The position numbers and the translations under genes were made by a program. The notes under the pieces were generated by a model. The model saw only the letters and a program-made list of their open reading frames with translations. It did no database searches and was not told the origin of the DNA. Positions 1 to 64,000 of a DNA stretch of 64,000 bases are shown in pieces (positions within the stretch are counted from its first letter, which is position 1; each line of letters opens with the position of its first letter). The DNA is from Gordonia mangrovi (lineage in GTDB: Bacteria; Actinomycetota; Actinomycetes; Mycobacteriales; Mycobacteriaceae): positions 2,604,001 through 2,668,000 of the forward strand of contig NZ_CP102850.1 of the NCBI RefSeq assembly GCF_024734075.1, written 5' to 3'.

Positions 1-591
1 AACCGGATGGGCATCGCGACGCTGTCGGCCGACGGTGTCAGGTGGGGCCGTCCCGAGCGGTCCCGCTTCGCCGCGCATCGATGCGGCCGCGAGATGGCGG
101 CCGCCGGTGACCGGGAGGGGACGGCGGCGCCGTTGGGGTCCACGATCGACGCGTTCTCCCGCCGCTACCGCCGCACCGGCCTGCGGGTCGTCATCTCCGA
201 CTTCATCGACCCCGATGGTCATCACGAGGCCCCGTTCGAGTGGCAGCATCCACTTCGTCATCTCGCCGCACGACACGACGTGATCGCGGTCGAGGTGAGC
301 GATCCGCGCGAACGGGAGCTGCCGAACGTCGGAGCGCTGACCCTCGTCGACCCCGAATCCGGTCGGCAACGCCACATCTGGACCGGCGACCGCCATCTGC
401 GTGACCGCTACGCGGCTGCCGCAGCGCAGCGTGAGGTCAACGTGCACCGCGCCATCCTCGGCGCCGGCGCCGAACACCTCGACGTCGACACGGGTCGTGA
501 CTGGATTCGCGACCTGGCCGCTTTCCTCCGCGCTCGCCGCCGTACCTCCCACACCGTCGGGCGTCCCGGACACAACGCCCACATCCGATGA
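1..591 (+). CDS. DUF58 domain protein, C-terminal part (cut by window edge)
   Basis: The reading frame is open from the first base, so the true start lies to the left and only the last roughly 195 residues are visible. The segment with VVISDFIDP, then HDVIAVEVSDPRE and a closing region rich in basic residues is the usual C-terminal half of DUF58 proteins, which adopt a VWA-like fold. In mycobacteria such a gene sits between a MoxR AAA ATPase and a VWA membrane protein (the Rv1479-Rv1481 arrangement). The next gene here is a VWA protein 10 bases downstream, so a moxR gene is expected just outside the window. Function is inferred only as envelope or stress related. Confidence 0.8.
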   Translation, partial: NRMGIATLSADGVRWGRPERSRFAAHRCGREMAAAGDREGTAAPLGSTIDAFSRRYRRTGLRVVISDFIDPDGHHEAPFEWQHPLRHLAARHDVIAVEVSDPRERELPNVGALTLVDPESGRQRHIWTGDRHLRDRYAAAAAQREVNVHRAILGAGAEHLDVDTGRDWIRDLAAFLRARRRTSHTVGRPGHNAHIR

Positions 592-601
592 AGGGCGCTG
601 C

Positions 602-1546
602 ATGACCTTCCTCTTTCCCTGGGGCCTGCTGGTCCTCATTCCCGTTGCGGTGTTGGCGGTGGCGTATGTCGTGATGCTGCGGCGGCGCCAGCGCTACGCG
701 GTCCGGTTCGCCGCACTTCCCTTGTTGGACAGTGTCGTCCCAGAGCAGCCGCGGTGGCGCCGGCATGTGCCGGCCGCGCTGTTGGTGGTCGCGCTGGCGC
801 TCACCGGACTCGCTGTCGCCCGCCCCGAACTACCGGTGCGGGTGCCGTATGAACGGGCGACCATCATGGTCGCGATCGACACGTCTGCCTCCATGCGTGC
901 CCGGGACGTCGAACCGGATCGACTCACCGCCGCTCTCGACGCCGCCGGCGAGTTCATCGAGCAACTGCCCGACACGTTCAACGTCGGCGTGGTCACCTTC
1001 GCCGGCACCACCACGGTGATGCATCCGCCCGACACCGACCACGAGGCGGCGCGTGGAACTCTGCAGATGGCGACCACCGAGTCCCGCACCGCGATCGGCG
1101 AAGGCGTGCTGACCTCGCTGGACCAGATCCGTGGCGTCGTCGGCCCCGGCCAGGAGGATCTCCCGGCTCATATCGTGCTGCTCTCCGACGGCAGCAACAC
1201 CAGCGGTCGGCCGCCGGCGCTGGCCGCGCAGGTGGCCGCCGCGGCCGGCGTACCGGTGTCGACGATCGCCTACGGCAGCGAATCGGGGACGCTGAACAGC
1301 GGGGTGTACGCGATCCCGGTCCCGGTGGATGCCGCCGTCCTCGCCGACCTGTCGGAGGCGACGGGCGGCCGCAGCTACGAGGCGGCCAGCAGCGACGAAC
1401 TGCAGGACGTCTACGAGGAGATCGGGTCGTCGATCGGCTGGCGTACCGAGCAGCGCGAGGTGACCCCGTTCGTGGCCGGCATCGCGTTGTTGGTGGGTCT
1501 CGTCGCAGCCGCCTTCTCGCTGCGCTGGTTCTCCCGAATGATCTGA
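602..1546 (+). CDS. VWA domain membrane protein (Rv1481-like)
   Basis: A 314-residue protein. An N-terminal membrane segment (about residues 4-22) and a second one near residue 60 precede a von Willebrand factor A domain with the metal-ion-dependent adhesion motif IDTSAS. A C-terminal membrane helix (VAGIALLVGLVAAAFSL) closes the protein, so the VWA domain faces one side of the membrane between anchors. The ATG at 602 was chosen because the frame before it is low-complexity shadow of the upstream DUF58 gene, and MTFLFPWGLL is the family-type N-terminus. It follows the DUF58 gene by 10 bases and lies 10 bases before a membrane protease, so one transcript is likely. Role inferred: partner of MoxR/DUF58 in envelope quality control. 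Confidence 0.88.
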   Translation: MTFLFPWGLLVLIPVAVLAVAYVVMLRRRQRYAVRFAALPLLDSVVPEQPRWRRHVPAALLVVALALTGLAVARPELPVRVPYERATIMVAIDTSASMRARDVEPDRLTAALDAAGEFIEQLPDTFNVGVVTFAGTTTVMHPPDTDHEAARGTLQMATTESRTAIGEGVLTSLDQIRGVVGPGQEDLPAHIVLLSDGSNTSGRPPALAAQVAAAAGVPVSTIAYGSESGTLNSGVYAIPVPVDAAVLADLSEATGGRSYEAASSDELQDVYEEIGSSIGWRTEQREVTPFVAGIALLVGLVAAAFSLRWFSRMI

Positions 1547-1556
1547 GGACGATGAC

Positions 1557-2576
1557 ATGACGAGCTCACCCAACGGTGCTTCGGGCTACGACCTGGGCCG
1601 TCCGGCCGGACCCGATTTCCTGCCGATGGACACTGTCCTGTCCACCGACCACCACGTTCCACCCACTCCGCACACCGCTGTGTCGCCGCGACAGGTCGGC
1701 AATCCACCGAACGCCATCCGGGTCGCGTATGGCGCACCGTCGTCCGGTCGTGACGGTGCGGCGCACGGCGGCGAGATACCTGGTGGAGAGGAGTATGGTG
1801 GTGAAGCTCAACAGATCTCGGCCGATGCGCATGGGCGCGGCGGCCGCACGGCGCTGCTCGTGATCGGATGTCTGCTGGCCGGTGCCATCGCCGGTGGCGG
1901 TGCCGGTCTGATGGCGAGTGCCGCGTACGCGCCGGGCGGATTCGCCTCGCCGGCGGCGCCGCCGTCTGCTTCCGGAGGTGGAGACACGCAGGCCGCATCG
2001 TCGGCGTTGCTGCCCAGCGTCGTGCAGATTCGAGCCGGCAACGCCCGCGGATCCGGCTTCGCGATCGACGACGACGGCCACATCATGACCAACCATCACG
2101 TCGTGGCCGGCGCCGGTCGGGTGGAGGTGCAGCTCGCCGATGGACGGGTGATCGGCGGTGCGGTGCTGGGTAGCGACCCGAATGCGGACATTGCTGTGGT
2201 CGAGATACCTGGTACGGCAATCAGTTCTGCAGAGCTCGGGGTGAGCGCCGGGCTACAGATCGGCCAGCCGGTGATCGCCGTGGGATCGCCGCTGGGTCTG
2301 TCCTCCACCGTCACGGCAGGAATCGTGAGCGCAACCGATCGACCGGCCGGGCTCGGCGGTCCGGGCCGGACGCGCCAGCCGATGATCCAGACGGATGCAT
2401 CGATCAACCCGGGCAACTCCGGCGGCCCACTGGCCGATCTCGACGGGCGAGTGGTGGGGGTGAACACGGCGATCGCCACCGTCGGGGGCGCGGAGTCCGG
2501 CAATATCGGCATCGGCTTCGCGGTGCCGATCGATCGGGCGATGGGGATCGCAGCGCGGATCATCGCCGGTGGCTGA
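1557..2576 (+). CDS. S1C-family (HtrA/DegP-like) membrane-anchored serine protease without PDZ domain
   Basis: 339 residues. A disordered N-terminal cytoplasmic stretch of about 97 residues leads to one transmembrane helix (about 98-124). A trypsin-like domain follows with the catalytic triad visible: His181 (TNHHVV), Asp211 (NADIAVVEI) and Ser288 (GNSGGPL). The chain stops right after the protease domain (IGIGFAVPIDRAMGIAARI), so the C-terminal PDZ domain found in most HtrA proteins is missing. GAGGAC sits 6 bases before the ATG. The 10-base gap to the VWA gene suggests cotranscription. It probably degrades or senses misfolded proteins outside the membrane. Confidence 0.9.
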   Translation: MTSSPNGASGYDLGRPAGPDFLPMDTVLSTDHHVPPTPHTAVSPRQVGNPPNAIRVAYGAPSSGRDGAAHGGEIPGGEEYGGEAQQISADAHGRGGRTALLVIGCLLAGAIAGGGAGLMASAAYAPGGFASPAAPPSASGGGDTQAASSALLPSVVQIRAGNARGSGFAIDDDGHIMTNHHVVAGAGRVEVQLADGRVIGGAVLGSDPNADIAVVEIPGTAISSAELGVSAGLQIGQPVIAVGSPLGLSSTVTAGIVSATDRPAGLGGPGRTRQPMIQTDASINPGNSGGPLADLDGRVVGVNTAIATVGGAESGNIGIGFAVPIDRAMGIAARIIAGG

Positions 2577-2765
2577 TCGACACTTGGCCAGTCGCCTACC
2601 CAGACGAACTCGCTGCGCGCTCGGGCGAATTGTCCTCTCGCGGTGATTTTTACCCGAAACATGTAACTCCTGTGACTCCTGATCACCAAAGTCCACTGAA
2701 AAGCACAATTCACTGCGTTTCCGTCCAAACCCTCTGTCCCAGAATAATTCTCACGAACGAATCCC

Positions 2766-2801
2766 TTGACATCGAACACCCTTGCGATTACGTTGGAGTC
2801 A
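2766..2801 (+). promoter_or_regulatory. Predicted leaderless promoter of the DUF222-HNH gene
   Basis: TTGACA at 2766-2771, a 17-base spacer, TACGTT at 2789-2794 (fits the actinobacterial TANNNT -10) and then 6 bases to an ATG at 2801. That spacing places transcription start on or next to the A of the ATG, and there is no Shine-Dalgarno sequence. The preceding gap from 2577 is visibly AT-richer than its surroundings and shows no gene. Confidence 0.5.
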
Positions 2802-4048
2802 TGAGAACTTCGGGGGATCTCACCACCATCACTGATTCTGTTCGTGAACTGCGTTTCGCCGACGACATGTCGGGGCGGGCGGCGTTCGACGCGATGACCG
2901 CGCTGGTCACGTTGCGTAATCTGATCGAGCATCACGCCGCCACGGTGGTCGGCCATCTCGACCGGCTGGGCGTGGCGCGCGATCATGGCCGCAAACTCAG
3001 CGAACTGTTGATCGTGATGGGGTTGGCCCCGGCGGTCGCCTCCTGGTTGATCCGGATCGCCGCCGCCCGCGAGAAACTCCCGACCCTGGGCGCCCATGCC
3101 GCCGATGGGGCGATCTCGGCCGAACATGTCGACGCGGTCGGCAAAGGTGTCGAGCACGTCGCGACAAGATCGGCGGAACCGATCGACGACCCGGCGCGTC
3201 TCAACATCGTGACCGACCTCCTCGCCCAGTTCTTCTCCGGCGCCACCCCCGCCGAGATCGGAAAACACGCCCGCCGACTGGGTAACCAGCACGCCGAGGA
3301 CACCGGTGGGCTCCCCGCCTGCGAGGACCGCAACCTCAACGCCCTCACCCACGACGTCGACGGTGACGGGCGCCTGCAGGTGCGCGCCGACCTCAACACC
3401 GAAGTCGGCGAAAAATTCAGTGCGGCGATGGAAGAGTTGGCGGCACCCCGCCCCGAACCCGACGGCTCACCCGATGCCCGCAGCCCGGAGCGCCGCCACG
3501 CCGACGCCCTCGAAGCGCTCTTGGATATCGCCGCCCGCAGCGGGGATGCCGCGTCCGCACCGCGTCATCAGATGCTGGTGTCGGTACCGGCCGATACCCC
3601 GGACCTGGCCGAACTGCCGTTCATGGGGTCACTCACCGAAGCCACGTTGCGCACCCTGACCTGCGACACCACCGCGACCGTCGCGATCGTCGACGGTGAG
3701 CAGGTGCCGATGGAGATGAGCAAGGAGAAACGCCTGTTCCCGCCGCATCTGCGCAAAGCCTTGCACAAGCGGGATCAGTGCTGCATCAAATGCGGAGTAG
3801 CGGCCACCCGCTGCCAGGGACACCATCTCGTGCATTGGGCTGACGGTGGAATCACAGTGTTGGACAACGGATGCCTGCTGTGTCCATCCTGTCACGCCGA
3901 CATCCACCACAACGGATGGGAGGTGATCATGGGCCACGACCGCCATCCCTGGCTCATCCCACCCGTTTCGGTCGACCCCAAACGCCGACCGATACCCGCC
4001 TACAACCGACGCACCCTGAACCTCGACAACCTGCCTGCAGCCGCCTGA
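2801..4048 (+). CDS. DUF222 / HNH endonuclease domain protein (13E12 family)
   Basis: 415 residues. The long N-terminal helical DUF222 region is followed by a C-terminal HNH nuclease motif with zinc-type cysteines (CCIKCGV, then CQGHHLVHWADGG, then CLLCPSCHADIHHNGW). This architecture is highly multiplied in Gordonia, Rhodococcus and Mycobacterium and is often called the REP13E12 family; its role is not established and mobility is suspected. The frame is intact. The ATG at 2801 (MRTSGDLTTI) was chosen over upstream options because it follows a -10 sequence at leaderless spacing. Flanking gaps of 224 and 245 bases show no target-site duplication that I can recognise. Confidence 0.9.
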   Translation: MRTSGDLTTITDSVRELRFADDMSGRAAFDAMTALVTLRNLIEHHAATVVGHLDRLGVARDHGRKLSELLIVMGLAPAVASWLIRIAAAREKLPTLGAHAADGAISAEHVDAVGKGVEHVATRSAEPIDDPARLNIVTDLLAQFFSGATPAEIGKHARRLGNQHAEDTGGLPACEDRNLNALTHDVDGDGRLQVRADLNTEVGEKFSAAMEELAAPRPEPDGSPDARSPERRHADALEALLDIAARSGDAASAPRHQMLVSVPADTPDLAELPFMGSLTEATLRTLTCDTTATVAIVDGEQVPMEMSKEKRLFPPHLRKALHKRDQCCIKCGVAATRCQGHHLVHWADGGITVLDNGCLLCPSCHADIHHNGWEVIMGHDRHPWLIPPVSVDPKRRPIPAYNRRTLNLDNLPAAA

Positions 4049-4293
4049 AGCCAGGCCCACCACTTCCCACGCACCCGACCCGGTCGGGACCGCAACCGTC
4101 CCTTGATAACTCCATAGAGTGATAGCGATGACGCCGACGCGATGCCGCGTACCCGACGGCCATCCCGGCCTCTTGGCCACCACGGTGCGCGATGCGCGGC
4201 GCCGCGTCCGTCGTCGCACATCCCTGATGATCGTTCTGAGGTTGGTGCGTTCACCCCGGGGGTGGCCGCTCGATCGGGGCTACAGTCCAAGGG

Positions 4294-5097
4294 GTGGACT
4301 CGAATCCTGATGACGGTGCAATGGACTACACGTCCATCCGTGTGGAGACCGCTGACCGGGTCACGACCGTGTCGATGTGTCGACCCGAGGTGCGCAACGC
4401 AGTCGACCGCGCCATGGCGGCCGAACTCGCCACAGCGTTCCGGGCCTTCGAAGCCGACCCCGAGGCGGATGTCGCCGTGCTGTGGGGAACCGGTGGACAC
4501 TTCTGCGCCGGCGCAGATCTCAAGGCCGTCGGGACCGACCGGATCAACCGGGTCGAGCCGACCGGTGACGGCCCGATGGGGCCGACGCGTCTGACGATGT
4601 CCAAGCCGGTCATCGCCGCCGTAGAGGGCTACGCGGTGGCCGGCGGATTGGAGTTGGCGATCTGGTGCGATCTGAGGGTCGCTGCGACGGATGCCACGTT
4701 CGGGGTGTTCTGCCGACGCTGGGGTGTCCCGTTGGTCGACGGCGGCACGGTCCGGCTGCCCCGACTCATCGGCGCCAGTCGGGCGATGGACATGATCCTC
4801 ACCGGTCGGCCGGTCGACGCCGTGGAGGCCGAGCGATTCGGCCTGGTCAACCGACTTGTCGAGCCGGGGACGAGTCTGGCGACGGCGCAGGCGCTGGCGC
4901 AGCAGATCAGGCAGTTCCCGCCGACCTGTATGCGCAACGACCGTCGCTCCGCGTACGACCAGGCGGGTCTCCGCGAGCAGGACGCGATGGCCACCGAGAT
5001 CGCGCTCGGCATCGAATCGCTCAACGCCGACGGACACACCGGGGCGGCCCGGTTCACGGGTGGATCAGGGCGGCACGGAGACTTCTCGGAGATCTGA
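4294..5097 (+). CDS. Enoyl-CoA hydratase/isomerase family protein
   Basis: 267 residues with the crotonase fold signature: the oxyanion-hole segment HFCAGADLKAV and the second segment AVEGYAVAGGLELAIWCDLRVA. It most likely hydrates or isomerises an acyl-CoA; the substrate cannot be read from sequence. Two starts are possible, GTG 4294 and ATG 4321. The GTG is preceded by TACAGT (4281-4286) and 7 bases, a leaderless arrangement, while neither start has a convincing Shine-Dalgarno. The gene stands alone, with the 245-base gap to its left holding only a weak 6-bp stem near 4074-4088. Confidence 0.88.
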   Translation: MDSNPDDGAMDYTSIRVETADRVTTVSMCRPEVRNAVDRAMAAELATAFRAFEADPEADVAVLWGTGGHFCAGADLKAVGTDRINRVEPTGDGPMGPTRLTMSKPVIAAVEGYAVAGGLELAIWCDLRVAATDATFGVFCRRWGVPLVDGGTVRLPRLIGASRAMDMILTGRPVDAVEAERFGLVNRLVEPGTSLATAQALAQQIRQFPPTCMRNDRRSAYDQAGLREQDAMATEIALGIESLNADGHTGAARFTGGSGRHGDFSEI

Positions 5098-5111
5098 GAC
5101 CAGCGCTGCGG

Positions 5112-5696
5112 TCAGAGATCAGAGACCAAAGCTGCGGCGGTCGCGGCGTAGGCCTCGGCATCGGCGCTGCCGATCACGCGTCGCTGAACCAGGAACCCGG
5201 CGAGCAACGAGTACACGACTGCCGCGGCCGATTCGGGTGTCGCATTGTTCCCCGGTTCAGACTGTGCGACAAGTGATTGCAGGACCCGACGCAGCCGCAG
5301 CAACTCGCCGCGGGCCAGTTCGCCGATCACCGGGTCGGTCTGTGCCTCGCCCCACACGATCAGCGCCAGTCGCCCGGAGTCGTCGGCAACGTCGTCGATC
5401 AGGTGCACGAGCCGCCGCATGACATCGGGGAGATTGGGCGGCGGGTCCTCGGCGGCCATCGACTCGATCCGCGAGGTCAGCCCGGTGACCGTCTCCCCGG
5501 CCACCGCCTCGATGATCTCGCCCTTGCCCGCAAAGTACCGGTAGGCCGCGCCGGCGGAGACGTCGGCCGCCCGCAGGATGTCGTCCATGGACGTCTGATG
5601 AAAGCCGCGGGTGAGGAAACAGGCGCGTGCCGCATCCAGGATGTGGGCGCGGCGCGCGGCGCGGACTTCCTCGCTGATCTTCGGCACGACGCACAT
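5112..5696 (-). CDS. TetR-family repressor, divergent from membrane protein at 5797
   Basis: 194 residues from the ATG at 5696. The N-terminal helix-turn-helix reads HILDAARACFLTRGFHQTSMDDILRAADVSAGAAYRYFAGKGEII, a clear TetR DNA-binding domain, followed by a helical ligand domain. An upstream in-frame start at 5762 would put the start inside an operator and is rejected; the exact start among codons 1-4 (ATG 5696 or GTG 5687) is uncertain. It faces the gene at 5797 across 100 bases that contain two copies of one palindrome, so it very probably represses itself and that neighbour. A paralogous pair lies at 52286-53993. Confidence 0.88.
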   Translation of the reverse strand: MCVVPKISEEVRAARRAHILDAARACFLTRGFHQTSMDDILRAADVSAGAAYRYFAGKGEIIEAVAGETVTGLTSRIESMAAEDPPPNLPDVMRRLVHLIDDVADDSGRLALIVWGEAQTDPVIGELARGELLRLRRVLQSLVAQSEPGNNATPESAAAVVYSLLAGFLVQRRVIGSADAEAYAATAAALVSDL

Positions 5697-5716
5697 CGTA
5701 GGCGGCGGACGAATAA

Positions 5717-5734
5717 AAGAGAACGACCGTTCTT
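5717..5734. promoter_or_regulatory. TetR operator, second copy (imperfect)
   Basis: AAGAGAACG followed by ACCGTTCTT forms an imperfect inverted repeat sharing the AAGAGAACGAYCGTTCT core with the perfect copy at 5761. It overlaps a TTGACA at 5733-5738 that may be the -35 element for the membrane protein gene. Confidence 0.65.
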
Positions 5735-5760
5735 GACAGTGCGCCTCGGCCGGGCGCAGC

Positions 5761-5784
5761 ATAAGAGAACGATCGTTCTCTTAT
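5761..5784. promoter_or_regulatory. TetR operator, perfect 24-bp palindrome
   Basis: ATAAGAGAACGA and its exact reverse complement meet with no spacer. It ends directly before the GGAGGT ribosome-binding site (5785-5790) of the gene at 5797, so a bound repressor would block transcription of that gene. The related copy starts 46 bases upstream. Confidence 0.8.
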
Positions 5785-5796
5785 GGAGGTGGTGTC

Positions 5797-6825
5797 ATGG
5801 AGTCGAGCTCGGTGGAGATGCCCAACCCGACGCGTCGGGTCGTCATCGTGGTCGGAGCCATCGTGGTGGCGCAGGTCGTGCTGGTGCTGTTGTTCGCCTG
5901 GGCGGCATCACGCCAGCAACCCCGTGATCTCCCGCTGGCGGTCGCCGGCCCGCAACCGGTGGTCGCCGGCATCGTCACCGGGATGAACCGCAACGCCCCA
6001 GGTGCATTCGACATCACCGTGGTGGACGGACCCGAGGCCGCTCGCGAGTCCGTGACCACCCGTGAAGCGTATGGCGCGCTGGTGGTGGCGGACACGGGGA
6101 CGACGCTCTACACCGCTCCGGCCGCGAGTGCGGCGGTGGCGTCGGCGCTGAGTGAGACCGTTCCAGCGGCCGTACGCCAGATGAATCCGTCAGCGCAGGT
6201 CGCCGTGACCCCACTGGTCCCCAACCCGCAGCATGATCCCCATGGGCAAGGTCTCCCCATCTCGCTCATCGCGCTGACCATCACCTCCATCGCGGCGGGG
6301 GCGTTGATCAGCCTGCTGTCGGGAGGCCGTGCGATTCGGGTAGCGGCGCTGCTGGGCTATGCGGTGGCCGCTGGAGCGCTCTCGACATGGGCGCTGCAGG
6401 GTGCGCTCGAAGTGCTGACCGGCACCTGGATCGCCAACGCCGGTGTGATGACGTTGCTGTGCGCGGCAATCAGCGCGGCGACATCCGGACTGATCACGCT
6501 GATCGGTCTCCCGGGTATCCCGGTGGCCGCAGTGGTGGTCTTCTTCTACGGGTTCCCGTTGTCGGGCGCGACGTCGGCGTGGCAACTGCTGCCCACCCCG
6601 TGGGGGCAGATCGCCCAGTACCTGCCCGTGGGCGCAGGCAATACCGCACTGCGCAGCGTGGCATTCTTCGACGGTCATGGCGGTGGCGCGGCGCTGGCTG
6701 TGCTCGCGGTGTGGGCCGTCGTCGGACTCGTCGTCGCGGCATCGGCGCGGACACGAGTCGACACGACGCCGATGTCCGGCGCGGCGATGCCCGCCGGCAC
6801 GGGTGGACGTCCCGGCATGGCCTAA
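5797..6825 (+). CDS. Multi-spanning membrane protein (ABC-2/YhgE-like), partner of the TetR regulator
   Basis: 342 residues. One N-terminal transmembrane helix (about 15-36), a large extracytoplasmic domain of about 120 residues, then five or so hydrophobic helices. This is the topology of YhgE/Pip and ABC-2-type export proteins, though no ATPase is encoded nearby. A C-terminal block LLPTPWGQIAQYLP...VAFFDG is nearly repeated in the protein at 52962, which also sits opposite a TetR gene. GGAGGT lies 6 bases before the ATG. Export or tolerance of a hydrophobic compound is inferred from the repressor/efflux arrangement only. Confidence 0.7.
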   Translation: MESSSVEMPNPTRRVVIVVGAIVVAQVVLVLLFAWAASRQQPRDLPLAVAGPQPVVAGIVTGMNRNAPGAFDITVVDGPEAARESVTTREAYGALVVADTGTTLYTAPAASAAVASALSETVPAAVRQMNPSAQVAVTPLVPNPQHDPHGQGLPISLIALTITSIAAGALISLLSGGRAIRVAALLGYAVAAGALSTWALQGALEVLTGTWIANAGVMTLLCAAISAATSGLITLIGLPGIPVAAVVVFFYGFPLSGATSAWQLLPTPWGQIAQYLPVGAGNTALRSVAFFDGHGGGAALAVLAVWAVVGLVVAASARTRVDTTPMSGAAMPAGTGGRPGMA

Positions 6826-6834
6826 TCTGCCTGC

Positions 6835-7269
6835 ATGGCCAGCCTCTTCGTCCGCACCCTGCAGGTGCATCAGTGGATCTACGAGCACTCCGGCGGGTGG
6901 CTCGGCCATCGTCTGCTGATGGGCAATCCCACCCTGCTGCTGCGTCATACCGGCAGCCGCACCGGTAGGTTGCGCACCTCAGCCCTCACCTACGCCACCG
7001 ATGGCGGGAAGTACCTGGTCGTGGCATCCAACGGCGGGTCGCCGCGGCCGCCGGCATGGCTGGGCAACATCACCGCGAATCCGCGCTGCGAGATCCAGGT
7101 CGGTCGGCGGCAGCTCGCGGTCACCGCCCGGCCTACCTTCCCCGACGATCCCGACTACGCGCGCCGGTTCGACATCGTCGACAAGGTGAACAACGGGCGT
7201 TACCGCGGTTACCAGCAGAAAACGTCGCGGCCACTGGCAATCGTCGAACTGTCGCCCGACACGGCATGA
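6835..7269 (+). CDS. Deazaflavin (F420)-dependent nitroreductase-family protein
   Basis: 144 residues of the Ddn-type split beta-barrel family. LLLRHTGSRTGRLRTSALTY and YLVVASNGGSPRPPAWLGNI, followed by NPRCEIQVGRR, are the family hallmarks that contact F420 in M. tuberculosis Ddn. It starts 9 bases after the membrane protein gene and may be cotranscribed. The substrate is unknown. A second family member lies at 43852. Confidence 0.88.
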   Translation: MASLFVRTLQVHQWIYEHSGGWLGHRLLMGNPTLLLRHTGSRTGRLRTSALTYATDGGKYLVVASNGGSPRPPAWLGNITANPRCEIQVGRRQLAVTARPTFPDDPDYARRFDIVDKVNNGRYRGYQQKTSRPLAIVELSPDTA

Positions 7270-7372
7270 TGACCGCTCCGGAAATCGGACATGGGTGATC
7301 AACACGGCAAGTACGGTGGAAGTGCTTGCAGCAGCGTCGAGCAGACCGTCAACCGACTACAGGAGGTAGACC

Positions 7373-7528
7373 GTGATCATTCTCGGCCTGATCTTGCTCG
7401 TCCTCGGCTTCATCTTCAGCATCCCGATCCTGTGGACGATCGGCATCATTCTCATCGTGGTGGGCGCGATCCTCGCCATCCTCGGAGCCACCGGGCGCGC
7501 TGTCGGCGGCCGGAAACACTTCTACTGA
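7373..7528 (+). CDS. DUF6131-like 51-residue membrane protein
   Basis: A GTG-start gene preceded by AGGAGGT (7361-7367). The product is almost entirely two hydrophobic helices, with LGLILLVLGFIFSIPILWTI and IILIVVGAILAILGATGRA, ending GGRKHFY. That pattern matches the small DUF6131 proteins common in Mycobacteriales. Function unknown; it must be an integral membrane peptide. It stands alone in the gap between the deazaflavin protein and idi. Confidence 0.75.
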   Translation: MIILGLILLVLGFIFSIPILWTIGIILIVVGAILAILGATGRAVGGRKHFY

Positions 7529-7650
7529 GAATCACGTCGACGCGACCGAGAAGATTTGTTCGTCCGATCCATCCGTTGTGCCCGCGGTAACGAAGAATGA
7601 AGCGTATGCGGCGGCGGCCGCATCGCCGCGCAGCGAACGGAGGACGGCCG

Positions 7651-8190
7651 ATGACAACTGATCTGGTGGTACTCGTCGATGCCGAGCGCAGGCCCCGCGG
7701 CACCGCGCCGCGGGGCAGCGTGCACGGTAGCGACACCCCACTTCACCTGGCCTTCTCCTGTCATGTCGTCGACGACTTCGACCGCATCCTGATGACGCGC
7801 CGGGCGTTGACCAAACGCACCTGGCCCGGGGTGTGGACCAACTCGTTCTGCGGACATCCCAGGCCCGAGGAACCCATCGAGGACGCGGTCCGCCGGTACG
7901 CGCCGCGCGAACTCGGGTTCGAGGTCAGCGACCTGGCCTGTGTACTACCCGACTTCAGCTACCGCGCCGTGGATGCCAGCGGAATGGTGGAGAACGAGGT
8001 GTGCCCGGTCTATCGGGCCCGACCATGTGGATCGCCTGTCCCGAACCCGGACGAAGTGATGGACTTCGTCTGGGCGCCCATCGAGGACGTCTGGACGTCG
8101 GCGCTCCGCACACCCTGGGTGTTCAGTCCCTGGTTCGTCGATCAAGTCCACGCCCTCGGAGCCGATCCGTATCGCGGAATCGCCGGGTGA
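7651..8190 (+). CDS. idi: Isopentenyl-diphosphate delta-isomerase, type 1
   Basis: 179 residues of the Nudix-fold IDI-1 type. The catalytic cysteine motif WTNSFCGHP and the glutamate segment MVENEVCPVYRA are present, along with RRALTKRTWPGVW. It interconverts IPP and DMAPP, feeding geranylgeranyl diphosphate synthesis for the carotenoid genes that follow. The ATG at 7651 is supported by GGAGGAC 6 bases upstream. Its stop overlaps the crtB start (ATGA-type), so idi, crtB and crtI form one operon. Confidence 0.93.
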   Translation: MTTDLVVLVDAERRPRGTAPRGSVHGSDTPLHLAFSCHVVDDFDRILMTRRALTKRTWPGVWTNSFCGHPRPEEPIEDAVRRYAPRELGFEVSDLACVLPDFSYRAVDASGMVENEVCPVYRARPCGSPVPNPDEVMDFVWAPIEDVWTSALRTPWVFSPWFVDQVHALGADPYRGIAG

Positions 8191-9101
8191 TGACGATGAC
8201 CTCGACCGCAGATCGCGCCACCGACCATGCGCTGCCCTATCGCCATTACGACGAGGTCGCCGAACATACCGCCGCGCTGGTGATCCGCTCGTACTCCTCG
8301 TCGTTCGGTCTCGCGTCCCGTCTGCTCGCCGCGCCCGTCCGTCGCGACGTCCACAACATCTACGCCCTGGTGCGCATCGCCGACGAGATCGTCGATGCGC
8401 CGCGGCCCGGACAGTCCGTCGACCAACGTCGCGCCGCACTGGATGCGCTGGAGGAACAGACCCACGCTGCGATGACGACCGGTGCGAGCAGCAACCTCGT
8501 GGTGCATGCCTTCGCGCGCACCGCCCGCCGCACCGGGATCGACCAGGCACTCACGGCACCGTTCTTCGCCTCCATGCGGATGGACCTCGAACACGCGAAC
8601 CACGACGCCGACAGCCTGGCGACCTACATCTACGGGTCGGCGGAAGTCGTCGGACTGATGTGCGTCCATGCCTTCCTGGCAGACGAACCGCACCGCAAAG
8701 CGCGCTACGACCAACTCGCGCCCGGGGCCCGACGTCTCGGCGCGGCTTTCCAGAAGATCAACTTCCTGCGGGACATCGGCGCCGACAGCATGGAACTCGG
8801 TCGCCGCTACCTGGTGGGTCTGGACCCGAAGCGGCCATCCGCCGAGGCATGGCACGGGTGGCTCGACGACATCGACCAGGATCTGTCCTGCGCTCAGGAG
8901 GCAATACCGTTGCTGCCCAGCGGAACCCGGGTGGCGGTCTGTGCCGCCCACGATCTGTTCGCCGAACTCGCCACGCGGCTGCGGGCCGTCGCGCCGGAGG
9001 ACGCCTGCCGCAGCCGCGTGCGGGTGCCGGGGCCGGCGAAGGCTCGGATCGCCGGGGCGGCCGCGCTACGTCGCGGCCAGCCGCGGCGGGTGAACGCATG
9101 A
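8190..9101 (+). CDS. crtB: Phytoene synthase
   Basis: 303 residues of the trans-isoprenyl synthase head-to-head family. The first aspartate-rich motif lies in YALVRIADEIVDAPR and the second in INFLRDIGADS. It joins two geranylgeranyl diphosphates into phytoene. GTG 8187, ATG 8190 and ATG 8196 are all possible starts; ATG 8190 overlaps the idi stop and is taken here. The 3' end overlaps crtI by 4 bases (ATGA), implying coupled translation. Confidence 0.92.
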   Translation: MTMTSTADRATDHALPYRHYDEVAEHTAALVIRSYSSSFGLASRLLAAPVRRDVHNIYALVRIADEIVDAPRPGQSVDQRRAALDALEEQTHAAMTTGASSNLVVHAFARTARRTGIDQALTAPFFASMRMDLEHANHDADSLATYIYGSAEVVGLMCVHAFLADEPHRKARYDQLAPGARRLGAAFQKINFLRDIGADSMELGRRYLVGLDPKRPSAEAWHGWLDDIDQDLSCAQEAIPLLPSGTRVAVCAAHDLFAELATRLRAVAPEDACRSRVRVPGPAKARIAGAAALRRGQPRRVNA

Positions 9102-10687
9102 TCGCCGGGGCTCGCCGGATCGTCGTCATCGGCGGCGGAGTCGCCGGCCTGGCCAGCGCCGCACTGCTGGCCGCCGACGGTCATCAGGTAGACCTCGTCG
9201 AGAAGAACGAGCGGGTCGGCGGGCGGGCCGGGTCATGGGAACGCGACGGCTTCCGGTTCGACACCGGTCCCTCGTGGTGGCTCATGCCGGACGTGTTCGA
9301 TCACTTCTTCGAGTTGCTCGGGACCTCGACCGCGGAGCAGATCGACCTGCTGCGCCTGGAACCGGGCTATCGCGTGTTCTTCGAAGGTGAGGCCGACAGC
9401 GTCGACATCGCGGGACAGGCCCAGCGCAACCGGGAACTGTTCGACGCGCTCGAACCGGGGGCCGGGAGGGTCTTCGACGACTACCTCGCATCCGCGCGTC
9501 GGGCCTACGACATCGCGGTGGAGCGTTTCCTCTACACCAACTTCGACGCCGTCGGTGCCTTCGCCGGCCGCCGCGTGCTGGCCAACGCCCGCCAGTTGGC
9601 CCGTCTGCTGACGAGGAAATTGGACTCGCATATCGCGTCACGCTTCCGCGACAACCGCATTCGGCAGATCCTCGGCTATCCCGCAGTGTTCCTGGGTGCC
9701 TCCCCGGACCGTGCACCCGCCATGTATCACCTGATGAGCTGGCTCGACATGGCCGACGGCGTCCGCTACCCCGACGGCGGATTCGTGCGGCTGGCCGAAG
9801 TCCTGGAGAAGCTGGCGGTCGAGAACGGGGTGCGGGTCCACACCGCGACCGACGCCACCGCCATCCGCACCGAATTACGCGAGACCGCCGGCCGATGGAG
9901 TCCGCGTCGCGCCCGCGTCACCGGAGTGCGTACGCGCGAGCGCGACGGTGTCGAACACGATCTGCCGGCCGACCTGGTCATCGGAGCCGCAGACCTCCAT
10001 CATGTCGAGACCACGATGCTGCCGCCGCAACTGCAGACGTTCCCGCAGAAGTGGTGGGACAAGGCGACATCCGGGCCCGGTGCGGTTCTCGTCTTTCTCG
10101 GGGTCCGCGGACGGCTGCCCGAACTGGCGCATCATTCGCTGTTCTTCACCGGCGACTGGAACGCCAACTTCGACGCGATCTTCGAGTCGCCCACCCGCGT
10201 CCCCGACCCCGCGTCGCTATATGTGTGCCGGCCGTCGGCGTCGGACGATTCGGTGGCGCCGGAGGGCGACGAGAACCTCTTCATCCTGGTCCCTGTGCCG
10301 GCCGATCCAGGGATCGGATCGGGCGGCGTCGACGGCGCGGGAGCCGCGACCGTCGAGCAGATCGCCGACCGTGCGATCGACCTGGTCGCCGACTGGGCAG
10401 CGGTACCCGACCTCGCCGACCGGGTCGTGGTCCGTCGCACCATGGGACCCGGCGACTTCGTCGCCGACCTCAACTCGTGGCGCGGTGGTGCGCTCGGTCC
10501 GGCACACACATTGCGGCAGAGCGCCTTTCTGCGCGCGGGAAACAGGTCACGCAAGGTCGAGGGGCTCTACTATGCGGGTTCGAGTACCACCCCCGGCATC
10601 GGGTTGCCGATGTGTCTGATCAGCGCGGAGCTCGTGCTCAAGCGGATCCGAGGGGATCGGTCGGTGGGGCCGCTGCCCACCCGGTGA
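9098..10687 (+). CDS. crtI: Phytoene desaturase
   Basis: 529 residues. An N-terminal dinucleotide-binding fold (VVIGGGVAGLASAALLAADGH, with NERVGGRAGSWE next) and a C-terminal carotenoid desaturase signature (GLYYAGSSTTPGIGLPMCLIS) place it in the CrtI family. It desaturates phytoene toward lycopene, using FAD at the membrane. It starts inside the crtB stop and ends 21 bases before the convergent second CrtI-type gene, with no obvious terminator between them. Confidence 0.92.
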   Translation: MIAGARRIVVIGGGVAGLASAALLAADGHQVDLVEKNERVGGRAGSWERDGFRFDTGPSWWLMPDVFDHFFELLGTSTAEQIDLLRLEPGYRVFFEGEADSVDIAGQAQRNRELFDALEPGAGRVFDDYLASARRAYDIAVERFLYTNFDAVGAFAGRRVLANARQLARLLTRKLDSHIASRFRDNRIRQILGYPAVFLGASPDRAPAMYHLMSWLDMADGVRYPDGGFVRLAEVLEKLAVENGVRVHTATDATAIRTELRETAGRWSPRRARVTGVRTRERDGVEHDLPADLVIGAADLHHVETTMLPPQLQTFPQKWWDKATSGPGAVLVFLGVRGRLPELAHHSLFFTGDWNANFDAIFESPTRVPDPASLYVCRPSASDDSVAPEGDENLFILVPVPADPGIGSGGVDGAGAATVEQIADRAIDLVADWAAVPDLADRVVVRRTMGPGDFVADLNSWRGGALGPAHTLRQSAFLRAGNRSRKVEGLYYAGSSTTPGIGLPMCLISAELVLKRIRGDRSVGPLPTR

Positions 10688-10708
10688 ACGCACGCGGCTC
10701 GTGTCGCG

Positions 10709-12199
10709 TCAGGTTGCCGGGCCGATCAGTCCGGCGACGATCTTCGCCGACAACATCACCAGCGGCAACCCGCCGCCCGGATGCGCCGACCCGCCCACCA
10801 GATACAGTCCCGGAACCGGGGATGCGTTGCGCGGCCGCAGGAATGCGGCGCGCGGACCATTCGACGACGACCCGTAGATCGACCCGCCCGGCGTTCGGGT
10901 GCGGCGCTCGAGGTCGGCCGGTGTCATCACGATCTGATGCCGGATCGACGACCGCACATCGACGCCGCGCTCGGCCATCAGCCCCAGGATTCGGTCGGCA
11001 TAGTCGGCGGCGAGACCGGGAGCGTCCCAGTCGACTCCGCCGTCCGGATCGTGTCGAGGAGCGTTGACCAGCACGAACCACGAGCCGGTTCCCGGGCCGG
11101 GCACGATTGCCGGATCCTCGGGTGCCGAGATGTACACGGTCGGACGGGCAACCGGACGTGCCGGTCCGCCGAAGCCGAACACGGAGTCGAACTCGTCGTC
11201 GTAGTCATCACCGAACAACACCTGATGATGCGGTGTCGCCGCCGGTGGATCATCGAGCGCGAGGAGGATCACGAAACCGGCCAGCGAGGGAGTGGCGCGG
11301 CGCATGCGGGCGGCGGCCCGGTCCGCGCCGGGGGTCCACACCAAATGGTCGTACACCTGGCGGGCATCCGCGTTGGCGACCACCAGATCGGCCGGCCGGA
11401 ACGTTCCGTCGGCGAGTGTCACGCCGTGCACGCGCCCCAACGTATCGGTCTCGATCCCCTCGACCGTGGCATCGAGTTCGAGCACACCTCCATGGTCGAG
11501 GAAGCTGTCGCGCACCACTTCTGCGATCAACCCGAGGCCGCCGGGCACATACCATGAGCCCCACGCCTGCTCGGTCCACGGCACCGCTGCCAGCGCGGCC
11601 GGGGCACGCCGCGGATCGGAGCCGGTGTAGGTGGCGTAGCGGTCGAGCAGCATGGCCAGCCGTGGGTCGTCGAGGTACCGACCACCCAACCCGCGCAGAC
11701 TGCGCCACGGGGCGATGGTCATCAGGTCGGACGGCCGGGATTGACGGACGACGACCCGAGGGTCGATCGGTGACTCCAGGAACGGGCCACGCGATGCCGC
11801 CCAGATCGACCGGGCGCGGGCCAGGAATGCCATCCACTGGTCGCCGCGGCCGGGACCGAGGGCGCGGTCGAGAGCCTGGGGGATCCGGGCGAGTTCACCC
11901 GGGAGGTCCAATCGCGTGCCGTCGGGGAAGCGGTACCGTGCCGCCACGTCGAGCCGGGTGAGTGGCAGCACGTCGTCGAGGCGCCGGTCGGCGCAGGCGA
12001 GCAACTCCGCGAGGATGTGCGGCATCGTGACCAAGGACGGGCCGGTGTCGAAGACGAAGCCGTCGTGTCGGATCACGCCCAGCTTCCCGCCGATCTCGGG
12101 CGCCTGCTCGAGCACCGTGACGCGATGTCCGGCGGCCTGCAGGCGCAGCGCTGCGGCCAGCCCGCCGACCCCCGCGCCGATCACCACGATGCTGCTCAT
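10709..12199 (-). CDS. Second CrtI-family carotenoid oxidoreductase (CrtD/CrtO-type candidate)
   Basis: 496 residues with the FAD fold VVIGAGVGGLAAALRLQAAGH and C-terminal GLYLVGGSAHPGGGLPLVMLS. It is clearly a CrtI paralogue but diverged from the plus-strand crtI. It is the last gene of the four-gene minus-strand carotenoid operon, and its ATG overlaps the glycosyltransferase stop by 4 bases. Company with a CruF-type hydratase suggests it acts on the hydrated acyclic end, for example as a 3',4'-desaturase; a ketolase role is the alternative. Sequence alone does not decide. Confidence 0.8.
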   Translation of the reverse strand: MSSIVVIGAGVGGLAAALRLQAAGHRVTVLEQAPEIGGKLGVIRHDGFVFDTGPSLVTMPHILAELLACADRRLDDVLPLTRLDVAARYRFPDGTRLDLPGELARIPQALDRALGPGRGDQWMAFLARARSIWAASRGPFLESPIDPRVVVRQSRPSDLMTIAPWRSLRGLGGRYLDDPRLAMLLDRYATYTGSDPRRAPAALAAVPWTEQAWGSWYVPGGLGLIAEVVRDSFLDHGGVLELDATVEGIETDTLGRVHGVTLADGTFRPADLVVANADARQVYDHLVWTPGADRAAARMRRATPSLAGFVILLALDDPPAATPHHQVLFGDDYDDEFDSVFGFGGPARPVARPTVYISAPEDPAIVPGPGTGSWFVLVNAPRHDPDGGVDWDAPGLAADYADRILGLMAERGVDVRSSIRHQIVMTPADLERRTRTPGGSIYGSSSNGPRAAFLRPRNASPVPGLYLVGGSAHPGGGLPLVMLSAKIVAGLIGPAT

Positions 12200-13329
12200 C
12201 GGGTCGGCCCCGAGATGGTACGACCCTTCCAGGTCAGCCTGCCGGTGCGCCTGGCGACCACCGAGTCCGCGGTCAATGCGGTGAACGTGAGGATCGAGAT
12301 CGGGTGCGCGAGTGCGTCGGGCCAGCTGCGCCCGCCGGTGGACCGGGCGGAGATCACCCGCGACGCCACCCCGAGCAGGTACCCGAGCAGCCCGACGCGC
12401 GAGCCCCGCAGCGCCGCGATCGGTGGTACGACGTAGAGCAGGTTCAGCAGTGCCACCACCGCCACCGTGCCGGGCACCGAACCGAAGGCCGACCACAGCG
12501 ACTTGCGGTACCCGGCCCGCACCTCACGCCAACCGTGATACATGTGGCAGCTCGCGACCGCGCTGCCGTCGGCGGCCACCCCGCGTCCGCCGGACCGCTT
12601 GACCGCCCGCAACAGTGCGATGTCCTCGAGCACCTCGGCGCGTACCGCGACATGCCCGCCGGCGCGACGGTAGGCGGCCGCGTCGACGACGAGGAACTGA
12701 CCGTTGGCCGCCGACATCGACGGCCGCGACGAGCGTTCCGCAAGCCCCAGCGGCAAGGTGCTCATCCAGGACCACTGCAGCAGCGGCTGCACCAGTCGCT
12801 CGGCCGGTCCGTCTGCGTGCTGCCGGGGATAGGGCGAGAGGAGATCGAGTCCGGTCGCGCGCAGCAGCGCGGCGGACGCCACCAGCGCATCGGGCGCGAC
12901 CCGCACATCGGCGTCTACGAAGACGAGGATCCCGGTCTCGGCGTTGCGGGACAACTGTTCACACGCCCACGACTTCCCCAGCCAGCCCGGTGGTGTCGGT
13001 GTGCCGCGCATGACCTCAATTCGCTCGTCAGCCTGCGCCAGTTCGGCCAGCACCCGATCGGTGCCATCCGTGGACTCGTCGTCGAGCACGAGGATGCGGA
13101 TCGGGCCCGGCCAACGGTCGGCGGCGACGCGCAGCGCCGCGAGGCACCCTCCGACATCGTCGACCTCGTCACGCACCGGCACGAGCACGGTCAGTGGTTC
13201 GGGCACGACGACGACCATCGGATCGGGTCGGCGGATGCGCCGGGCGTTGTCGAGCGTCAGCGCCAAGGACGCCGCCGCACCCGTGCTCGCCACCAAGACC
13301 GTGGTTCGCATGACCTCAGTTCTGGGCAC
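12196..13329 (-). CDS. Family 2 glycosyltransferase, CruG-like (carotenoid glycosylation candidate)
   Basis: 377 residues. GT2 motifs are visible: ILVLDDESTDGTDRVL, then the metal-binding DAD in ILVFVDADVRV, and a C-terminal membrane region (VAVVALLNLLYVVPPIAAL). In cyanobacteria CruF and CruG-type GT2 enzymes hydrate and glycosylate the same carotenoid end, and here the gene is directly after a cruF homologue. GTG 13329 has GAGGG about 7 bases upstream and overlaps the cruF stop by 14 bases; ATG 13311 is a possible alternative. Confidence 0.78.
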   Translation of the reverse strand: MPRTEVMRTTVLVASTGAAASLALTLDNARRIRRPDPMVVVVPEPLTVLVPVRDEVDDVGGCLAALRVAADRWPGPIRILVLDDESTDGTDRVLAELAQADERIEVMRGTPTPPGWLGKSWACEQLSRNAETGILVFVDADVRVAPDALVASAALLRATGLDLLSPYPRQHADGPAERLVQPLLQWSWMSTLPLGLAERSSRPSMSAANGQFLVVDAAAYRRAGGHVAVRAEVLEDIALLRAVKRSGGRGVAADGSAVASCHMYHGWREVRAGYRKSLWSAFGSVPGTVAVVALLNLLYVVPPIAALRGSRVGLLGYLLGVASRVISARSTGGRSWPDALAHPISILTFTALTADSVVARRTGRLTWKGRTISGPTR

Positions 13330-14182
13330 GCGCGGACCCTCGAAGCGCCGACCGTCGGAGCACGGTGATCGCCACCGGGATGGCCACCAGTCCCATCACC
13401 ACGCCACCGACCAGCGCCACTGGTGGACGACCGAAGAACACCGCATGCGCGATCACCGACGACACGTAGGTCCACAGGTAGACGGCCAGCGGCAGCAGAT
13501 CGGCTGTCGCACTCCAGCTGTCGGACGGGCCGGGGTCGCCGGGGGATGTCGGGGCCACGGGGATCAGCCGGTCGAGCAGCGTGACCATGATCGCCGACAC
13601 CAGAAACCAGCCGGCGAAATTGGTGAGCGGGATGCCCTCCACACCAGGCAGTGCCGGATGCGGATCGGACCACCGCCAGTGCCCCTGATCGACCATCTGC
13701 GGATCGAGGAACACATCCCAGGCGGTCAACGCCCAGGCACCGACCAGGGTCGTCACCACGCGGTGCGGGCCGACGAGCCGTCGTGCCGCGGCCAGCGCCG
13801 GCCACGCCATCATCGTCCAGGCCAGCGGAACCAGGGCGGGGACGCCGACGACCTGCAGGCCGAGCGTGGTGTTGTACTCGTAGCTGCCGAACGGGAAACC
13901 GGTATGCACACCGACGGTTTCGGCGACCAGGCCGCCGACGCCCGCGACCGCCACGAGGGTCAACGCCGCACGGGCGCCGCGGCTGCTCGCCATGTGCGCG
14001 ACCACGGCCGCGGCCAGGAACATCACGCTCGCCGTGGTCAACGCCGGGGTGCCCCCGTCGGTGAAGGGGAACGCCGTCTGAGCGAGGAAGGCACACCCGA
14101 ACAGCGCCCAGGGCGCGGCGACACGCCACCGGTCGACGAGCGGCGGAGCCAGCGGGGTCGCACGAGATGCGAAGGGGTTCAT
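13316..14182 (-). CDS. cruF: CruF-type carotenoid 1',2'-hydratase (DUF422 family)
   Basis: 288 residues, about seven transmembrane helices. The family signature is ALTAWDVFLDPQMVDQGHWRW, with the acidic VAETVGVHTGFPFGSYEY loop, as in CruF/CrtC-like hydratases. These enzymes add water to the end double bond of lycopene or gamma-carotene. It lies between crtE and the GT2 gene on the same strand with short or overlapping junctions. Annotation as hydratase is by family; Mycobacteriales members are little studied. Confidence 0.8.
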   Translation of the reverse strand: MNPFASRATPLAPPLVDRWRVAAPWALFGCAFLAQTAFPFTDGGTPALTTASVMFLAAAVVAHMASSRGARAALTLVAVAGVGGLVAETVGVHTGFPFGSYEYNTTLGLQVVGVPALVPLAWTMMAWPALAAARRLVGPHRVVTTLVGAWALTAWDVFLDPQMVDQGHWRWSDPHPALPGVEGIPLTNFAGWFLVSAIMVTLLDRLIPVAPTSPGDPGPSDSWSATADLLPLAVYLWTYVSSVIAHAVFFGRPPVALVGGVVMGLVAIPVAITVLRRSALRGSARAQN

Positions 14183-14236
14183 GGTGTTCGTTCACCGTAC
14201 CGGCCGCAGGTGCCGGCGGGCGGATATCCGTCCGAC

Positions 14237-15370
14237 TCAGGATGCACGCCACACGCACCGGGCGACGAGACCGGCGAGTGCGCGCCGGGTGACGTCGTCG
14301 ACCGCCAGCGCGGCGATGCGTGCGGTGGCGTCGGCAGCCAGCACCGCGATGCGATCCTCCACGCGCTGCACCGCGCCGCTGTCATGCAGCACGTCGCACA
14401 CGGCCCGCGCGCCGTCCTCGGTCACCTCGGGGTTGCCCAGATGTTCGGCCAGAACACGTCGCTGGACGCGGCTCGAGTTCTCCTCCGCCCAGGCGATCGC
14501 CAGGGTGCGCTTGCCTTCTCGGATGTCGTCGATCGTCGGCTTGCCGGTGAGCGCCGGATCGCCGAGCACCCCGAGCAGGTCGTCCCGCAGTTGGAACGCC
14601 TCACCGGCGGCGATGCCGATCTGGTCGTAGGCGCTGAGCAGCTCGGCCGGCGCCCCGGCGAGGGCTCCACCGAGTCGCAGGGGATGCGAGACGGTGTACT
14701 TGGCGCTCTTGAACCGCAGAACGAGTTCCGCCTGCGCCGCGGAACTGGCCGGATGCGTCTGCCCGTCGATGTCGAGGAACTGTCCGGCGATCGTCTCGTC
14801 GCGCATGGCCGACCAGATCTGCCGCACCCGACGTCGGGTGGGCCGATCGAGGTCGGCGGTACCGTCGGCGAGCACATCGTCGGACCAGGTCAGGCACAGA
14901 TCTCCGGCGAGGATTGCGACGGCCTCGCCGTAGGCGTCGGCGTCGCCGGCCCGGCGGTTGTGCCGGTGTTCGTCGGCGAAGTGTCGGTGCACCGTCGGCA
15001 GGCCACGGCGGTGGTCACTGTGGTCCATGACGTCGTCGTGGACGAGGGCGGCGAGATGGAACAGTTCGATGGCCGCGGCGACCTCCGGGGCACCCGCGGG
15101 CAAGTCGCCGCCGGAGGCGCCGCGGGCGCCCCAGAGACAGAACGATGCGCGCAGTCGTTTGCCGCGCGCACCGGCCCGGTCGAGCACGGCCGTCAACGGA
15201 CCGAGATCGTGGTGGACGCCGGTGAGGATCGCGGCGTGAGTGGCCAGGTTCTCTCGCAGGACGGCGCTGACCAGGGAGATGTCACTGTCGGCGACGGCAC
15301 GCGCTCGGCGATCCAGGTCGACAGTGGAAAGTGCTGTGTGCGGCATGGCGGCGGACTCGGTGGGGGTCAC
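14237..15370 (-). CDS. crtE: Geranylgeranyl diphosphate synthase
   Basis: 377 residues of the trans-polyprenyl synthase family. The first aspartate-rich motif is in LVHDDVMDHSDHRRG and the second, here DDLLG, follows GEAFQLR; FKSAKYTVSHPL matches the lysine-rich segment. It makes the C20 substrate for CrtB. The start is GTG 15370 with an in-frame ATG at 15346; neither has a strong ribosome-binding site. It is the first gene of the minus-strand carotenoid operon. Confidence 0.9.
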   Translation of the reverse strand: MTPTESAAMPHTALSTVDLDRRARAVADSDISLVSAVLRENLATHAAILTGVHHDLGPLTAVLDRAGARGKRLRASFCLWGARGASGGDLPAGAPEVAAAIELFHLAALVHDDVMDHSDHRRGLPTVHRHFADEHRHNRRAGDADAYGEAVAILAGDLCLTWSDDVLADGTADLDRPTRRRVRQIWSAMRDETIAGQFLDIDGQTHPASSAAQAELVLRFKSAKYTVSHPLRLGGALAGAPAELLSAYDQIGIAAGEAFQLRDDLLGVLGDPALTGKPTIDDIREGKRTLAIAWAEENSSRVQRRVLAEHLGNPEVTEDGARAVCDVLHDSGAVQRVEDRIAVLAADATARIAALAVDDVTRRALAGLVARCVWRAS

Positions 15371-15421
15371 ACCGGTTCTTCGGAGCCGACGCGGGATCGG
15401 ATAGGTGGGTGGTCGAGGCGA

Positions 15422-16696
15422 TCAGTCGGTCAGCACACCCACCAGTAGATGCATCGCGGCGACCGTCGACAGCATCCGCACGTTGGCGCGGTCGCCGGGG
15501 AGAAACCGCCGAACGGTGATGGTCGGGCAGCCGGCCACGGCCACACCGAAACACACCGTCCCCACCGGTTTGGCGTCCGAACCACCGCCCGGGCCGGCCA
15601 CACCGGTGGTGGACACCGCAATATCGGCGCCGAGGCGGCGCACGGCACCGTCGGCCATCGCGGCCGCCACCTCTTCGCTCACCGCGCCGTGTTCGTCGAT
15701 CAGCGCCGCCGGGACATCGAGCTGTCCGATCTTGGTCTCGTTGGCATAGGCGACCACACCGCCCACCAGGTAGGCCGACGACCCGGCCCGGTCGGTGAGC
15801 CGCGCTGCGACCATTCCGCCGGTGCAGGATTCGGCTGTCGCCACCGTCCGACCCGCCAAGGCCGCAACGAGTTGGTCGTCGATGGTCGAGCCGTCGGTGG
15901 AGAAGATGTGTTTTCGGTGATGGTCGGTCACCGACGCCGCCAGCGCGGTGTAGGTGGCCGCGGCGTGGTCGGGGAACCGGGTCACCATCTCGAGCTCACC
16001 GTGGCGCAGGCAGGTGGTGATCTCCAGGTCGTCGAAACCAGACATCGTCTGCTCGGCCGTCCGCAGCGTCTCCGCGAGGTCGGCCTCCGACAATCCGTAG
16101 GCCCGGATGATCTCCTGCCGGTGCTGCACGCGCCCGGCGACTGCAGCGGCGATCGGCGCCGCTGTGAGTGCGTTCGGCCACATCGCCCGCAGTTCTCGAG
16201 GTGGCCCGGGCAGGACGACGATCGCCGGCAGCGGCCCGGCCGCGGGTACGGCGACGCCGGGCGCGGTACCGGTGGGCGGGATCGGTGCGGCGCCGTCGGG
16301 GACCATCGCCTGTTTGCGGATGCCCGCGCGCAGCGGTGCGGTATCCGCATCGGCGTTGCGGAGCTTCATCCAGCGGTCGATGATGTCGGCGATGTGCGCC
16401 TCGAGGTCAGCGTCGAGATGCAGCGGGCGTCGGCAGAAATCGGCGACGGCGGCGACAGTGAGATCGTCGGCGGTGGGTCCGAGTCCGCCGGTGGTGACGA
16501 TGAGGTCCACCCCGTCGTCGGCGAGGAACCGCAGCTGTCCGATGAGGTCCGCGGGACGGTCCCCGCAGATGGTGATGTGGGCGACGTCCACCCCGAGATC
16601 CAGGAGTCGGCCGGCCACCCACGGCCCGTTCTGGTCGGTGACCCGACCGGTCAGCACCTCGGTGCCGGTGACCACGATGCCTGCGCGCACACTCAC
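15422..16696 (-). CDS. cinA: CinA-like protein (ADP-ribose pyrophosphatase / nicotinamide-nucleotide amidase)
   Basis: 424 residues. The N-terminal molybdopterin-binding-like domain shows [16 protein letters not shown] and [11 protein letters not shown]. The C-terminal PncC amidase domain shows [24 protein letters not shown] and [21 protein letters not shown]. Family role: NAD by-product salvage by deamidating nicotinamide mononucleotide; any competence role is historical. GTG 16696 ([14 protein letters not shown]) is preferred to the longer frame because it starts at the first conserved strand. Confidence 0.9.
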
Positions 16697-16757
16697 CCGA
16701 CCGAGTCTATCGACGGTGCGGTCGACGGTGACCAACTCGTGGGTGTCCCGGTGCGGA

Positions 16758-17609
16758 TCAGTGCAATCCGCGGGCGGCCAGCGCGTCGAGCACGGCCTCC
16801 GGTGCGCGATACGGATCTTCGGAGCGCGGCCAGTGCACTATGACGTCGGTGAAGCCGAGGTCGGTGGCCCGACCGACCATGTCGTCGAACAGATGCAGGC
16901 TCTCGAGTGCGTTGCGCGGTGAAGCGTCGAGGCTGAGGTAGCGACGGACGTCGCGCGAGTGGTCGGCCAAGGTCGCCTCGAGTACCTCGCACGTGCGGCG
17001 GATGCCGCCGAACCACTCGTCGAGCGACGTCGACGGACCGCCGGTGGTGATCCAGCCGTCGCCGTGGCGGGCGGCGAAGCGGACGTTGCGCGGACCGTTG
17101 GCGGCGACCAGCAGCGGCACCCGATCGCGGACGGAGCCACCGACGAGCCGCATGTCCTGTGCGCGGTAGAACTCGCCGTCGCGGGTCACATGATCGTCGC
17201 GCAGGGTGGCGTCGAGCATGAGGGTGAACTCCTGAAACCGGGCGACACGTTGCCTGATGGTGTACTGCGGGAGTCCGAGCAGCGTGTCGTCGGGAGTACC
17301 ACCCACCCCGAGTCCGAGGAGGAAACGACCTCCGGAGATGTCCACGAGGGTCTGCACCTCACGTGAAAATGCCACGGGGTGGCGGAAATTGGGGGAGACC
17401 ACGAACGCTCCCAGCCCGATGTGCTCGGTCACGCCGGCCGCGGCCGTCAGCGTCGGGATGCACGAGAACCACTGCGACTGTGGCAACCCGCCCCACACCA
17501 GGTGGTCGTAGGTCCATGCGTGATCGAAACCCATCTCCTCGGCCCGCTGCCACTGTTGCCGCGTCTGTGACCAGGGTCGATCGGGCAGGATGCAGATTCC
17601 GTAGCGCAT
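16758..17609 (-). CDS. LLM-class (luciferase-like, probably F420-dependent) oxidoreductase
   Basis: 283 residues of the bacterial luciferase-like TIM barrel. It opens [13 protein letters not shown] and contains [20 protein letters not shown], then [17 protein letters not shown], the typical flavin- or F420-binding loop. In Mycobacteriales most such proteins use F420 rather than FMN. Substrate unknown. It stands alone 62 bases from cinA, and an inverted repeat lies upstream at 17667-17695. Confidence 0.88.
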
Positions 17610-17666
17610 ATGTCGACGGTACTCAGCGGCAGCATCGTGGCCAGGGGCAAATGCTCGAGCCCCGGC

Positions 17667-17695
17667 CGTGGCTGTCGCACTTTGAGACAGCCACG
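17667..17695. promoter_or_regulatory. Perfect inverted repeat in the divergent gap upstream of the LLM gene
   Basis: CGTGGCTGTC, 9 bases, then GACAGCCACG: a 10-bp perfect dyad with core TGTCGCACTTTGAGACA. It lies about 58 bases upstream of the LLM start and 93 bases upstream of the small gene at 17788. An activator or repressor site is likely; a terminator is not, because both flanking genes point away. Confidence 0.5.
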
Positions 17696-17787
17696 CTCAC
17701 CGAGCTGGTCCACTCTGGGGCAATACCCCGATACGACCACGTAGTGAGCTCGGAGAACGAGGACTCCGACCGCGGAAGGCCACCGTC

Positions 17788-18042
17788 ATGAAAGCCGATG
17801 ACATGAGAACTGATGAGACCAGCGTCGACCGCACGACCAGCGGGACCGCCCGGCCCCGGGTGTGGCTGGTGGCCGCGGTCTGCGGCAGCGCCGAGCCGGC
17901 GGATCGTCCAGCGGTTCGCGATGATCTGATGCGGATGTGGCGTCCCGGGCACGATGATCTCTATCGGACCGTCGACGGTCGGCGCTGCGCGACCTGGGCC
18001 GAACTGCGTGAACGCTTTGATCTCGTGGAAGTGGCCTCCTGA
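17788..18042 (+). CDS. Small hypothetical protein (84 residues)
   Basis: Not recognised. The product is charged, opening MKADDMRTDETSV, with WLVAAVCGS in the middle and a C-terminal half ending CATWAELRERFDLVEVAS. There is no signal peptide or membrane helix. Codon third positions are GC-rich as in neighbours and the opposite strand has no better frame, so I think it is real. ATG 17803 is an alternative start. It sits between a divergent LLM gene and a convergent MarR gene. Confidence 0.5.
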   Translation: MKADDMRTDETSVDRTTSGTARPRVWLVAAVCGSAEPADRPAVRDDLMRMWRPGHDDLYRTVDGRRCATWAELRERFDLVEVAS

Positions 18043-18103
18043 ATAGGTCTGCGGTGCAGGTGTTTCCATCCCGGTAGGAATAGCGCCGAAGCGCCGGGCC
18101 GGA

Positions 18104-18532
18104 TCAGCTCTGCCTTCTGAGTCCCTCGTCGACGCGGGTCAGTGTCGCGAGGGTCTCGTCGATACCGGACAGGTCGCCGCCGAGCGCTTCGGTCAGAACA
18201 CGGGTCCACTCGGCGTAGAGGTGGCTGATGTTGCGGCGCGCCCGCACCGTCGTGGACAGCAGAACCAGCCGGGCGTCCTGCGGGTCTCGAGAGCGTTCGA
18301 TCAGTCCCTTGGCCTCCAGGCTCCTCAATGTGGTGCTGACGTTGCTCTTCTGCAGGCTGGTGGCAGCGGCAGTGGCGCTCGGTGACGTGCCGGGGTGGTC
18401 GTCGATCCAGTGCAGCACTGCGGCTTCGGTACCAGTGAGTGGCTCGATGCCGAACCGGTGTGGCTCGACACTGCGGGCGATCCGCAGGATCACATCGGCG
18501 AGGGCGCCCAGCGGCGGCGATTGTGAAGACAT
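18104..18532 (-). CDS. MarR-family regulator of the adjacent efflux pump
   Basis: 142 residues with a winged helix-turn-helix: GTEAAVLHWIDDHPGTSPS, SLQKSNVSTTLRSLEAKGLIERSRDPQDARLVLLS is the recognition and wing region. It faces a Bcr/CflA transporter gene across only 24 bases containing alternating CATAA/TTATG half-sites, one overlapping its own start codon. Repression of both genes with relief by a drug-like ligand is the usual scheme for such pairs. Confidence 0.88.
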   Translation of the reverse strand: MSSQSPPLGALADVILRIARSVEPHRFGIEPLTGTEAAVLHWIDDHPGTSPSATAAATSLQKSNVSTTLRSLEAKGLIERSRDPQDARLVLLSTTVRARRNISHLYAEWTRVLTEALGGDLSGIDETLATLTRVDEGLRRQS

Positions 18533-18551
18533 AACAATTATGATTACATAA
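18530..18551. promoter_or_regulatory. MarR operator candidate with overlapping -10 element
   Basis: CATAA (18530-18534), TTATG (18538-18542) and CATAA (18547-18551) give two overlapping dyads, one with a 3-base and one with a 4-base spacer. TATGAT at 18539-18544 can serve as -10 for the efflux gene at 18557, leaving a leader of only a few bases. The AT-rich block stands out from its GC-rich surroundings. Confidence 0.65.
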
Positions 18552-18556
18552 CCAAC

Positions 18557-19834
18557 ATGTCAACCGAGCTCACACACGCCGAGGCTGATTCGGCGCACGC
18601 TGCGGCCGGGCCGCGCCCGGTCGGCGGCGCACTCCTACTCGTCCTCGCGTTGCTGTCGGCCGTGGCGCCGTTCGCGACCGACATGTACCTCCCGGCATTT
18701 CCGCAGATGACCGAAGAATTGTCGGTGTCGGCCACCGCAGTGCAACTCTCGTTGACCGCGTTTCTCGTGGGGGTGACCATCGGGCAACTCGTCTTCGGTC
18801 CGATTTCCGATCGGTGGGGCCGACGGAGTCCGCTCCTGGCCGGTGCGGTCCTGTGTGTCGTGGCGAGTGCGATCGTGGTGTGGGCGCCGAACATAACCGT
18901 GTTGGTGGTCGCCCGGTTCGCCCAAGGTCTGGGCGGGGCCGCCGGGATGGTAATCGGTCGCGCGATAATCTCCGATCTGGCGCGGGGAAAAGACGCGGCT
19001 CGCGCGTTCAGCCTGATGATGATCGTCGTCGGTGTGGCCCCCGTGGTCGCACCGCTGGTCGGTGGGTTCCTGGTGGGCCCGATCGGGTGGCGGGGGATTC
19101 TCGCAGTGGTATTGGCACTCGCCGTCGCCATGATGGTCTCGACCGTCGCCGTGATCCGGGAGACCTTGCCGCCCGAGCGTCGAGCGGCGATCAGTTCGGA
19201 GCGGCGCGGGTCGTCGTCTCCGCTGGCTGCGCTGAGGTCCCGGGCCTTCCTCGGGTATGCGGTGGCGTTCGCGTTCGCGTTCGCAGTGATGATGGCCTAC
19301 ATCTCGGCGTCGCCGTTCCTCTACCAGGAGATGATCGGCCTCGGCGCTGCCGGATACGGGTTGGCTTTCGGCGCCAACGCATTGGCACTCATGGTGACGA
19401 GTGCGGTGGCCGCCCGGCTCACCCGAACCCGCTCTGTTCGTTCGCTCGTCGGCGCCGGTGTCTCCGCAATCCTGGTCTTCACCGGCGTCCTCGGGATGCT
19501 GGTCATCCTCGATGTGGGCGCCGGATGGCTCGCGCTGCCGATCTTCGGTGCCGTGGGTAGCTGTGGCTTGGTGTTCGGGAACGCCACGGCCCTGGCGCTG
19601 CAGGCGGTTCCAGAAGCTGCGGGCAGCGCCTCGGCGATTCTGGGTGCTGCGCAGTTCGCGCTGGCCGCAGTGGTGTCACCACTGGTGAGCATCCGCGGCG
19701 AGAACACTGCGGGCCCGCTCGCGGTCGTGATGTTGATGTCCGCAGTGATCGCGGTGCTCGCGTTCCTGTTCGCGGCTCAGTCCGGGACCACCACCGCACG
19801 TCCTCGCAGATCGTTCGCGGCAAGCTTGCGGTAG
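18557..19834 (+). CDS. Bcr/CflA-type MFS drug efflux transporter
   Basis: 425 residues, twelve predicted membrane helices. The family motif appears as ATDMYLPAFPQM in helix 1, the motif A loop as GPISDRWGRRSPLLAG, and GAAGMVIGRAIISDL follows. It exports small drugs by proton antiport. It is controlled by the divergent MarR gene. Its last 58 bases overlap the 3' end of the convergent alcohol dehydrogenase gene, although both reading frames look genuine to their stops. Confidence 0.92.
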   Translation: MSTELTHAEADSAHAAAGPRPVGGALLLVLALLSAVAPFATDMYLPAFPQMTEELSVSATAVQLSLTAFLVGVTIGQLVFGPISDRWGRRSPLLAGAVLCVVASAIVVWAPNITVLVVARFAQGLGGAAGMVIGRAIISDLARGKDAARAFSLMMIVVGVAPVVAPLVGGFLVGPIGWRGILAVVLALAVAMMVSTVAVIRETLPPERRAAISSERRGSSSPLAALRSRAFLGYAVAFAFAFAVMMAYISASPFLYQEMIGLGAAGYGLAFGANALALMVTSAVAARLTRTRSVRSLVGAGVSAILVFTGVLGMLVILDVGAGWLALPIFGAVGSCGLVFGNATALALQAVPEAAGSASAILGAAQFALAAVVSPLVSIRGENTAGPLAVVMLMSAVIAVLAFLFAAQSGTTTARPRRSFAASLR

Positions 19835-20820
19835 GCCTCGAGACCATCGTCGAGCGAGAAGGTCTCCACCGCCACGTCGAGGACACCGTCACGGGCGAGG
19901 TCGAGCACCTCGATCAGCTCGCTGCGGGTGCCCCAGTACGGCGCGCGTGCCGAGACCTCGAACGGCTGGGCGAAGATGCCGATCTTCGCGGTGGCCGCAC
20001 CGTCGCCGAGGCCGACGACGACGACGTCACCCATGGTGCCCACCACTCCCAACGCGGTGTCGATGGTGGGCTGGTAGCCGACGAAGTCGAACACTGCTGT
20101 GGCGCCCTCATTTCCGACGATCTTGCGGACGCCTGCAACCGCATCCTCGTTACTCAGGACCGTCTCGTGGGCACCGACCTCGGATGCGAAGGCCAACTTC
20201 TCCTCGGTCACGTCGAGGGCGATGATGCGCGACGGGGTGAGGTGGCGCAGCATCTGGATCGCGACGTGACCCAGCCCGCCGGCGCCGATCACCACCGCGG
20301 TGCTGCCGCCCACCAGCTTGGGCAGCGACGGCTTGATGGCGTGATACGGCGTCAGGCCGGCGTCGGTCAGCGGGACGGTTCGGACCGGATCGAGGTCGCC
20401 GATCGGTACCAGGTGGCGCGGATCGTCGACGAGCAGGTAGTCGGCCATTGCGCCGTCGACGCCGAGGCCCGGCGGGGTGATCTGCAGTTCGGCGGCGCGG
20501 CTGCAGTAGTTCTCCAGCCCGCCGGAGCAGAAGTGGCATACCCCGCATCCCCACGGCCCGTAGACGGCCACCGGGGTTCCCTCCGCGATGCTGGTCACAC
20601 CGCTGCCGGTTTCCGCGACCACTCCGACGCCCTCGTGGCCGAGCGTCATGGGCAGGGGGTAGGGAAAGCCCTCGGCGGGCATGTTCAGCACGAAGTCGTC
20701 GGAGTGGCAGGCGCCCGCCGCGGTCACCTTCAGTAGCACCTGGCCGGGTCCGGGTGAGGGCTTGTCCACCTCCCGCAGTTCGGGTTCGCTGCCCGGCTTG
20801 ACGATCTGGATGGCCTTCAT
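19777..20820 (-). CDS. NAD-dependent zinc alcohol dehydrogenase (Rhodococcus ruber ADH-A-like)
   Basis: 347 residues of the medium-chain family. Catalytic zinc ligands Cys38 (AAGACHSDDF) and His62-Glu63 are present, with structural zinc cysteines at 92, 95, 98 and 106 (GCGVCHFCSGGLENYC). The Rossmann loop reads GAGGLGHVAIQ and an Asp follows in ALDVTEEK, which favours NAD over NADP. Long stretches such as AVYGPWGCG and PLTDAGLTPYHAI match my recollection of ADH-A, which oxidises secondary alcohols; that comparison is from memory. The gene overlaps the efflux gene tail-to-tail. Confidence 0.88.
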   Translation of the reverse strand: MKAIQIVKPGSEPELREVDKPSPGPGQVLLKVTAAGACHSDDFVLNMPAEGFPYPLPMTLGHEGVGVVAETGSGVTSIAEGTPVAVYGPWGCGVCHFCSGGLENYCSRAAELQITPPGLGVDGAMADYLLVDDPRHLVPIGDLDPVRTVPLTDAGLTPYHAIKPSLPKLVGGSTAVVIGAGGLGHVAIQMLRHLTPSRIIALDVTEEKLAFASEVGAHETVLSNEDAVAGVRKIVGNEGATAVFDFVGYQPTIDTALGVVGTMGDVVVVGLGDGAATAKIGIFAQPFEVSARAPYWGTRSELIEVLDLARDGVLDVAVETFSLDDGLEAYRKLAANDLRGRAVVVPD

Positions 20821-20920
20821 GCGCTCACAACCCTTCAGCTCGTGTCCCTTTCCTCCTCCGGTCTACTCCCCTCGGGCGCAACACGCATGTGAACCGCGAC
20901 GACCATCGCGCGACCTACAG

Positions 20921-20970
20921 GGGGAACTGACACTCACACGGGTGATGACCGGCGTGAATGTCAGTTCCCC
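20921..20970. terminator. Long hairpin at the 3' end of the globin gene
   Basis: GGGGAACTGACA (20921-20932) pairs perfectly with TGTCAGTTCCCC (20959-20970), and the 26 bases between them can pair further (TCACACGGGT with ACCGGCGTGA, two mismatches). The right arm includes the globin stop codon. It probably terminates globin transcription; there is no T-tract. It could also be a dispersed repeat. Confidence 0.5.
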
Positions 20971-21380
20971 GAGTGGCTATCGCCCCCGGGGTAGCCAGCG
21001 AGCATCAGCGATGCCACGGCAGTGAGGGCTTCGGTCCACGCTGCGGTCATGTCGCGGGTCCATGCGTCGCCGCCGATCTCGGCCATCGCCGCGATCATGC
21101 ATTCGCCGACCGCCTCGTACATCGGTGCGGTGACGCCCATCTCGGCGTGTCGTTTGCCGAGGGACCCGAGGTTGGTGGTCAACCACTCGGCGTCGTCGAG
21201 ATTGTCGATCACCGACACGATGGCGGTGCGCAGCATTTCCGCCTGAATCTTGGTGTCACGCTGAAACATCGGTTCGACAGCCGGATATCTCTCGAACAGT
21301 ATCTGGTAGAAGCGCACGGTGAGGCCGTCGTCGGGTAGGTCCACCGAGGCGAGGCTGTGCTCGAGTAGCTGTCTGTCCAT
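20961..21380 (-). CDS. Single-domain globin (flavohemoglobin-type)
   Basis: 139 residues covering a full globin fold and nothing more. Tyr25 (RFYQILF, position B10), Gln46 (position E7) and the proximal His78 (LGKRHAEMGV) are the residues expected in the flavohemoglobin/single-domain class. It probably binds O2 or NO; without its own reductase domain it would need a partner. It is followed by a long hairpin and lies 39 bases from the cutinase-like gene. Confidence 0.85.
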   Translation of the reverse strand: MDRQLLEHSLASVDLPDDGLTVRFYQILFERYPAVEPMFQRDTKIQAEMLRTAIVSVIDNLDDAEWLTTNLGSLGKRHAEMGVTAPMYEAVGECMIAAMAEIGGDAWTRDMTAAWTEALTAVASLMLAGYPGGDSHSGN

Positions 21381-21419
21381 CAGGCGTCCTTCCGATCCGG
21401 GGTCAGGGATATGCGGTGG

Positions 21420-22325
21420 TCAGCGGTGCGAGGTGGCCAATGCCGCGAGGCGGTTGTACGCCCAGTCCACGGCGCTGACCCCGGGCGCTACCTGGAAGGC
21501 GGCATAGTTGGTGTGCACGCCGGACTGTAGAAACCGATTGAAGACGATGATCTGTTGGCGTGCACGCTGATCGCTCACCTCGCGGCCGACTGCGCCGATC
21601 CCGCCCTTGGCCAGTAGTTCACCCAGGATCGCGTTCGCTTCCGCGTGGTACTGGCCCATCTGGCTCGGCGTGGGATCGCTGGTCTCCGCGAGATATCCGA
21701 CGATCCGCGTCACGTAGTAGTCGCGAGGCGTGTTGCAGTAGAGGTCTCTGGGCGCGCAGATGGTGTGGGTCACTGCGCTGAGCCACCCCATGCCCGTCAG
21801 ACGCGGCCCTCCGCTGCCCTGGCCCGCCAGTCGGGGGCCGACCAGATTGTCCTTGTGTGACCGGCGAGGATCGGAGATGAGTACCACCGCGGCAACCTGA
21901 TCTGGTCTGATCGCGGCGCGACCGGTGCCGATCTCGGCGGCCACGTCCCCGGCGGCATCGGCGCCCTGGCTGTAACCGGTGATCGCCAGCTTGGTGGCGG
22001 GACACCGGTGCAGCATGGTGAGCGCCAAGCCGGTGGTGTTCGCCACCGCCTGTGCCTTCGAGCGTCCGTAGATGGCCCCCTCCCACGGGAAGGCGGTCGC
22101 GTCGTAACCGACGAAGTGCACCAACGTGCGGGGCCCGAGGCCATCGGTGACGTCTCGGAGAATGCCGGGGTCGCTGGCATTGGCCCACGTCCCCGGAATC
22201 GCCAGGACATACAGATCAGGACAGTTGGTTCGATGTGACGGCCCGGGCGCCGCCGCCGCGGTGGCCGGCATGACGAGCCCGGCCACCACGACGGCGAGCA
22301 CCACGAACCATCCGCGCACCGTCAT
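21420..22325 (-). CDS. Secreted cutinase-like serine esterase
   Basis: 301 residues. Signal peptide at about 1-26 (VVLAVVVAGLVMPATAAAA). The alpha/beta-hydrolase nucleophile motif GYSQG puts the catalytic serine at 119, and CPDLYVLAIPGTW opens the domain as in mycobacterial cutinase-like (Culp) and PE-PPE-type esterases. It lies 43 bases downstream of lcp on the same strand and may be cotranscribed, adding a second secreted enzyme to a polymer-degrading locus. The long frame upstream of ATG 22325 is shadow. Confidence 0.82.
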   Translation of the reverse strand: MTVRGWFVVLAVVVAGLVMPATAAAAPGPSHRTNCPDLYVLAIPGTWANASDPGILRDVTDGLGPRTLVHFVGYDATAFPWEGAIYGRSKAQAVANTTGLALTMLHRCPATKLAITGYSQGADAAGDVAAEIGTGRAAIRPDQVAAVVLISDPRRSHKDNLVGPRLAGQGSGGPRLTGMGWLSAVTHTICAPRDLYCNTPRDYYVTRIVGYLAETSDPTPSQMGQYHAEANAILGELLAKGGIGAVGREVSDQRARQQIIVFNRFLQSGVHTNYAAFQVAPGVSAVDWAYNRLAALATSHR

Positions 22326-22368
22326 CGTGCTTCCCCCGACAGTTGTTCGTGTGCAGCGGCTTCCGGCG

Positions 22369-23592
22369 TCAGCTGTAGCGCGGGTTGTTGCCCACCGGGA
22401 TGGTGATGTTGATCGGCATGCGCAGTTCCGACATGTAGAACAGGACGAACTGGCGCAGGAACTCGTCGAAGAGCCAGTACGCTTCCTTCGGCATGCCGAC
22501 CTGGAGCAGTCCCTCGCGGACCAGAACGTAGGGGCCCCAAGCGGTCTCGAGCAAGGGGCTCCACACCGGCTCACGCGGGATCTCGAGCCAGTCGGCGATC
22601 TTGTCGCCGAGCATGAATCGCGTGAGCGCACCCAGGACGCCCCGCGACAGCAGGCTGAGGTCGAGGTTCATGCCGAGATCGAGCAGGATGTCGGCGAGCT
22701 TCTTGCCCTCCGGGGTGGGGGCGAGGATCGGGTCGAGCACCTGGCGGGCCTGCGCGTCGGCCTGGTTCCAGGAGTTGGGGATGTACTGATCCTGAACACC
22801 GAGCATGTGGGCGGTGATCTGCCACGAGTGCAGGAAGCCGGCCGACTCGTCGGCGGCGATCGGCACATTCCATCGATTGAGCATGCGCATAACGGTGGTG
22901 GGCAGGCTGTGCCAGGTGACCATGATGTCGGCCTGACTGATCGGGATCTTTTCCTGTGCGGAGTGGTTCCACCACGGCGACTGCGGCAACAGGGTCCGCA
23001 CGGATGCGTGGGCCAGCCGTGTCTTGAGGCAGGTGACGATCATCTCGCCGTCGGGCCGGTAGGCGTTGAGCGAGCCGATGTCGTAGCCGAGTTTCGCGGT
23101 CTTGGTGATGCGGTCCTTCATGTCCGCACCGCCCTGCGAGTAGTACACCGCCCGCGCCTCCCGCGGGATGACGGTGCTCATCATGCCGCTGGCGAATCCG
23201 TACAGGACGCCCAGGTAGGTGCCGCGCTTCTGGTTGAACCGGACCGCGGTCTCCAGTTTGCCACGGTCGGTCCACGACGGCAGCTGGCGTGCGTGCTCCA
23301 TGAAGTCGCGCAGTTCGTTGGGCAGGCCGGCGGGCAGCGGCTGACCGTTCTTGGTCCAGCCTCGCAGCAGTTCGTTGACCCGCTGCACCTGGCCACGCTC
23401 GAGGAGCTTGGCCACCACCGGGTCGGCCTCGTCGTCCCAGACTCCCTGGGGGTTGGCGCCGCTGCCCCGGCCGGGCACCGAACCCGCCGGTGACCACGTC
23501 CACGGTGTCGCCTGACCGACGGTGGCCAGCGCGCCCACCGCGCCCACCGTGCCACCGGCCTTCAGCATGTTTCGCCTGCTCAGATTCTCCAT
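22369..23592 (-). CDS. lcp: Latex clearing protein (rubber oxygenase)
   Basis: 407 residues, DUF2236/Lcp family. A twin-arginine signal begins MENLSRRNMLKAGG, so the folded heme protein is exported by Tat. The known Lcp functional residues are all present at the same mutual spacing as in Streptomyces Lcp-K30: Glu145 (PREARAVYY), Arg161, Lys164 and Thr165 (DRITKTAKLGYD) and the axial heme His195 (TRLAHASVR). Lcp cleaves poly(cis-1,4-isoprene) with O2 into aldehyde/ketone oligomers outside the cell. ATG 23592 is chosen because it begins the Tat signal, with GGGAG about 9 bases upstream. A TetR gene is divergent, as LcpR is in Gordonia polyisoprenivorans. Confidence 0.95.
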   Translation of the reverse strand: MENLSRRNMLKAGGTVGAVGALATVGQATPWTWSPAGSVPGRGSGANPQGVWDDEADPVVAKLLERGQVQRVNELLRGWTKNGQPLPAGLPNELRDFMEHARQLPSWTDRGKLETAVRFNQKRGTYLGVLYGFASGMMSTVIPREARAVYYSQGGADMKDRITKTAKLGYDIGSLNAYRPDGEMIVTCLKTRLAHASVRTLLPQSPWWNHSAQEKIPISQADIMVTWHSLPTTVMRMLNRWNVPIAADESAGFLHSWQITAHMLGVQDQYIPNSWNQADAQARQVLDPILAPTPEGKKLADILLDLGMNLDLSLLSRGVLGALTRFMLGDKIADWLEIPREPVWSPLLETAWGPYVLVREGLLQVGMPKEAYWLFDEFLRQFVLFYMSELRMPINITIPVGNNPRYS

Positions 23593-23647
23593 GATTCTTG
23601 ACTCCCGTCTATCGCCACCCGACTCGATGACGCGATGAAACAATCCC

Positions 23648-23662
23648 TGTAACTCTGTTACA
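23648..23662. promoter_or_regulatory. Inverted repeat near the lcp promoter
   Basis: TGTAAC, TCT, GTTACA: a perfect 6-3-6 dyad 56 bases upstream of the lcp start codon. It differs from the GTGTGRCTAC sites further upstream and may bind a second regulator. Confidence 0.45.
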
Positions 23663-23675
23663 TAGGATTAGCACA

Positions 23676-23721
23676 GTGTGACTACACTCACAAGACGGTG
23701 TGGCTACGGTCGTAGCCACAC
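23676..23721. promoter_or_regulatory. Putative LcpR operator region: three copies of half-site GTGTGRCTAC
   Basis: GTGTGACTAC at 23676-23685, GTGTGGCTAC at 23698-23707 and its inverse at 23712-23721. The last two are the ends of a perfect dyad with 11-bp arms (GTGTGGCTACG and CGTAGCCACAC) and a 2-base spacer. The direct copies are 22 bases apart, two helical turns. The block lies between divergent lcp and the TetR gene and so can serve both. Confidence 0.7.
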
Positions 23722-23783
23722 ATGCTTACGGCGGCTGTGGGGGGCTCGCGGTATGCTTCGCGCACGACCGGCGAGGAGTACAA

Positions 23784-24476
23784 GTGAAACCAGGCCATGC
23801 CGTCGCGGCGCCGGATATCCGGGCGCCTGAGCAGTCCCCGTCATTGCTGCAGCGCGCCTACGTGGCGGTGATCGGCGGCGATTTCGATGAGCCCGACGAC
23901 CCGACCCGGACCCGGCTGCTCGATGCCGCGTTCGACCAATTCTGCCGAATGGGTATCCAGCGATCGTCGATGGACGAGGTCGCCCGACGTGCCGGGCTGT
24001 CCCGGGTGACGATCTACCGGAAGTTCGACACCAAGGACGCGCTGGTGGAACAGGTCATCCTGCGCGAGTTCCGTCGGTACTTCGTGCGGTTCCTGGCCGA
24101 TATCGGTGAGGCGGACACCGCAGAAGAACGAGTGGTGTTCGGATTCGTCAGTTCGCTGCGGTCAATCCTCGACAACCCGCTCATCGGCGGCCTCATCGAG
24201 ACGGAGCCGACATTGCTCGCCGGGTCGATCGGCGCCGACGACGGGCGGATGCTGGCCGCAGTCCGGCAGTTCCTCTCCCAACAGCTGCGCAGGGATCAAC
24301 TGGCCGGCAACATCGCCGCCGACCTCGACACCGAGCTGACCGCCGAGATGATGGTCCGATTCTCGAACTCGTTCCTGACCGTGCCCAGCCAGCTCGTCGA
24401 TGTGCACGATGACGATCAGCTCGCCGCGATCGCCCGCCAGTACCTGGTGCCGATGCTGAACCCGCCGAAGTCGTGA
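23784..24476 (+). CDS. lcpR: TetR-family regulator divergent to lcp (LcpR-like)
   Basis: 230 residues from GTG 23784, which has GAGGAG 5 bases upstream; the longer ATG frame at 23700 would start inside the operator. The DNA-binding domain reads TRLLDAAFDQFCRMGIQRSSMDEVARRAGLSRVTIYRKFDTKDALV. In Gordonia polyisoprenivorans VH2 a TetR-type LcpR next to lcp controls rubber oxygenase expression. Position and the repeated half-sites in the gap support the same role here. The symbol rests on context, not on a direct sequence comparison. Confidence 0.8.
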   Translation: MKPGHAVAAPDIRAPEQSPSLLQRAYVAVIGGDFDEPDDPTRTRLLDAAFDQFCRMGIQRSSMDEVARRAGLSRVTIYRKFDTKDALVEQVILREFRRYFVRFLADIGEADTAEERVVFGFVSSLRSILDNPLIGGLIETEPTLLAGSIGADDGRMLAAVRQFLSQQLRRDQLAGNIAADLDTELTAEMMVRFSNSFLTVPSQLVDVHDDDQLAAIARQYLVPMLNPPKS

Positions 24477-24500
24477 GTTCGTCAGGACGGCCGTGACGGA

Positions 24501-25229
24501 GTGACCGGGCGCAACCTCGTGGCGATGGTCGTCGTCGTGCTATGCCTGACCGGGAGCGTCGGCGTTGCGCGTGCGTCGGCGGAGCCGGCCCCCTGGGGGA
24601 CGGCGACGGTGCGCGGTGACATCTCGGCGTGTGCGGACGCGGCGACACCGATGGACAACGTCGTCTGCGCTGTCGCGCTGACGCGTCGGTGGCTCGAGCA
24701 CACCGGGCACGCCTCGGTGGTGCGCCGGACGGTGGAGGTGAGCAACCCGGCCGCGGGCCTCACGTGGAATCCCCGAAATCGAGACATCTGTGTCTACGCC
24801 GAACTCGGGACGCTGCTCAATGTCGGTCTGCACCACTGCGACACGACCACCTTCTTCAACCGGAACACCGATGCCGCGCTGATCCGGACACGGGCGCGCG
24901 CGGTCGCCGCTTTCGCCCACGAATCGAGCCACGGTGTGCAGGAGGCGGTCGGTCTGACGCCGGTGTCCACCACCATCTTCGGTCCCGTCGAAGATCTGCG
25001 ACGACTCGAGTTGGCCAGTGATTGCTGGTCGGGAGCGGCATGGTCGTGGTACGTGTCGAGCGGATTGCTGACGGTGGCCGACCGCATCGAAGCCACCGCG
25101 TTCATGTACTCGCTGCGCGACCAAGCGTCGCACGGTACCGGGGTTCAGCGCGGTCGCGCCTTCGAACGTGGCATTGTCGAGGGCGGTGCCGCGTGCGACG
25201 AGATTCTCGGCCGACCGGCCTACACCTGA
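24501..25229 (+). CDS. Secreted neutral zinc metallopeptidase-like protein
   Basis: 242 residues. A hydrophobic signal peptide (LVAMVVVVLCLTGSVGVARASA) is followed by a domain with the zinc motif HESSH (His140, Glu141, His144) and a downstream ELASDCWSGAAW that supplies the likely third ligand Glu171. This matches the neutral zinc metallopeptidase (PF04228) layout, as does the ending FERGIVEGGAACDEIL. GTG 24501 is the start; another GTG lies at 24493. It follows lcpR by 24 bases and may be in its transcript. Substrate unknown. Confidence 0.75.
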   Translation: MTGRNLVAMVVVVLCLTGSVGVARASAEPAPWGTATVRGDISACADAATPMDNVVCAVALTRRWLEHTGHASVVRRTVEVSNPAAGLTWNPRNRDICVYAELGTLLNVGLHHCDTTTFFNRNTDAALIRTRARAVAAFAHESSHGVQEAVGLTPVSTTIFGPVEDLRRLELASDCWSGAAWSWYVSSGLLTVADRIEATAFMYSLRDQASHGTGVQRGRAFERGIVEGGAACDEILGRPAYT

Positions 25230-25250
25230 CCGGCACGAACAGGGGGGACC

Positions 25251-25739
25251 ATGACCACCACCGACGTCACAGCCTACGACTTCACCGCCGACGACCTCGA
25301 CGGCAATCCGGTATCTCTGTCGACCTATGCGGGATTGCCGTTGCTGATCGTCAACACCGCATCCAAATGTGGCTTCACCCCGCAGTATGAGGGACTCGAG
25401 GCACTCAACCGGGAGTACGGCGGGCACGGGCTGCGCGTGCTCGGGTTCCCATGCGATCAGTTCGCGCATCAGGAGCCGGGCGATGCCGACGAGATCAAGA
25501 ACTTCTGCTCGCTGACCTACGACGTCACCTTCCCGATGTTCGCCAAGATCGACGTCAACGGCTCCGACGCGCATCCGCTCTACGACTGGTTGCGGTCGCA
25601 GAAACGCGGTCTGCTCGGCGGCCGAATCCAGTGGAACTTCACCAAGTTCCTGATCGATCGGAACGGCAACGTGGTGGACCGATTCGCCCCGACCACCAGA
25701 CCGGAGAAGTTGTCCGGCGCGATCGGCGCAGTCCTCTAA
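25251..25739 (+). CDS. Glutathione peroxidase-family thiol peroxidase
   Basis: 162 residues. The peroxidatic Cys40 (NTASKCGFTPQY), Gln70 (GFPCDQF) and Trp128 (QWNFTKF) form the expected triad. A cysteine at 86 (NFCSLTYDVTFPMF) is the resolving residue of the thioredoxin-dependent subtype, so it is likely a thioredoxin- or mycothiol-linked hydroperoxide reductase rather than a true glutathione enzyme. It may protect against peroxides formed by oxygenases nearby. Its stop overlaps the convergent HxlR stop by 4 bases. Confidence 0.92.
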   Translation: MTTTDVTAYDFTADDLDGNPVSLSTYAGLPLLIVNTASKCGFTPQYEGLEALNREYGGHGLRVLGFPCDQFAHQEPGDADEIKNFCSLTYDVTFPMFAKIDVNGSDAHPLYDWLRSQKRGLLGGRIQWNFTKFLIDRNGNVVDRFAPTTRPEKLSGAIGAVL

Positions 25740-26401
25740 CGCATCTGCGGCTCGCGGGTATTCCACGTCGGCAGCGCACGAGCGAGAGCGCGATCGCCGT
25801 GAATCGCGATGCGGCCGGATCGGATTGCGCTGCGCCACGACAACGCGCCGCGGTGCCAGTCGATGAATGCGGCGGATTCGGCCCGGACGTACACAGCCGG
25901 GTCACCGCCCGGATCGGAGTAACAGACCTCCGCGTCCCCCTGATCGATCAACAGCCAGAAGTTGCGGTTACCGCGCGGCTGATCGGGGAAGACGAATGCG
26001 ATCACCACGCGCCGGGTGGGCAACGCCGAGCGGTCGAGTTGAACCTGACACCACGACCAGAGGGCGAATCCGGGATCGGTGTGCTGGGGCCCGAGGTCCG
26101 CCCATCGTTCGCCCCAGTCCGCCAATGCGCTCACCACCGCCGACAGGTCCTGTCCGGCCTCGGTGAGGTGATACAGGTGGCCGCGTCCGTGGGCTTTGGG
26201 CGTCACCGAGATCAGTCCGGCGCGTTCCATCTCATCGAGTCGGGTGACCAGCATCGACCGCGACATCTGTGGCACGCCGTGCGCGATCGCGCTGAAGGTC
26301 TCGGCGCCGAACATGAGGTTTCGGACGAGCAGTGGGGTCCACCGCTCCGCCAGGAGCTCCGATGCGCGAGCGATCGGGCAGTACTGACCATAGGTACGCA
26401 C
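25736..26401 (-). CDS. HxlR-family regulator with C-terminal ligand-like domain
   Basis: 221 residues from GTG 26401. The winged helix reads YGQYCPIARASELLAERWTPLLVRNLMFGAETFSAI then MSRSMLVTRLDEMERAGLI, typical HxlR. The extra C-terminal region of about 110 residues resembles the SCP2-like extension seen in longer HxlR proteins and may bind a lipid-like ligand. Upstream in-frame ATGs would run into the divergent methyltransferase gene and are not favoured. It probably controls that neighbour. Confidence 0.82.
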   Translation of the reverse strand: MRTYGQYCPIARASELLAERWTPLLVRNLMFGAETFSAIAHGVPQMSRSMLVTRLDEMERAGLISVTPKAHGRGHLYHLTEAGQDLSAVVSALADWGERWADLGPQHTDPGFALWSWCQVQLDRSALPTRRVVIAFVFPDQPRGNRNFWLLIDQGDAEVCYSDPGGDPAVYVRAESAAFIDWHRGALSWRSAIRSGRIAIHGDRALARALPTWNTREPQMR

Positions 26402-26486
26402 GATCCCATTCTCGTGCCGCCGCCCGGACCTGTCGAGTTCGTTTTCAGGACTTCCGCAAGGGTCCGGTGCCGGCGATGCTGAAGAC

Positions 26487-27308
26487 ATGGGCGACATGAC
26501 AACGAGGCACACAGCGGCAGCCGGACAGGTGACGGACACGGCGGCGCGGTTGTACGAGAGGTTCTTCGTACCCGCACTGTTCGGTCAGTGGCCGAACCGG
26601 CTGCTCGATCTCGGCGGGGCCGGGAGTGGCGACGATGTTCTGGACATCGCCTGCGGCACAGGTGTTGTGGCACGAACTGCACGATCTCGGGTCGGAGCGA
26701 CCGGTTCCGTCGCGGGGCTCGATCCGAACGCGGGCATGCTGGATGTCGCCCGCGGCCTGGCCCCGGAGATCACCTGGATCCCCGGACGTGCCGAGGCGTT
26801 GCCGATGGCCGCCGGCAGCTACGACCGGGTGTTCTGCCAATTCGGTCTGATGTTCTTCGCCGACCGTGCCGCCGCCGTTGCGGAGATGGCCCGGGTGCTG
26901 CGCCCCGGCGGCCGGGTATGCATCGCGACCTGGGCGCAATTGGCCGAAACCCCCGGCTATACGGCGATGGTCGAGTTGCTCGACGAGATGTTCGGAGCCC
27001 AGTATGCCGACGCACTGGCCGCGCCGTTCTGCATCGGGACGTCCGCCGAGCTGACGGACATCGTGCGCACGGCCTTCGACGACGTCGAGGTCCACCGGCT
27101 CGCCGGCGTGGCGCGTTTCCCGTCGATCGACGCCTGGGTCACCACCGATGTCCGAGCCTGGACGCTCGACGAGATGCTCGATGACGCTCAATTCGACGAC
27201 CTCCGGCAGCAGGCCTCGCAGCGGTTGGCCGGCTTCTGCGACAGGTCCGGCGCCGTCAGCTTTCCTGCGCCCGCGCTGGTGGCGACAGCGGGGCGGTCCC
27301 CGAGATGA
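26487..27308 (+). CDS. Class I SAM-dependent methyltransferase
   Basis: 273 residues. The SAM-binding motif I is VLDIACGTGVVARTARSRVG, with the acidic residue in AGLDPNAGMLDVAR and motif II region YDRVFCQFGLMFFADRAAAVAEMARVLRPGG. It is of the UbiE/arsM-like small-molecule type; substrate unknown. ATG 26487 or ATG 26496 may be the start. Divergent from the HxlR gene. Its last 53 bases overlap the 3' end of the convergent acyl-CoA dehydrogenase gene. Confidence 0.9.
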   Translation: MGDMTTRHTAAAGQVTDTAARLYERFFVPALFGQWPNRLLDLGGAGSGDDVLDIACGTGVVARTARSRVGATGSVAGLDPNAGMLDVARGLAPEITWIPGRAEALPMAAGSYDRVFCQFGLMFFADRAAAVAEMARVLRPGGRVCIATWAQLAETPGYTAMVELLDEMFGAQYADALAAPFCIGTSAELTDIVRTAFDDVEVHRLAGVARFPSIDAWVTTDVRAWTLDEMLDDAQFDDLRQQASQRLAGFCDRSGAVSFPAPALVATAGRSPR

Positions 27309-28326
27309 GGGGCCACAAACCGTCGACACCCGCCTCGATCGCGGCGTCGGTGACGACGTGTTCCCAGTCGTGCACCGAACCGAACTCCGACCGCCATGCC
27401 AGCGCCGGCAAGGTGAACCCGTGTAGCTGATGCTCCTGGGTGGTGCCGATGGCGCCGAGCACCTGATGGGCGTTGCGCACCACCACCGACGCCGCCCTGC
27501 CCACACACGAACGGGCCACCGCCACCAGGAATGTCAGGTCGGGTGCCGTCCAGTCGGACTGCACCGCGGCGCCGAGTGCGGCCTCGGTGGCCGCCCGAGC
27601 CAGCGCGGCTTCCGCGGCGATGTCGGCGACCAGGTTGGTCACGGCCTGGAACCGTGCCAACGGACGGCCGAACTGTTCCCGGTCGGCGGCGTGGGCGACG
27701 GACACGGCGAGAGCGCCGTCGAGCGCGCCACACACCTGCACGGCGCGCGCCAGGGCGCCGCGGAGGCGAAACCGGGTGAGCACACCGTCATCGACGGCCA
27801 CGCCGGTCAGGAGGGTCGTGTCGATGACGACGATGTCGCGCGGTTCATCGGCGACATTGCGGCCTGGTGTGATCGTCAGATCCGCGACGTCGATATCGGT
27901 GACCCGCCACCCGAACTCGCCACGCCACGCGACGACGATCCGTTCGGCGGCCTGCGCCCACCCGACGTCGCGGGCGGTGCCCGTCTCGTCGAGCACACAC
28001 GCCGACCTCCGCGAGTCGTCGGCCGGCAGACCTGCGGTCTCCAGCAACCACCCGGCCAGCAGGTCGTGTTCGACAACCGGGGTCGGCACTCGGTGGGACG
28101 CCGCGGCGCGCAGCAGTTCGGCCGCCGCCGGCCAGTCGGCGCCACTGCCGCCGGACGTCTCACTGCCCGTCAGCCGCGCCAGCCCGAGATCGCACAGCTG
28201 TCGCCACAATGCGGCATCCGCGTCGCCGGTGGAGCCATCCACGCTGTCGTCGAGTCGTTTCCGATGCGCGGCGAACACATCCGACATCAGCTCGGCCAAT
28301 TCGGTATCCACCGTGAGGCCGGGCAT
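27256..28326 (-). CDS. Acyl-CoA dehydrogenase-like subunit (partner of 28326-29477)
   Basis: 356 residues, a diverged acyl-CoA dehydrogenase fold. The C-terminal half keeps RAVQVCGALDGALAVSVAHAADREQFGRPLARFQAVTNLVAD and VLGAIGTTQEHQLH. Its ATG overlaps the stop of the upstream dehydrogenase by 4 bases. In actinobacteria such tandem FadE genes make alpha2beta2 heterotetramers, often acting on sterol side-chain or ring CoA thioesters. That assembly is inferred from the arrangement. Confidence 0.88.
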   Translation of the reverse strand: MPGLTVDTELAELMSDVFAAHRKRLDDSVDGSTGDADAALWRQLCDLGLARLTGSETSGGSGADWPAAAELLRAAASHRVPTPVVEHDLLAGWLLETAGLPADDSRRSACVLDETGTARDVGWAQAAERIVVAWRGEFGWRVTDIDVADLTITPGRNVADEPRDIVVIDTTLLTGVAVDDGVLTRFRLRGALARAVQVCGALDGALAVSVAHAADREQFGRPLARFQAVTNLVADIAAEAALARAATEAALGAAVQSDWTAPDLTFLVAVARSCVGRAASVVVRNAHQVLGAIGTTQEHQLHGFTLPALAWRSEFGSVHDWEHVVTDAAIEAGVDGLWPLISGTAPLSPPARAQES

Positions 28327-29477
28327 CAGCGCAACCCCAGACCGCGCGCGATCACCCCGCGCAACACCTCGTTCGTGCCGCCGCGCAACGTGAATCCGGG
28401 TCGTTGCACCACCGCGGTGTCGACCATCCGGCGATGCTCGGCCAGCGCCGGATTCGTATCGTCGGTGAGCGTGTCGGCGAAGTCGGCGATGTCGCCCTCG
28501 GTGGTGGTACCGAGGACCTTGACCACGGCGGCGGCGGTGTCGGCAGGTTCCTGCCGCGTCAGTGCGCCGGCCACGGCGGTGGACATCTGATGCAGTCCGG
28601 CGATGCGGGCCACGAAACGGCCGAGGTCGGGGTGGTGAGGCAGCGATCCCCGACCCATCTGGTCGGCGGTCTCGGCCAGCAGCGGGAACGTGGACAGCAG
28701 CCGCTCTGGGCCGCTGCGTTCGAACGAGAGCTCGGAGGTCACCTGCGCCCATCCCGCACCGACGGTCCCGAAGACCATGTCGTCGGGCACGAACACGTTG
28801 TCGAGGACGACCTCGTTGGAGTGGTGGCGACCGTCCATCGACCGGATCGGAGAGACGCGCAGGCCGTCGGAGCGCAGGTCCACGATGAACTGGGTGAGCC
28901 CCCGGTGCCGGTGCGCCGCGTCGAGCGGCTCCGAGCGGGTGAGGCAGATGAACGCCTCGGCCCGGTGCGCGCCCGACGTCCACACCTTGGTACCGGTGAT
29001 CGACCAGCCGCCGTCGACGCGGGTGGCTCGAGTGCGCACGCTCGCCAGGTCGGACCCGGACTCGGGTTCGCTCATACCGATCGCGAACGAGCAGGTGCCG
29101 TCGGAGATGCGTGGGAGGTAGCGGTGCTTCTGGGCTTCGGTGCCGTACTTCAGCAGCGATGGCACCACCTGCCGGTCGGCGATCCAGTGGGCGGCAACCG
29201 GTGCACCCGCCGCGAGCAGCTCCTCGGTCACCACGAAGCGCTCGAGGAAACCGACTCCGCGCCCGCCGTATTCAACCGGAACGGTCATACCCAGCCAGCC
29301 CCGCGCGGCGAGCGCCCGGGTGAACTCCTCATCCCAGCCGGTCAGCCAGGTATCGACCTCGCGTCCGATACGACCGGCGCGTCGCTGTTCGTCGATGAAC
29401 GCACGGACCTCGAGGCGCAGGGCGTGGAACTCGGCGGGATCGTCGACGATCGGCGGGACGAGTCGGAGAGCGGGCAT
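28326..29477 (-). CDS. Acyl-CoA dehydrogenase
   Basis: 383 residues. FAD- and substrate-binding signatures are CSFAIGMSEPESGSDLASVRTRA and GTKVWTSGAHRAEAFICLTR, with FTLRGGTNEVLRGVIARGLGLR at the C-terminus. It is the first gene of a two-gene FadE operon. ATG 29477 is preceded by TATGGT and 7 bases, a leaderless fit; ATG 29489 is the alternative and neither has a clear Shine-Dalgarno. Likely role: alpha,beta-dehydrogenation of an acyl-CoA, perhaps steroid-derived given its company. Confidence 0.9.
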   Translation of the reverse strand: MPALRLVPPIVDDPAEFHALRLEVRAFIDEQRRAGRIGREVDTWLTGWDEEFTRALAARGWLGMTVPVEYGGRGVGFLERFVVTEELLAAGAPVAAHWIADRQVVPSLLKYGTEAQKHRYLPRISDGTCSFAIGMSEPESGSDLASVRTRATRVDGGWSITGTKVWTSGAHRAEAFICLTRSEPLDAAHRHRGLTQFIVDLRSDGLRVSPIRSMDGRHHSNEVVLDNVFVPDDMVFGTVGAGWAQVTSELSFERSGPERLLSTFPLLAETADQMGRGSLPHHPDLGRFVARIAGLHQMSTAVAGALTRQEPADTAAAVVKVLGTTTEGDIADFADTLTDDTNPALAEHRRMVDTAVVQRPGFTLRGGTNEVLRGVIARGLGLR

Positions 29478-29582
29478 GACCTGCACCATAGCCCGACAGA
29501 GTGTGCGGGTGATCAGAGATCGCGGGACAGACGGCGCCATCGGCGACATCATGGAGGCACCGGCACGGGCGAGAGGTGGACG

Positions 29583-30770
29583 ATGAACGGTCGGACGATC
29601 GCGACGGCTGCGTTGGCACAGTTCAAGAAGGTGCGCGTGGCCTACCTGCGGCTGCGCGGCCAGACGCCGGACACCGTCGCCGAGCAGCGGGTCGTCGACG
29701 GGACGTCGTGGGACGAATTCTGCGACACCCTCAAATCGGCGGGCGCCGCGATCGTGTTCCCCGGGACGCCGACCGACCCACTCACCCAAGCCGAGGGCTA
29801 TCGCTACCTCAGCAGACTGACGCGCGCAGGCCTGGAGGCGTTCGTCGAATATGCCGACCCGCGTGCGCCGGTGCTGCGCCGAATGATCCACGAGACGGCC
29901 AAGATGGGTTCGGACAATCCCGACAACCATTACCTGAACGCCACCGTCGACGGCACCCTCGACTACCGCATCACGGGTACCCGCGGGACCGTCGACTACC
30001 TCGGATTCGGCACCCAGGAGGGCAATTACGGTGAAGGCGGGCAGATGCCCACCACCGGCTACGTGGAGGCCGCCGACCTCGAGATCGGTCCGGACGGCAG
30101 GTTCGAACTGATCGTGAGCGCCACCGCACACGACGGCAACTGGCTGCCGATGACCCCGGCGACCGGGCTGCTCATCGTCCGCCAGACCTTCGCCGACCGC
30201 ACGGCCGAGGTGCCGGCCGATCTGACCATCGAACTCCTGGCGGGCTCGGCGCCACCGGAACCACTCACCCCGGCACAACTCGACGCCGGACTCGGGAAGG
30301 CCAGCCTACTCGTGGCCGGTGCGTCGATGCTGTTCGCGAAGTGGGCCCGCGACTTCGCCCAGCACACCAACGAACTGCCGATGTTCGACCCCGAACGGTC
30401 CACCAAGGCCGGTGGCGACCCGAACATCATCTACTACCACAGCTATTGGCGACTGGGCCCCGATGAGGCCCTCATCATCGAGAGCGAGATCCCGGAGTGT
30501 GACGGCTGGAACTTCCAGCTGGACAACCATTGGCTCGAATCACTCGACTATCGCTACCACACCATCCACGTCAACAAGCACACCGCAAAGTACCGGGAGG
30601 ACGGCAGTGTGCGGATCGTGGTGGCGCATCGAGATCCCGTTCTGCCCAACTGGATCGACACCACCGGCCACGACTGCGGGGCGATGACATTCCGGTGGAT
30701 ACGCGCCGCCACGCACCCCCAGCCGCGAACCCGAGTGGTGTCCACTGCCGAACTGGCGCAGCTGGATTGA
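29583..30770 (+). CDS. DUF1214 domain protein
   Basis: 395 residues, no signal peptide. The DUF1214 region includes GTRGTVDYLGFGTQEGNYGE, ELPMFDPERSTKAGGDPNI and YYHSYWRLGPDEALIIESEIPECDGWNFQLDNHW. The biochemical function of the family is unknown. In Mycobacteriales it recurs next to sulfotransferases, as here: its TGA overlaps the next ATG by one base, implying coupled translation. The ATG at 29583 was chosen because the longer open frame upstream is antisense to the dehydrogenase gene. Confidence 0.85.
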   Translation: MNGRTIATAALAQFKKVRVAYLRLRGQTPDTVAEQRVVDGTSWDEFCDTLKSAGAAIVFPGTPTDPLTQAEGYRYLSRLTRAGLEAFVEYADPRAPVLRRMIHETAKMGSDNPDNHYLNATVDGTLDYRITGTRGTVDYLGFGTQEGNYGEGGQMPTTGYVEAADLEIGPDGRFELIVSATAHDGNWLPMTPATGLLIVRQTFADRTAEVPADLTIELLAGSAPPEPLTPAQLDAGLGKASLLVAGASMLFAKWARDFAQHTNELPMFDPERSTKAGGDPNIIYYHSYWRLGPDEALIIESEIPECDGWNFQLDNHWLESLDYRYHTIHVNKHTAKYREDGSVRIVVAHRDPVLPNWIDTTGHDCGAMTFRWIRAATHPQPRTRVVSTAELAQLD

Positions 30771-31999
30771 TGGTGGCCGGCACGTTCACGCCATTTCGGC
30801 GACGCCCGGTGCGGGCGATCAATGCCGTCGGCGAGAGGCTCGACGCCCGTGGGCTGTCGGTGGTGGATCTGTCGGCGGACACCCTCCGGCGGCGCGCGGC
30901 GAAGGCCACCGGGCTGCCCTGGACCTGTGAGCCGCAGGCCGACGAAGCCCTCGACGTGTTGTGCGCGTCGATCATCGAGGAGGCGAAGTTGAGCCTGTTC
31001 GGGTCGCTGGTGATTCGGGCACGTATGCACGGCATCCTGTGTACGCGGCTGCGGGTCGCCGAGCTGATCCGGACGCACCCGGAGATCGCCGACACACCGA
31101 TCGAACCCCCGATCGTCATCGCCGGTCTGCAGCGCAGCGGAACCACCATGCTGCACCGGCTGATCGCCGCTGATCCGGAGGTGCGCGCCGTCGGATCGTG
31201 GGAGGTGATCCATCCGTTGCCGCGCAAGCACGAGAAGCCGGGCGCACCCACGATCCGGGTTGCGCAGACGACGATGGCCGAATGGACGCTGCGATATCTG
31301 AACCCGCAGTTCTTCGCCATCCACGCGGTGGAGGCCGACGGTCCGGAAGAAGATGTGCTGCTGCAGGAGTATTCGTTGCTCTCGCAGGTGCCCGAGGCGA
31401 TGCTCGACGTCCCCGCCTACGCGACCTGGCTGCGCCGCCAGGACATGCACGCATCCTATGCGTACCTCAGGCTCCTGCTGCAGATCCTGCACCTGCAGAA
31501 CCCGCGGGCACGCTGGGTGCTGAAGACGCCGGCGCATCTGGAGCACCTCGACGTCCTGTTCGACGTCTTCCCGGACGCCCTGATCGTGCAGACACATCGC
31601 GGCCCGGTCCGCACCACGGCGTCGTTTTCCAGCATGCTGGCACACGGGCACTCGATGTTCAGCGATCACGTCGATGCCCACGCCGTGGCCCGGCACTGGC
31701 TGGAGTTGAACGGCTCCATGGTCGACCGGGCGCTCGACGTCCGGGCGCGCCATCCCGACCGCTTCGTGGACGTCCGCTATGACGATCTCGTCGACGATCC
31801 ACTCGCTGTGGTCGAGAAGATATATGCAGCAGCTGGATTCGATCTCACCGGGCTGGTTCGCGAGGAGATGGAGCGCCATCGCGCCGGACACGCACAGCAT
31901 GCGCATGGCGTGCACACCTACGATCTCGCGGACTTCGGCCTCACCGTGACCGAGGTGGAATCGGTGTACGCCCGTTACCGCGCGGCCTTCGACCTGTGA
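30770..31999 (+). CDS. PAPS-type sulfotransferase family protein
   Basis: 409 residues. The 5'-phosphosulfate-binding P-loop-like motif is VIAGLQRSGTTMLHRLIAADP, and the later RWVLKTPAHLEHLDVLFDVFPDALIVQTHR segment carries the conserved substrate and 3'-phosphate contacts. It may transfer sulfate to a lipid or sterol-like alcohol, with the DUF1214 protein as a functional partner. The acceptor is unknown. It ends 20 bases before the convergent SDR gene. Confidence 0.87.
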   Translation: MVAGTFTPFRRRPVRAINAVGERLDARGLSVVDLSADTLRRRAAKATGLPWTCEPQADEALDVLCASIIEEAKLSLFGSLVIRARMHGILCTRLRVAELIRTHPEIADTPIEPPIVIAGLQRSGTTMLHRLIAADPEVRAVGSWEVIHPLPRKHEKPGAPTIRVAQTTMAEWTLRYLNPQFFAIHAVEADGPEEDVLLQEYSLLSQVPEAMLDVPAYATWLRRQDMHASYAYLRLLLQILHLQNPRARWVLKTPAHLEHLDVLFDVFPDALIVQTHRGPVRTTASFSSMLAHGHSMFSDHVDAHAVARHWLELNGSMVDRALDVRARHPDRFVDVRYDDLVDDPLAVVEKIYAAAGFDLTGLVREEMERHRAGHAQHAHGVHTYDLADFGLTVTEVESVYARYRAAFDL

Positions 32000-32019
32000 T
32001 GGCGGGCGTCACGAAGACA

Positions 32020-32907
32020 TCACGACGGGTCATCAACGGCGAATGGCCACGCGGTGCCGGTCAACTCCTCGGCCTTGGCCCACAGCCGAACTGCGGTCTC
32101 GAAATCGCATGCGGCCGCTGACCGGCCGAACAGGACCGGCTCGCCGCGCAACGCCCAGATGCCGTCGACGCCGACATAGCTGCCCGTCGCGATGGGTTCG
32201 GTGAGGCAGTACAGGGTGGTCTGCGCGCCCGCATCGACATCGTTGGCGAATCGCGCTGCCGCGCCCTGCACCACCTTGTGTGCGAGACCCAGATGGGGTT
32301 TGTTGGAGATGTTCGAGGCAACCCAGCCCGGCGTGGTGAGCATCGCACTCACCGGTGACCCCACAGCCCGCAACCGCCGGTCGAGTTCGAGTCCCCACAA
32401 CATCACCGCGAGTTTCGAGCGGGCGTAGGCACGCGGTGGCGACCAGCGTGTGTGGGCCAGGTCGAGATCGTCGAGATCGAGAGACTTCGCGCCCCGATGC
32501 GCGTCGGAGGCCACCGACACGATCTGTCGTTCGATACGCGGCAGAAGCAGATTCGTCAGCGCGAACGGCCCGAGGAAGTTGGTGCCGATGCCGAGTTCGA
32601 AACCGTCGGCCGTGTGCCGGTGCTGGTGCGGAAACACCCCGGCGTTGTTGATCAGGTAGTCGACGGGGCCGTTGAGCCCATCGGCGAAGGCGCGCACCGA
32701 GGCCAGGTCGGCGAGGTCCAGCCGAACGACCTCACAGTCGCCGCCGAACTCGCGGGCGCGCCGGGTGCCGAGGTCGACGTCGCGGACCGCCAGCACCACA
32801 CGCAACCCCGCATGCGCCAGGGCGCGAGCCGTCGCCATCCCGAGTCCGTTGGTGGCACCGGTGACGATGGCCCGCCGCCCGGCAAGTGTCGACAGTCGAT
32901 CCTGCAT
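32020..32907 (-). CDS. Short-chain dehydrogenase/reductase
   Basis: 295 residues of the classical SDR fold: cofactor loop VTGATNGLGMATARALAHAG, NNAG in DYLINNAGVFPHQ, catalytic Ser in QIVSVASDAH and Tyr-x3-Lys in AYARSKLAVM. An Arg in VRDVDLGTRRAREFG suggests NADP preference. The length and C-terminal tail resemble the WWOX/retinol-dehydrogenase-like group that acts on hydrophobic alcohols. It is divergent from the MpaB-family gene, with a strong dyad in the 72-base gap. Confidence 0.88.
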   Translation of the reverse strand: MQDRLSTLAGRRAIVTGATNGLGMATARALAHAGLRVVLAVRDVDLGTRRAREFGGDCEVVRLDLADLASVRAFADGLNGPVDYLINNAGVFPHQHRHTADGFELGIGTNFLGPFALTNLLLPRIERQIVSVASDAHRGAKSLDLDDLDLAHTRWSPPRAYARSKLAVMLWGLELDRRLRAVGSPVSAMLTTPGWVASNISNKPHLGLAHKVVQGAAARFANDVDAGAQTTLYCLTEPIATGSYVGVDGIWALRGEPVLFGRSAAACDFETAVRLWAKAEELTGTAWPFAVDDPS

Positions 32908-32944
32908 GTCCACGACAGTAGGGGAGATGCCTCCGCACGCCCCA

Positions 32945-32980
32945 TTGCCACCGGTGAGACGAATAGATAAAATCGTCTCA
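32945..32980 (+). promoter_or_regulatory. Leaderless promoter with embedded operator for the MpaB-family gene
   Basis: TTGCCA (32945-32950), 17 bases, TAAAAT (32968-32973), 6 bases, ATG at 32980. Laid over it is a perfect dyad: TGAGACGA (32955-32962), 10 bases, TCGTCTCA (32973-32980). The dyad brackets the -10 box and runs into the start codon, so a bound dimer would shut the promoter. No regulator gene lies directly beside it. Confidence 0.65.
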
Positions 32981-34230
32981 TGTCGACGACGACCGAGGTA
33001 CCGGCAGCTGCGCTCATGCCCAGGCCACCACGACGCTTCCGCGCCGCCGACAAGCGAGGCCGCCGGATGGGCAAACTGCTGCGGCTGTACTGGCGGCTGT
33101 CCGAGCCGACCGAGGCGGAGCTCGCAGTGCTCGGTCGCCGCCTGATGACGCGGGATGAACCAGCAGCAGCGTTGGTGCGTGCGATGCGTCTGCCCGCCGA
33201 CGACCCGCAGCGGGTGACGATGGCGCAGTTCCACCGCGCACTCGACTCGGGTGTCGACGACGACAGCCCCGATGCGTTGCGTGACTTCTTCGAGCTCGTC
33301 GAGGACACTCCGCCCTGGGTGGACCACGACCTGTGTGAACGTGGCGCCGCGGTGTTCCGGCGGTTCGGGCAGAACGCCAACGATGTGCTCCTGCAGCTGT
33401 CGCTGATCGGTGGATATCGCTTCGGCGGCCCGGTCGACCTGCTCGCCGAGACGGGCGGGCTGTCGGGCACCACCACGATGCGTCGGCTCGGGGAGACGCA
33501 GACATGGGCGGTCGCCGTCGGCCGTCCCGGCGGCATGGATCGTGACGGCGAGGGGTGGCGGCTGACCGTTCACGTCCGGTTGATGCATGCGCTCGTCAAC
33601 GAGGCGTTCGAACGCAACGGGCGCTGGGACAGCGCCGAGTGGGGCCTGCCGATCAACCAGACCGACCTCGCCTCGACACTCAATCTGTTCAGTGGTGCGC
33701 TCATGATGGGTGTGCGCGCGTTGGGGGTGCCGATATCGAGAGCGGACTCACGGGCGCTGATGCACCTGTGGAAATACGTGGGTTGGCTCATCGGCGTGGA
33801 CGAGGACTGGCTGTTCGACGACGAACGTGATCAACATCAGCTCAGCTACGCGATCCTGTTGTCCCAGAGCGACGTGACCCATGCGGGTGCCCAACTCGCC
33901 GGTGCCCTGGTCGACGTGCAGGGCGACCTGCACTACCGGTTCGCGCACCCGGTCGCGGCCCGCTATACCCGCGAACGTCTGCTGAGCATGCTCGAGGGTT
34001 TTCTCGGCACTCGCGGGATGCGTGATCTCCACCTGCCGCATCGTCTTCCGTGGGCATTCGGCACCGCCTGGCTCCGCAACACCGTCAGCTATCGGCTCAT
34101 CGGTCCGACGCCGCTCGGCGCGCGTTACCTCGAATGGCGCGGTCGGGTGGCGCGCGACCGCGCGATGTTCCGGCATTTCGGGACCGACGGCGCCGAGATC
34201 GGCGCGCTGCCGGTCGGCAAGCACGGGTGA
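32980..34230 (+). CDS. Oxygenase MpaB family protein (DUF2236)
   Basis: 416 residues, no signal peptide. The family core is visible as GGYRFGGPVDLLAETGGLSG, WRLTVHVRLMHALVNEAF, WGLPINQTDLASTLNLFS and LWKYVGWLIGVDEDWL. MpaB-family proteins are related to Lcp and include a fungal oxygenase of mycophenolate synthesis; most bacterial members are uncharacterised and probably bind heme. This is the second DUF2236-type protein in the window after lcp, but cytoplasmic. Substrate unknown; the neighbouring FadE, SDR and sulfotransferase genes hint at an isoprenoid or sterol-like lipid. Confidence 0.85.
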   Translation: MSTTTEVPAAALMPRPPRRFRAADKRGRRMGKLLRLYWRLSEPTEAELAVLGRRLMTRDEPAAALVRAMRLPADDPQRVTMAQFHRALDSGVDDDSPDALRDFFELVEDTPPWVDHDLCERGAAVFRRFGQNANDVLLQLSLIGGYRFGGPVDLLAETGGLSGTTTMRRLGETQTWAVAVGRPGGMDRDGEGWRLTVHVRLMHALVNEAFERNGRWDSAEWGLPINQTDLASTLNLFSGALMMGVRALGVPISRADSRALMHLWKYVGWLIGVDEDWLFDDERDQHQLSYAILLSQSDVTHAGAQLAGALVDVQGDLHYRFAHPVAARYTRERLLSMLEGFLGTRGMRDLHLPHRLPWAFGTAWLRNTVSYRLIGPTPLGARYLEWRGRVARDRAMFRHFGTDGAEIGALPVGKHG

Positions 34231-34285
34231 AGGAACCAATCCGCAGGCTCGCTCACCGCTACTCAACCCCGGCGGCTGTCGTAGC

Positions 34286-35164
34286 TCAGCCGGCGCGGTA
34301 CTTGTCCAGATAGGCCAGCATCGTCTCGCGCTGGTAGCGCGACACCTCGGCGGCATTCTCGTTCTCCGCGAACACCGATGAGACCATCACGGTGTCGGCG
34401 CGATCGAAGAAGCCGAGCCGGCCCAATCCGCCGAAGAACTCGTCCCAGTCCACATCACCGTCGCCGATCTTGAGGTGCTGATGGACGCGGACCGGGTTGC
34501 CGGGCGGGTTGGTGATGTACCGAAGTCCATGCGAGCGATGATGATCCATCGAATCGGCGACATGGACCAGCCGCAACTTGTCGCCGGCGGCATCCATGAT
34601 CTCGGACATGTTGCCGCCCATGTGAAACGTGTGGCAGGCGACGTAGACCATGCCGAGGTTCGGCGAGTTCACCCCGCGGATGATCCGGACCGCCTCGAGT
34701 CCGTCCTCGACGAAATCGTCGGGGTGCGGATCGATCCGGACGTCGAGTCCCTCTCGCTCGATGATCGGGATGAGTTCCTCCATGGAGCGGAAGAACGCCC
34801 GTTCGGATTCCTCGGCACGTTCGGGTCGCCCGGAGAATTCGGTGTTGATGACGTTCACGCCGAGGTCCACGGTGATCTGGATGACCCGTTTCCAGTTGCG
34901 CACCGCCGCCTCGCGTGCGTCCTCGTCGGGCCCCGACCAGCGCAACACCGGCAGCACCGACGCGATCCCGACACCGGCATCGGCGCAGGCCGTGCGGAAC
35001 CTCTTGACAAGATCGTCGTCGGCGCGTGGGTGATTGAAGAACGGGATGAAATCGCGGTGGGGGGTCAGCTGGAGATACTCGTAGCCGAGGTCGGCAACGA
35101 GTGCCGGGAAGTCCAGCAGGTCATGGCTGTGGTGGAACGGGGTCGGGTCGAGTGCGAGCTTCAT
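34286..35164 (-). CDS. Sugar phosphate isomerase/epimerase family TIM barrel (first)
   Basis: 292 residues of the xylose-isomerase-like TIM barrel (AP endonuclease 2 superfamily). Metal-ligand type residues occur in VINTEFSGRPERAEE, DVRIDPHPDDF, VACHTFHMGGN and RLVHVADSMDHH. It is the last gene of the LacI-linked catabolic set, 28 bases after a second barrel protein, so two successive isomerisation or dehydration steps are likely, as in inositol-type pathways. The actual sugar cannot be told. Confidence 0.85.
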   Translation of the reverse strand: MKLALDPTPFHHSHDLLDFPALVADLGYEYLQLTPHRDFIPFFNHPRADDDLVKRFRTACADAGVGIASVLPVLRWSGPDEDAREAAVRNWKRVIQITVDLGVNVINTEFSGRPERAEESERAFFRSMEELIPIIEREGLDVRIDPHPDDFVEDGLEAVRIIRGVNSPNLGMVYVACHTFHMGGNMSEIMDAAGDKLRLVHVADSMDHHRSHGLRYITNPPGNPVRVHQHLKIGDGDVDWDEFFGGLGRLGFFDRADTVMVSSVFAENENAAEVSRYQRETMLAYLDKYRAG

Positions 35165-35192
35165 CAGCAGGCTTCCTTCGGTGACGCGGTCG

Positions 35193-36191
35193 TCAACTGA
35201 CCGGGCTGGAGTTGGCGGACTTCAGGCTCTCGGCGGCCACCTGCAGGCCCTCGAGCGCATCGAACTCGACATCCTCGTGTTCGATGTTCACCCACATGTC
35301 GGGGTCGACCTTCTCCAGTGCCTGCAGGAAGCGTGTCCAGAAGTCGATGTCGTGGCCGCGGCCGACCGCGACGAAATCCCAAGCGGAGTCCTCGGGCCAC
35401 TTGTTGACCACATGCCGTCCTCCCAGCCCGGTCGGGTTGTCCGACAGTGGGATACGGGTGAACCGATCGTCGAGTACACCGTAGATCGCACAGTTCTCGT
35501 TGATCCGGGTGTCCTTGGCGGCGGCGTGGAACACCAGCGGGCCGAGCCACTCGATGGCGGCAACGGGGTCGATGCCCTGCCAGAACAGGTGCGACGGGTC
35601 CATCTCCGCCCCGACGTTGGTGGCGCCGACCTTGTCGACGAGCCGCTTGAGCGTGGGCGGATTGAACACCAGATTCTGCGGGTGCATCTCGATGGCGACC
35701 TTCACGCCGTGCTCGCGGGCCAGCGCGTCGATCTCTTTCCAGAACGGCACCGCGACCTCGTCCCACTGGTAGTCCAGGGAATCGAGATAGCCCGAGTCCC
35801 AGGTGTTGACGTGCCATGCCGGCCACTGCCCACCCGGATGGGCCTGGGGCAGACCGGACATGGTGACGACCCGGTCGACGCCGAGCAATCCGGCGACGCG
35901 GATGGCCTTGCGCAGGTCCTCGGCGTCCTCGGGACCCACCTCGGGGTCGGGGTGCAGCGGGTTGCCGTTGCAGTTCAGTCCCGCGATCGACACGCCGGTG
36001 CCGTCGAAGGTGGCCAGATACTCCTGGGGTGTGACCGCACCGGAGAGCAGGTCGTCAACCGGCAGATGCGGGGTCGGCAGGAAGCCACCGGCGTTGATCT
36101 CCGCGCCGGTCAGGCCGAGGGAGCCGATGATCTCGAGTGCCTCGCGCAGTGGCTTGTGGTGCAGGATTGCGGTGTAGACGCCGAGCTTCAT
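35193..36191 (-). CDS. Sugar phosphate isomerase/epimerase family TIM barrel (second)
   Basis: 332 residues, MKLGVYTAILHHKPLREALE at the start. Conserved acidic and histidine ligands are visible in KVAIEMHPQNLVFNPPT, NVGAEMDPSHLFWQG and VFHAAAKDTRINENCA, the signature of IolE/IolI-like barrels that bind one divalent metal. It lies between the Gfo/Idh/MocA gene and the first barrel gene on the same strand. Likely function: isomerase or epimerase for an oxidised sugar or cyclitol. Confidence 0.87.
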   Translation of the reverse strand: MKLGVYTAILHHKPLREALEIIGSLGLTGAEINAGGFLPTPHLPVDDLLSGAVTPQEYLATFDGTGVSIAGLNCNGNPLHPDPEVGPEDAEDLRKAIRVAGLLGVDRVVTMSGLPQAHPGGQWPAWHVNTWDSGYLDSLDYQWDEVAVPFWKEIDALAREHGVKVAIEMHPQNLVFNPPTLKRLVDKVGATNVGAEMDPSHLFWQGIDPVAAIEWLGPLVFHAAAKDTRINENCAIYGVLDDRFTRIPLSDNPTGLGGRHVVNKWPEDSAWDFVAVGRGHDIDFWTRFLQALEKVDPDMWVNIEHEDVEFDALEGLQVAAESLKSANSSPVS

Positions 36192-36231
36192 TGTTCATGG
36201 ACCTTTCGTAAAGCGTGTGGTGCGAGGGTTT

Positions 36232-37413
36232 TCAGGAGACCTTTACGGTGGCGCCGCCACCGAGGGCTGATTCGGTGATCGAAGCGACGGTGCGCATGCT
36301 GTGCACGCCGGTGGCGAAGTCGGGGACCGGGGCGAGACCGCCGTCGATGCCGGCGACCTGGTCGAGGAAGGCGCGTGCTTGATAGGCGAAGAACTCCGCC
36401 TTGCCGTGTCCGACGCCGCCGGCATCCATCGGCAGACCGCCACGGATGTAGGGGTGATCAGGGCCGATGATCACGCGGCGCGGACCGGACAGCTCGGGGC
36501 GGTCGCCGACCACGGAGATCTCGTACTCGCTCGCCCGGAACAGCTGCCACGACGCCGAGCCCTGTGAGCCGAAGAGTTCGAAACCGAGACCGTCTGGCAG
36601 CGCGTGGGCGACGCGGGAAGCGGAGAACGTGCCCACGGCGCCGTTGGCGAAGGTAGCGGTGAAGGTGGCGACGTCCTCGTTCTCCACCGGCGCCATCTCG
36701 CCGGTGACGGCGGCCTTGGTGTGGCCATAGGTGGTGCCGACCGGGACCGGACGCTCGGTGATGAGCGTGTGGAAGGTCGCGCCGCTGACCTCGGTGATCG
36801 GTCCGCACACGAACTCCGACAGGTCGATGAGGTGGCTGCCGACGTCGGCGAGGGCTCCGGTGCCGGGGCCGCCGCGATGGCGCCAGGTGATCGGCGAGGT
36901 GGGTTCGAGGCCGTAGTCGCACCAGTAGTGGCCGTTGAGGTGGACGAGCTCGCCGACGGTGCCGGCAGCCAGTTCACGACGGATCTGCTCGACCGCGGGC
37001 GAGCGACGGTAGGTGTACCCGACCGCGGCCAGGCTGTCGGCGCGCTCGGCCGCGAGCAGCATCGCCTCGGCATCGGCAGCCGAGCCGGCGAGGGGCTTTT
37101 CGCACAGGACGTGTTTGCCGGCGGCCAGCAGGCCCTCGACCATCTCGCGGTGCAAGTGATTGGCGACGACGACGCTGACCACGTCGATGTCCGATGCCGC
37201 GGCGATGGCCTTCCAGTCAAATTCGGCGCGCTCGTAACCGTAGCGCTTGGCGGTGTCGTCGGCGACAGCCCGGTTGGCGTCGGCGATGGCGACCAACCGC
37301 ACATCGGGTCGTTCGGTACCGAACAGGGTGCTCGCCATCCGATATCCCGCGGCGTGGGCGCGACCCGCCATACCGCCACCGATGACGGCGACGCCGATCG
37401 TTCTGTCAGTCAC
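36232..37413 (-). CDS. Gfo/Idh/MocA-family sugar dehydrogenase
   Basis: 393 residues. NAD(P)-binding fold VAVIGGGMAGRAHAAGY, the catalytic-type lysine in HVLCEKPLAGSAADAEA, and the C-terminal GGPGTGALADVGSHLIDLSEFV typical of this family. It oxidises a sugar or cyclitol hydroxyl. GTG 37413 is chosen because AAGGAG lies 8 bases upstream and the frame before it is non-coding in character. First gene of the three-gene operon opposite the LacI regulator. Confidence 0.9.
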   Translation of the reverse strand: MTDRTIGVAVIGGGMAGRAHAAGYRMASTLFGTERPDVRLVAIADANRAVADDTAKRYGYERAEFDWKAIAAASDIDVVSVVVANHLHREMVEGLLAAGKHVLCEKPLAGSAADAEAMLLAAERADSLAAVGYTYRRSPAVEQIRRELAAGTVGELVHLNGHYWCDYGLEPTSPITWRHRGGPGTGALADVGSHLIDLSEFVCGPITEVSGATFHTLITERPVPVGTTYGHTKAAVTGEMAPVENEDVATFTATFANGAVGTFSASRVAHALPDGLGFELFGSQGSASWQLFRASEYEISVVGDRPELSGPRRVIIGPDHPYIRGGLPMDAGGVGHGKAEFFAYQARAFLDQVAGIDGGLAPVPDFATGVHSMRTVASITESALGGGATVKVS

Positions 37414-37476
37414 TGGCCAGCTCCTTCTTGCTGATCCCGGTGTGCCGGGTGGTCGAAGTCTCAACTTGTCCGGTCT

Positions 37477-37492
37477 ACTAAACCGGTCTAGT
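37477..37492. promoter_or_regulatory. LacI-family operator
   Basis: ACTAAACCGGTCTAGT is palindromic at 14 of 16 positions with the central CCGG step typical of LacI-family sites. A shorter repeat CCGGTCTA occurs just before it at 37470-37477. It lies in the 108-base gap between the sugar operon and the LacI gene. Confidence 0.75.
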
Positions 37493-37521
37493 TCCGCTAC
37501 TATGAGCCCAATCACAGGGGT

Positions 37522-38565
37522 ATGTCAACCCCCGTAGTGAGCCGATCGGATGGGAGTGCAGAGGTGGCCAACGGGTCGAACAGGCCGACGATGCAGGACG
37601 TCGCGGACCGTGTCGGGGTCTCCAAGGCGACGGTGTCGCTGGTCTTCCGGAAGGCGCCGGGGGTGGGTGACAAGACGCGCGAGGATGTGCTGGCCGCGGC
37701 CGAGGCGCTCGGCTACCGGATGAACCGCGCGGCCGCGTTGATGACCGCCCGTCGATCGCATCTGCTCGGGGTGGTGGTGCAGATTCGCAACAGTTTTCAC
37801 GCCGAGATCGTCGAGAGCATCGTCTCGGCAGCTGATCTGGTCGGGTACGAGACCGTACTGGGGGCGGTCACCCCGACTCACGATGAGAGTCGGGTCATCG
37901 AGACCTTGATCGACTTCCGTTGTGAAGGAATGCTTCTCATCGGCCCAGAGCTGGATGCGAAGGACATCGTCGAGTTGGGTGAGCGACTGCCCACCGTGGT
38001 GGTCGGGCGTCGGATGAGCTCACCGTTGGTCGACGTCGTGCGCGCCAACGACGCTCGCGGTATCGGGACGGTGGTCGACCACCTGGTCGATCTGGGCCAT
38101 CGGCGGATCGTGCACGTGGCGGCCGGGCCTGGCGTGATCGCAAGCGACCGGCGCGCCGGGTTCCTGCGGGCCATGCAGCGCCATCAACTCGACGCCCACG
38201 ACGCCGTCATCGACGCCGGCGGCTATACCGAGGAGGCCGGTATGGCGGCGGCGCGCCGGCTACTCGGTTCTGAAATGCCGACCGGGATCGTCTGCGCCAA
38301 TGACCGATTGGCGGTGGGGATACTCGACATGGTGCGCCGCGCCGGGCTCGATGTACCCGGAGACGTGTCCATCACCGGCTATGACGACAGTGCCCTGGCG
38401 CGGCTGGCCAATGTCGATCTCACCTCGGTCAGCCAGCAGCCGACCGAGCAGGCCGACCGGGCGGTCGCCGCCGTCGTCGACCGCCTCGACACTCGTCGCA
38501 ACGAGCGGACGTCAACGGTGCTCGTGCCCCGACTGGTCGTACGATCCTCCACCGGGCCGGCGTGA
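37522..38565 (+). CDS. LacI-family transcriptional regulator of the sugar operon
   Basis: 347 residues. The LacI DNA-binding domain is MQDVADRVGVSKATVSLVFRKAPGVGDKTREDVLAAAEALGYRMN, including the hinge, followed by a periplasmic-binding-like sensor (GVVVQIRNSFHAEIVESI, GRRMSSPLVDVVRANDARG, GIVCANDRLAVGIL). Start ATG 37522 with AGGGG upstream; GTG 37564 is possible. It is divergent from the Gfo/Idh/MocA operon and an operator palindrome sits between them. Confidence 0.92.
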   Translation: MSTPVVSRSDGSAEVANGSNRPTMQDVADRVGVSKATVSLVFRKAPGVGDKTREDVLAAAEALGYRMNRAAALMTARRSHLLGVVVQIRNSFHAEIVESIVSAADLVGYETVLGAVTPTHDESRVIETLIDFRCEGMLLIGPELDAKDIVELGERLPTVVVGRRMSSPLVDVVRANDARGIGTVVDHLVDLGHRRIVHVAAGPGVIASDRRAGFLRAMQRHQLDAHDAVIDAGGYTEEAGMAAARRLLGSEMPTGIVCANDRLAVGILDMVRRAGLDVPGDVSITGYDDSALARLANVDLTSVSQQPTEQADRAVAAVVDRLDTRRNERTSTVLVPRLVVRSSTGPA

Positions 38566-38593
38566 CCGCCGGTACCACGCCGATAATCGCAAC

Positions 38594-39070
38594 TTACAAC
38601 TGACTGGAGGTGCTCCCCGCCTCGGATTCCGGCGGGACGTCAGAGGTGTCGTCGCCGAGCCGGTGCAGCAAGTCGGCGAGGCGTCGGACGTCATCGGGAT
38701 CCCACCGGGACAGACGCTCACGCCACACCGCGGCCGCCGTGGTGGCCACCGCGTCGAGGCGCTCGCGTCCCTCATCGGTCAGCGCGACCAGGCGTGCCCG
38801 CGCATCGTCGGGGTCGGCATGTCGCTCGACGAGGTCCAGCCGAACCACCGAGTCGATCTGGCGGGTCAGCGTCGACTTCTCCAGACCGAGGTCGGCGAGC
38901 AGGTCCGACATCCGGATGGCGTCGTGGCGCGAGAGCAGCACCAGCAACGGATAGCAGGTCGGATCGAGCCGCGGGTGGATGGCGCGGGCGCGCGCACGCA
39001 TCTGGATGCGGCCGCGGCGCCAGATGTCGGCGATCTCGGCTTCCAGGTCGGTGATCGGATCCGATCCCAT
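38594..39070 (-). CDS. MarR-family transcriptional regulator
   Basis: 158 residues. Winged helix: PLLVLLSRHDAIRMSDLLADLGLEKSTLTRQIDSVVRLDLVERHADPDDARARLVALTDEGRERL. Convergent with the LacI gene across 28 bases. The divergent neighbour is a probable gene remnant, so its present target is unclear; it may have regulated the intact ancestor of that remnant. Confidence 0.88.
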   Translation of the reverse strand: MGSDPITDLEAEIADIWRRGRIQMRARARAIHPRLDPTCYPLLVLLSRHDAIRMSDLLADLGLEKSTLTRQIDSVVRLDLVERHADPDDARARLVALTDEGRERLDAVATTAAAVWRERLSRWDPDDVRRLADLLHRLGDDTSDVPPESEAGSTSSQL

Positions 39071-39098
39071 CGGCGGTATTGTTCCTTCCCCGCGAGTT

Positions 39099-39548
39099 GT
39101 GATCGGTGTCGTGGGCGAAACCCCGACCGATCACAGACTACCGACCGAGCATCCGGGGGTCATCGTCTGCGAGGTCTGGACGCACAAGTGCGGCATCCCG
39201 GTGGAGCAGGCGCGCGCGAACGAACGCGGCATCGCCCGCCCAGGCCGCCGAGATCGGTCTGCCCTACTCGGCGACCGCGAGCGGTTCGTCGCGATGGCGG
39301 TGTCCGCGGGCTTCGACGAGCCGGAGGTGCCATCCAAAACCTTCGCGCGCGCATTGCAACTGGCCTGGGGCGAGCGGACCGTCACAATCGTCGGCGATCA
39401 GGACGCCGCCGCATGCGGACCGGACGGCTGCGCAGTCCCACCACCGCTGACTGAACCGCAGGACGCATCGAAACCCGCTGCGGCGGACGCTTGCCCCCAA
39501 ACCCGGCAAATCAGACGCGTGCCGAGCCACGTGCGGAAACGAGCCTGA
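39099..39548 (+). pseudogene. Probable DsbA/FrnE-family oxidoreductase remnant
   Basis: The open frame contains two blocks that resemble actinobacterial FrnE/DsbA-like oxidoreductases: GDRERFVAMAVSAGFDEPEV, normally mid-protein, and FARALQLAWGERTV with the tail ACGPDGCAVP, normally the extreme C-terminus. Between them roughly 45 residues expected in the family (the cis-proline GVPFFV region) are missing, and no CPWC-type active site is visible upstream. The frame then continues past the usual end for about 35 residues of poorly coding character. I read it as a deletion-scarred remnant. An intact small gene of unknown type is the alternative. Confidence 0.5.
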
Positions 39549-39649
39549 ACGAATCCCTGCGGATGTGACGCGACGCTCCTAGAGTTAGCGGAGTCCACCG
39601 ACTCATCGGGAGTCACCAGCCGAAACCGGCCGGGTAAGGGGTCGCTGTC

Positions 39650-41668
39650 ATGTCCACATCAGGCTCCACCGTGAAGGGTTCGTCGTCGGCGAGCCTGCGT
39701 GAACTCACCATCCGGGGCATCATCCTCGGCGGTCTCATCACGCTGGTGTTCACCGCGGCCAACGTCTATCTCGGACTCAAGGTCGGGCTCACGTTCGCCA
39801 CCGCCATTCCCGCAGCGGTGATCTCGATGAGCATCCTGCGATACTTCGCCGACCACTCCGTGGTCGAGAACAACATCGTGCAGACCATCGCCTCGGCGGC
39901 CGGCACCCTCTCGGCGATCATCTTCGTGCTTCCGGGTCTGATCATGATCGGGTGGTGGACCGGGTTTCCGTACTGGACGACGGTCGCGGTGTGTCTGATC
40001 GGCGGCATCCTCGGCGTGATGTATTCGATCCCGTTGCGCCGCGCGCTCGTCACCGGTTCCGACCTGCCCTATCCGGAAGGTGCTGCCGCCGCCGAGGTGC
40101 TCAAGGTCGGCGACACCGCGCAGGGCGCCGAGGAGAATCGCCGTGGTCTGCGGGTGATCGTGGTCGGCGGTGTGGTGTCCGCTGCTTTCTCGATCCTCAC
40201 CCAGACCAAGCTGATCGCCGGCACCATCTCGGGATATGTGCGGATCGGTCAGGGCGGCACCACATTCGGTGCGGGATTGCTGTTCTCCCTGATCGGTGTC
40301 GGTCACCTCGTCGGCATCACCGTCGGTATCTCGATGTTGATCGGGCTGTTCATCTCCTACGGTGTGCTGCTGCCGATCCGGACGTGGGGCGACCTGCCGG
40401 CATCCGGGTCGATCGCCGACGTCGTGGACAACGCCTTCACCAACGATGTGCGGTTCATCGGCGCCGGTGCGATCGCGATAGCCGCGGTCTGGACGCTGAT
40501 CAAGATCATCGGACCCATCGTGCGCGGTATCAAGGCCGCGTTGGTCTCCACCCGGGCCCGCCGCGCCGGGTCGTCGGTGGATCTCACCGAGCAGGACATC
40601 CCGATCACCATCGTGTCCGGTGTGGTGCTGGCCTCGCTGATCCCGATCGGGTTCATGCTGTGGGACTTCGCCGCCCACACAGTGTTACACGGCAGTGCGG
40701 TCGGCATCATCACCGCAAGCATCATCTTCGTATTCCTCATCGGCCTGATCGTCGCGTCGGTCTGCGGGTACATGGCCGGTCTGATCGGTTCGTCGAACAG
40801 CCCGATCTCCGGCGTCGGCATCGTGGTGGTGCTGGTCGCGGCCGTCGTCATCAAGATCACCTTCGGCAGCGCCAACGACAAACAGTCGGCGGCGTTGGTC
40901 GCCTACACGCTGTTCACCGCCGCCATCGTGTTCGGTGTCGCCACCATCTCCAACGACAATCTGCAGGATCTCAAGACCGGTCAGCTGGTCGGTGCGACAC
41001 CGTGGAAACAGCAGGTGGCGTTGGTCATCGGCGTGATCTTCGGGTCATTGGTGATCCCGCCGGTGCTCCAGCTGATGCAGACCGCGTTCGGGTTCGTCGG
41101 TGCCCCGGGCGCCGGCGACGACGCACTGCCCGCTCCGCAGGCCGGGTTGATCTCGTCACTGGCAGAAGGCGTGTTCGGCGGCGACCTCGACTGGGCGCTG
41201 ATCGGACTCGGCGTCCTCATCGGCGCGGTGGTGATCGTGGTCGACGAGGTGTTGACCCGCACCGGGAGCAGATTCAGCGTGCCGCCGCTGGCCGTCGGCA
41301 TGGGGATGTACCTGCCGATGTCGGTGACGTTGATCATTCCGTTTGGCGCATTCATCGGCCGCGCCTACAACAAATGGGCCGAAGGCACCGGCAGCGATGT
41401 GGAGCGCAAGAAGCGGATGGGTGTGCTACTCGCGACCGGCCTCATCGTCGGGGAGAGCCTGTGGAACGTGGTGTTCGCCGCGATTGTCGCGTCGACCGGC
41501 GACGACACCATCCTCGCGCTGCCGTTCATCGGTGACGGGTGGGAGACCGGGTCGGAGATCCTCGGGGTGGTCGCATTCGTGGCCGTGATCGCCTGGCTGT
41601 ATCGCTGGACCCGGCAGTGGGCGTCCAAGGAGACGCCGGGAACCGATTCGGCGAAGGCCTCGTCGTAG
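39650..41668 (+). CDS. OPT-family oligopeptide/metal-chelate transporter
   Basis: 672 residues with about 15 transmembrane helices. The opening LRELTIRGIILGGLITLVFTAANVYLGLKVG and the segments SGSDLPYPEGAAAAEVLK (begins TGSDLPYPEG), MAGLIGSSNSPISGVGI and GMGMYLPMSVTLIIPFG are the standard signature of bacterial OPT proteins. It imports small peptides or metal chelates. The 101-base gap before it holds repeated GAGTC/GACTC elements but no clear promoter. It is convergent with the decarboxylase gene, stops 5 bases apart. Confidence 0.93.
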   Translation: MSTSGSTVKGSSSASLRELTIRGIILGGLITLVFTAANVYLGLKVGLTFATAIPAAVISMSILRYFADHSVVENNIVQTIASAAGTLSAIIFVLPGLIMIGWWTGFPYWTTVAVCLIGGILGVMYSIPLRRALVTGSDLPYPEGAAAAEVLKVGDTAQGAEENRRGLRVIVVGGVVSAAFSILTQTKLIAGTISGYVRIGQGGTTFGAGLLFSLIGVGHLVGITVGISMLIGLFISYGVLLPIRTWGDLPASGSIADVVDNAFTNDVRFIGAGAIAIAAVWTLIKIIGPIVRGIKAALVSTRARRAGSSVDLTEQDIPITIVSGVVLASLIPIGFMLWDFAAHTVLHGSAVGIITASIIFVFLIGLIVASVCGYMAGLIGSSNSPISGVGIVVVLVAAVVIKITFGSANDKQSAALVAYTLFTAAIVFGVATISNDNLQDLKTGQLVGATPWKQQVALVIGVIFGSLVIPPVLQLMQTAFGFVGAPGAGDDALPAPQAGLISSLAEGVFGGDLDWALIGLGVLIGAVVIVVDEVLTRTGSRFSVPPLAVGMGMYLPMSVTLIIPFGAFIGRAYNKWAEGTGSDVERKKRMGVLLATGLIVGESLWNVVFAAIVASTGDDTILALPFIGDGWETGSEILGVVAFVAVIAWLYRWTRQWASKETPGTDSAKASS

Positions 41669-41673
41669 GTTCG

Positions 41674-42993
<1,320 letters not shown>

Positions 42994-43028
42994 TCAGAAG
43001 ACCCTTCAACGCAGAGAGGCCCGGACGC

Positions 43029-43805
43029 GTGAGCGAACCCCTTCAGATCGAGATCACCGACGGCGTTGCCGTGTGGACCATCAATCTGCCGCAGGTCGGC
43101 AACGCGATCACCGACAAGAACATGATCGCCGCGTTCGAACGAGCCGTGGACGAGGCGAATGCGGACCCGGCGGTGCGCGTGGTGATCCTCACCGGCGCGG
43201 GCCACATCTTCTCGGCCGGCGGCAACGTGCGGGAGATGGCCGACGAGCAGGGATTGTTCGGGCTCGACCCGGTGGATCAGCGACACGGCTACGCCGATGG
43301 AATTCAACGTATCCCGCGTGCACTGAACCGGTGCGAGGTGCCCGTGATCGGCGCGATCAACGGTGCCGCGGTGGGTGCGGGCTGCGATCTCGCGATGATG
43401 TGTGACATGCGGGTGGCGGCCGAATCCGCCTTCTTCGCCGAGAGCTTCGTCCAGCTGGGACTCATTCCCGGCGACGGCGGCTCCTGGTTCTTGCAGCGAG
43501 CCATCGGCTACGAACGGGCCGCGGAGATGAGCTTCACCGGCGACCGGGTAGACGCCGCGACCGCGTTGGAGTGGGGTCTGGTGGGCCGGGTCGTCGCCGA
43601 CGACGCGCTGCTAGACGAGGCCACCGCGCTGGCCCGGCGCATCGCCAAGAACCCGCCGCACGCACTGCGGATGGCCAAGCGGTTGCTCACCGAATCACGG
43701 ACGGGGTCGCTGGACTCGACGCTCAACCTCGCCGCCGCGATGCAGCCCCTGGCGCATCAGACGACCGAGCACAAGGATCGGGTCGCACGCTGGGCCAAAC
43801 GCTGA
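43029..43805 (+). CDS. Enoyl-CoA hydratase/isomerase family protein
   Basis: 258 residues, crotonase fold. Oxyanion-hole segments HIFSAGGNVREMADEQG and GAINGAAVGAGCDLAMMCDMRVAAESAFFAESFVQLGLIPGDGG are present, with the glutamate pair expected in hydratases (FFAE and LIPGDGG). GTG 43029 is used; GAGAGG lies about 10 bases upstream. The partner pathway is not evident; the neighbouring decarboxylase faces away. Confidence 0.9.
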   Translation: MSEPLQIEITDGVAVWTINLPQVGNAITDKNMIAAFERAVDEANADPAVRVVILTGAGHIFSAGGNVREMADEQGLFGLDPVDQRHGYADGIQRIPRALNRCEVPVIGAINGAAVGAGCDLAMMCDMRVAAESAFFAESFVQLGLIPGDGGSWFLQRAIGYERAAEMSFTGDRVDAATALEWGLVGRVVADDALLDEATALARRIAKNPPHALRMAKRLLTESRTGSLDSTLNLAAAMQPLAHQTTEHKDRVARWAKR

Positions 43806-43851
43806 GCGCGGACCCTTTCGTTCGTCGCCGTTCCGGGGTGACAATCGGGTC

Positions 43852-44301
43852 ATGGGTGAGGTCAAGAAGTTCCGGATGACCCGACTACGCCAGATCGGTG
43901 AGAAGGTGATGCGCCGTCCGGTCGGTTGGGGACTGGTTCCGCACACGTATCTGCTCACCACCAGAGGCCGAAGAACCGGCCGGCAGCACACCCACCCGGT
44001 GACGCTTGTCGAGCAGGACGGGCGACGCTGGCTGGTGGCGCCCTACGGTCCGGTCGGTTGGGTCCACAACGCCCGTGCGGCGGGCACGGTACGGCTGCGC
44101 CGCCGCAGCGAGGATTCACGGCTGGCGGTGCGCGAGGTCGACGTCGACGAGGCAGCCCCGGTGTTGAAGCAGTATCTGCAGATCACCGGTCCGCCGCGGG
44201 CGTACTTCGCGGCGAGCCCGGATTCGCCCGTGGCGGAGTTCCGCGCCGAGGCCGAGCGCCATCCGGTGTTCGAGTTGGTCGCGCCACCCGGGCCGAATTA
44301 G
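43852..44301 (+). CDS. Deazaflavin (F420)-dependent nitroreductase-family protein (second)
   Basis: 149 residues, Ddn-type split barrel: YLLTTRGRRTGRQHTHPVTLVEQDGRRWLVAPYGPVGWVHNARAAG contains the GRRTG phosphate-contact and WVHN motifs. It is more basic than the copy at 6835. GACAAT sits 6 bases before the ATG, a possible leaderless -10. It stops 2 bases before the stop of the convergent ribokinase gene. Confidence 0.85.
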   Translation: MGEVKKFRMTRLRQIGEKVMRRPVGWGLVPHTYLLTTRGRRTGRQHTHPVTLVEQDGRRWLVAPYGPVGWVHNARAAGTVRLRRRSEDSRLAVREVDVDEAAPVLKQYLQITGPPRAYFAASPDSPVAEFRAEAERHPVFELVAPPGPN

Positions 44302-44303
44302 CG

Positions 44304-45161
44304 TCATATCTCCCGCGGACGCGCGACGTATTCGGTGGCGGCCGCCGCGGCCAACTCGGTGGCGGCTCCCAGCTCGACGTCGCGCGTCAGATGGGCCGCG
44401 AGGACCCCGGCGAACATGTCGCCGGCGCCGGTGGTGTCGACCACGCGCACTTGCTCCACGTCGATCCGACGTACTGTGTCGCCCTCGGCCACGACGGCCC
44501 CCTCGGCCCCGAGCGTGATCACCGCGGACCCGGCCACCGCCAGCAGCGAACGCGCCAGCGCGTCGGGGTCGTCGGTGTCCGCCGGTGCGTAGAACCGCGC
44601 CTCGTGCTCGTTGACGACCAGAGGATCTGCAGCGGCGAGAACGTATGTCGGCAGATCGGTGACCGGGCTCGGGTTGAGTAGAAGCCGTCGGGCATGTCCT
44701 GAGCACCAGGCCGTGACCGCCTCGGTGATCTCCGGCGGTGATTCGAGCTGAGTGAGAACGACTTTCGGTGAGACGGCGTCGAGCGCTGGTCGCACCTGTG
44801 TCGGTCTCAGCAACCGGTTGGCCCCCGGTGACACGATGATCCGATTGTCGCCGGCGTCATCTACCTCGATGAAGGCCCTCCCGCTGGCACCGTCGGCACG
44901 GAATACATGCGTCACATCGACCCCGCCGGCGCGCTGCCCGGCCAGCAGACGCTCACCCTCCTCGTCGCGGCCGACCGCCCCGATCAGCGCGGTCGGCGCG
45001 AGACCGGCGGCTGCGAGCGCCTGATTGGCCCCTTTGCCGCCGAGTCGCTGCGACACCGACCTCCCCAAGACCGTTTCGCCGACGTCGGGCATGCGGGTGA
45101 CCCGGATGATCAGGTCGACGTTGAGCGTGCCGACCACCGCGACGTCGACGGGCGAGTTCAT
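44304..45161 (-). CDS. rbsK: Ribokinase/PfkB-family sugar kinase
   Basis: 285 residues from ATG 45161. PfkB signatures are VGTLNVDLIIRVTRMPDVGET, RLGGKGANQALAAA and the C-terminal ATP/anion-hole motif VRVVDTTGAGDMFAGVLA. The order and spacing fit ribokinase. A GTG 18 bases earlier (45179) is possible and overlaps GGAGG. It is divergent from the N-demethylase operon, and a perfect dyad at 45207-45225 lies 46 bases upstream of its start, so that operator could govern either direction. Confidence 0.85.
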   Translation of the reverse strand: MNSPVDVAVVGTLNVDLIIRVTRMPDVGETVLGRSVSQRLGGKGANQALAAAGLAPTALIGAVGRDEEGERLLAGQRAGGVDVTHVFRADGASGRAFIEVDDAGDNRIIVSPGANRLLRPTQVRPALDAVSPKVVLTQLESPPEITEAVTAWCSGHARRLLLNPSPVTDLPTYVLAAADPLVVNEHEARFYAPADTDDPDALARSLLAVAGSAVITLGAEGAVVAEGDTVRRIDVEQVRVVDTTGAGDMFAGVLAAHLTRDVELGAATELAAAAATEYVARPREI

Positions 45162-45206
45162 AGGGTCGAGTATCCACACCTCCGGATGGGAAGACGACCA
45201 AAAGCA

Positions 45207-45225
45207 AGTCCACTTGCAGTGGACT
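45207..45225. promoter_or_regulatory. Perfect 8-3-8 operator dyad, copy A of an element shared with 57137
   Basis: AGTCCACT, TGC, AGTGGACT. Fifteen of its first 18 bases recur at 57137-57154. It lies in the gap between ribokinase (-) and the N-demethylase operon (+), 129 bases before the first operon gene. Confidence 0.65.
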
Positions 45226-45250
45226 ACGTTTTACATCAATAAACCACGGT

Positions 45251-45266
45251 GTCACCGAGACGTAAC
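45251..45266. promoter_or_regulatory. GlnR-type box candidate
   Basis: GTCAC, 6 bases, GTAAC fits the actinobacterial GlnR a-site/b-site consensus GTNAC-N6-GNAAC exactly. The second a/b pair of a full GlnR motif is not recognisable. It lies 88 bases upstream of an operon that ends with an ammonium transporter, a classic GlnR target. Confidence 0.4.
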
Positions 45267-45354
45267 ACGCGGTGGGTTTCATGAGATCGAACAAAGTCTA
45301 CTGATGTTAGCCATTGCATCGGTGGCACACAGCATCGATCCGAAGGGAACCGAC

Positions 45355-45744
45355 ATGACCGTCGAGAACACCGAGACCGCAGCGGCACCGTTTCTGGTGA
45401 CGAGTGGGGCCTGGGAGAACCTGCCCAAGATGCCGGAGTCGGAGTACCCGGGCACCGAGGGTTTCATCGGTGACGTCTACGAGAACCCGCAGGGCAGCGA
45501 GATGTGCTCGGGCTACTTCGAGCTCCGGCACACCGACGAGCGGCTTTACTACGAATACGAGTACGACGAGATGAAGGTCGTGCTCGAAGGCGAGTTCCTG
45601 CTGGAGAACACGGAGACCGGCCAGACCCAGGTCGCGAAGGCCAAGGACGCCATCTTCTTCCCCAAGGGCTCCAAGATCTACTTCAGCACCCCGAGCTATG
45701 CGCTCGCCTTCTACGCCGGTCACCGCAACGCCGAACTCCTCTGA
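45355..45744 (+). CDS. Cupin-domain protein (EutQ-like), first gene of the N-demethylase operon
   Basis: 129 residues. A single cupin barrel is visible in the second half: YYEYEYDEMKVVLEGEFLLE and AKAKDAIFFPKGSKIYFSTPSYALAFYAGH, similar to EutQ-type cupins. The histidines normally binding metal in the first cupin motif are mostly replaced by Tyr/Glu, so it may be a small-molecule binder rather than a metalloenzyme. The ATG has GAAGGGA upstream. Six bases separate it from the DmmA-like gene. Confidence 0.75.
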   Translation: MTVENTETAAAPFLVTSGAWENLPKMPESEYPGTEGFIGDVYENPQGSEMCSGYFELRHTDERLYYEYEYDEMKVVLEGEFLLENTETGQTQVAKAKDAIFFPKGSKIYFSTPSYALAFYAGHRNAELL

Positions 45745-45750
45745 GGGCTC

Positions 45751-46314
45751 ATGTCGCAGATCACCTACTCCAGCATCCCGATCTGGGCCCGACCTGCGGC
45801 ACCTGTCGATGAGGCGCTGCCCGAGATCTCGGGCAGCGCGTACATCGTCGTCGGTGTCGGGGAGGCCGCCGAGGAGCGGGTGTACCAGGTGGCCAACGGG
45901 CTGCCGGAGAACGTCACCCGCCTCCCGCTCACTTTCGACGACGTCGAGCACGCGGCGAGTGCACTGCGCGGCGAGCTGGCCCACGCACGGGTCGGAGTAC
46001 GGGTGGTGATCATCGCCCCGCGCGGCGCGGCCCTCGCGCTGCGCGGGGTCGCCACCACCGCCGGACTCATGGACGACGAGATCTACGTGACCGTAGCGGG
46101 TGTCGACGCCATCGAGGTGTTCTGTTCACACTGCGAAGCCATCACTCATACCGAGCTCGGGGTCGACGACATCGTCGACTGCGTCGGATGCGGCCGCCAC
46201 CTGCTCATCTACCATCACGTCTCACGACGGTCCGGGCGCTATCTCGGCTTCATGGTCGATGCCGAAACGGCCAGCGCTGCACAAGAGTCCACAACAGAAG
46301 GATCGTCATCGTGA
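45751..46314 (+). CDS. DmmA-like protein (amine N-demethylase accessory subunit)
   Basis: 187 residues. The C-terminal domain has a four-cysteine zinc-ribbon pattern, CSHCEAITHTELGVDDIVDC then CVGCGRHLLIYHHVSRRSG, ending YLGFMVDA. This is the DmmA-like domain of bacterial dimethylamine monooxygenases. A paralogous copy of the same domain is fused to the C-terminus of the HODM-alpha protein at 47297. Its last 4 bases are the GTGA shared with the reductase start. It probably helps assemble or couple the reductase and the heme subunit. Confidence 0.75.
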   Translation: MSQITYSSIPIWARPAAPVDEALPEISGSAYIVVGVGEAAEERVYQVANGLPENVTRLPLTFDDVEHAASALRGELAHARVGVRVVIIAPRGAALALRGVATTAGLMDDEIYVTVAGVDAIEVFCSHCEAITHTELGVDDIVDCVGCGRHLLIYHHVSRRSGRYLGFMVDAETASAAQESTTEGSSS

Positions 46315-47300
46315 CTGTCGCAATCTCCGGCGCAACGCCCGGCGTGACGCGCGCGGAATCCACGACGCTACGACTCGTCGTCACCGCGATCGGCGACGCC
46401 GCACCGGGCATCCGCAACTTCACCTTCGCAGCCCCGGACGGCGCCGAGTTGCCCGGTTTCGTCGCCGGCAGCCACGTGGTCATCGCCGCGGGTGACCGGT
46501 CCAACGCGTACAGCCTCACCGGCGACGGCGTCGCGCCCAGAAGTTACTCGATCTCGGTGCTGCGCCTCGACGACGGATTCGGTGGGTCGCGCTGGATGCA
46601 TGAGATGCTCGCCGAAGGCGATGTCGTCGACGTCGAGATCCCGCGTAGTGCATTCGCTCCCGAGGCGCGCGCCACCAAGCATCTACTCATCGCCGGTGGG
46701 ATCGGGATCACCCCCATCCTGTCGCATCTGCGCGCCGCACGGCGATGGGGCCGGGATGTGCAGGTGCTCTATTCATTTCGTGCGGGTCGGGCCGCCCACG
46801 TCGACGACATCGTCGACCTCGCCGGCGCCCGTGCGGAACTGTTCACCGATCAGCCGGCATTCGTCGACCGTCTCGGCGAGACCCTGATCGATCAGCCGAT
46901 CGGTACCCATCTCTACGTGTGCGGACCTGCGGGGATGATCGACCACGTCGTCGACACCGCCGCCGCGCTCGGCTGGCCGCTGTCACGCATCCACTTCGAA
47001 CGGTTCGGCACCGACGCGCTCGACGCCGGCGACCCGTTCACGGTGCGGCTGACCGAAACCGATACGACACTCGACGTCCCTTCTGGGACATCGGTCCTCG
47101 AAGCGCTGGAGTCGGCCGGGTACGCCATCCCCAACCGGTGCCGGCAGGGCGTCTGCGGCGAATGCCGGCTGCCGTTGGCGGCCGGCGCCGCGGTGCACCG
47201 AGATCTGTATCTGACCGACGAGGAGAAAGGCGCAGGAGATGCGTTCATGCCGTGCGTCTCCCGTGCCGCCGAAGGCGCCACCCTGGAGGTACCGCTGTGA
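46311..47300 (+). CDS. Flavin/2Fe-2S ferredoxin reductase, DmmB/HODM reductase-like (first)
   Basis: 329 residues of the phthalate-dioxygenase-reductase type: flavin-binding barrel (RSNAYSLTGDG, SYSISVLRL), NAD domain (LLIAGGIGITPILSHLRAARRWG, HLYVCGPAGMID) and a C-terminal plant-type 2Fe-2S domain with cysteines in CRQGVCGEC and, about 29 residues on, MPCVSRA. It passes electrons from NAD(P)H to the HODM heme subunit. The GTG start lies within the previous stop (GTGA), and its own stop overlaps the next start likewise. Confidence 0.85.
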   Translation: MTVAISGATPGVTRAESTTLRLVVTAIGDAAPGIRNFTFAAPDGAELPGFVAGSHVVIAAGDRSNAYSLTGDGVAPRSYSISVLRLDDGFGGSRWMHEMLAEGDVVDVEIPRSAFAPEARATKHLLIAGGIGITPILSHLRAARRWGRDVQVLYSFRAGRAAHVDDIVDLAGARAELFTDQPAFVDRLGETLIDQPIGTHLYVCGPAGMIDHVVDTAAALGWPLSRIHFERFGTDALDAGDPFTVRLTETDTTLDVPSGTSVLEALESAGYAIPNRCRQGVCGECRLPLAAGAAVHRDLYLTDEEKGAGDAFMPCVSRAAEGATLEVPL

Positions 47301-48859
47301 CCACCGCTCTGCCCGATTCATCCGTCCCGGATTCGACTCTCGATCCCGCGCTGGTGACCGGATTCCCGTTCCCGTTCGTCGAGGACCGCTACCGCTACAG
47401 CACCAACGTCGAACCCGCCGATCACACCGTGTCGACCGCGGCCGGCCAATGGGGTGATGTCGTGATCGATGTCGACTCCGAGTACCAGACCGAGATCGAT
47501 AAACGCACAGAGGTTCTCGCCGCCGATCCGTCGCGAGCGGCCCTGCTGCCGCACATGCGTCCCGCCGCCTGGGACGCGATGCTCACCATCATGCGGGAAC
47601 TGGCGACCGCCTATCCGGACAAGTTCGCCTTACGCGCCGACGGCGACCAATGGGAGTGGCGCAACAGCAAACTCGGGATCGCCGACACGTTCGTGTACGG
47701 CGATGACACCACGCTGCCCAGCGGCCCGCTGAGCTACATCTGCGGTCAGATCCAGGAAGACGTAGTCCTGCTCGACCAACGCGACGGCCAGCTCTTCGCC
47801 GACGCCGGGGTGGTCACCTTTGCCGCGGACTGGAGCTTCGGCTTCGACGTCGGGATGAGCTTCCTGGAGATCCACGGCCCGGTGCCGCGGGTGCGGAAGG
47901 AGGGGGTGATCACCCGGGCGCATGAGTTCATCAAACGCCTTCAGCCACATCGGCCCTACCGGCGCACCAACTGGACCATGACCATCGGCCGCCGCCTCGA
48001 CGTCTCCACCGAGCGTTACCCGGAGTGGGGTCCGGACCGGGAGCTGATCCGACACGTCGACGACGAGACCTTCGGACGTCTCGTCCACCTGCGGGTCGAG
48101 GTGCAGCATCTGATCCGCCTGCCGGACTCCGGTGCGGTCATGTTTCTCATCCGCACCTACATGCTGCCGCTGGATGCTCTCGCGACCGTCGAACCCTGGC
48201 GACTGCGTACCGCCGAGGTCGTCGACGAACTGCCCGACGACATGGCTGATTACAAGGGCATCATCAAATACCGTGCCCGGGTGGCGCAATGGTTGCGAGC
48301 AGCCGGCACGCCGCCGCCGGACCCCGAGCCGACGCTGGACGAACGACCCGGCGACGGTCTGCCCGCATGGCCGACAGACCCGGATCCGATCGATTCGGCC
48401 GCATCGACATTCCTGATCGTCTCCGTCGGGGACGAACCGCGCACCGGCGACGTGGCCGCCCAGTGGGTGAGTGCAGCCGAGGCGATCGGCCGAACCCACC
48501 TGCTCGTGCTCGACACGCTGACGCGTGAGGAGGACCTTGCCGCCCTGCGGACGGCGCTGAGCGCGGTGAGTACCGGCGTTCGCATCCACATCGTCGGTGG
48601 TCAGTACGACGTGCTGACCGCGCTGGCCATTACGCGTGAATGCGGTGCCGTGGATACCGAGCTCTCGGCCTTCGTCGTGCACACCCGTGACCTGCCCGTG
48701 TACTGCGCGCAGTGCCGGAACCTCTTCCGCGGCGAGGGAATACCGGGAGGAACCCTGGACTGCCCCGGATGCGCCCGCACGCTCGAGGTGCATCCGCATC
48801 ACTCGGCCGCCCTCGGCGGGTTCCTCGCCTCGTCGGCAGAACCGGGAGCACCCGCGTGA
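47297..48859 (+). CDS. HODM alpha-like heme-dependent N-demethylase fused to a DmmA-like domain
   Basis: 520 residues. Residues 1 to about 350 are a HODM alpha-subunit-like domain (PF11927, formerly DUF3445): FPFPFVEDRYRYSTNVEP, GDDTTLPSGPLSYICGQIQ, FDVGMSFLEIHGPVPR and VQHLIRLPDSGAVMFLIRTYM. After a proline-rich linker (about 352-370) comes a second domain, STFLIVSVGDEP to GGFLAS, carrying CAQC and CPGC pairs, paralogous to the DmmA-like protein at 45751. The family oxidises secondary or tertiary methylamines, releasing formaldehyde. A one-piece catalytic plus accessory subunit beside separate versions of both is unusual. Confidence 0.8.
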   Translation: MTTALPDSSVPDSTLDPALVTGFPFPFVEDRYRYSTNVEPADHTVSTAAGQWGDVVIDVDSEYQTEIDKRTEVLAADPSRAALLPHMRPAAWDAMLTIMRELATAYPDKFALRADGDQWEWRNSKLGIADTFVYGDDTTLPSGPLSYICGQIQEDVVLLDQRDGQLFADAGVVTFAADWSFGFDVGMSFLEIHGPVPRVRKEGVITRAHEFIKRLQPHRPYRRTNWTMTIGRRLDVSTERYPEWGPDRELIRHVDDETFGRLVHLRVEVQHLIRLPDSGAVMFLIRTYMLPLDALATVEPWRLRTAEVVDELPDDMADYKGIIKYRARVAQWLRAAGTPPPDPEPTLDERPGDGLPAWPTDPDPIDSAASTFLIVSVGDEPRTGDVAAQWVSAAEAIGRTHLLVLDTLTREEDLAALRTALSAVSTGVRIHIVGGQYDVLTALAITRECGAVDTELSAFVVHTRDLPVYCAQCRNLFRGEGIPGGTLDCPGCARTLEVHPHHSAALGGFLASSAEPGAPA

Positions 48860-49845
48860 CCGCCACGGTCGAGCCGGTTGCCGGTCATCTGTATGCCGGC
48901 TATTCGACTGGCCCGCGCCAGATGCCGGTGATCGGAGTCCACCGACTGACCGCCGACATCATGCACATTCGCTTGGCACCCGCCGACGGGACGGGTCCTG
49001 CTCCCTATCAGCCGGGCAGCCATCTGATCGTCACCGCCGGCGCTCATCGCAACGCCTATTCGCTCGTCGACGACGGCTTCTTGCCCGACAGCTACGGCGT
49101 CTCGGTGTTGCGGCGGGGCGCCGGTGGGGGATCGGAATGGTTGCACGACAACGTCTCCGAAGGTGCCGTGCTCGAGGTCGAGGGGCCGAGGTCGATGTTC
49201 GCGCCTGTCTGGAACCAGCGCCACATGCTGCTGGTCGCCGGCGGTATCGGGATCACGCCGATCCTGTCGCACCTACGGTCGGCGGTGCGTCGTCGGACAT
49301 CGGCGGAGGTCATCTACTCCTACCGTGCCGGTGCTGCTGCTCACCTCGACGAGCTACGGGAACTGGCTTCGCATACCGGTATCACCCTGTTCGAAGTGTC
49401 GGGAGCGGCGGACACCCGCCGGTTGCTCGCCGACCGGATCCACCGCCAGCCCCTGGGCACGCACGCCTATGCGTGCGGTCCGATCGCTATGCTCGACGCA
49501 TATGTGGATGCCGCCGCGACTGCGGGATGGCCGCCATCGCGGGTGCATCTGGAGCGTTTCACCGCTCCGGCGCAAGACCCGGGGGAGCCGTTCACGGTCA
49601 CCGTGGCCTCCAGCGGACGACGCATAGACATCCCGGCCGGTGTGTCGATGCTGCAAGGGCTGCTCGGCAACGGTGTTCGGGTGGCGAATCTCTGCCGCCA
49701 AGGCGTGTGCGGCGAGTGTCGGGTGCCGGTCCGTTCCGGAGACGTCGAGCACCGTGACTTCGTTCTGACCGACGACGAGCGCGCCGCCGGCGACAGCATG
49801 CTGTGCTGCGTCTCGCGCGGCCACGACATCGAGGTGGACCTGTGA
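48856..49845 (+). CDS. Flavin/2Fe-2S ferredoxin reductase, DmmB/HODM reductase-like (second)
   Basis: 329 residues, same length and layout as the first reductase: RNAYSLVDDG, LLVAGGIGITPILSHLRSA, HAYACGPIAMLDAYVD and the 2Fe-2S cysteines in CRQGVCGECRVPV and SMLCCVSRG. The two are clearly paralogues but differ across most surface positions, so they may serve different heme subunits. GTGA overlaps join it to genes on both sides. Confidence 0.85.
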   Translation: MTATVEPVAGHLYAGYSTGPRQMPVIGVHRLTADIMHIRLAPADGTGPAPYQPGSHLIVTAGAHRNAYSLVDDGFLPDSYGVSVLRRGAGGGSEWLHDNVSEGAVLEVEGPRSMFAPVWNQRHMLLVAGGIGITPILSHLRSAVRRRTSAEVIYSYRAGAAAHLDELRELASHTGITLFEVSGAADTRRLLADRIHRQPLGTHAYACGPIAMLDAYVDAAATAGWPPSRVHLERFTAPAQDPGEPFTVTVASSGRRIDIPAGVSMLQGLLGNGVRVANLCRQGVCGECRVPVRSGDVEHRDFVLTDDERAAGDSMLCCVSRGHDIEVDL

Positions 49846-50864
49846 CGATCACTCCTCACCCCAGCGACACCCCGGCAGCGATGGCGTCGGGTGTCGATCA
49901 TCTCGCGAATCTGCCCTGGCCGTTTCCCGATGATCTCGAGCAGTTCCGCTATAGCGTGAACGTGGAGCCGGCGCGGGCGCCCCGCGCAACCCGTGGTGGC
50001 GAATGGGGCAGGCACATCGTCGATCTCGGGGGTGTCGAGTATCCGATGATCATGGCTGAGCGTCGGCGGATTCTGGATGCCGACCCGCATCGGGTCAAGA
50101 TCCGGCCCGGCATGGAAACGGCGTGCTGGGATCTGCTGCTGTACTACCTGCGCGATCTGGCGTTGAGTCATCCGTCGGTGATGCATCTGACGGAGCATAC
50201 GCAGCAGCGATTCCATTGGCGCAATGACCTTCTCGGCACCGACCAGTTCTTCGTTCTCGGCGACGACGCGACGCTTCCGTGCGGCCCGCTGGAGTTCCTC
50301 GCCCGCGAAGTGCCCGACGATCTGCTGTTGGTGGTCGAACGCGACGGCCACCTGTACTTCGATGCCGGAGCGGTCACGTTCGCGGCGGCCTGGTCGGTCT
50401 CGTTCGACGTCGGCATGGATATGTACGAGATCCATGCCCCGGTGCCTGGTCTGACCCGCCAGGGGATTGTGGCGCGCGCCGAGCAGTTCCTGAGACGACT
50501 GCCCTCCGACGAGGTCTACCGCCGCGTGAACTGGACGCTGTCGGCGTCGGATTCGGCGAAGCTCGACGTCAGTCTCGAAGAGTTGCCGGCGTGGGCCGAC
50601 GACATCGGGCAGATGGTGCGCGAACGCGACTTCGGTCGCGCGCGCCTGCGCATCGAGTTGGAACACTTCATCCGGCTGCCCATGACCGGTGCGGTCACGT
50701 TCAACATCCGCACGTTCATGGCCTCACTCGACGAGATCAAGCGGATTCCGGCGTGGGCGCACCAACTCGCGACCGTGATCGAGACCCTGAGCGAACCGAT
50801 CGCCGCCTACAAGGGCTTTCTGGACTATCGCGATGACGTCGTCGCCTTCCTGCGCGCGAACTAA
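49842..50864 (+). CDS. HODM alpha-like heme-dependent N-demethylase (second, unfused)
   Basis: 340 residues, paralogue of the first half of the protein at 47297. Shared blocks are LPWPFPDDLEQFRYSVNVEP, LGDDATLPCGPLEFLAREV, FDVGMDMYEIHAPVPG, VYRRVNWTLSASDSAKLDVS and LEHFIRLPMTGAVTFNIRTFM. It lacks the DmmA-like C-terminal domain. The N-demethylase substrate range of this copy may differ. Its stop is followed 32 bases later by the ammonium transporter, with AAGGA before that start. Confidence 0.8.
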   Translation: MTITPHPSDTPAAMASGVDHLANLPWPFPDDLEQFRYSVNVEPARAPRATRGGEWGRHIVDLGGVEYPMIMAERRRILDADPHRVKIRPGMETACWDLLLYYLRDLALSHPSVMHLTEHTQQRFHWRNDLLGTDQFFVLGDDATLPCGPLEFLAREVPDDLLLVVERDGHLYFDAGAVTFAAAWSVSFDVGMDMYEIHAPVPGLTRQGIVARAEQFLRRLPSDEVYRRVNWTLSASDSAKLDVSLEELPAWADDIGQMVRERDFGRARLRIELEHFIRLPMTGAVTFNIRTFMASLDEIKRIPAWAHQLATVIETLSEPIAAYKGFLDYRDDVVAFLRAN

Positions 50865-50896
50865 CCCTGTCCGACAGCACCACCAAGGATTCTTGA

Positions 50897-52246
50897 ATGG
50901 AACCCATACTCGCCGCGAACGCCGACCTGGCGTGGATGCTCGCGGCCTTCGTCTTCGTCTTGCTGATGTTTCCCGGCCTCGCCCTCTACTACGGGGGCAT
51001 GGTGGGGGCGCGCAACGTGCTGAACATGATGACCATGGTGATGGTCACCCTCGGCATCACCAGCGTGCTGTACGTGCTCTATGGCTACGGACTGGTGTCG
51101 GGTCCGTCGGTCAACGACTGGGGACTCATCGGTAACCCGATGGACTACCTAGGCCTCGGCTCCAACATGTCCGACGACGGGTCCGGCAACACCCAGGTGC
51201 TCTACTTCGCCGCCTGGTTCATCCTGTTCGCCGCCATCACCGTCGCCATCGTCGCCAGTGGCGCGGCCGGCCGGATGAAGTTCTCCGCCTGGATGGTTTT
51301 CGCGCCGGTCTGGCTGACACTGGTCTACTTCCCGGTGGCACACTGGATCTTCGCCGCTGACAGCGACGGCATCAGCGGTGGTTTCCTGTTGAACGACATC
51401 GGTGTCCACGACTACGCCGGCGGCACAGCCGTGCACATGAACTCCGGGGTGGCAGCGCTGGCGCTCGCGCTGGTGCTCGGTGCGCGGCGCAAGCGCATGG
51501 AGCGGCCCCACAATGTGCCGATGGCCCTGCTGGGCGGTGGCATTCTCTGGTTCGGCTGGTTCGGGTTCAACGGCAGCTGCGCGCTCGGCGCCAGTTTCCT
51601 CACCCAGGTCGTCATTCTCAACACCCTGTTGGCCGGTAGCGCAGGCATTCTCGGCTTCGCGGCGATCGAGCGGTGGCGGGAAGGGCACGTGACGTCACTG
51701 GGCGCCATCACCGGTGCCGTCGCCGGCCTCGTGGGTATCACCCCGGCAGCCAACACGATGACCCCGCTCGGCGCGCTCGCGGTGGGTCTGCTCGCTGCCG
51801 GTGTGGTGGCCTTCCTGCTCAGCTTCAAGAGTCGGATGAAGGTGGACGACACCCTCGACGCGTTTGCCGTGCACGGCGTCGGCGGCATCGTCGGCACCCT
51901 GTGCATCGTGCTCTTCGCGTCCGACTCTGCCCCGGCAGGGGTGGCCGGCATCCTGTTCGGCGGCGACATCGGCATCCTCTGGAAAGAACTGGCCGGCATC
52001 GTCATCACCTGCACGTATTCGTTCGTGATGACGTGGCTGATCGCCAAGGGACTGGACAAGGTGATGACGCTACGCGTCGACGAGGAGACCGAGGTGACCG
52101 GCCTGGATTCGACCATCCACGCCGAGACCGCCTACGAGATCCCGGCTGCCGGGGTGGGGCACGCGCCGGGTTTGATCGCACGCGTCCCGCCGACGGTCGG
52201 TCCTTCGGCTGCCGGGACTGCGGAGCCGGAGCCGGTGTCCACGTGA
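50897..52246 (+). CDS. amt: Ammonium transporter (Amt)
   Basis: 449 residues, eleven membrane helices. Signature VHDYAGGTAVHMNSGVAALALALVLGARR contains the conserved Asp and the first twin histidine, and FAVHGVGGIVGTLC the second. It carries ammonium or ammonia inward. As the last gene of the amine operon it suggests that the pathway is used to obtain nitrogen, either directly or by recapturing released ammonium. A strong hairpin follows at 52270-52304. Confidence 0.94.
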   Translation: MEPILAANADLAWMLAAFVFVLLMFPGLALYYGGMVGARNVLNMMTMVMVTLGITSVLYVLYGYGLVSGPSVNDWGLIGNPMDYLGLGSNMSDDGSGNTQVLYFAAWFILFAAITVAIVASGAAGRMKFSAWMVFAPVWLTLVYFPVAHWIFAADSDGISGGFLLNDIGVHDYAGGTAVHMNSGVAALALALVLGARRKRMERPHNVPMALLGGGILWFGWFGFNGSCALGASFLTQVVILNTLLAGSAGILGFAAIERWREGHVTSLGAITGAVAGLVGITPAANTMTPLGALAVGLLAAGVVAFLLSFKSRMKVDDTLDAFAVHGVGGIVGTLCIVLFASDSAPAGVAGILFGGDIGILWKELAGIVITCTYSFVMTWLIAKGLDKVMTLRVDEETEVTGLDSTIHAETAYEIPAAGVGHAPGLIARVPPTVGPSAAGTAEPEPVST

Positions 52247-52269
52247 TTCAGGTCGTATAACCGACCATT

Positions 52270-52304
52270 CAGCGTGGGCTCGCCGTCACGGCGGGCCCAC
52301 GCTG
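52270..52304. terminator. Bidirectional terminator hairpin between amt and the convergent TetR gene
   Basis: Two 16-base arms (52270-52285 and 52289-52304), beginning CAGCGTGGGC and ending GCCCACGCTG, pair with one G-U-type mismatch around a 3-base loop. The loop is the reverse complement of the TetR stop codon, so the right arm is also coding. Confidence 0.75.
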
Positions 52305-52879
52305 TCGGGTGCCGAGCTCCATACCCGAAACAACGGCACCACGCAGGTATCGACGATCTCGGCTATACCGTCGTCGTCGAGGGGGCGACGCAACAGTGTC
52401 TCGTTCCGCAACAGGTCCATCGGCAGGGCCAGCGCCCGTGTCGGGATCGGGTTGGGGCCGAGTTCGCCTCTCTCGCGGGCATGTTCGGCGATGGGACCGA
52501 CGAGCTCGGCCGCGCGGCGGAAGATGACCTCCCGCATCGACTCGGCGGTCGCCTCGTCGGCGTCGGAGAGGATACCGAGGATCATGCCCCGCCCGTGGTG
52601 GGTGAAGAGCGCGTTGCCGTCGCGCAGCAACTGGGTGAGATCCCCGACGAGCGAGCCGGTGTCGGGGGTATGCAGCGGTGACGAGTCCGCACCGGCCACC
52701 GAGGCGAACACCATCGAGGCCTTGGTCGGCCACCGTCGGTACAAGACTGCCTTGCTGGTCTCCGCGGCAGCGGCCACACCTTCGAATGTCAGTCCCGCGT
52801 AACCGTGCGTCATCAGCTCGCTCTGCACTGCGGTGTGGATCGCGGCCTCGAGATCGGCGCCGCGGCGTCGTGTCGCCAT
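52286..52879 (-). CDS. TetR-family repressor, divergent from membrane protein at 52962
   Basis: 197 residues from ATG 52879, which has GAGGAGGG just upstream; the longer frame to 52918 crosses an operator. DNA-binding domain: GADLEAAIHTAVQSELMTHGYAGLTFEGVAAAAETSKAVLYRRWPTKASMV. The pairing with a divergent YhgE/ABC-2-like membrane protein copies the arrangement at 5112-6825. It probably represses both genes through the dyads in the 82-base gap. Its 3' end lies inside a terminator hairpin. Confidence 0.88.
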   Translation of the reverse strand: MATRRRGADLEAAIHTAVQSELMTHGYAGLTFEGVAAAAETSKAVLYRRWPTKASMVFASVAGADSSPLHTPDTGSLVGDLTQLLRDGNALFTHHGRGMILGILSDADEATAESMREVIFRRAAELVGPIAEHARERGELGPNPIPTRALALPMDLLRNETLLRRPLDDDGIAEIVDTCVVPLFRVWSSAPDSVGPP

Positions 52880-52892
52880 CACCCTCCTCATA

Positions 52893-52909
52893 AGAAACGT
52901 TGCGTTTCT
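52893..52909. promoter_or_regulatory. TetR operator, first copy
   Basis: AGAAACG, TTG, CGTTTCT: a perfect 7-3-7 dyad 14 bases upstream of the TetR start codon, between it and the divergent gene. Confidence 0.75.
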
Positions 52910-52930
52910 AATGACCATAGCCTATCGTCA

Positions 52931-52950
52931 TAGGAAACGTACCGTATCTT
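52931..52950. promoter_or_regulatory. TetR operator, second imperfect copy
   Basis: AGGAAACG, TAC, CGTATCTT repeats the arrangement of the first copy with mismatches, directly before the AAGGA ribosome-binding site of the membrane protein gene. Confidence 0.55.
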
Positions 52951-52961
52951 AAGGACTTGAC

Positions 52962-53993
52962 ATGGCAATGCTGTCTCCGGCGGACGGAACCGTCGCTCGC
53001 CCGAACCCGCGCACGATCATCGGTATCGTCGTGGGGGTCGCGGCGCTCCTGGCCGCAATGGTCACCGCATTCGCGCTCCCGGCGGCCAACTCCGGCCCGC
53101 ACGACGTTCCGATCGGCGTGGTCGCTCCCGCGGCGCAGGCCGACGAGTTGAGCCAACAGCTCGACGGTTTCGAGATCACCCGATATGACAGCCCCGACGC
53201 CGCGCGCAACGCGATCGACCATCGCGACATCTACGGAGCACTGATCGTCGACGGCCGGGACGTGAACGCCATGGTGGCCTCGGCGGCGAGTCCGGCGGTG
53301 GCCACGGCGATCTCGACGGTTGGCACACGCGTGTCGCAGACTGTCGGCGGGTCGTCGCAGACCGTCGACATCCGATCGTTCCCGCCCGACGACCCGAAGG
53401 GGGCCGGGCTCGCGGCCGGTGCCCTGCCGCTCGCGCTGGGCGGCTGGATCAGCGCGATGGTCATCATGCTGCTGATCCACACGCCCGGTGCGCGGGTGCT
53501 CACCGCGCTCGGGGTCTCGGTGGTCGGTGGGCTCGCGCTGGTGGCTACGCTCACGTATGTGATCGGCACCTTCGACGGCAGCTACTGGGTCACCAGTCTC
53601 GCCGCGATGTTGGGGATCGCCGCAACGTGTTTCGCTGTCCTGGGGCTGCGTGAGCTGCTCGGCGGGGCCGGGCTGGGCATCGCTGCGATCCTGCTGATCT
53701 TCCTCGGGAACCCGCTGTCGGGGTTGGCAAGTGCACCCGAGATGCTACCGACGCCGTGGGGTCAGATCGGGCAGCTCCTACCGCCGGGGGCCACCGGAAC
53801 GATGCTGCGCGACGTCGCCTTCTTCAACGGGAACGGAGCGCTGCACTCGATCGGTGTGCTGCTGTGCTGGTTGGTCGGTGGCCTGGCGTTCTACCTCCTC
53901 GGTGTCTGGCGTAACCGCAGCTCGAACGAGGTGGACACCGACGAGTTCCATATCGGCCGGCACGCGGCAGATGAGCCGTCCGTGACCAGTTGA
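52962..53993 (+). CDS. Multi-spanning membrane protein (ABC-2/YhgE-like), paralogue of the 5797 product
   Basis: 343 residues: one N-terminal helix (about 20-43), an extracytoplasmic domain of about 120 residues, then five or six helices. It shares with the protein at 5797 the order of domains and the block MLPTPWGQIGQLLP...VAFFNG, as well as DAARNAIDHRDIYGALIVDG, which parallels EAARESVTTREAYGALVVAD. Export of a membrane-active compound under TetR control is inferred. It ends 53 bases before a convergent FAD oxidase gene. Confidence 0.72.
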   Translation: MAMLSPADGTVARPNPRTIIGIVVGVAALLAAMVTAFALPAANSGPHDVPIGVVAPAAQADELSQQLDGFEITRYDSPDAARNAIDHRDIYGALIVDGRDVNAMVASAASPAVATAISTVGTRVSQTVGGSSQTVDIRSFPPDDPKGAGLAAGALPLALGGWISAMVIMLLIHTPGARVLTALGVSVVGGLALVATLTYVIGTFDGSYWVTSLAAMLGIAATCFAVLGLRELLGGAGLGIAAILLIFLGNPLSGLASAPEMLPTPWGQIGQLLPPGATGTMLRDVAFFNGNGALHSIGVLLCWLVGGLAFYLLGVWRNRSSNEVDTDEFHIGRHAADEPSVTS

Positions 53994-54046
53994 GTGGTCG
54001 CGGCGGGTCGGGACTCGTTGATGGACAGCCGACGGTCGTGGTGGCA

Positions 54047-55240
54047 TCACCGCATCTCGCCGGCCCCCTCATACGGGTTCAGGCTCAGCAACAGATCGCC
54101 CTCGGCGAATCGGGAGTGCCGGAAGTCTCGGGGGTCGACGTTCTTCAGCGTCGTGGAGCCGCTGAGCAGCAGATCGGCGACGAGTTTGCCGACGGCGGGG
54201 GAGATCTTGAAGCCGTGACCGGAGAATCCGGTCGCCAGGAACAGCCCGTCGACCGGCGCGGGGCCGATGATCGGGTTGTAGTCCGGCGTCACGTCGTAGG
54301 CGCCGACATAGCTGCTGGTGATCCGCGGATCCGGCATGTCGGGCAGGCGATGCCCCGCCTTCATGATGATCTTGTCGATGGTGGACTCGTCGGCGCGGTT
54401 GATGTAGTTGTCCGGATCGATGTACTGCGGCGCAGAGTGATCCGAGTTCCCCATCAGCAGTTCGCCGTTGGGTTCGCGACAGATGTAGGACAGGCCCGCC
54501 AGATCGGAGAGCACCGGCACCACCGGGGTCGGCTCGCCCTGATCGATCAGCACGAGCTGCGCGCGCTGTGCGCGCACGTCGACCGGCACGCCGACCGGCT
54601 CGGTGAGTGCCGGGGTCCACGGGCCGGCCGCGACGATCACCGTGTCGGCGTAGATGGTGTCCCCGTTGGCCAGTGCGGCGCCGACGACGCGTCCGTCGTC
54701 ACCTTGCAGGAGCTCGGTCACCGTCGTCGACTGGCGGACCTTCACGCCGAGCTTGCGGGCCGCGGCAGCGAACGCCATGCCGGCCATATAGGCCTCACCA
54801 CGCCCGCCGAGCGGCTCGTAGGCGAAGGCGGCGAAGTCGTCGAGGTGCAGACCCGGCCACAGCTCGGCCATCGTGTCGTGGCCGATGAAGTCGACGTCGA
54901 TGCCGAGACCTTGCATCATCTCGACGTTCGCGCGCAACGGGCCGACGTTGTTCTCGCCGACACCGACCACGTAACCACATTGCTGGAAAGCCATGTCGTC
55001 ACCGAACAATTCCGTTGCGCGGGTGAAGATGTCGACGCCGTACCAGCTCATCGCGGCCAGCGACGGGTTGCCGTAGTGGCAACGGACGACGCCGCTGGAC
55101 TTGCCGGTCATCCCGGAGCACAGCGTGTCCCGTTCGACGACGAGGACGTCGGTCTCGCCCTGATCGGCCAGCGACCAGGCGATGGCGAGGCCTTCGAGGC
55201 CGCCGCCGACGATGAGGAAACGTGTGGTGGTGGGGGTCAT
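54047..55240 (-). CDS. FAD-dependent amine/amino-acid oxidase (sarcosine oxidase beta / DadA-like)
   Basis: 397 residues of the DAO family. FAD fold FLIVGGGLEGLAIAWSLADQG, then KSSGVVRCHYGNP where sarcosine oxidase-like enzymes bind flavin, and the C-terminal NPIIGPAPVDGLFLATGFSGHGFKISPAVGKLVADLL. It oxidises an N-methylated or secondary amine to an imine with O2 or another acceptor. It is the third gene of the HutD-amidohydrolase-oxidase operon. ATG 55240 is used; GTG 55252 is possible. Confidence 0.88.
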   Translation of the reverse strand: MTPTTTRFLIVGGGLEGLAIAWSLADQGETDVLVVERDTLCSGMTGKSSGVVRCHYGNPSLAAMSWYGVDIFTRATELFGDDMAFQQCGYVVGVGENNVGPLRANVEMMQGLGIDVDFIGHDTMAELWPGLHLDDFAAFAYEPLGGRGEAYMAGMAFAAAARKLGVKVRQSTTVTELLQGDDGRVVGAALANGDTIYADTVIVAAGPWTPALTEPVGVPVDVRAQRAQLVLIDQGEPTPVVPVLSDLAGLSYICREPNGELLMGNSDHSAPQYIDPDNYINRADESTIDKIIMKAGHRLPDMPDPRITSSYVGAYDVTPDYNPIIGPAPVDGLFLATGFSGHGFKISPAVGKLVADLLLSGSTTLKNVDPRDFRHSRFAEGDLLLSLNPYEGAGEMR

Positions 55241-55286
55241 GGGTGAGTTCACTTTCCGTGGGTCAAGGGTGGGGTAGAGGTGTGTT

Positions 55287-56525
55287 TCAGGGCTGGGTCA
55301 GCAGATCCGCGAGAACGGTGGCGAGGGTGTCGCCGCCGGCATCGGCGTCAGGGTCCTCGACGTACTCTTCGGGGGAGTGCGAGATGCCGGTGGGGTTGCG
55401 GACGAACAGCATCGCCGTGGGGATCTCCTCTTTGAGAACGCCGGCGTCGTGACCGGCGCCGGTCGGCAGGATCGGGGCGTCGGGCAGGATGTCGGAGAGC
55501 CGACCGCGCAGGCCGGGATGGAAGTCCACCCGTGGACTCATCGACGCCTCGGTCAGCGTCACCGAGCAGCCCTCGGCCCCAGCATGCTCGCGGGCGACGG
55601 CAGCGATGTCGGCGACCAGCGCGGCCACCACGGCGTCGTCGGAATGGCGGACGTCGAGCCAGACATCGACCCGTGATGCGATCACGTTGCTGCCACCCGG
55701 AATCGGATCGAGTTTACCGACGGTGGCGCGGGCACCATCGACGGCCCGGCCGAGTCGTCGTACGTCCAGAACCGTTGCGGCGGCGGCGAGCATGGGGTCG
55801 CGGCGCCCGTCCATCAGGGTGGTGCCGGCGTGATTGCCTTGGCCGCTGAACGACAGTCGCCACCGTCCGTGGCCGAGGATCGACGACCCGATCGCGATGG
55901 CCCGGTCCTGATCGATCAGACCGCGACCCTGCTCGACATGCAGTTCCACGAAGCAGCCGATCTGCGACAGTCGCTCGTCGTCACGACCCATGCCGGCCGG
56001 ATCGAGTCCGTTGCGGGCCGCGAGGTCGGCGAAGGTGGTGCCGTCGGCGTCGGTGAGCGCGGCAGCCCGTTGGGGGGTGACCGCGCCGGTCATCAACTGC
56101 GAACCCAGGCAGGCCAATCCGTAGCGTGAGCCCTCCTCCTCGGGGAAGACCGCCAGCGCGAGGGGACGCTCGGGCATCACCGAACCGGCCTGCAGGGAGT
56201 CGATGGCGGCGAGCGCGGACGCGACACCGAGCGGGCCGTCGAAGGCGCCGCCGCCGGGAACCGAATCGAGGTGGCTACCGGTGACCACCGCGTCGGTGAG
56301 GGGGAGCCGGGCAGGGTTCCACCACGCCCAGATGATGCCGTTGCGGTCCTGCTCGATGTCCAGTGATCGTGCGCGGGCCGCTGCGATGAACCATTCTCGA
56401 AGCTCGAGCTCGGCAGCGGAGTACACCGGCCGGCTGTAACCGCCACGGGCGCTGTCGGTGCCGATGTCGGCGATCTCGGCGAGCAGACCGCTCACCGAGG
56501 TCGTGTGGGTGATGGATTCGGTCAT
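55287..56525 (-). CDS. M20-family amidohydrolase (allantoate amidohydrolase / N-carbamoyl-amino-acid hydrolase type)
   Basis: 412 residues. Metal-site segments VVTGSHLDSVPGGGAFDGPLGV, FPEEEGSRYG, ELHVEQGRGL and the dimerisation-domain GQGNHAGTTLMDGRRDP, plus GAGHDAGVLKEEIPTAMLFV, are the HyuC/AllC signature. It cleaves a carbamoyl or ureido group, releasing ammonia and CO2 or an amino acid. The ATG overlaps the HutD stop by 4 bases. Which ureide is used cannot be read; allantoate and carbamoylated amino acids are the leading options. Confidence 0.9.
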   Translation of the reverse strand: MTESITHTTSVSGLLAEIADIGTDSARGGYSRPVYSAAELELREWFIAAARARSLDIEQDRNGIIWAWWNPARLPLTDAVVTGSHLDSVPGGGAFDGPLGVASALAAIDSLQAGSVMPERPLALAVFPEEEGSRYGLACLGSQLMTGAVTPQRAAALTDADGTTFADLAARNGLDPAGMGRDDERLSQIGCFVELHVEQGRGLIDQDRAIAIGSSILGHGRWRLSFSGQGNHAGTTLMDGRRDPMLAAAATVLDVRRLGRAVDGARATVGKLDPIPGGSNVIASRVDVWLDVRHSDDAVVAALVADIAAVAREHAGAEGCSVTLTEASMSPRVDFHPGLRGRLSDILPDAPILPTGAGHDAGVLKEEIPTAMLFVRNPTGISHSPEEYVEDPDADAGGDTLATVLADLLTQP

Positions 56526-57112
56526 GGATTCTCCTCGGAGTGCAGCCGGACGGCGGCGACAGTTGCGGCACCACGGATCTGGGGTGTCAGATCGGTGAGA
56601 ACGACAGTGTCCCAGCGGCGCAATTGCTGCTGATCGATGATGAGGTGGCCGGCGAGCACCACCAGCGCGACGGTGTCGTCGGTAACGGCATCGACCGTGC
56701 CTCGGACGTGGCGGAGGGTGAGCGTGCCGTCGCACGTGGCGCGCTGCATCATCAGGTTGAGCAGTCGTGTCGGCCGCCGGATGGGGGTGGCGGACACGAT
56801 GTCCTCGCCCGCGAAAGTCACGCGGTCGAGAAGCGCCAGGGTGTGCGTCGTGTCGTTGACGGTGAGTTCCACCGGGTCGTTGCCCACGACGACGGCCGTT
56901 CGATCCATTCCGGGGAACTGTGAGAACCGACAGGAAGAGTCGATGTCGGCGATGCTCAGGGTCCAGTCCGGGCCGTCGGCGGGGCCGCCGGTGACGATTC
57001 GCCGGGTGACGCCGCCGCCGTTGCGCCATGGCGTGGCGGCGAGGTCTGCCGCGCGCACGATTCGGACGGGTATGTCGGAGCGTTGGAGGGGTGGGGCGTG
57101 GTCGATCGTCAT
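56522..57112 (-). CDS. hutD: HutD/Ves-family cupin
   Basis: 196 residues. The family opening VRIVRAADLAATPWRNGGGVTRRIV, followed by WTLSIADIDSSCRFSQFPGMDRTAVVV, is diagnostic. HutD proteins accompany histidine-utilisation and other amine operons and are thought to bind a pathway intermediate as a governor rather than to catalyse a step. No hut enzymes are seen here. First gene of the minus-strand operon; the shared operator element (57137) lies 25 bases upstream. Confidence 0.87.
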   Translation of the reverse strand: MTIDHAPPLQRSDIPVRIVRAADLAATPWRNGGGVTRRIVTGGPADGPDWTLSIADIDSSCRFSQFPGMDRTAVVVGNDPVELTVNDTTHTLALLDRVTFAGEDIVSATPIRRPTRLLNLMMQRATCDGTLTLRHVRGTVDAVTDDTVALVVLAGHLIIDQQQLRRWDTVVLTDLTPQIRGAATVAAVRLHSEENP

Positions 57113-57136
57113 TTCGGTGTCCGTCCGCTGAAAGTC

Positions 57137-57154
57137 AGTGCACTTCCAGTAGAC
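57137..57154. promoter_or_regulatory. Operator-like element, copy B of the 45207 sequence
   Basis: AGTGCACTTCCAGTAGAC matches copy A at 15 of 18 positions, though its own dyad is imperfect. It sits 25 bases upstream of hutD, in the gap shared with the LysR gene. Confidence 0.55.
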
Positions 57155-57175
57155 GGTGCTGATTAACAAAACTCC

Positions 57176-57185
57176 AATACGTATT
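57176..57185. promoter_or_regulatory. LysR-type box candidate
   Basis: AATACGTATT is a perfect 10-bp palindrome in an AT-rich stretch 35 bases upstream of the LysR start, consistent with an autoregulatory site. Confidence 0.4.
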
Positions 57186-57219
57186 TGACGATAACTATTC
57201 TGATGGAGAGAATAATGCG

Positions 57220-58107
57220 ATGGAGCTGCGTCACCTTCGGTATTTCCGCGTGCTTGCCGACGAACTGCACTTCGGACGGGCGGCCGCTCGGCTGCACATC
57301 TCCCAACCGCCGCTGACCGCACACATCAAAGAACTGGAGCGGGAGGTCGGCGCGCGGCTTTTCGATCGCACCACGCGGCGCGTGGCGTTGACTGGGGCCG
57401 GGGAGGTGTTCGCCGAGAGGGTCGATGCGTTGCTCGATGACCTCGACGATGCGGTACTCGAAGCCCGTGACCATGCAGAGGGGCGGCGCGGGCGCATTCG
57501 GGTCGGCTTCGTCAGTTCGGCGAGCGGGACGGTGCTGCCGCCGGGGTTGCGGATCTTCCGCGAGATCCACCCGATGGTCCGCGTGGATCTGTCTCCGCTG
57601 ACAACTCGGGAGCAGCTCGATGCTCTGACGGCAGGGTCTCTCGACGTCGGGCTGATCCGATCCGGGGGAGCCGACCCCGGGTTGACGGTGGAACCGCTGT
57701 TCGCCGAGCCGATGGTCGCGGTCGTCCCGGTGGAGCACGCGCTTGCCTCACATGAGAGCATCGACGTCGACGACCTCGTCGACGAGCGGCTCATCCTGTT
57801 CCCCAACGACCTCATGCCGGCGTATGTGGCGCAGATCTGGGCCCTGTTCGCCACCGTCGGCGCCGAGCCCCTGGTGGTGCAGGAGGCTATCCATCACGAG
57901 ACCGTGGTCGGCTTGGTGTCGGCGGGTGTCGGGATTTCCATCCTGCCGGCATCGGTGGGACGGTTCCGGCCGGCCGATGTGGTGATCCGGACCATCAACA
58001 ATGCGCCGACCACGGAGCTGTTGATCGCGCGTCCGACCGATCTTGCGAAGCCGGCCGTCGACGGGTTCGTTGAATGTCTGCGGGCCGCGCAGCGGGTGGA
58101 CGCCTGA
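57220..58107 (+). CDS. LysR-family regulator divergent to the hutD operon
   Basis: 295 residues. The N-terminal helix-turn-helix MELRHLRYFRVLADELHFGRAAARLHISQPPLTAHIKELEREVGARLFDRT is canonical, followed by a two-lobe effector domain (RIRVGFVSSASGTVLPP, DVGLIRSGGADPGL, GVGISILPAS). TGGAGAG lies before the ATG. It most likely activates the divergent HutD-amidohydrolase-oxidase operon with a pathway compound as inducer; it is also the best local candidate to bind the element shared with 45207. Confidence 0.92.
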   Translation: MELRHLRYFRVLADELHFGRAAARLHISQPPLTAHIKELEREVGARLFDRTTRRVALTGAGEVFAERVDALLDDLDDAVLEARDHAEGRRGRIRVGFVSSASGTVLPPGLRIFREIHPMVRVDLSPLTTREQLDALTAGSLDVGLIRSGGADPGLTVEPLFAEPMVAVVPVEHALASHESIDVDDLVDERLILFPNDLMPAYVAQIWALFATVGAEPLVVQEAIHHETVVGLVSAGVGISILPASVGRFRPADVVIRTINNAPTTELLIARPTDLAKPAVDGFVECLRAAQRVDA

Positions 58108-58143
58108 CCAAAGTGCAGCGACTGGCCACTACCGATACACTTT

Positions 58144-58166
58144 GTTCCCTGTCATGAATCGGGAAC
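58144..58166. promoter_or_regulatory. Inverted repeat upstream of the LuxR/sensor fusion gene
   Basis: GTTCCC, 11 bases, GGGAAC: a perfect 6-11-6 dyad 31 bases before the GTG at 58198. It may be the autoregulatory site of the fusion protein. Confidence 0.5.
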
Positions 58167-58197
58167 GTGGCGAGGATTCGTGACGAAGGAGAACACC

Positions 58198-60000
58198 GTG
58201 GGTAGATCTGTCCGAATCGACGAGGGTCCCTGGAGCGGTGCGCCTTTTGTGGTGCGTGTCCGACGCTCGGGGCAGCTCGGCATCATCGAGCGAGGGACGC
58301 CTGACGATGTGCCCGTCGAACTGGTCCGACTGGCTACCGCGATGTTCCGGACGTCCCTGACGAAGTGCAGTTTCCTCTGGCGCCCCAACTCCGATGCCAT
58401 GTTGTGTCGGGTCACCGTGGAACTGCACACCGACGGCAGTGTCGATCACGTTCTCCTCGCTGGTGAACAGATCACCGAGCTTCCGCACGGCCTGTCGGGT
58501 CGCGAACTCGAAGTGCTCACTCTCCTTGTCACCGGACGCGGAAACGTGCAGGTGGCCGAGGACCTGTTCATCTCGGACCGGACTGCGGCATCGCACATCA
58601 AGAACGTCCTTCAGAAACTGGGAATGCCGACGAGAACGGCCGCCGCCACGTATGCGCTCGACGCGGGTCTGCTGCAGGTGCCGCTGCCGGGCGCCACCGA
58701 GTACTACGCCAAGTTGTCTGTCGGTCGACTCGTGCGCGCCGCGGCGGTAGACCAGTCGAGCACCGTTTCCACGCACCGCCGCCCGTCGGCGCCGGGGATC
58801 ATCCACCGGCGGCGTCGCAAGCTCGTGGTCGGGGCTGCGGTCCCGCGCACCGGCCTCGGTCGCGACGACGGACGCGAGATGCTCAACGGACTTCAGCTCG
58901 CCATGGATGAGATCAACGCGGCCGGCGGTGTTCGAGGGCGTGAGGTCAAACCGCTGTTGGTCGATGTCGACGTCACGTCATCGGTGTCGGTGAGGTCGGC
59001 ATTCGATCAGCTTCTCAGCGGCGGCGCCGACGTACTGACCTCGGGGTATCTCGCGGCCCAGGACGTCGCTCACGAGATCGCCGGCGACTCCGGAATCCCG
59101 TATCTGCACGCAGCCACCAGCGGCGTCATGGAACGCGCTGTCCAAAATGACCTGGGACGCTTCGGCCATGTGTTCCAGGTCTGTGCCAGCGACACGAGCT
59201 ATGCGCCGGCCTTCGTCTCGTACATGCAGTCGCTGTGCGATGCCGGCCACTGGCGTAGTCCCTCGAAACGTCTTGTGGTGCTGCAAAAGAACTGGAGTCA
59301 CGTCGACTTCGGTGTCTCGGCAGCCGCCTCGCTGGCCGAGGAGTCGGGCTGGCAGCTCGAGGTGGTGCCCGTCACCGGTTCGAATGCTGATGGCGGATGG
59401 GCCCGGGCCGTACAACAGGCATTGACCGAACCCGCGGCCGCGGTGATGATCGGCAGCTACTTCGTCGAGGACGTCGAGCAAGCGGTTCTGGCCTTGCACG
59501 ACTCCGGTTCGCCAACGCTCGCATATGCAATCTATGCACCCTCCGTGCCGGCGTTCCGGGACCGCCTCGGTGCTGCCGCCGAAGGAGTCCTCTGGGCGAC
59601 GATGACCGGGACCTATTCGGACACTCGCGGTGTGGCGTTCAGCCGCCGCTACACTCGCCGCTTCGGTGTCCGCCCGGGACGCTCGCACGCCGGCCTCGCC
59701 TACGATCGCATGCACCGCATCGCGTTGGCGTGGCGGATGTCGGAGGATCTCACCGATCCCGGCGAGGTGGCCACGGCGTTGCGGTCGCATCCCTATCGAG
59801 GGGTGAACGGCACCTACAACTTCGACACGCCCGGGCAGGCGGCGCAGGGCTTTGCGGGTCCTGTCGGTGATCCCTCGCTGGCCCAACCGCAATTGATCTT
59901 CCAGATCCAGGACGGCGCCCAGGTGATCGTGAGTGGGGGACCGTTCACGACCGGAGAGTTCCGTCTGCCCGGGAGTCTCGAGATGTCCTCCGGTCGCTAG
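58198..60000 (+). CDS. LuxR-type HTH fused to a periplasmic-binding-protein-like sensor domain
   Basis: 600 residues from GTG 58198, chosen because AAGGAG lies 6 bases upstream (GTG 58180 is the alternative). After about 95 uncharacterised residues comes a LuxR/GerE helix-turn-helix, GLSGRELEVLTLLVTGRGNVQVAEDLFISDRTAASHIKNVLQKLG (about 98-143). From about residue 209 to the end is a type I periplasmic-binding fold of the amide/branched-chain amino acid class: GREMLNGLQLAMDEINAAGGVRGREVKPLLVD and AVMIGSYFVEDVEQAVLA. No signal peptide or membrane helix is visible, so this looks like a soluble one-component sensor, comparable in logic to AmiC plus AmiR in one chain. Confidence 0.85.
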   Translation: MGRSVRIDEGPWSGAPFVVRVRRSGQLGIIERGTPDDVPVELVRLATAMFRTSLTKCSFLWRPNSDAMLCRVTVELHTDGSVDHVLLAGEQITELPHGLSGRELEVLTLLVTGRGNVQVAEDLFISDRTAASHIKNVLQKLGMPTRTAAATYALDAGLLQVPLPGATEYYAKLSVGRLVRAAAVDQSSTVSTHRRPSAPGIIHRRRRKLVVGAAVPRTGLGRDDGREMLNGLQLAMDEINAAGGVRGREVKPLLVDVDVTSSVSVRSAFDQLLSGGADVLTSGYLAAQDVAHEIAGDSGIPYLHAATSGVMERAVQNDLGRFGHVFQVCASDTSYAPAFVSYMQSLCDAGHWRSPSKRLVVLQKNWSHVDFGVSAAASLAEESGWQLEVVPVTGSNADGGWARAVQQALTEPAAAVMIGSYFVEDVEQAVLALHDSGSPTLAYAIYAPSVPAFRDRLGAAAEGVLWATMTGTYSDTRGVAFSRRYTRRFGVRPGRSHAGLAYDRMHRIALAWRMSEDLTDPGEVATALRSHPYRGVNGTYNFDTPGQAAQGFAGPVGDPSLAQPQLIFQIQDGAQVIVSGGPFTTGEFRLPGSLEMSSGR

Positions 60001-61070
60001 TCGATTCGCTTCAGCAGTTCCCGGGTGAACTCGGCGGTGCCGGCCGAACCGCCGATGTCGCGGGTGCGTATCCCGTCGACGAACAGCGCGCGCACGGCGT
60101 CCAGGATCTCGGTCGCCGCCTCGCGGTGTCCGAGGTGCTCGAGCATCATCGCCGCGGACCATATGGCACCCACCGGATTGGCGAGATCGCGTCCGGCGAT
60201 GTCGGGGGCCGATCCGTGCACCGGTTCGAACATCGAGGGGAATTCGCGCTCCGGGTTGAGGTTGCCCGACGGCGCGATCCCGATCGAACCCGCAACCGCG
60301 GCAGCGAGGTCGGAGAGCACATCGCCGAAGAGGTTGGATGCGACGATGACGTCGAAAGCGGCCGGCTCCAGAACGATCTTGGCCGCCAGCGCGTCGATGT
60401 GTTCACTGCGGAGCGCGACGCCGGGGTGATCCTCGGCGACCTCCGACACGACCTCGTCCCAAAACGGCATCGTGTGGACGATCCCGTTCGATTTCGTCGC
60501 CGATGTGACACGTCCGCGTCGGCCGGCGGCCAGACCGAAAGCGTACTCGGCGACTCTGGAGATTCCTGGCCTGGTGAAGACCGCTGTCTGGATGGCCTGT
60601 TCGGAGGCTAGTCCCCGATTCATCCGTCCGCCGATCTCGGAGTACTCGCCCTCGACGTTCTCCCGGACGATGACGAAGTCCACCCCGTCAACGCGAGTGG
60701 CGTCCTTCGCGGCGGTCAGGGGTGAACGCACACCATCGAAGACCATGATCGGCCGCAGGTTCACATACTGGTGGAACGCCCGTCGGAGGGGAATCAGCAA
60801 ACCCCAGAGGGAGATACTGTCCGGTACCCCCTGCCAGCCGACGGCGCCGAGCAGAATCGCGTCGTGACCGCGAATCGTATCGATGCCGTCGGTGGGCATC
60901 ATAGCCCCCTCATGCACGTAACGCTGGCACGACCAGTCGAACTCATCGAAGTCGAAGGTGATCCCATGGCGGTGGCCGATGGCCTGCAGGACTGCGGCCG
61001 CGGGCGGAACGACCTCGGCGCCGATTCCGTCACCGGGGATCAGTGCGATCCGGTACCCCACGCGGGTCAT
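59997..61070 (-). CDS. Isocitrate/isopropylmalate dehydrogenase-family enzyme (tartrate or D-malate dehydrogenase type)
   Basis: 357 residues. The beta-decarboxylating dehydrogenase motifs are IALIPGDGIGAEV, YVNLRPIMVFDGVRSPL, DFVIVRENVEGEYSEIGG, SNLFGDVLSDLAAAVAGSIGIAPSGNLNP and FEPVHGSAPDIAG. WGLLIPLRRAFHQYVNLRP and the length fit tartrate/D-malate dehydrogenases better than LeuB or Icd. It oxidises a 2-hydroxy diacid with NAD. Its start overlaps the penicillin acylase-like stop (ATGA), so the two are cotranslated. Confidence 0.87.
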   Translation of the reverse strand: MTRVGYRIALIPGDGIGAEVVPPAAAVLQAIGHRHGITFDFDEFDWSCQRYVHEGAMMPTDGIDTIRGHDAILLGAVGWQGVPDSISLWGLLIPLRRAFHQYVNLRPIMVFDGVRSPLTAAKDATRVDGVDFVIVRENVEGEYSEIGGRMNRGLASEQAIQTAVFTRPGISRVAEYAFGLAAGRRGRVTSATKSNGIVHTMPFWDEVVSEVAEDHPGVALRSEHIDALAAKIVLEPAAFDVIVASNLFGDVLSDLAAAVAGSIGIAPSGNLNPEREFPSMFEPVHGSAPDIAGRDLANPVGAIWSAAMMLEHLGHREAATEILDAVRALFVDGIRTRDIGGSAGTAEFTRELLKRID

Positions 61071-63466
61071 CGGGTCGGCGCCTCGTCGCTCGCCGCGGAA
61101 CGCAGGACGATACGTCGTGCGACAACGGATTCCACCGCTTCTCGGCTGTACGCCAACTGGAAGGCCGTGTCTGATTGCCAGGCAGGCAACAGATCGGCGT
61201 AGTGATCCGAACGCGGATCACCGGATTGGCCGGGCGAATTGAGTACCAGACTGCTGTCCCACTCTCCGACGTCGACGGCGATCCGGAAGCTCGACCCCAT
61301 CACGGCGTTGAACTCTGCGTCGTACCCGGTGAGTCCCACTGTGTCGCCGCTGCCGGAGCGCGGAACGGGTGCCAACTCACCCCATTCGGAAGGTGTGTTC
61401 GGTGTCTTGGACAAGACCGCATGTCGCAATGTGGTCCGGTGAAGCGCTCCCCACTGCCAGCGGTCTCGGTCCGGACCAAGGAGGTCCGCGATTTCGGCGA
61501 GGGCGGACGGCAACGTCTCGGCGACCCCTTTGCCGAGGAGTTGAAGATCCCCGTCGTCGTTCTGGTCGAATGACGCGACCATGCGCAGGTCGGGCCTGAT
61601 ATCGGAAAACAGTGTGTCTGCCCGTAGCAGTCGGTGACGCCCCGCCGCCGCGTTTTCCGCCGGAACACCAAGGCGCTGGAAGCACGTGTCGACCAGCCAC
61701 GGCCGGAAGTGTCGTCGCTGCCAGACCTGGAAGATCAGTGCCGCACGCGAATCGATGGACTCGGTCCCGTCCCACTCCTGCAGCTCCCGCCACTCCGTGG
61801 CAAACCCCTCCGGCGTGGCGACACCGGAGAGTGCTTCCAGCAACCGGCGTCCATGAACATTGTCGGCGTTGGACTGCATGTTGATGCTGGACTCCACATC
61901 CAGCGGCGCACCGCTGGTGAACCACGCGCGCAAACGTTCATGGCGCGCACTCGAATACCAATCCACCGTGGTCGGCAGTGCCACGCTGTCGTGGACGTCG
62001 GGCACGTTGTTCTGGTTCGACGTGGTGAACCAGCCGCTCTCGGGATTGACCGCCGATGGGAGCTCGTCAACGGACGCGAATCCGTCCCATTCGAATGTGC
62101 CGTCTCCCGGGACCGGCCTCGAACCATCCCAACCCACGCGGCGTGGCACCAAGGCGCTGGCTTGCCAACCGATGTCGCCGTCCTTGCTGGCGTACACCAT
62201 GTTCACTCCGGGCGCGCCCCAACGACGTAACGCACGGCGGAACTCGTCGGCGTCCGCGGCGTCCTGATACTCGAGGCTGGCGAGGTAGGGGGCCATTCCC
62301 GGCTCCAACCAGACCGCTCGTATCGCCACGACCCTCCGCGCATCCAGATCCGTGTACACGACCGGTCCGTGGCGGGTATACGAGAGTTGGTGGACGACAT
62401 CGGCTTCTCCGGCAACCGGCGACGATTCCTCGACGACCTCGAACTTCTCCCAGCCGCCCCGGTATCGATAGCGGGAATCGTCGGTGGGATGCAGCTCGTA
62501 GATGTACATGTCCTCGTGATCGACCGGCCAGATCGTCAGGCCGAAGGCGACACGTCCGTTGTGTCCGATCGAGATTCCCGGCAGGTTGGGTTCTCCGGCG
62601 CCGATGACGCTGAGCCCGGGCGCCTCGAGGTGGGCGAGATAGCGCAATGCCGGCAGGGTGACGGCCCGGTGCGGATCGTTGGCCATCACCGGTCGGCCCG
62701 ACGCCGACAACCACGGCGCGATCACCCAGTTGTTGCTGCCGGAGGGCGTCGACACCTCCGACGCAGTCGCCGTGCCGAAGTCGACCGGCGCAAAGGCCTC
62801 ACGGTAAACGTCGAGGACCTCATCGCGAAGGTGGGCGTAGAGGCTCACATCCGCATCGTCGAGCTCACCCGCCGGCTCGCGTACCGATCGGAACTCTTCC
62901 CCCGGGGCCCCCAGGTCGCGCAGGGTGAGTGCGCGGGCGAGTTCCTGTTCGACGTTGTACAGCAGTCCGTGCGTCCGGATGCGTACGACGTCCTCGGGGC
63001 GCCAGTACGCCGGAAGGAACCCGAGCGCACCGAACTCCGGCGGCAGCCGCCGTTCCGGATCTTGCAGAGCCCAGGACACGTAGGCATTCACTCCGGCCAC
63101 GAATGCGCTCACGGTCTCCTCGGCATCGGTGCTGTAGGAGAGCCATTCCGAGCGCATGTCGCCGCGATAGAGGAACAGACGGGTCGCGCGGTCCTGTGAC
63201 ACATACTCGGGCCCGAGAACCTCGGCCAGCAAACCCAATCCGCGCCGCCGCCACAGATCGATCTGGAAGAGCCTGTCTCGTGCGGCATGGAAGCCCTGGG
63301 CGACAAAGGCATCCATTCGTGTGGTCGCGTAGACGTGGGGAATGCCCCACGTGTCGACGAGGATCTCCACGTCGTCGGTCAAGTCGGATACGCAATATTC
63401 GTCTTGCCGAGGGTCGCTCCGGTCGGCAGTCAGCGGTTGCGGGTCGCTGTGGGCGGTGGGGTTCAT
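61067..63466 (-). CDS. Penicillin acylase-family (S45) Ntn-hydrolase without signal peptide
   Basis: 799 residues, full length for the family as a single precursor. The alpha-chain opens ILVDTWGIPHVYATTRMDAFVAQGFHAARDRLFQID. The beta-chain nucleophile is Ser244 in PSGSNNWVIAP, where autocatalytic cleavage after Gly243 is expected, and GHNGRVAFGLTIWPVDHEDMYIY follows. Most relatives carry a Sec or Tat signal; here the first 30 residues are polar, so the enzyme seems cytoplasmic. It may hydrolyse an N-acyl amine or N-acyl homoserine lactone. Cotranslated with the tartrate-dehydrogenase-type gene. Confidence 0.88.
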   Translation of the reverse strand: MNPTAHSDPQPLTADRSDPRQDEYCVSDLTDDVEILVDTWGIPHVYATTRMDAFVAQGFHAARDRLFQIDLWRRRGLGLLAEVLGPEYVSQDRATRLFLYRGDMRSEWLSYSTDAEETVSAFVAGVNAYVSWALQDPERRLPPEFGALGFLPAYWRPEDVVRIRTHGLLYNVEQELARALTLRDLGAPGEEFRSVREPAGELDDADVSLYAHLRDEVLDVYREAFAPVDFGTATASEVSTPSGSNNWVIAPWLSASGRPVMANDPHRAVTLPALRYLAHLEAPGLSVIGAGEPNLPGISIGHNGRVAFGLTIWPVDHEDMYIYELHPTDDSRYRYRGGWEKFEVVEESSPVAGEADVVHQLSYTRHGPVVYTDLDARRVVAIRAVWLEPGMAPYLASLEYQDAADADEFRRALRRWGAPGVNMVYASKDGDIGWQASALVPRRVGWDGSRPVPGDGTFEWDGFASVDELPSAVNPESGWFTTSNQNNVPDVHDSVALPTTVDWYSSARHERLRAWFTSGAPLDVESSINMQSNADNVHGRRLLEALSGVATPEGFATEWRELQEWDGTESIDSRAALIFQVWQRRHFRPWLVDTCFQRLGVPAENAAAGRHRLLRADTLFSDIRPDLRMVASFDQNDDGDLQLLGKGVAETLPSALAEIADLLGPDRDRWQWGALHRTTLRHAVLSKTPNTPSEWGELAPVPRSGSGDTVGLTGYDAEFNAVMGSSFRIAVDVGEWDSSLVLNSPGQSGDPRSDHYADLLPAWQSDTAFQLAYSREAVESVVARRIVLRSAASDEAPTR

Positions 63467-63499
63467 CGACGCTCCTCCGAAGGGCAGTTGGGAATCGTC

Positions 63500-63532
63500 C
63501 CCCGGGCGGCCCGGTTTGAGGGCCGCCCGGGG
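63500..63532 (-). terminator. 13-bp perfect GC hairpin downstream of the deacetylase gene
   Basis: CCCCGGGCGGCCC (63500-63512), 7 bases, GGGCCGCCCGGGG (63520-63532). It lies between the deacetylase stop and the penicillin acylase-like start, on the minus-strand transcript. No T-tract follows, so it may be a factor-assisted terminator or an attenuator lowering downstream expression. Confidence 0.65.
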
Positions 63533-63546
63533 TCACGAGTTGGTGG

Positions 63547-64000
63547 TCAGACCCAGCCGGATTCGGCGGGAGTCGGTTCGACACCGCGCAAGTCGGGTAG
63601 TTCGAAGAGTTTCTGGTCCTCCTCGTCGGGAACCCAGGCCTTCGCGATCTCCTCGAGGGTTGCGAACCAGACACCCTCGTGACCGGCGATGTAGCCGAGC
63701 AACTCCTCGTACCACATGAGATGGTGTGGCTGCCCGATGATCTGCGGGTGCACGCAGGTCGCGAAGACGGGGTTTTCCTCTCGTTGATACCCGAAGTCGA
63801 AGATGTCCTTCCACCGTTGCAGGATGGTGCGAGAGTCTTGCATCCCCGCTTGGGTCCCGGTGTACGCGAGCGGTGGGAAGTCGTCGAGGTACCAGCTCAC
63901 CGGGATCTCGAGCACTCGGCTCGCGCGTCCGGCGACATTGGCCTTCTCCCAATTGATCTGCCAGCGCTGCGGATGATACGGGTGGTAGTCGCGTCCCATC
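63547..64000 (-). CDS. Polysaccharide deacetylase-family protein, C-terminal part (cut by window edge)
   Basis: The visible 150 residues are the C-terminal half of a NodB-like/PuuE-type deacetylase: VLEIPVSWYLDDFPPLAYTGTQAG, DFGYQREENPVFATCVHPQIIGQPHHLMWYEELLGYIAGHEGVWFATLEEIAKAW. The HPQ segment holds a catalytic-site histidine. The frame is open to the window end and the ATG at 63999 is probably internal, since full proteins are about 290 residues. Family members remove acetyl groups from sugars or act as metal-independent allantoinases (PuuE); the latter would suit the ureide-type amidohydrolase nearby. Confidence 0.82.
   Translation of the reverse strand, partial: MGRDYHPYHPQRWQINWEKANVAGRASRVLEIPVSWYLDDFPPLAYTGTQAGMQDSRTILQRWKDIFDFGYQREENPVFATCVHPQIIGQPHHLMWYEELLGYIAGHEGVWFATLEEIAKAWVPDEEDQKLFELPDLRGVEPTPAESGWV

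Follow-up and report, generated by a model that had tools for sequence, protein, structure and literature searches.

HODM, a heme-dependent amine N-demethylase, is reportedly a PAS fold turned enzyme, and to our knowledge it has one known substrate, dimethylamine (DMA). The structures 5LTE, 5LTH and 5LTI represent the HODM alpha subunit of the dimethylamine enzyme from Pseudomonas mendocina. The related dimethylamine monooxygenase DmmABC has been described in Ruegeria, Methylocella, Paracoccus and Aminobacter; its native size is about 210 kDa, subunit masses are also given, and dmmABC alone is active in E. coli (PMC5520151). Monomethylamine, the product of DMA oxidation, is assimilated through gmaS-mgsABC, and a cluster resembling gmaS-mgsABC has been described in mycobacteria (PMC5023230). 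One step earlier, the known route from trimethylamine (TMA) to DMA consists of Tmm and Tdm.

The locus described here lies in a 64,000-nucleotide stretch of the Gordonia mangrovi genome (the window; positions 2,604,001 to 2,668,000 of contig NZ_CP102850.1). Among the named genomes compared, Gordonia tangerina and other Gordonia are nearest to it. Seven open, co-directional genes occupy positions 45355-52246, and neighbouring genes mostly overlap by 4 bases. The family of every product was assigned by Pfam and NCBIfam profile searches, with cut-offs of 25 bits for PF11927, 60 bits for NF041259 and 343.3 bits for TIGR00836. The two heme subunits are called HOD1 and HOD2 (HODM-alpha 1 and 2), set 1 comprising DmmA1, RED1 and HOD1 and set 2 comprising DmmA2, RED2 and HOD2.

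45251..45266 (+): predicted GlnR-like box GTCAC-n6-GTAAC, 8/8 fixed positions, 104 bases ahead of the first gene
45355..45744 (+): EutQ-like cupin that opens the operon (PF06249, 47.4 bits)
45751..46314 (+): DmmA1, set-1 DmmA-family subunit (NF041259, 106.9 bits); in the DmmA1 clade with single-set enzymes
46311..47300 (+): RED1, set-1 flavin/2Fe-2S reductase (NAD_binding_1, Fer2, PF22290)
47297..48859 (+): fusion protein of HODM-alpha 1 and DmmA2 (PF11927, 222.9 bits, residues 54-329; NF041259, 85.9 bits)
48856..49845 (+): RED2, set-2 flavin/2Fe-2S reductase (Fer2, NAD_binding_1, PF22290); RED2 clade, 100% support
49842..50864 (+): HODM-alpha 2, belonging to a second, deep-branching subfamily (PF11927, 192.2 bits; clade support 100%); model matches 5LTE
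50897..52246 (+): ammonium transporter, Amt (TIGR00836, 403.7 bits)

A preliminary description had read the region as two head-to-tail sets of a DmmA-like domain, a reductase and a HODM-alpha domain, opened by a cupin, closed by an ammonium transporter and akin to HODM and DmmABC. The profile searches bear this out, placing the products that start at 47297 and 49842 in the HODM family, both DmmA-like domains above the NF041259 cut-off, and all three DmmABC subunit types in each set. The closest solved structure is 5LTE for both HOD1 and HOD2, and phthalate dioxygenase reductase (2pia) for RED1. As in DmmABC (see Rhizobium etli p42e), DmmA comes first, followed by the reductase and then HODM-alpha, and gmaS and N-methylglutamate genes lie near by. 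Unlike DmmABC, the Gordonia operon has two sets, a fusion, an Amt gene and a GlnR-like box. First place is taken by the cupin in actinobacterial operons, where it was found at 51 loci, whereas in Rhizobium it is taken by a GcvT-type gene. The Ruegeria operon likewise includes a GcvT-type dmmD as an accessory feature that the Gordonia operon lacks, and among the actinobacterial loci only L131 had a GcvT gene near by. Mycobacterial single-set loci (L077 to L106) carry no cupin, and a distant Amt-family gene on the opposite strand, about 28% identical to that of the window, adjoins them.

Two sets are not peculiar to this genome. Among 59 Gordonia genomes, 33 carry PF11927, 31 of them in two copies, and other actinobacteria have two sets in two gene orders. 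Three layouts were distinguished in named genomes. The first, a single set, is found in Rhodococcus, Williamsia, Nocardia, many mycobacteria and one Gordonia. In the second, set 1 precedes set 2 (order 1-2); the fusion is confined to Gordonia, and the genes are separate in several Nocardioides, Prauserella, Mycobacterium sp. NAZ190054 and G. jinhuaensis. The third has two unfused sets in the order 2-1 and occurs in Nocardioides, Millisia and Aeromicrobium. The two-set system is real and conserved; what is new in it is the existence of a second subfamily and of a fusion across the sets.

The term 'duplicated operon' holds insofar as two complete sets are present, but not in the sense of recent copying. 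HOD1 and HOD2 are 43% identical, and the HODMs, the reductases and the DmmAs each split into clades common to several genera, which rules out a recent tandem duplication. The HOD2 sequences fall into a single clade (SH-aLRT 100) whose stem measures 1.69 changes per column, while 5LTE, the proteobacterial DmmC-type proteins, HOD1 and every single-set enzyme lie on the opposite side of the HODM tree. The set-1 heme subunit therefore groups with characterised enzymes and that of set 2 falls outside their clade, so that set 2 is filed as a relative within PF11927 only and not as DmmABC. RED2 (100) and DmmA2 (99) are also single clades, these support values, like that of HOD2, coming from quick searches. 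In the reductase tree RED2 branches within the actinobacterial radiation on a short stem (0.65), which suggests that the whole set doubled inside Actinobacteria and that HOD2 then changed rapidly, although long branches are not placed with certainty.

Despite this divergence HOD2 is no degenerate copy. In an alignment spanning Proteobacteria to Actinobacteria, all family-invariant residues are retained in both HOD1 and HOD2, including the sole invariant histidine (194, 5LTE sequence numbering). An AlphaFold2 model of HOD2 (pLDDT 88) has the same predicted fold as the HODM alpha subunit, with a Z of 36.5 to 5LTE (rmsd 2.2 across 317 residues) and of 36 to 5LTH. Given the kept residues and the 5LTE-like model, HOD2 has probably not lost its catalytic activity, and it may plausibly have changed substrate. 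At 19 positions HOD1 and the single-set enzymes are fixed one way and HOD2 another, for example F29W, H87G, Q152E, D179A, F190M, Y242L, Q268E and R302Q (HOD1 to HOD2, in 5LTE numbering taken from a phmmer alignment), of which deeper HOD2 members share part only; they may reflect a changed pocket in HOD2. These differences bear on the proposal that both sets oxidise DMA and differ in affinity, stability or regulation only, with the fusion a neutral product of joined overlapping genes. We regard this as improbable, as several of the 19 positions are aromatic or charged, the HOD2 stem is long compared with the 0.65 of RED2, and the fusion is kept throughout the Gordonia loci described below.

We consider it reasonably probable that the operon is a nitrogen-scavenging methylamine module in which set 1 is a DMA monooxygenase and set 2 a further active demethylase whose substrate is a different small amine, perhaps TMA. 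The set-1 reductase would transfer NAD(P)H electrons via flavin and the 2Fe-2S cluster to the heme PAS-fold subunit, which would convert DMA and O2 to monomethylamine and formaldehyde. Monomethylamine would then enter the N-methylglutamate pathway through GmaS and MgsABC. Set 2, with its altered conserved residues, would be a second competent demethylase with a different small-amine substrate, the favoured and most readily tested guess being TMA, whose conversion to DMA would supply set 1 with substrate. The two enzymes would be kept together in Gordonia by a flexible linker between the heme subunit of set 1 and the DmmA of set 2. If this is true, a further subfamily, widespread, equipped with a reductase and a DmmA of its own and kept beside the first always or nearly always, would show that the scaffold took on another substrate.

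The preliminary description had left two options for the doubled sets, a hetero-oligomer or action on two successive substrates. In its stronger form the first would be an obligate hetero-oligomer with one trimer per set, specialised halves, a pairing enforced by the fusion and perhaps one regulatory heme subunit. The size of about 210 kDa of the known enzyme (PMC5520151) fits two copies of each of three subunits, HOD1 and HOD2 adjoin in 37/37 two-set rows compared, and the DmmA carried by the fusion is a set-2 one. Still, set 1 stands alone at 45 loci, the two sets are unfused outside Gordonia, and set 2 owns a complete reductase and DmmA, with all invariant residues present in both heme subunits. 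The complete genome G829, from another genus of the family, has a cupin, a RED1-type reductase, DmmA2 and HOD2 (L156, 4389-7756), and HOD1 was not found in that genome. At a further locus, in G758 (L153, 365-4783), two HODMs and two DmmAs are served by a single reductase and followed by a DAO gene. Together G829 and G758 show that HOD2 can do without HOD1 and that DmmA2 goes with HOD2, and reductases may be shared between sets. Obligate pairing of the heme subunits is therefore disfavoured and we hold it unlikely, although a tethered complex in Gordonia is possible. Two successive substrates fit the invariant residues of both heme domains and the solitary HOD2 of G829 better, the substrates themselves being proposed from sequence.

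The fusion had been described as a second DmmA-like domain on the C-terminus of the first HODM-alpha, and it is indeed a single frame of 520 codons. HOD1 spans about residues 15-336 and DmmA2 about 370-515, separated by a linker of ~36 residues. The fused frame is present in 29/29 two-set Gordonia loci checked at the DNA level, which rules out a sequencing artefact or frameshift. In the window sequence the 36-residue linker contains no in-frame ATG, GTG or TTG, and the nearest candidate starts lie N-terminal of it, at residues 329 and 333 only; synthesis of a separate DmmA2 by re-initiation is hence not obvious. In the predicted structure two confident domains flank a linker disordered at 342-350, and a pTM of 0.65 implies that their mutual position is not fixed. 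The fused DmmA belongs to the DmmA2 clade, and DmmA2 pairs with HOD2, so that in Gordonia HOD1 is fused to the subunit that partners HOD2. From the sequences, it is two different enzymes that are linked together. In comparison with 5LTE, then, HOD1 shares its clade and carries an additional C-terminal DmmA2 domain, while HOD2 is a separate deep subfamily. The fusion points to the subunits at which the two oxygenases may contact each other.

Elsewhere, in Nocardioides, Prauserella and others, inspection of the reading frames shows HOD1 and DmmA2 to be separate genes. Where the genes are separate, for instance in the relatives L071 and L072, the stop of HOD1 runs into the start of DmmA2, and a single indel could therefore join the two. 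This overlap, like the variable linker (25 to 48 residues across fusions), favours the neutral origin assumed if both sets oxidise DMA, and the persistence of the fusion in all 29 loci speaks against it. Mapped on the HOD2 tree, gene order requires a single change and the fusion two changes, as expected if the fusion arose once in Gordonia and was lost, or is misplaced, in G. jinhuaensis.

A role for the operon in methylamine nitrogen use, within the module favoured above, gains weight from its surroundings. Downstream of the locus in over 30 relatives lie a gene resembling type III glutamine synthetase and genes for a glutamine amidotransferase, a GXGXG protein and a glutamate-synthase-like protein, the composition of the monomethylamine assimilation cluster gmaS-mgsABC. 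This cluster adjoins the operon in most relatives and lies 19 kb downstream of it in G. mangrovi, at 2675682-2680021. Across Gordonia, gmaS occurs in 33/33 HODM-positive genomes and 1/26 HODM-negative ones (Fisher p 9e-16, kinship ignored), a co-occurrence that ties the operon to monomethylamine. Within the window, a SoxB-like FAD oxidoreductase (DAO) at 54047-55252 (-) is 52% identical to the gene following mgsC in L071 and could be a remnant of the N-methylglutamate pathway near the operon.

For the step from TMA to DMA the evidence is indirect. The Tmm-Tdm route would, like the proposed set 2, supply DMA to the same pathway, but set 2 shows no sequence relationship to Tmm, and the route was not found in the G. 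mangrovi genome. Using a Tmm query checked against 2VQ7 and 5GSN, Tmm was absent from all 33 HODM-positive Gordonia, and full-length Tdm was not found in any Gordonia searched. Tdm matches in 55 Gordonia covered the GcvT part only, at 30-36% identity, and were discarded. The known TMA-to-DMA route thus being missing from HODM-bearing Gordonia, set 2 becomes a candidate for the step, by elimination only, since the missing Tmm and Tdm are no proof of TMA use. True Tmm is present in 11 Gordonia, 0/11 with HODM or gmaS. Mutual exclusion was set aside as functional proof because these 11 also lack gmaS, and their Tmm probably serves something else. In one Gordonia without HODM the Tmm gene spreads over two frames with an internal stop (G431:C51:36862-38189). 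Outside Gordonia, Tmm was found in 5/20 single-set and 1/14 two-set genomes, which are small numbers; the two-set genome L078 has Tmm, which tells against the favoured module, though it also has a second, single-set HODM.

Two narrower proposals for set 2 follow. In one, HOD2 demethylates the tertiary amine TMA, giving a one-family series from TMA through DMA to monomethylamine without Tmm or Tdm, with the steps held in one complex by the fusion in Gordonia. Many soil actinobacteria without Tmm and Tdm would thereby gain a route for a common odorous, climate-relevant amine, but in this full form the proposal seems doubtful to us. In the other, marginally easier to accept yet still tentative, the amine lies outside the TMA-DMA series and may be an N-methylated ethyl or hydroxyethyl amine or a breakdown product of an osmolyte. 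No gene of the neighbourhood points to TMA. Further, gmaS was not found in the G829 and G758 genomes, both of which carry deep HOD2 types; this weighs against the favoured module, as those enzymes may serve another pathway there. The other two-set loci, in contrast, adjoin the monomethylamine pathway or share a genome with it, which speaks against a substrate outside the series.

Regulation by nitrogen supply would also fit the favoured module. The motif GTNAC-n6-GNAAC, the GlnR box consensus of actinobacterial GlnR work, matches at 7/8 positions or more on the same strand in 21/22 Gordonia loci, 12 of them perfectly. The boxes lie mostly 83-159 bases upstream of the cupin match. A lone 7/8 match is reached by 8-22% of shuffles, so that the weight rests on their constant place. 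The M. smegmatis ChIP motif AC/T-n9-AC (PMC3662644) agrees with this consensus. Judged by this motif, the operon is probably turned on by GlnR under nitrogen limitation.

A different type of regulator is encoded further along the window. At 58180-60000 (+), one frame combines a LuxR-type GerE helix-turn-helix (residues 105-159) with a Peripla_BP_6 ligand-binding domain (216-554). Its neighbours are an isopropylmalate-dehydrogenase-like gene and a penicillin amidase gene on the opposite strand, and it is unusual for a regulator to contain a periplasmic-binding fold.
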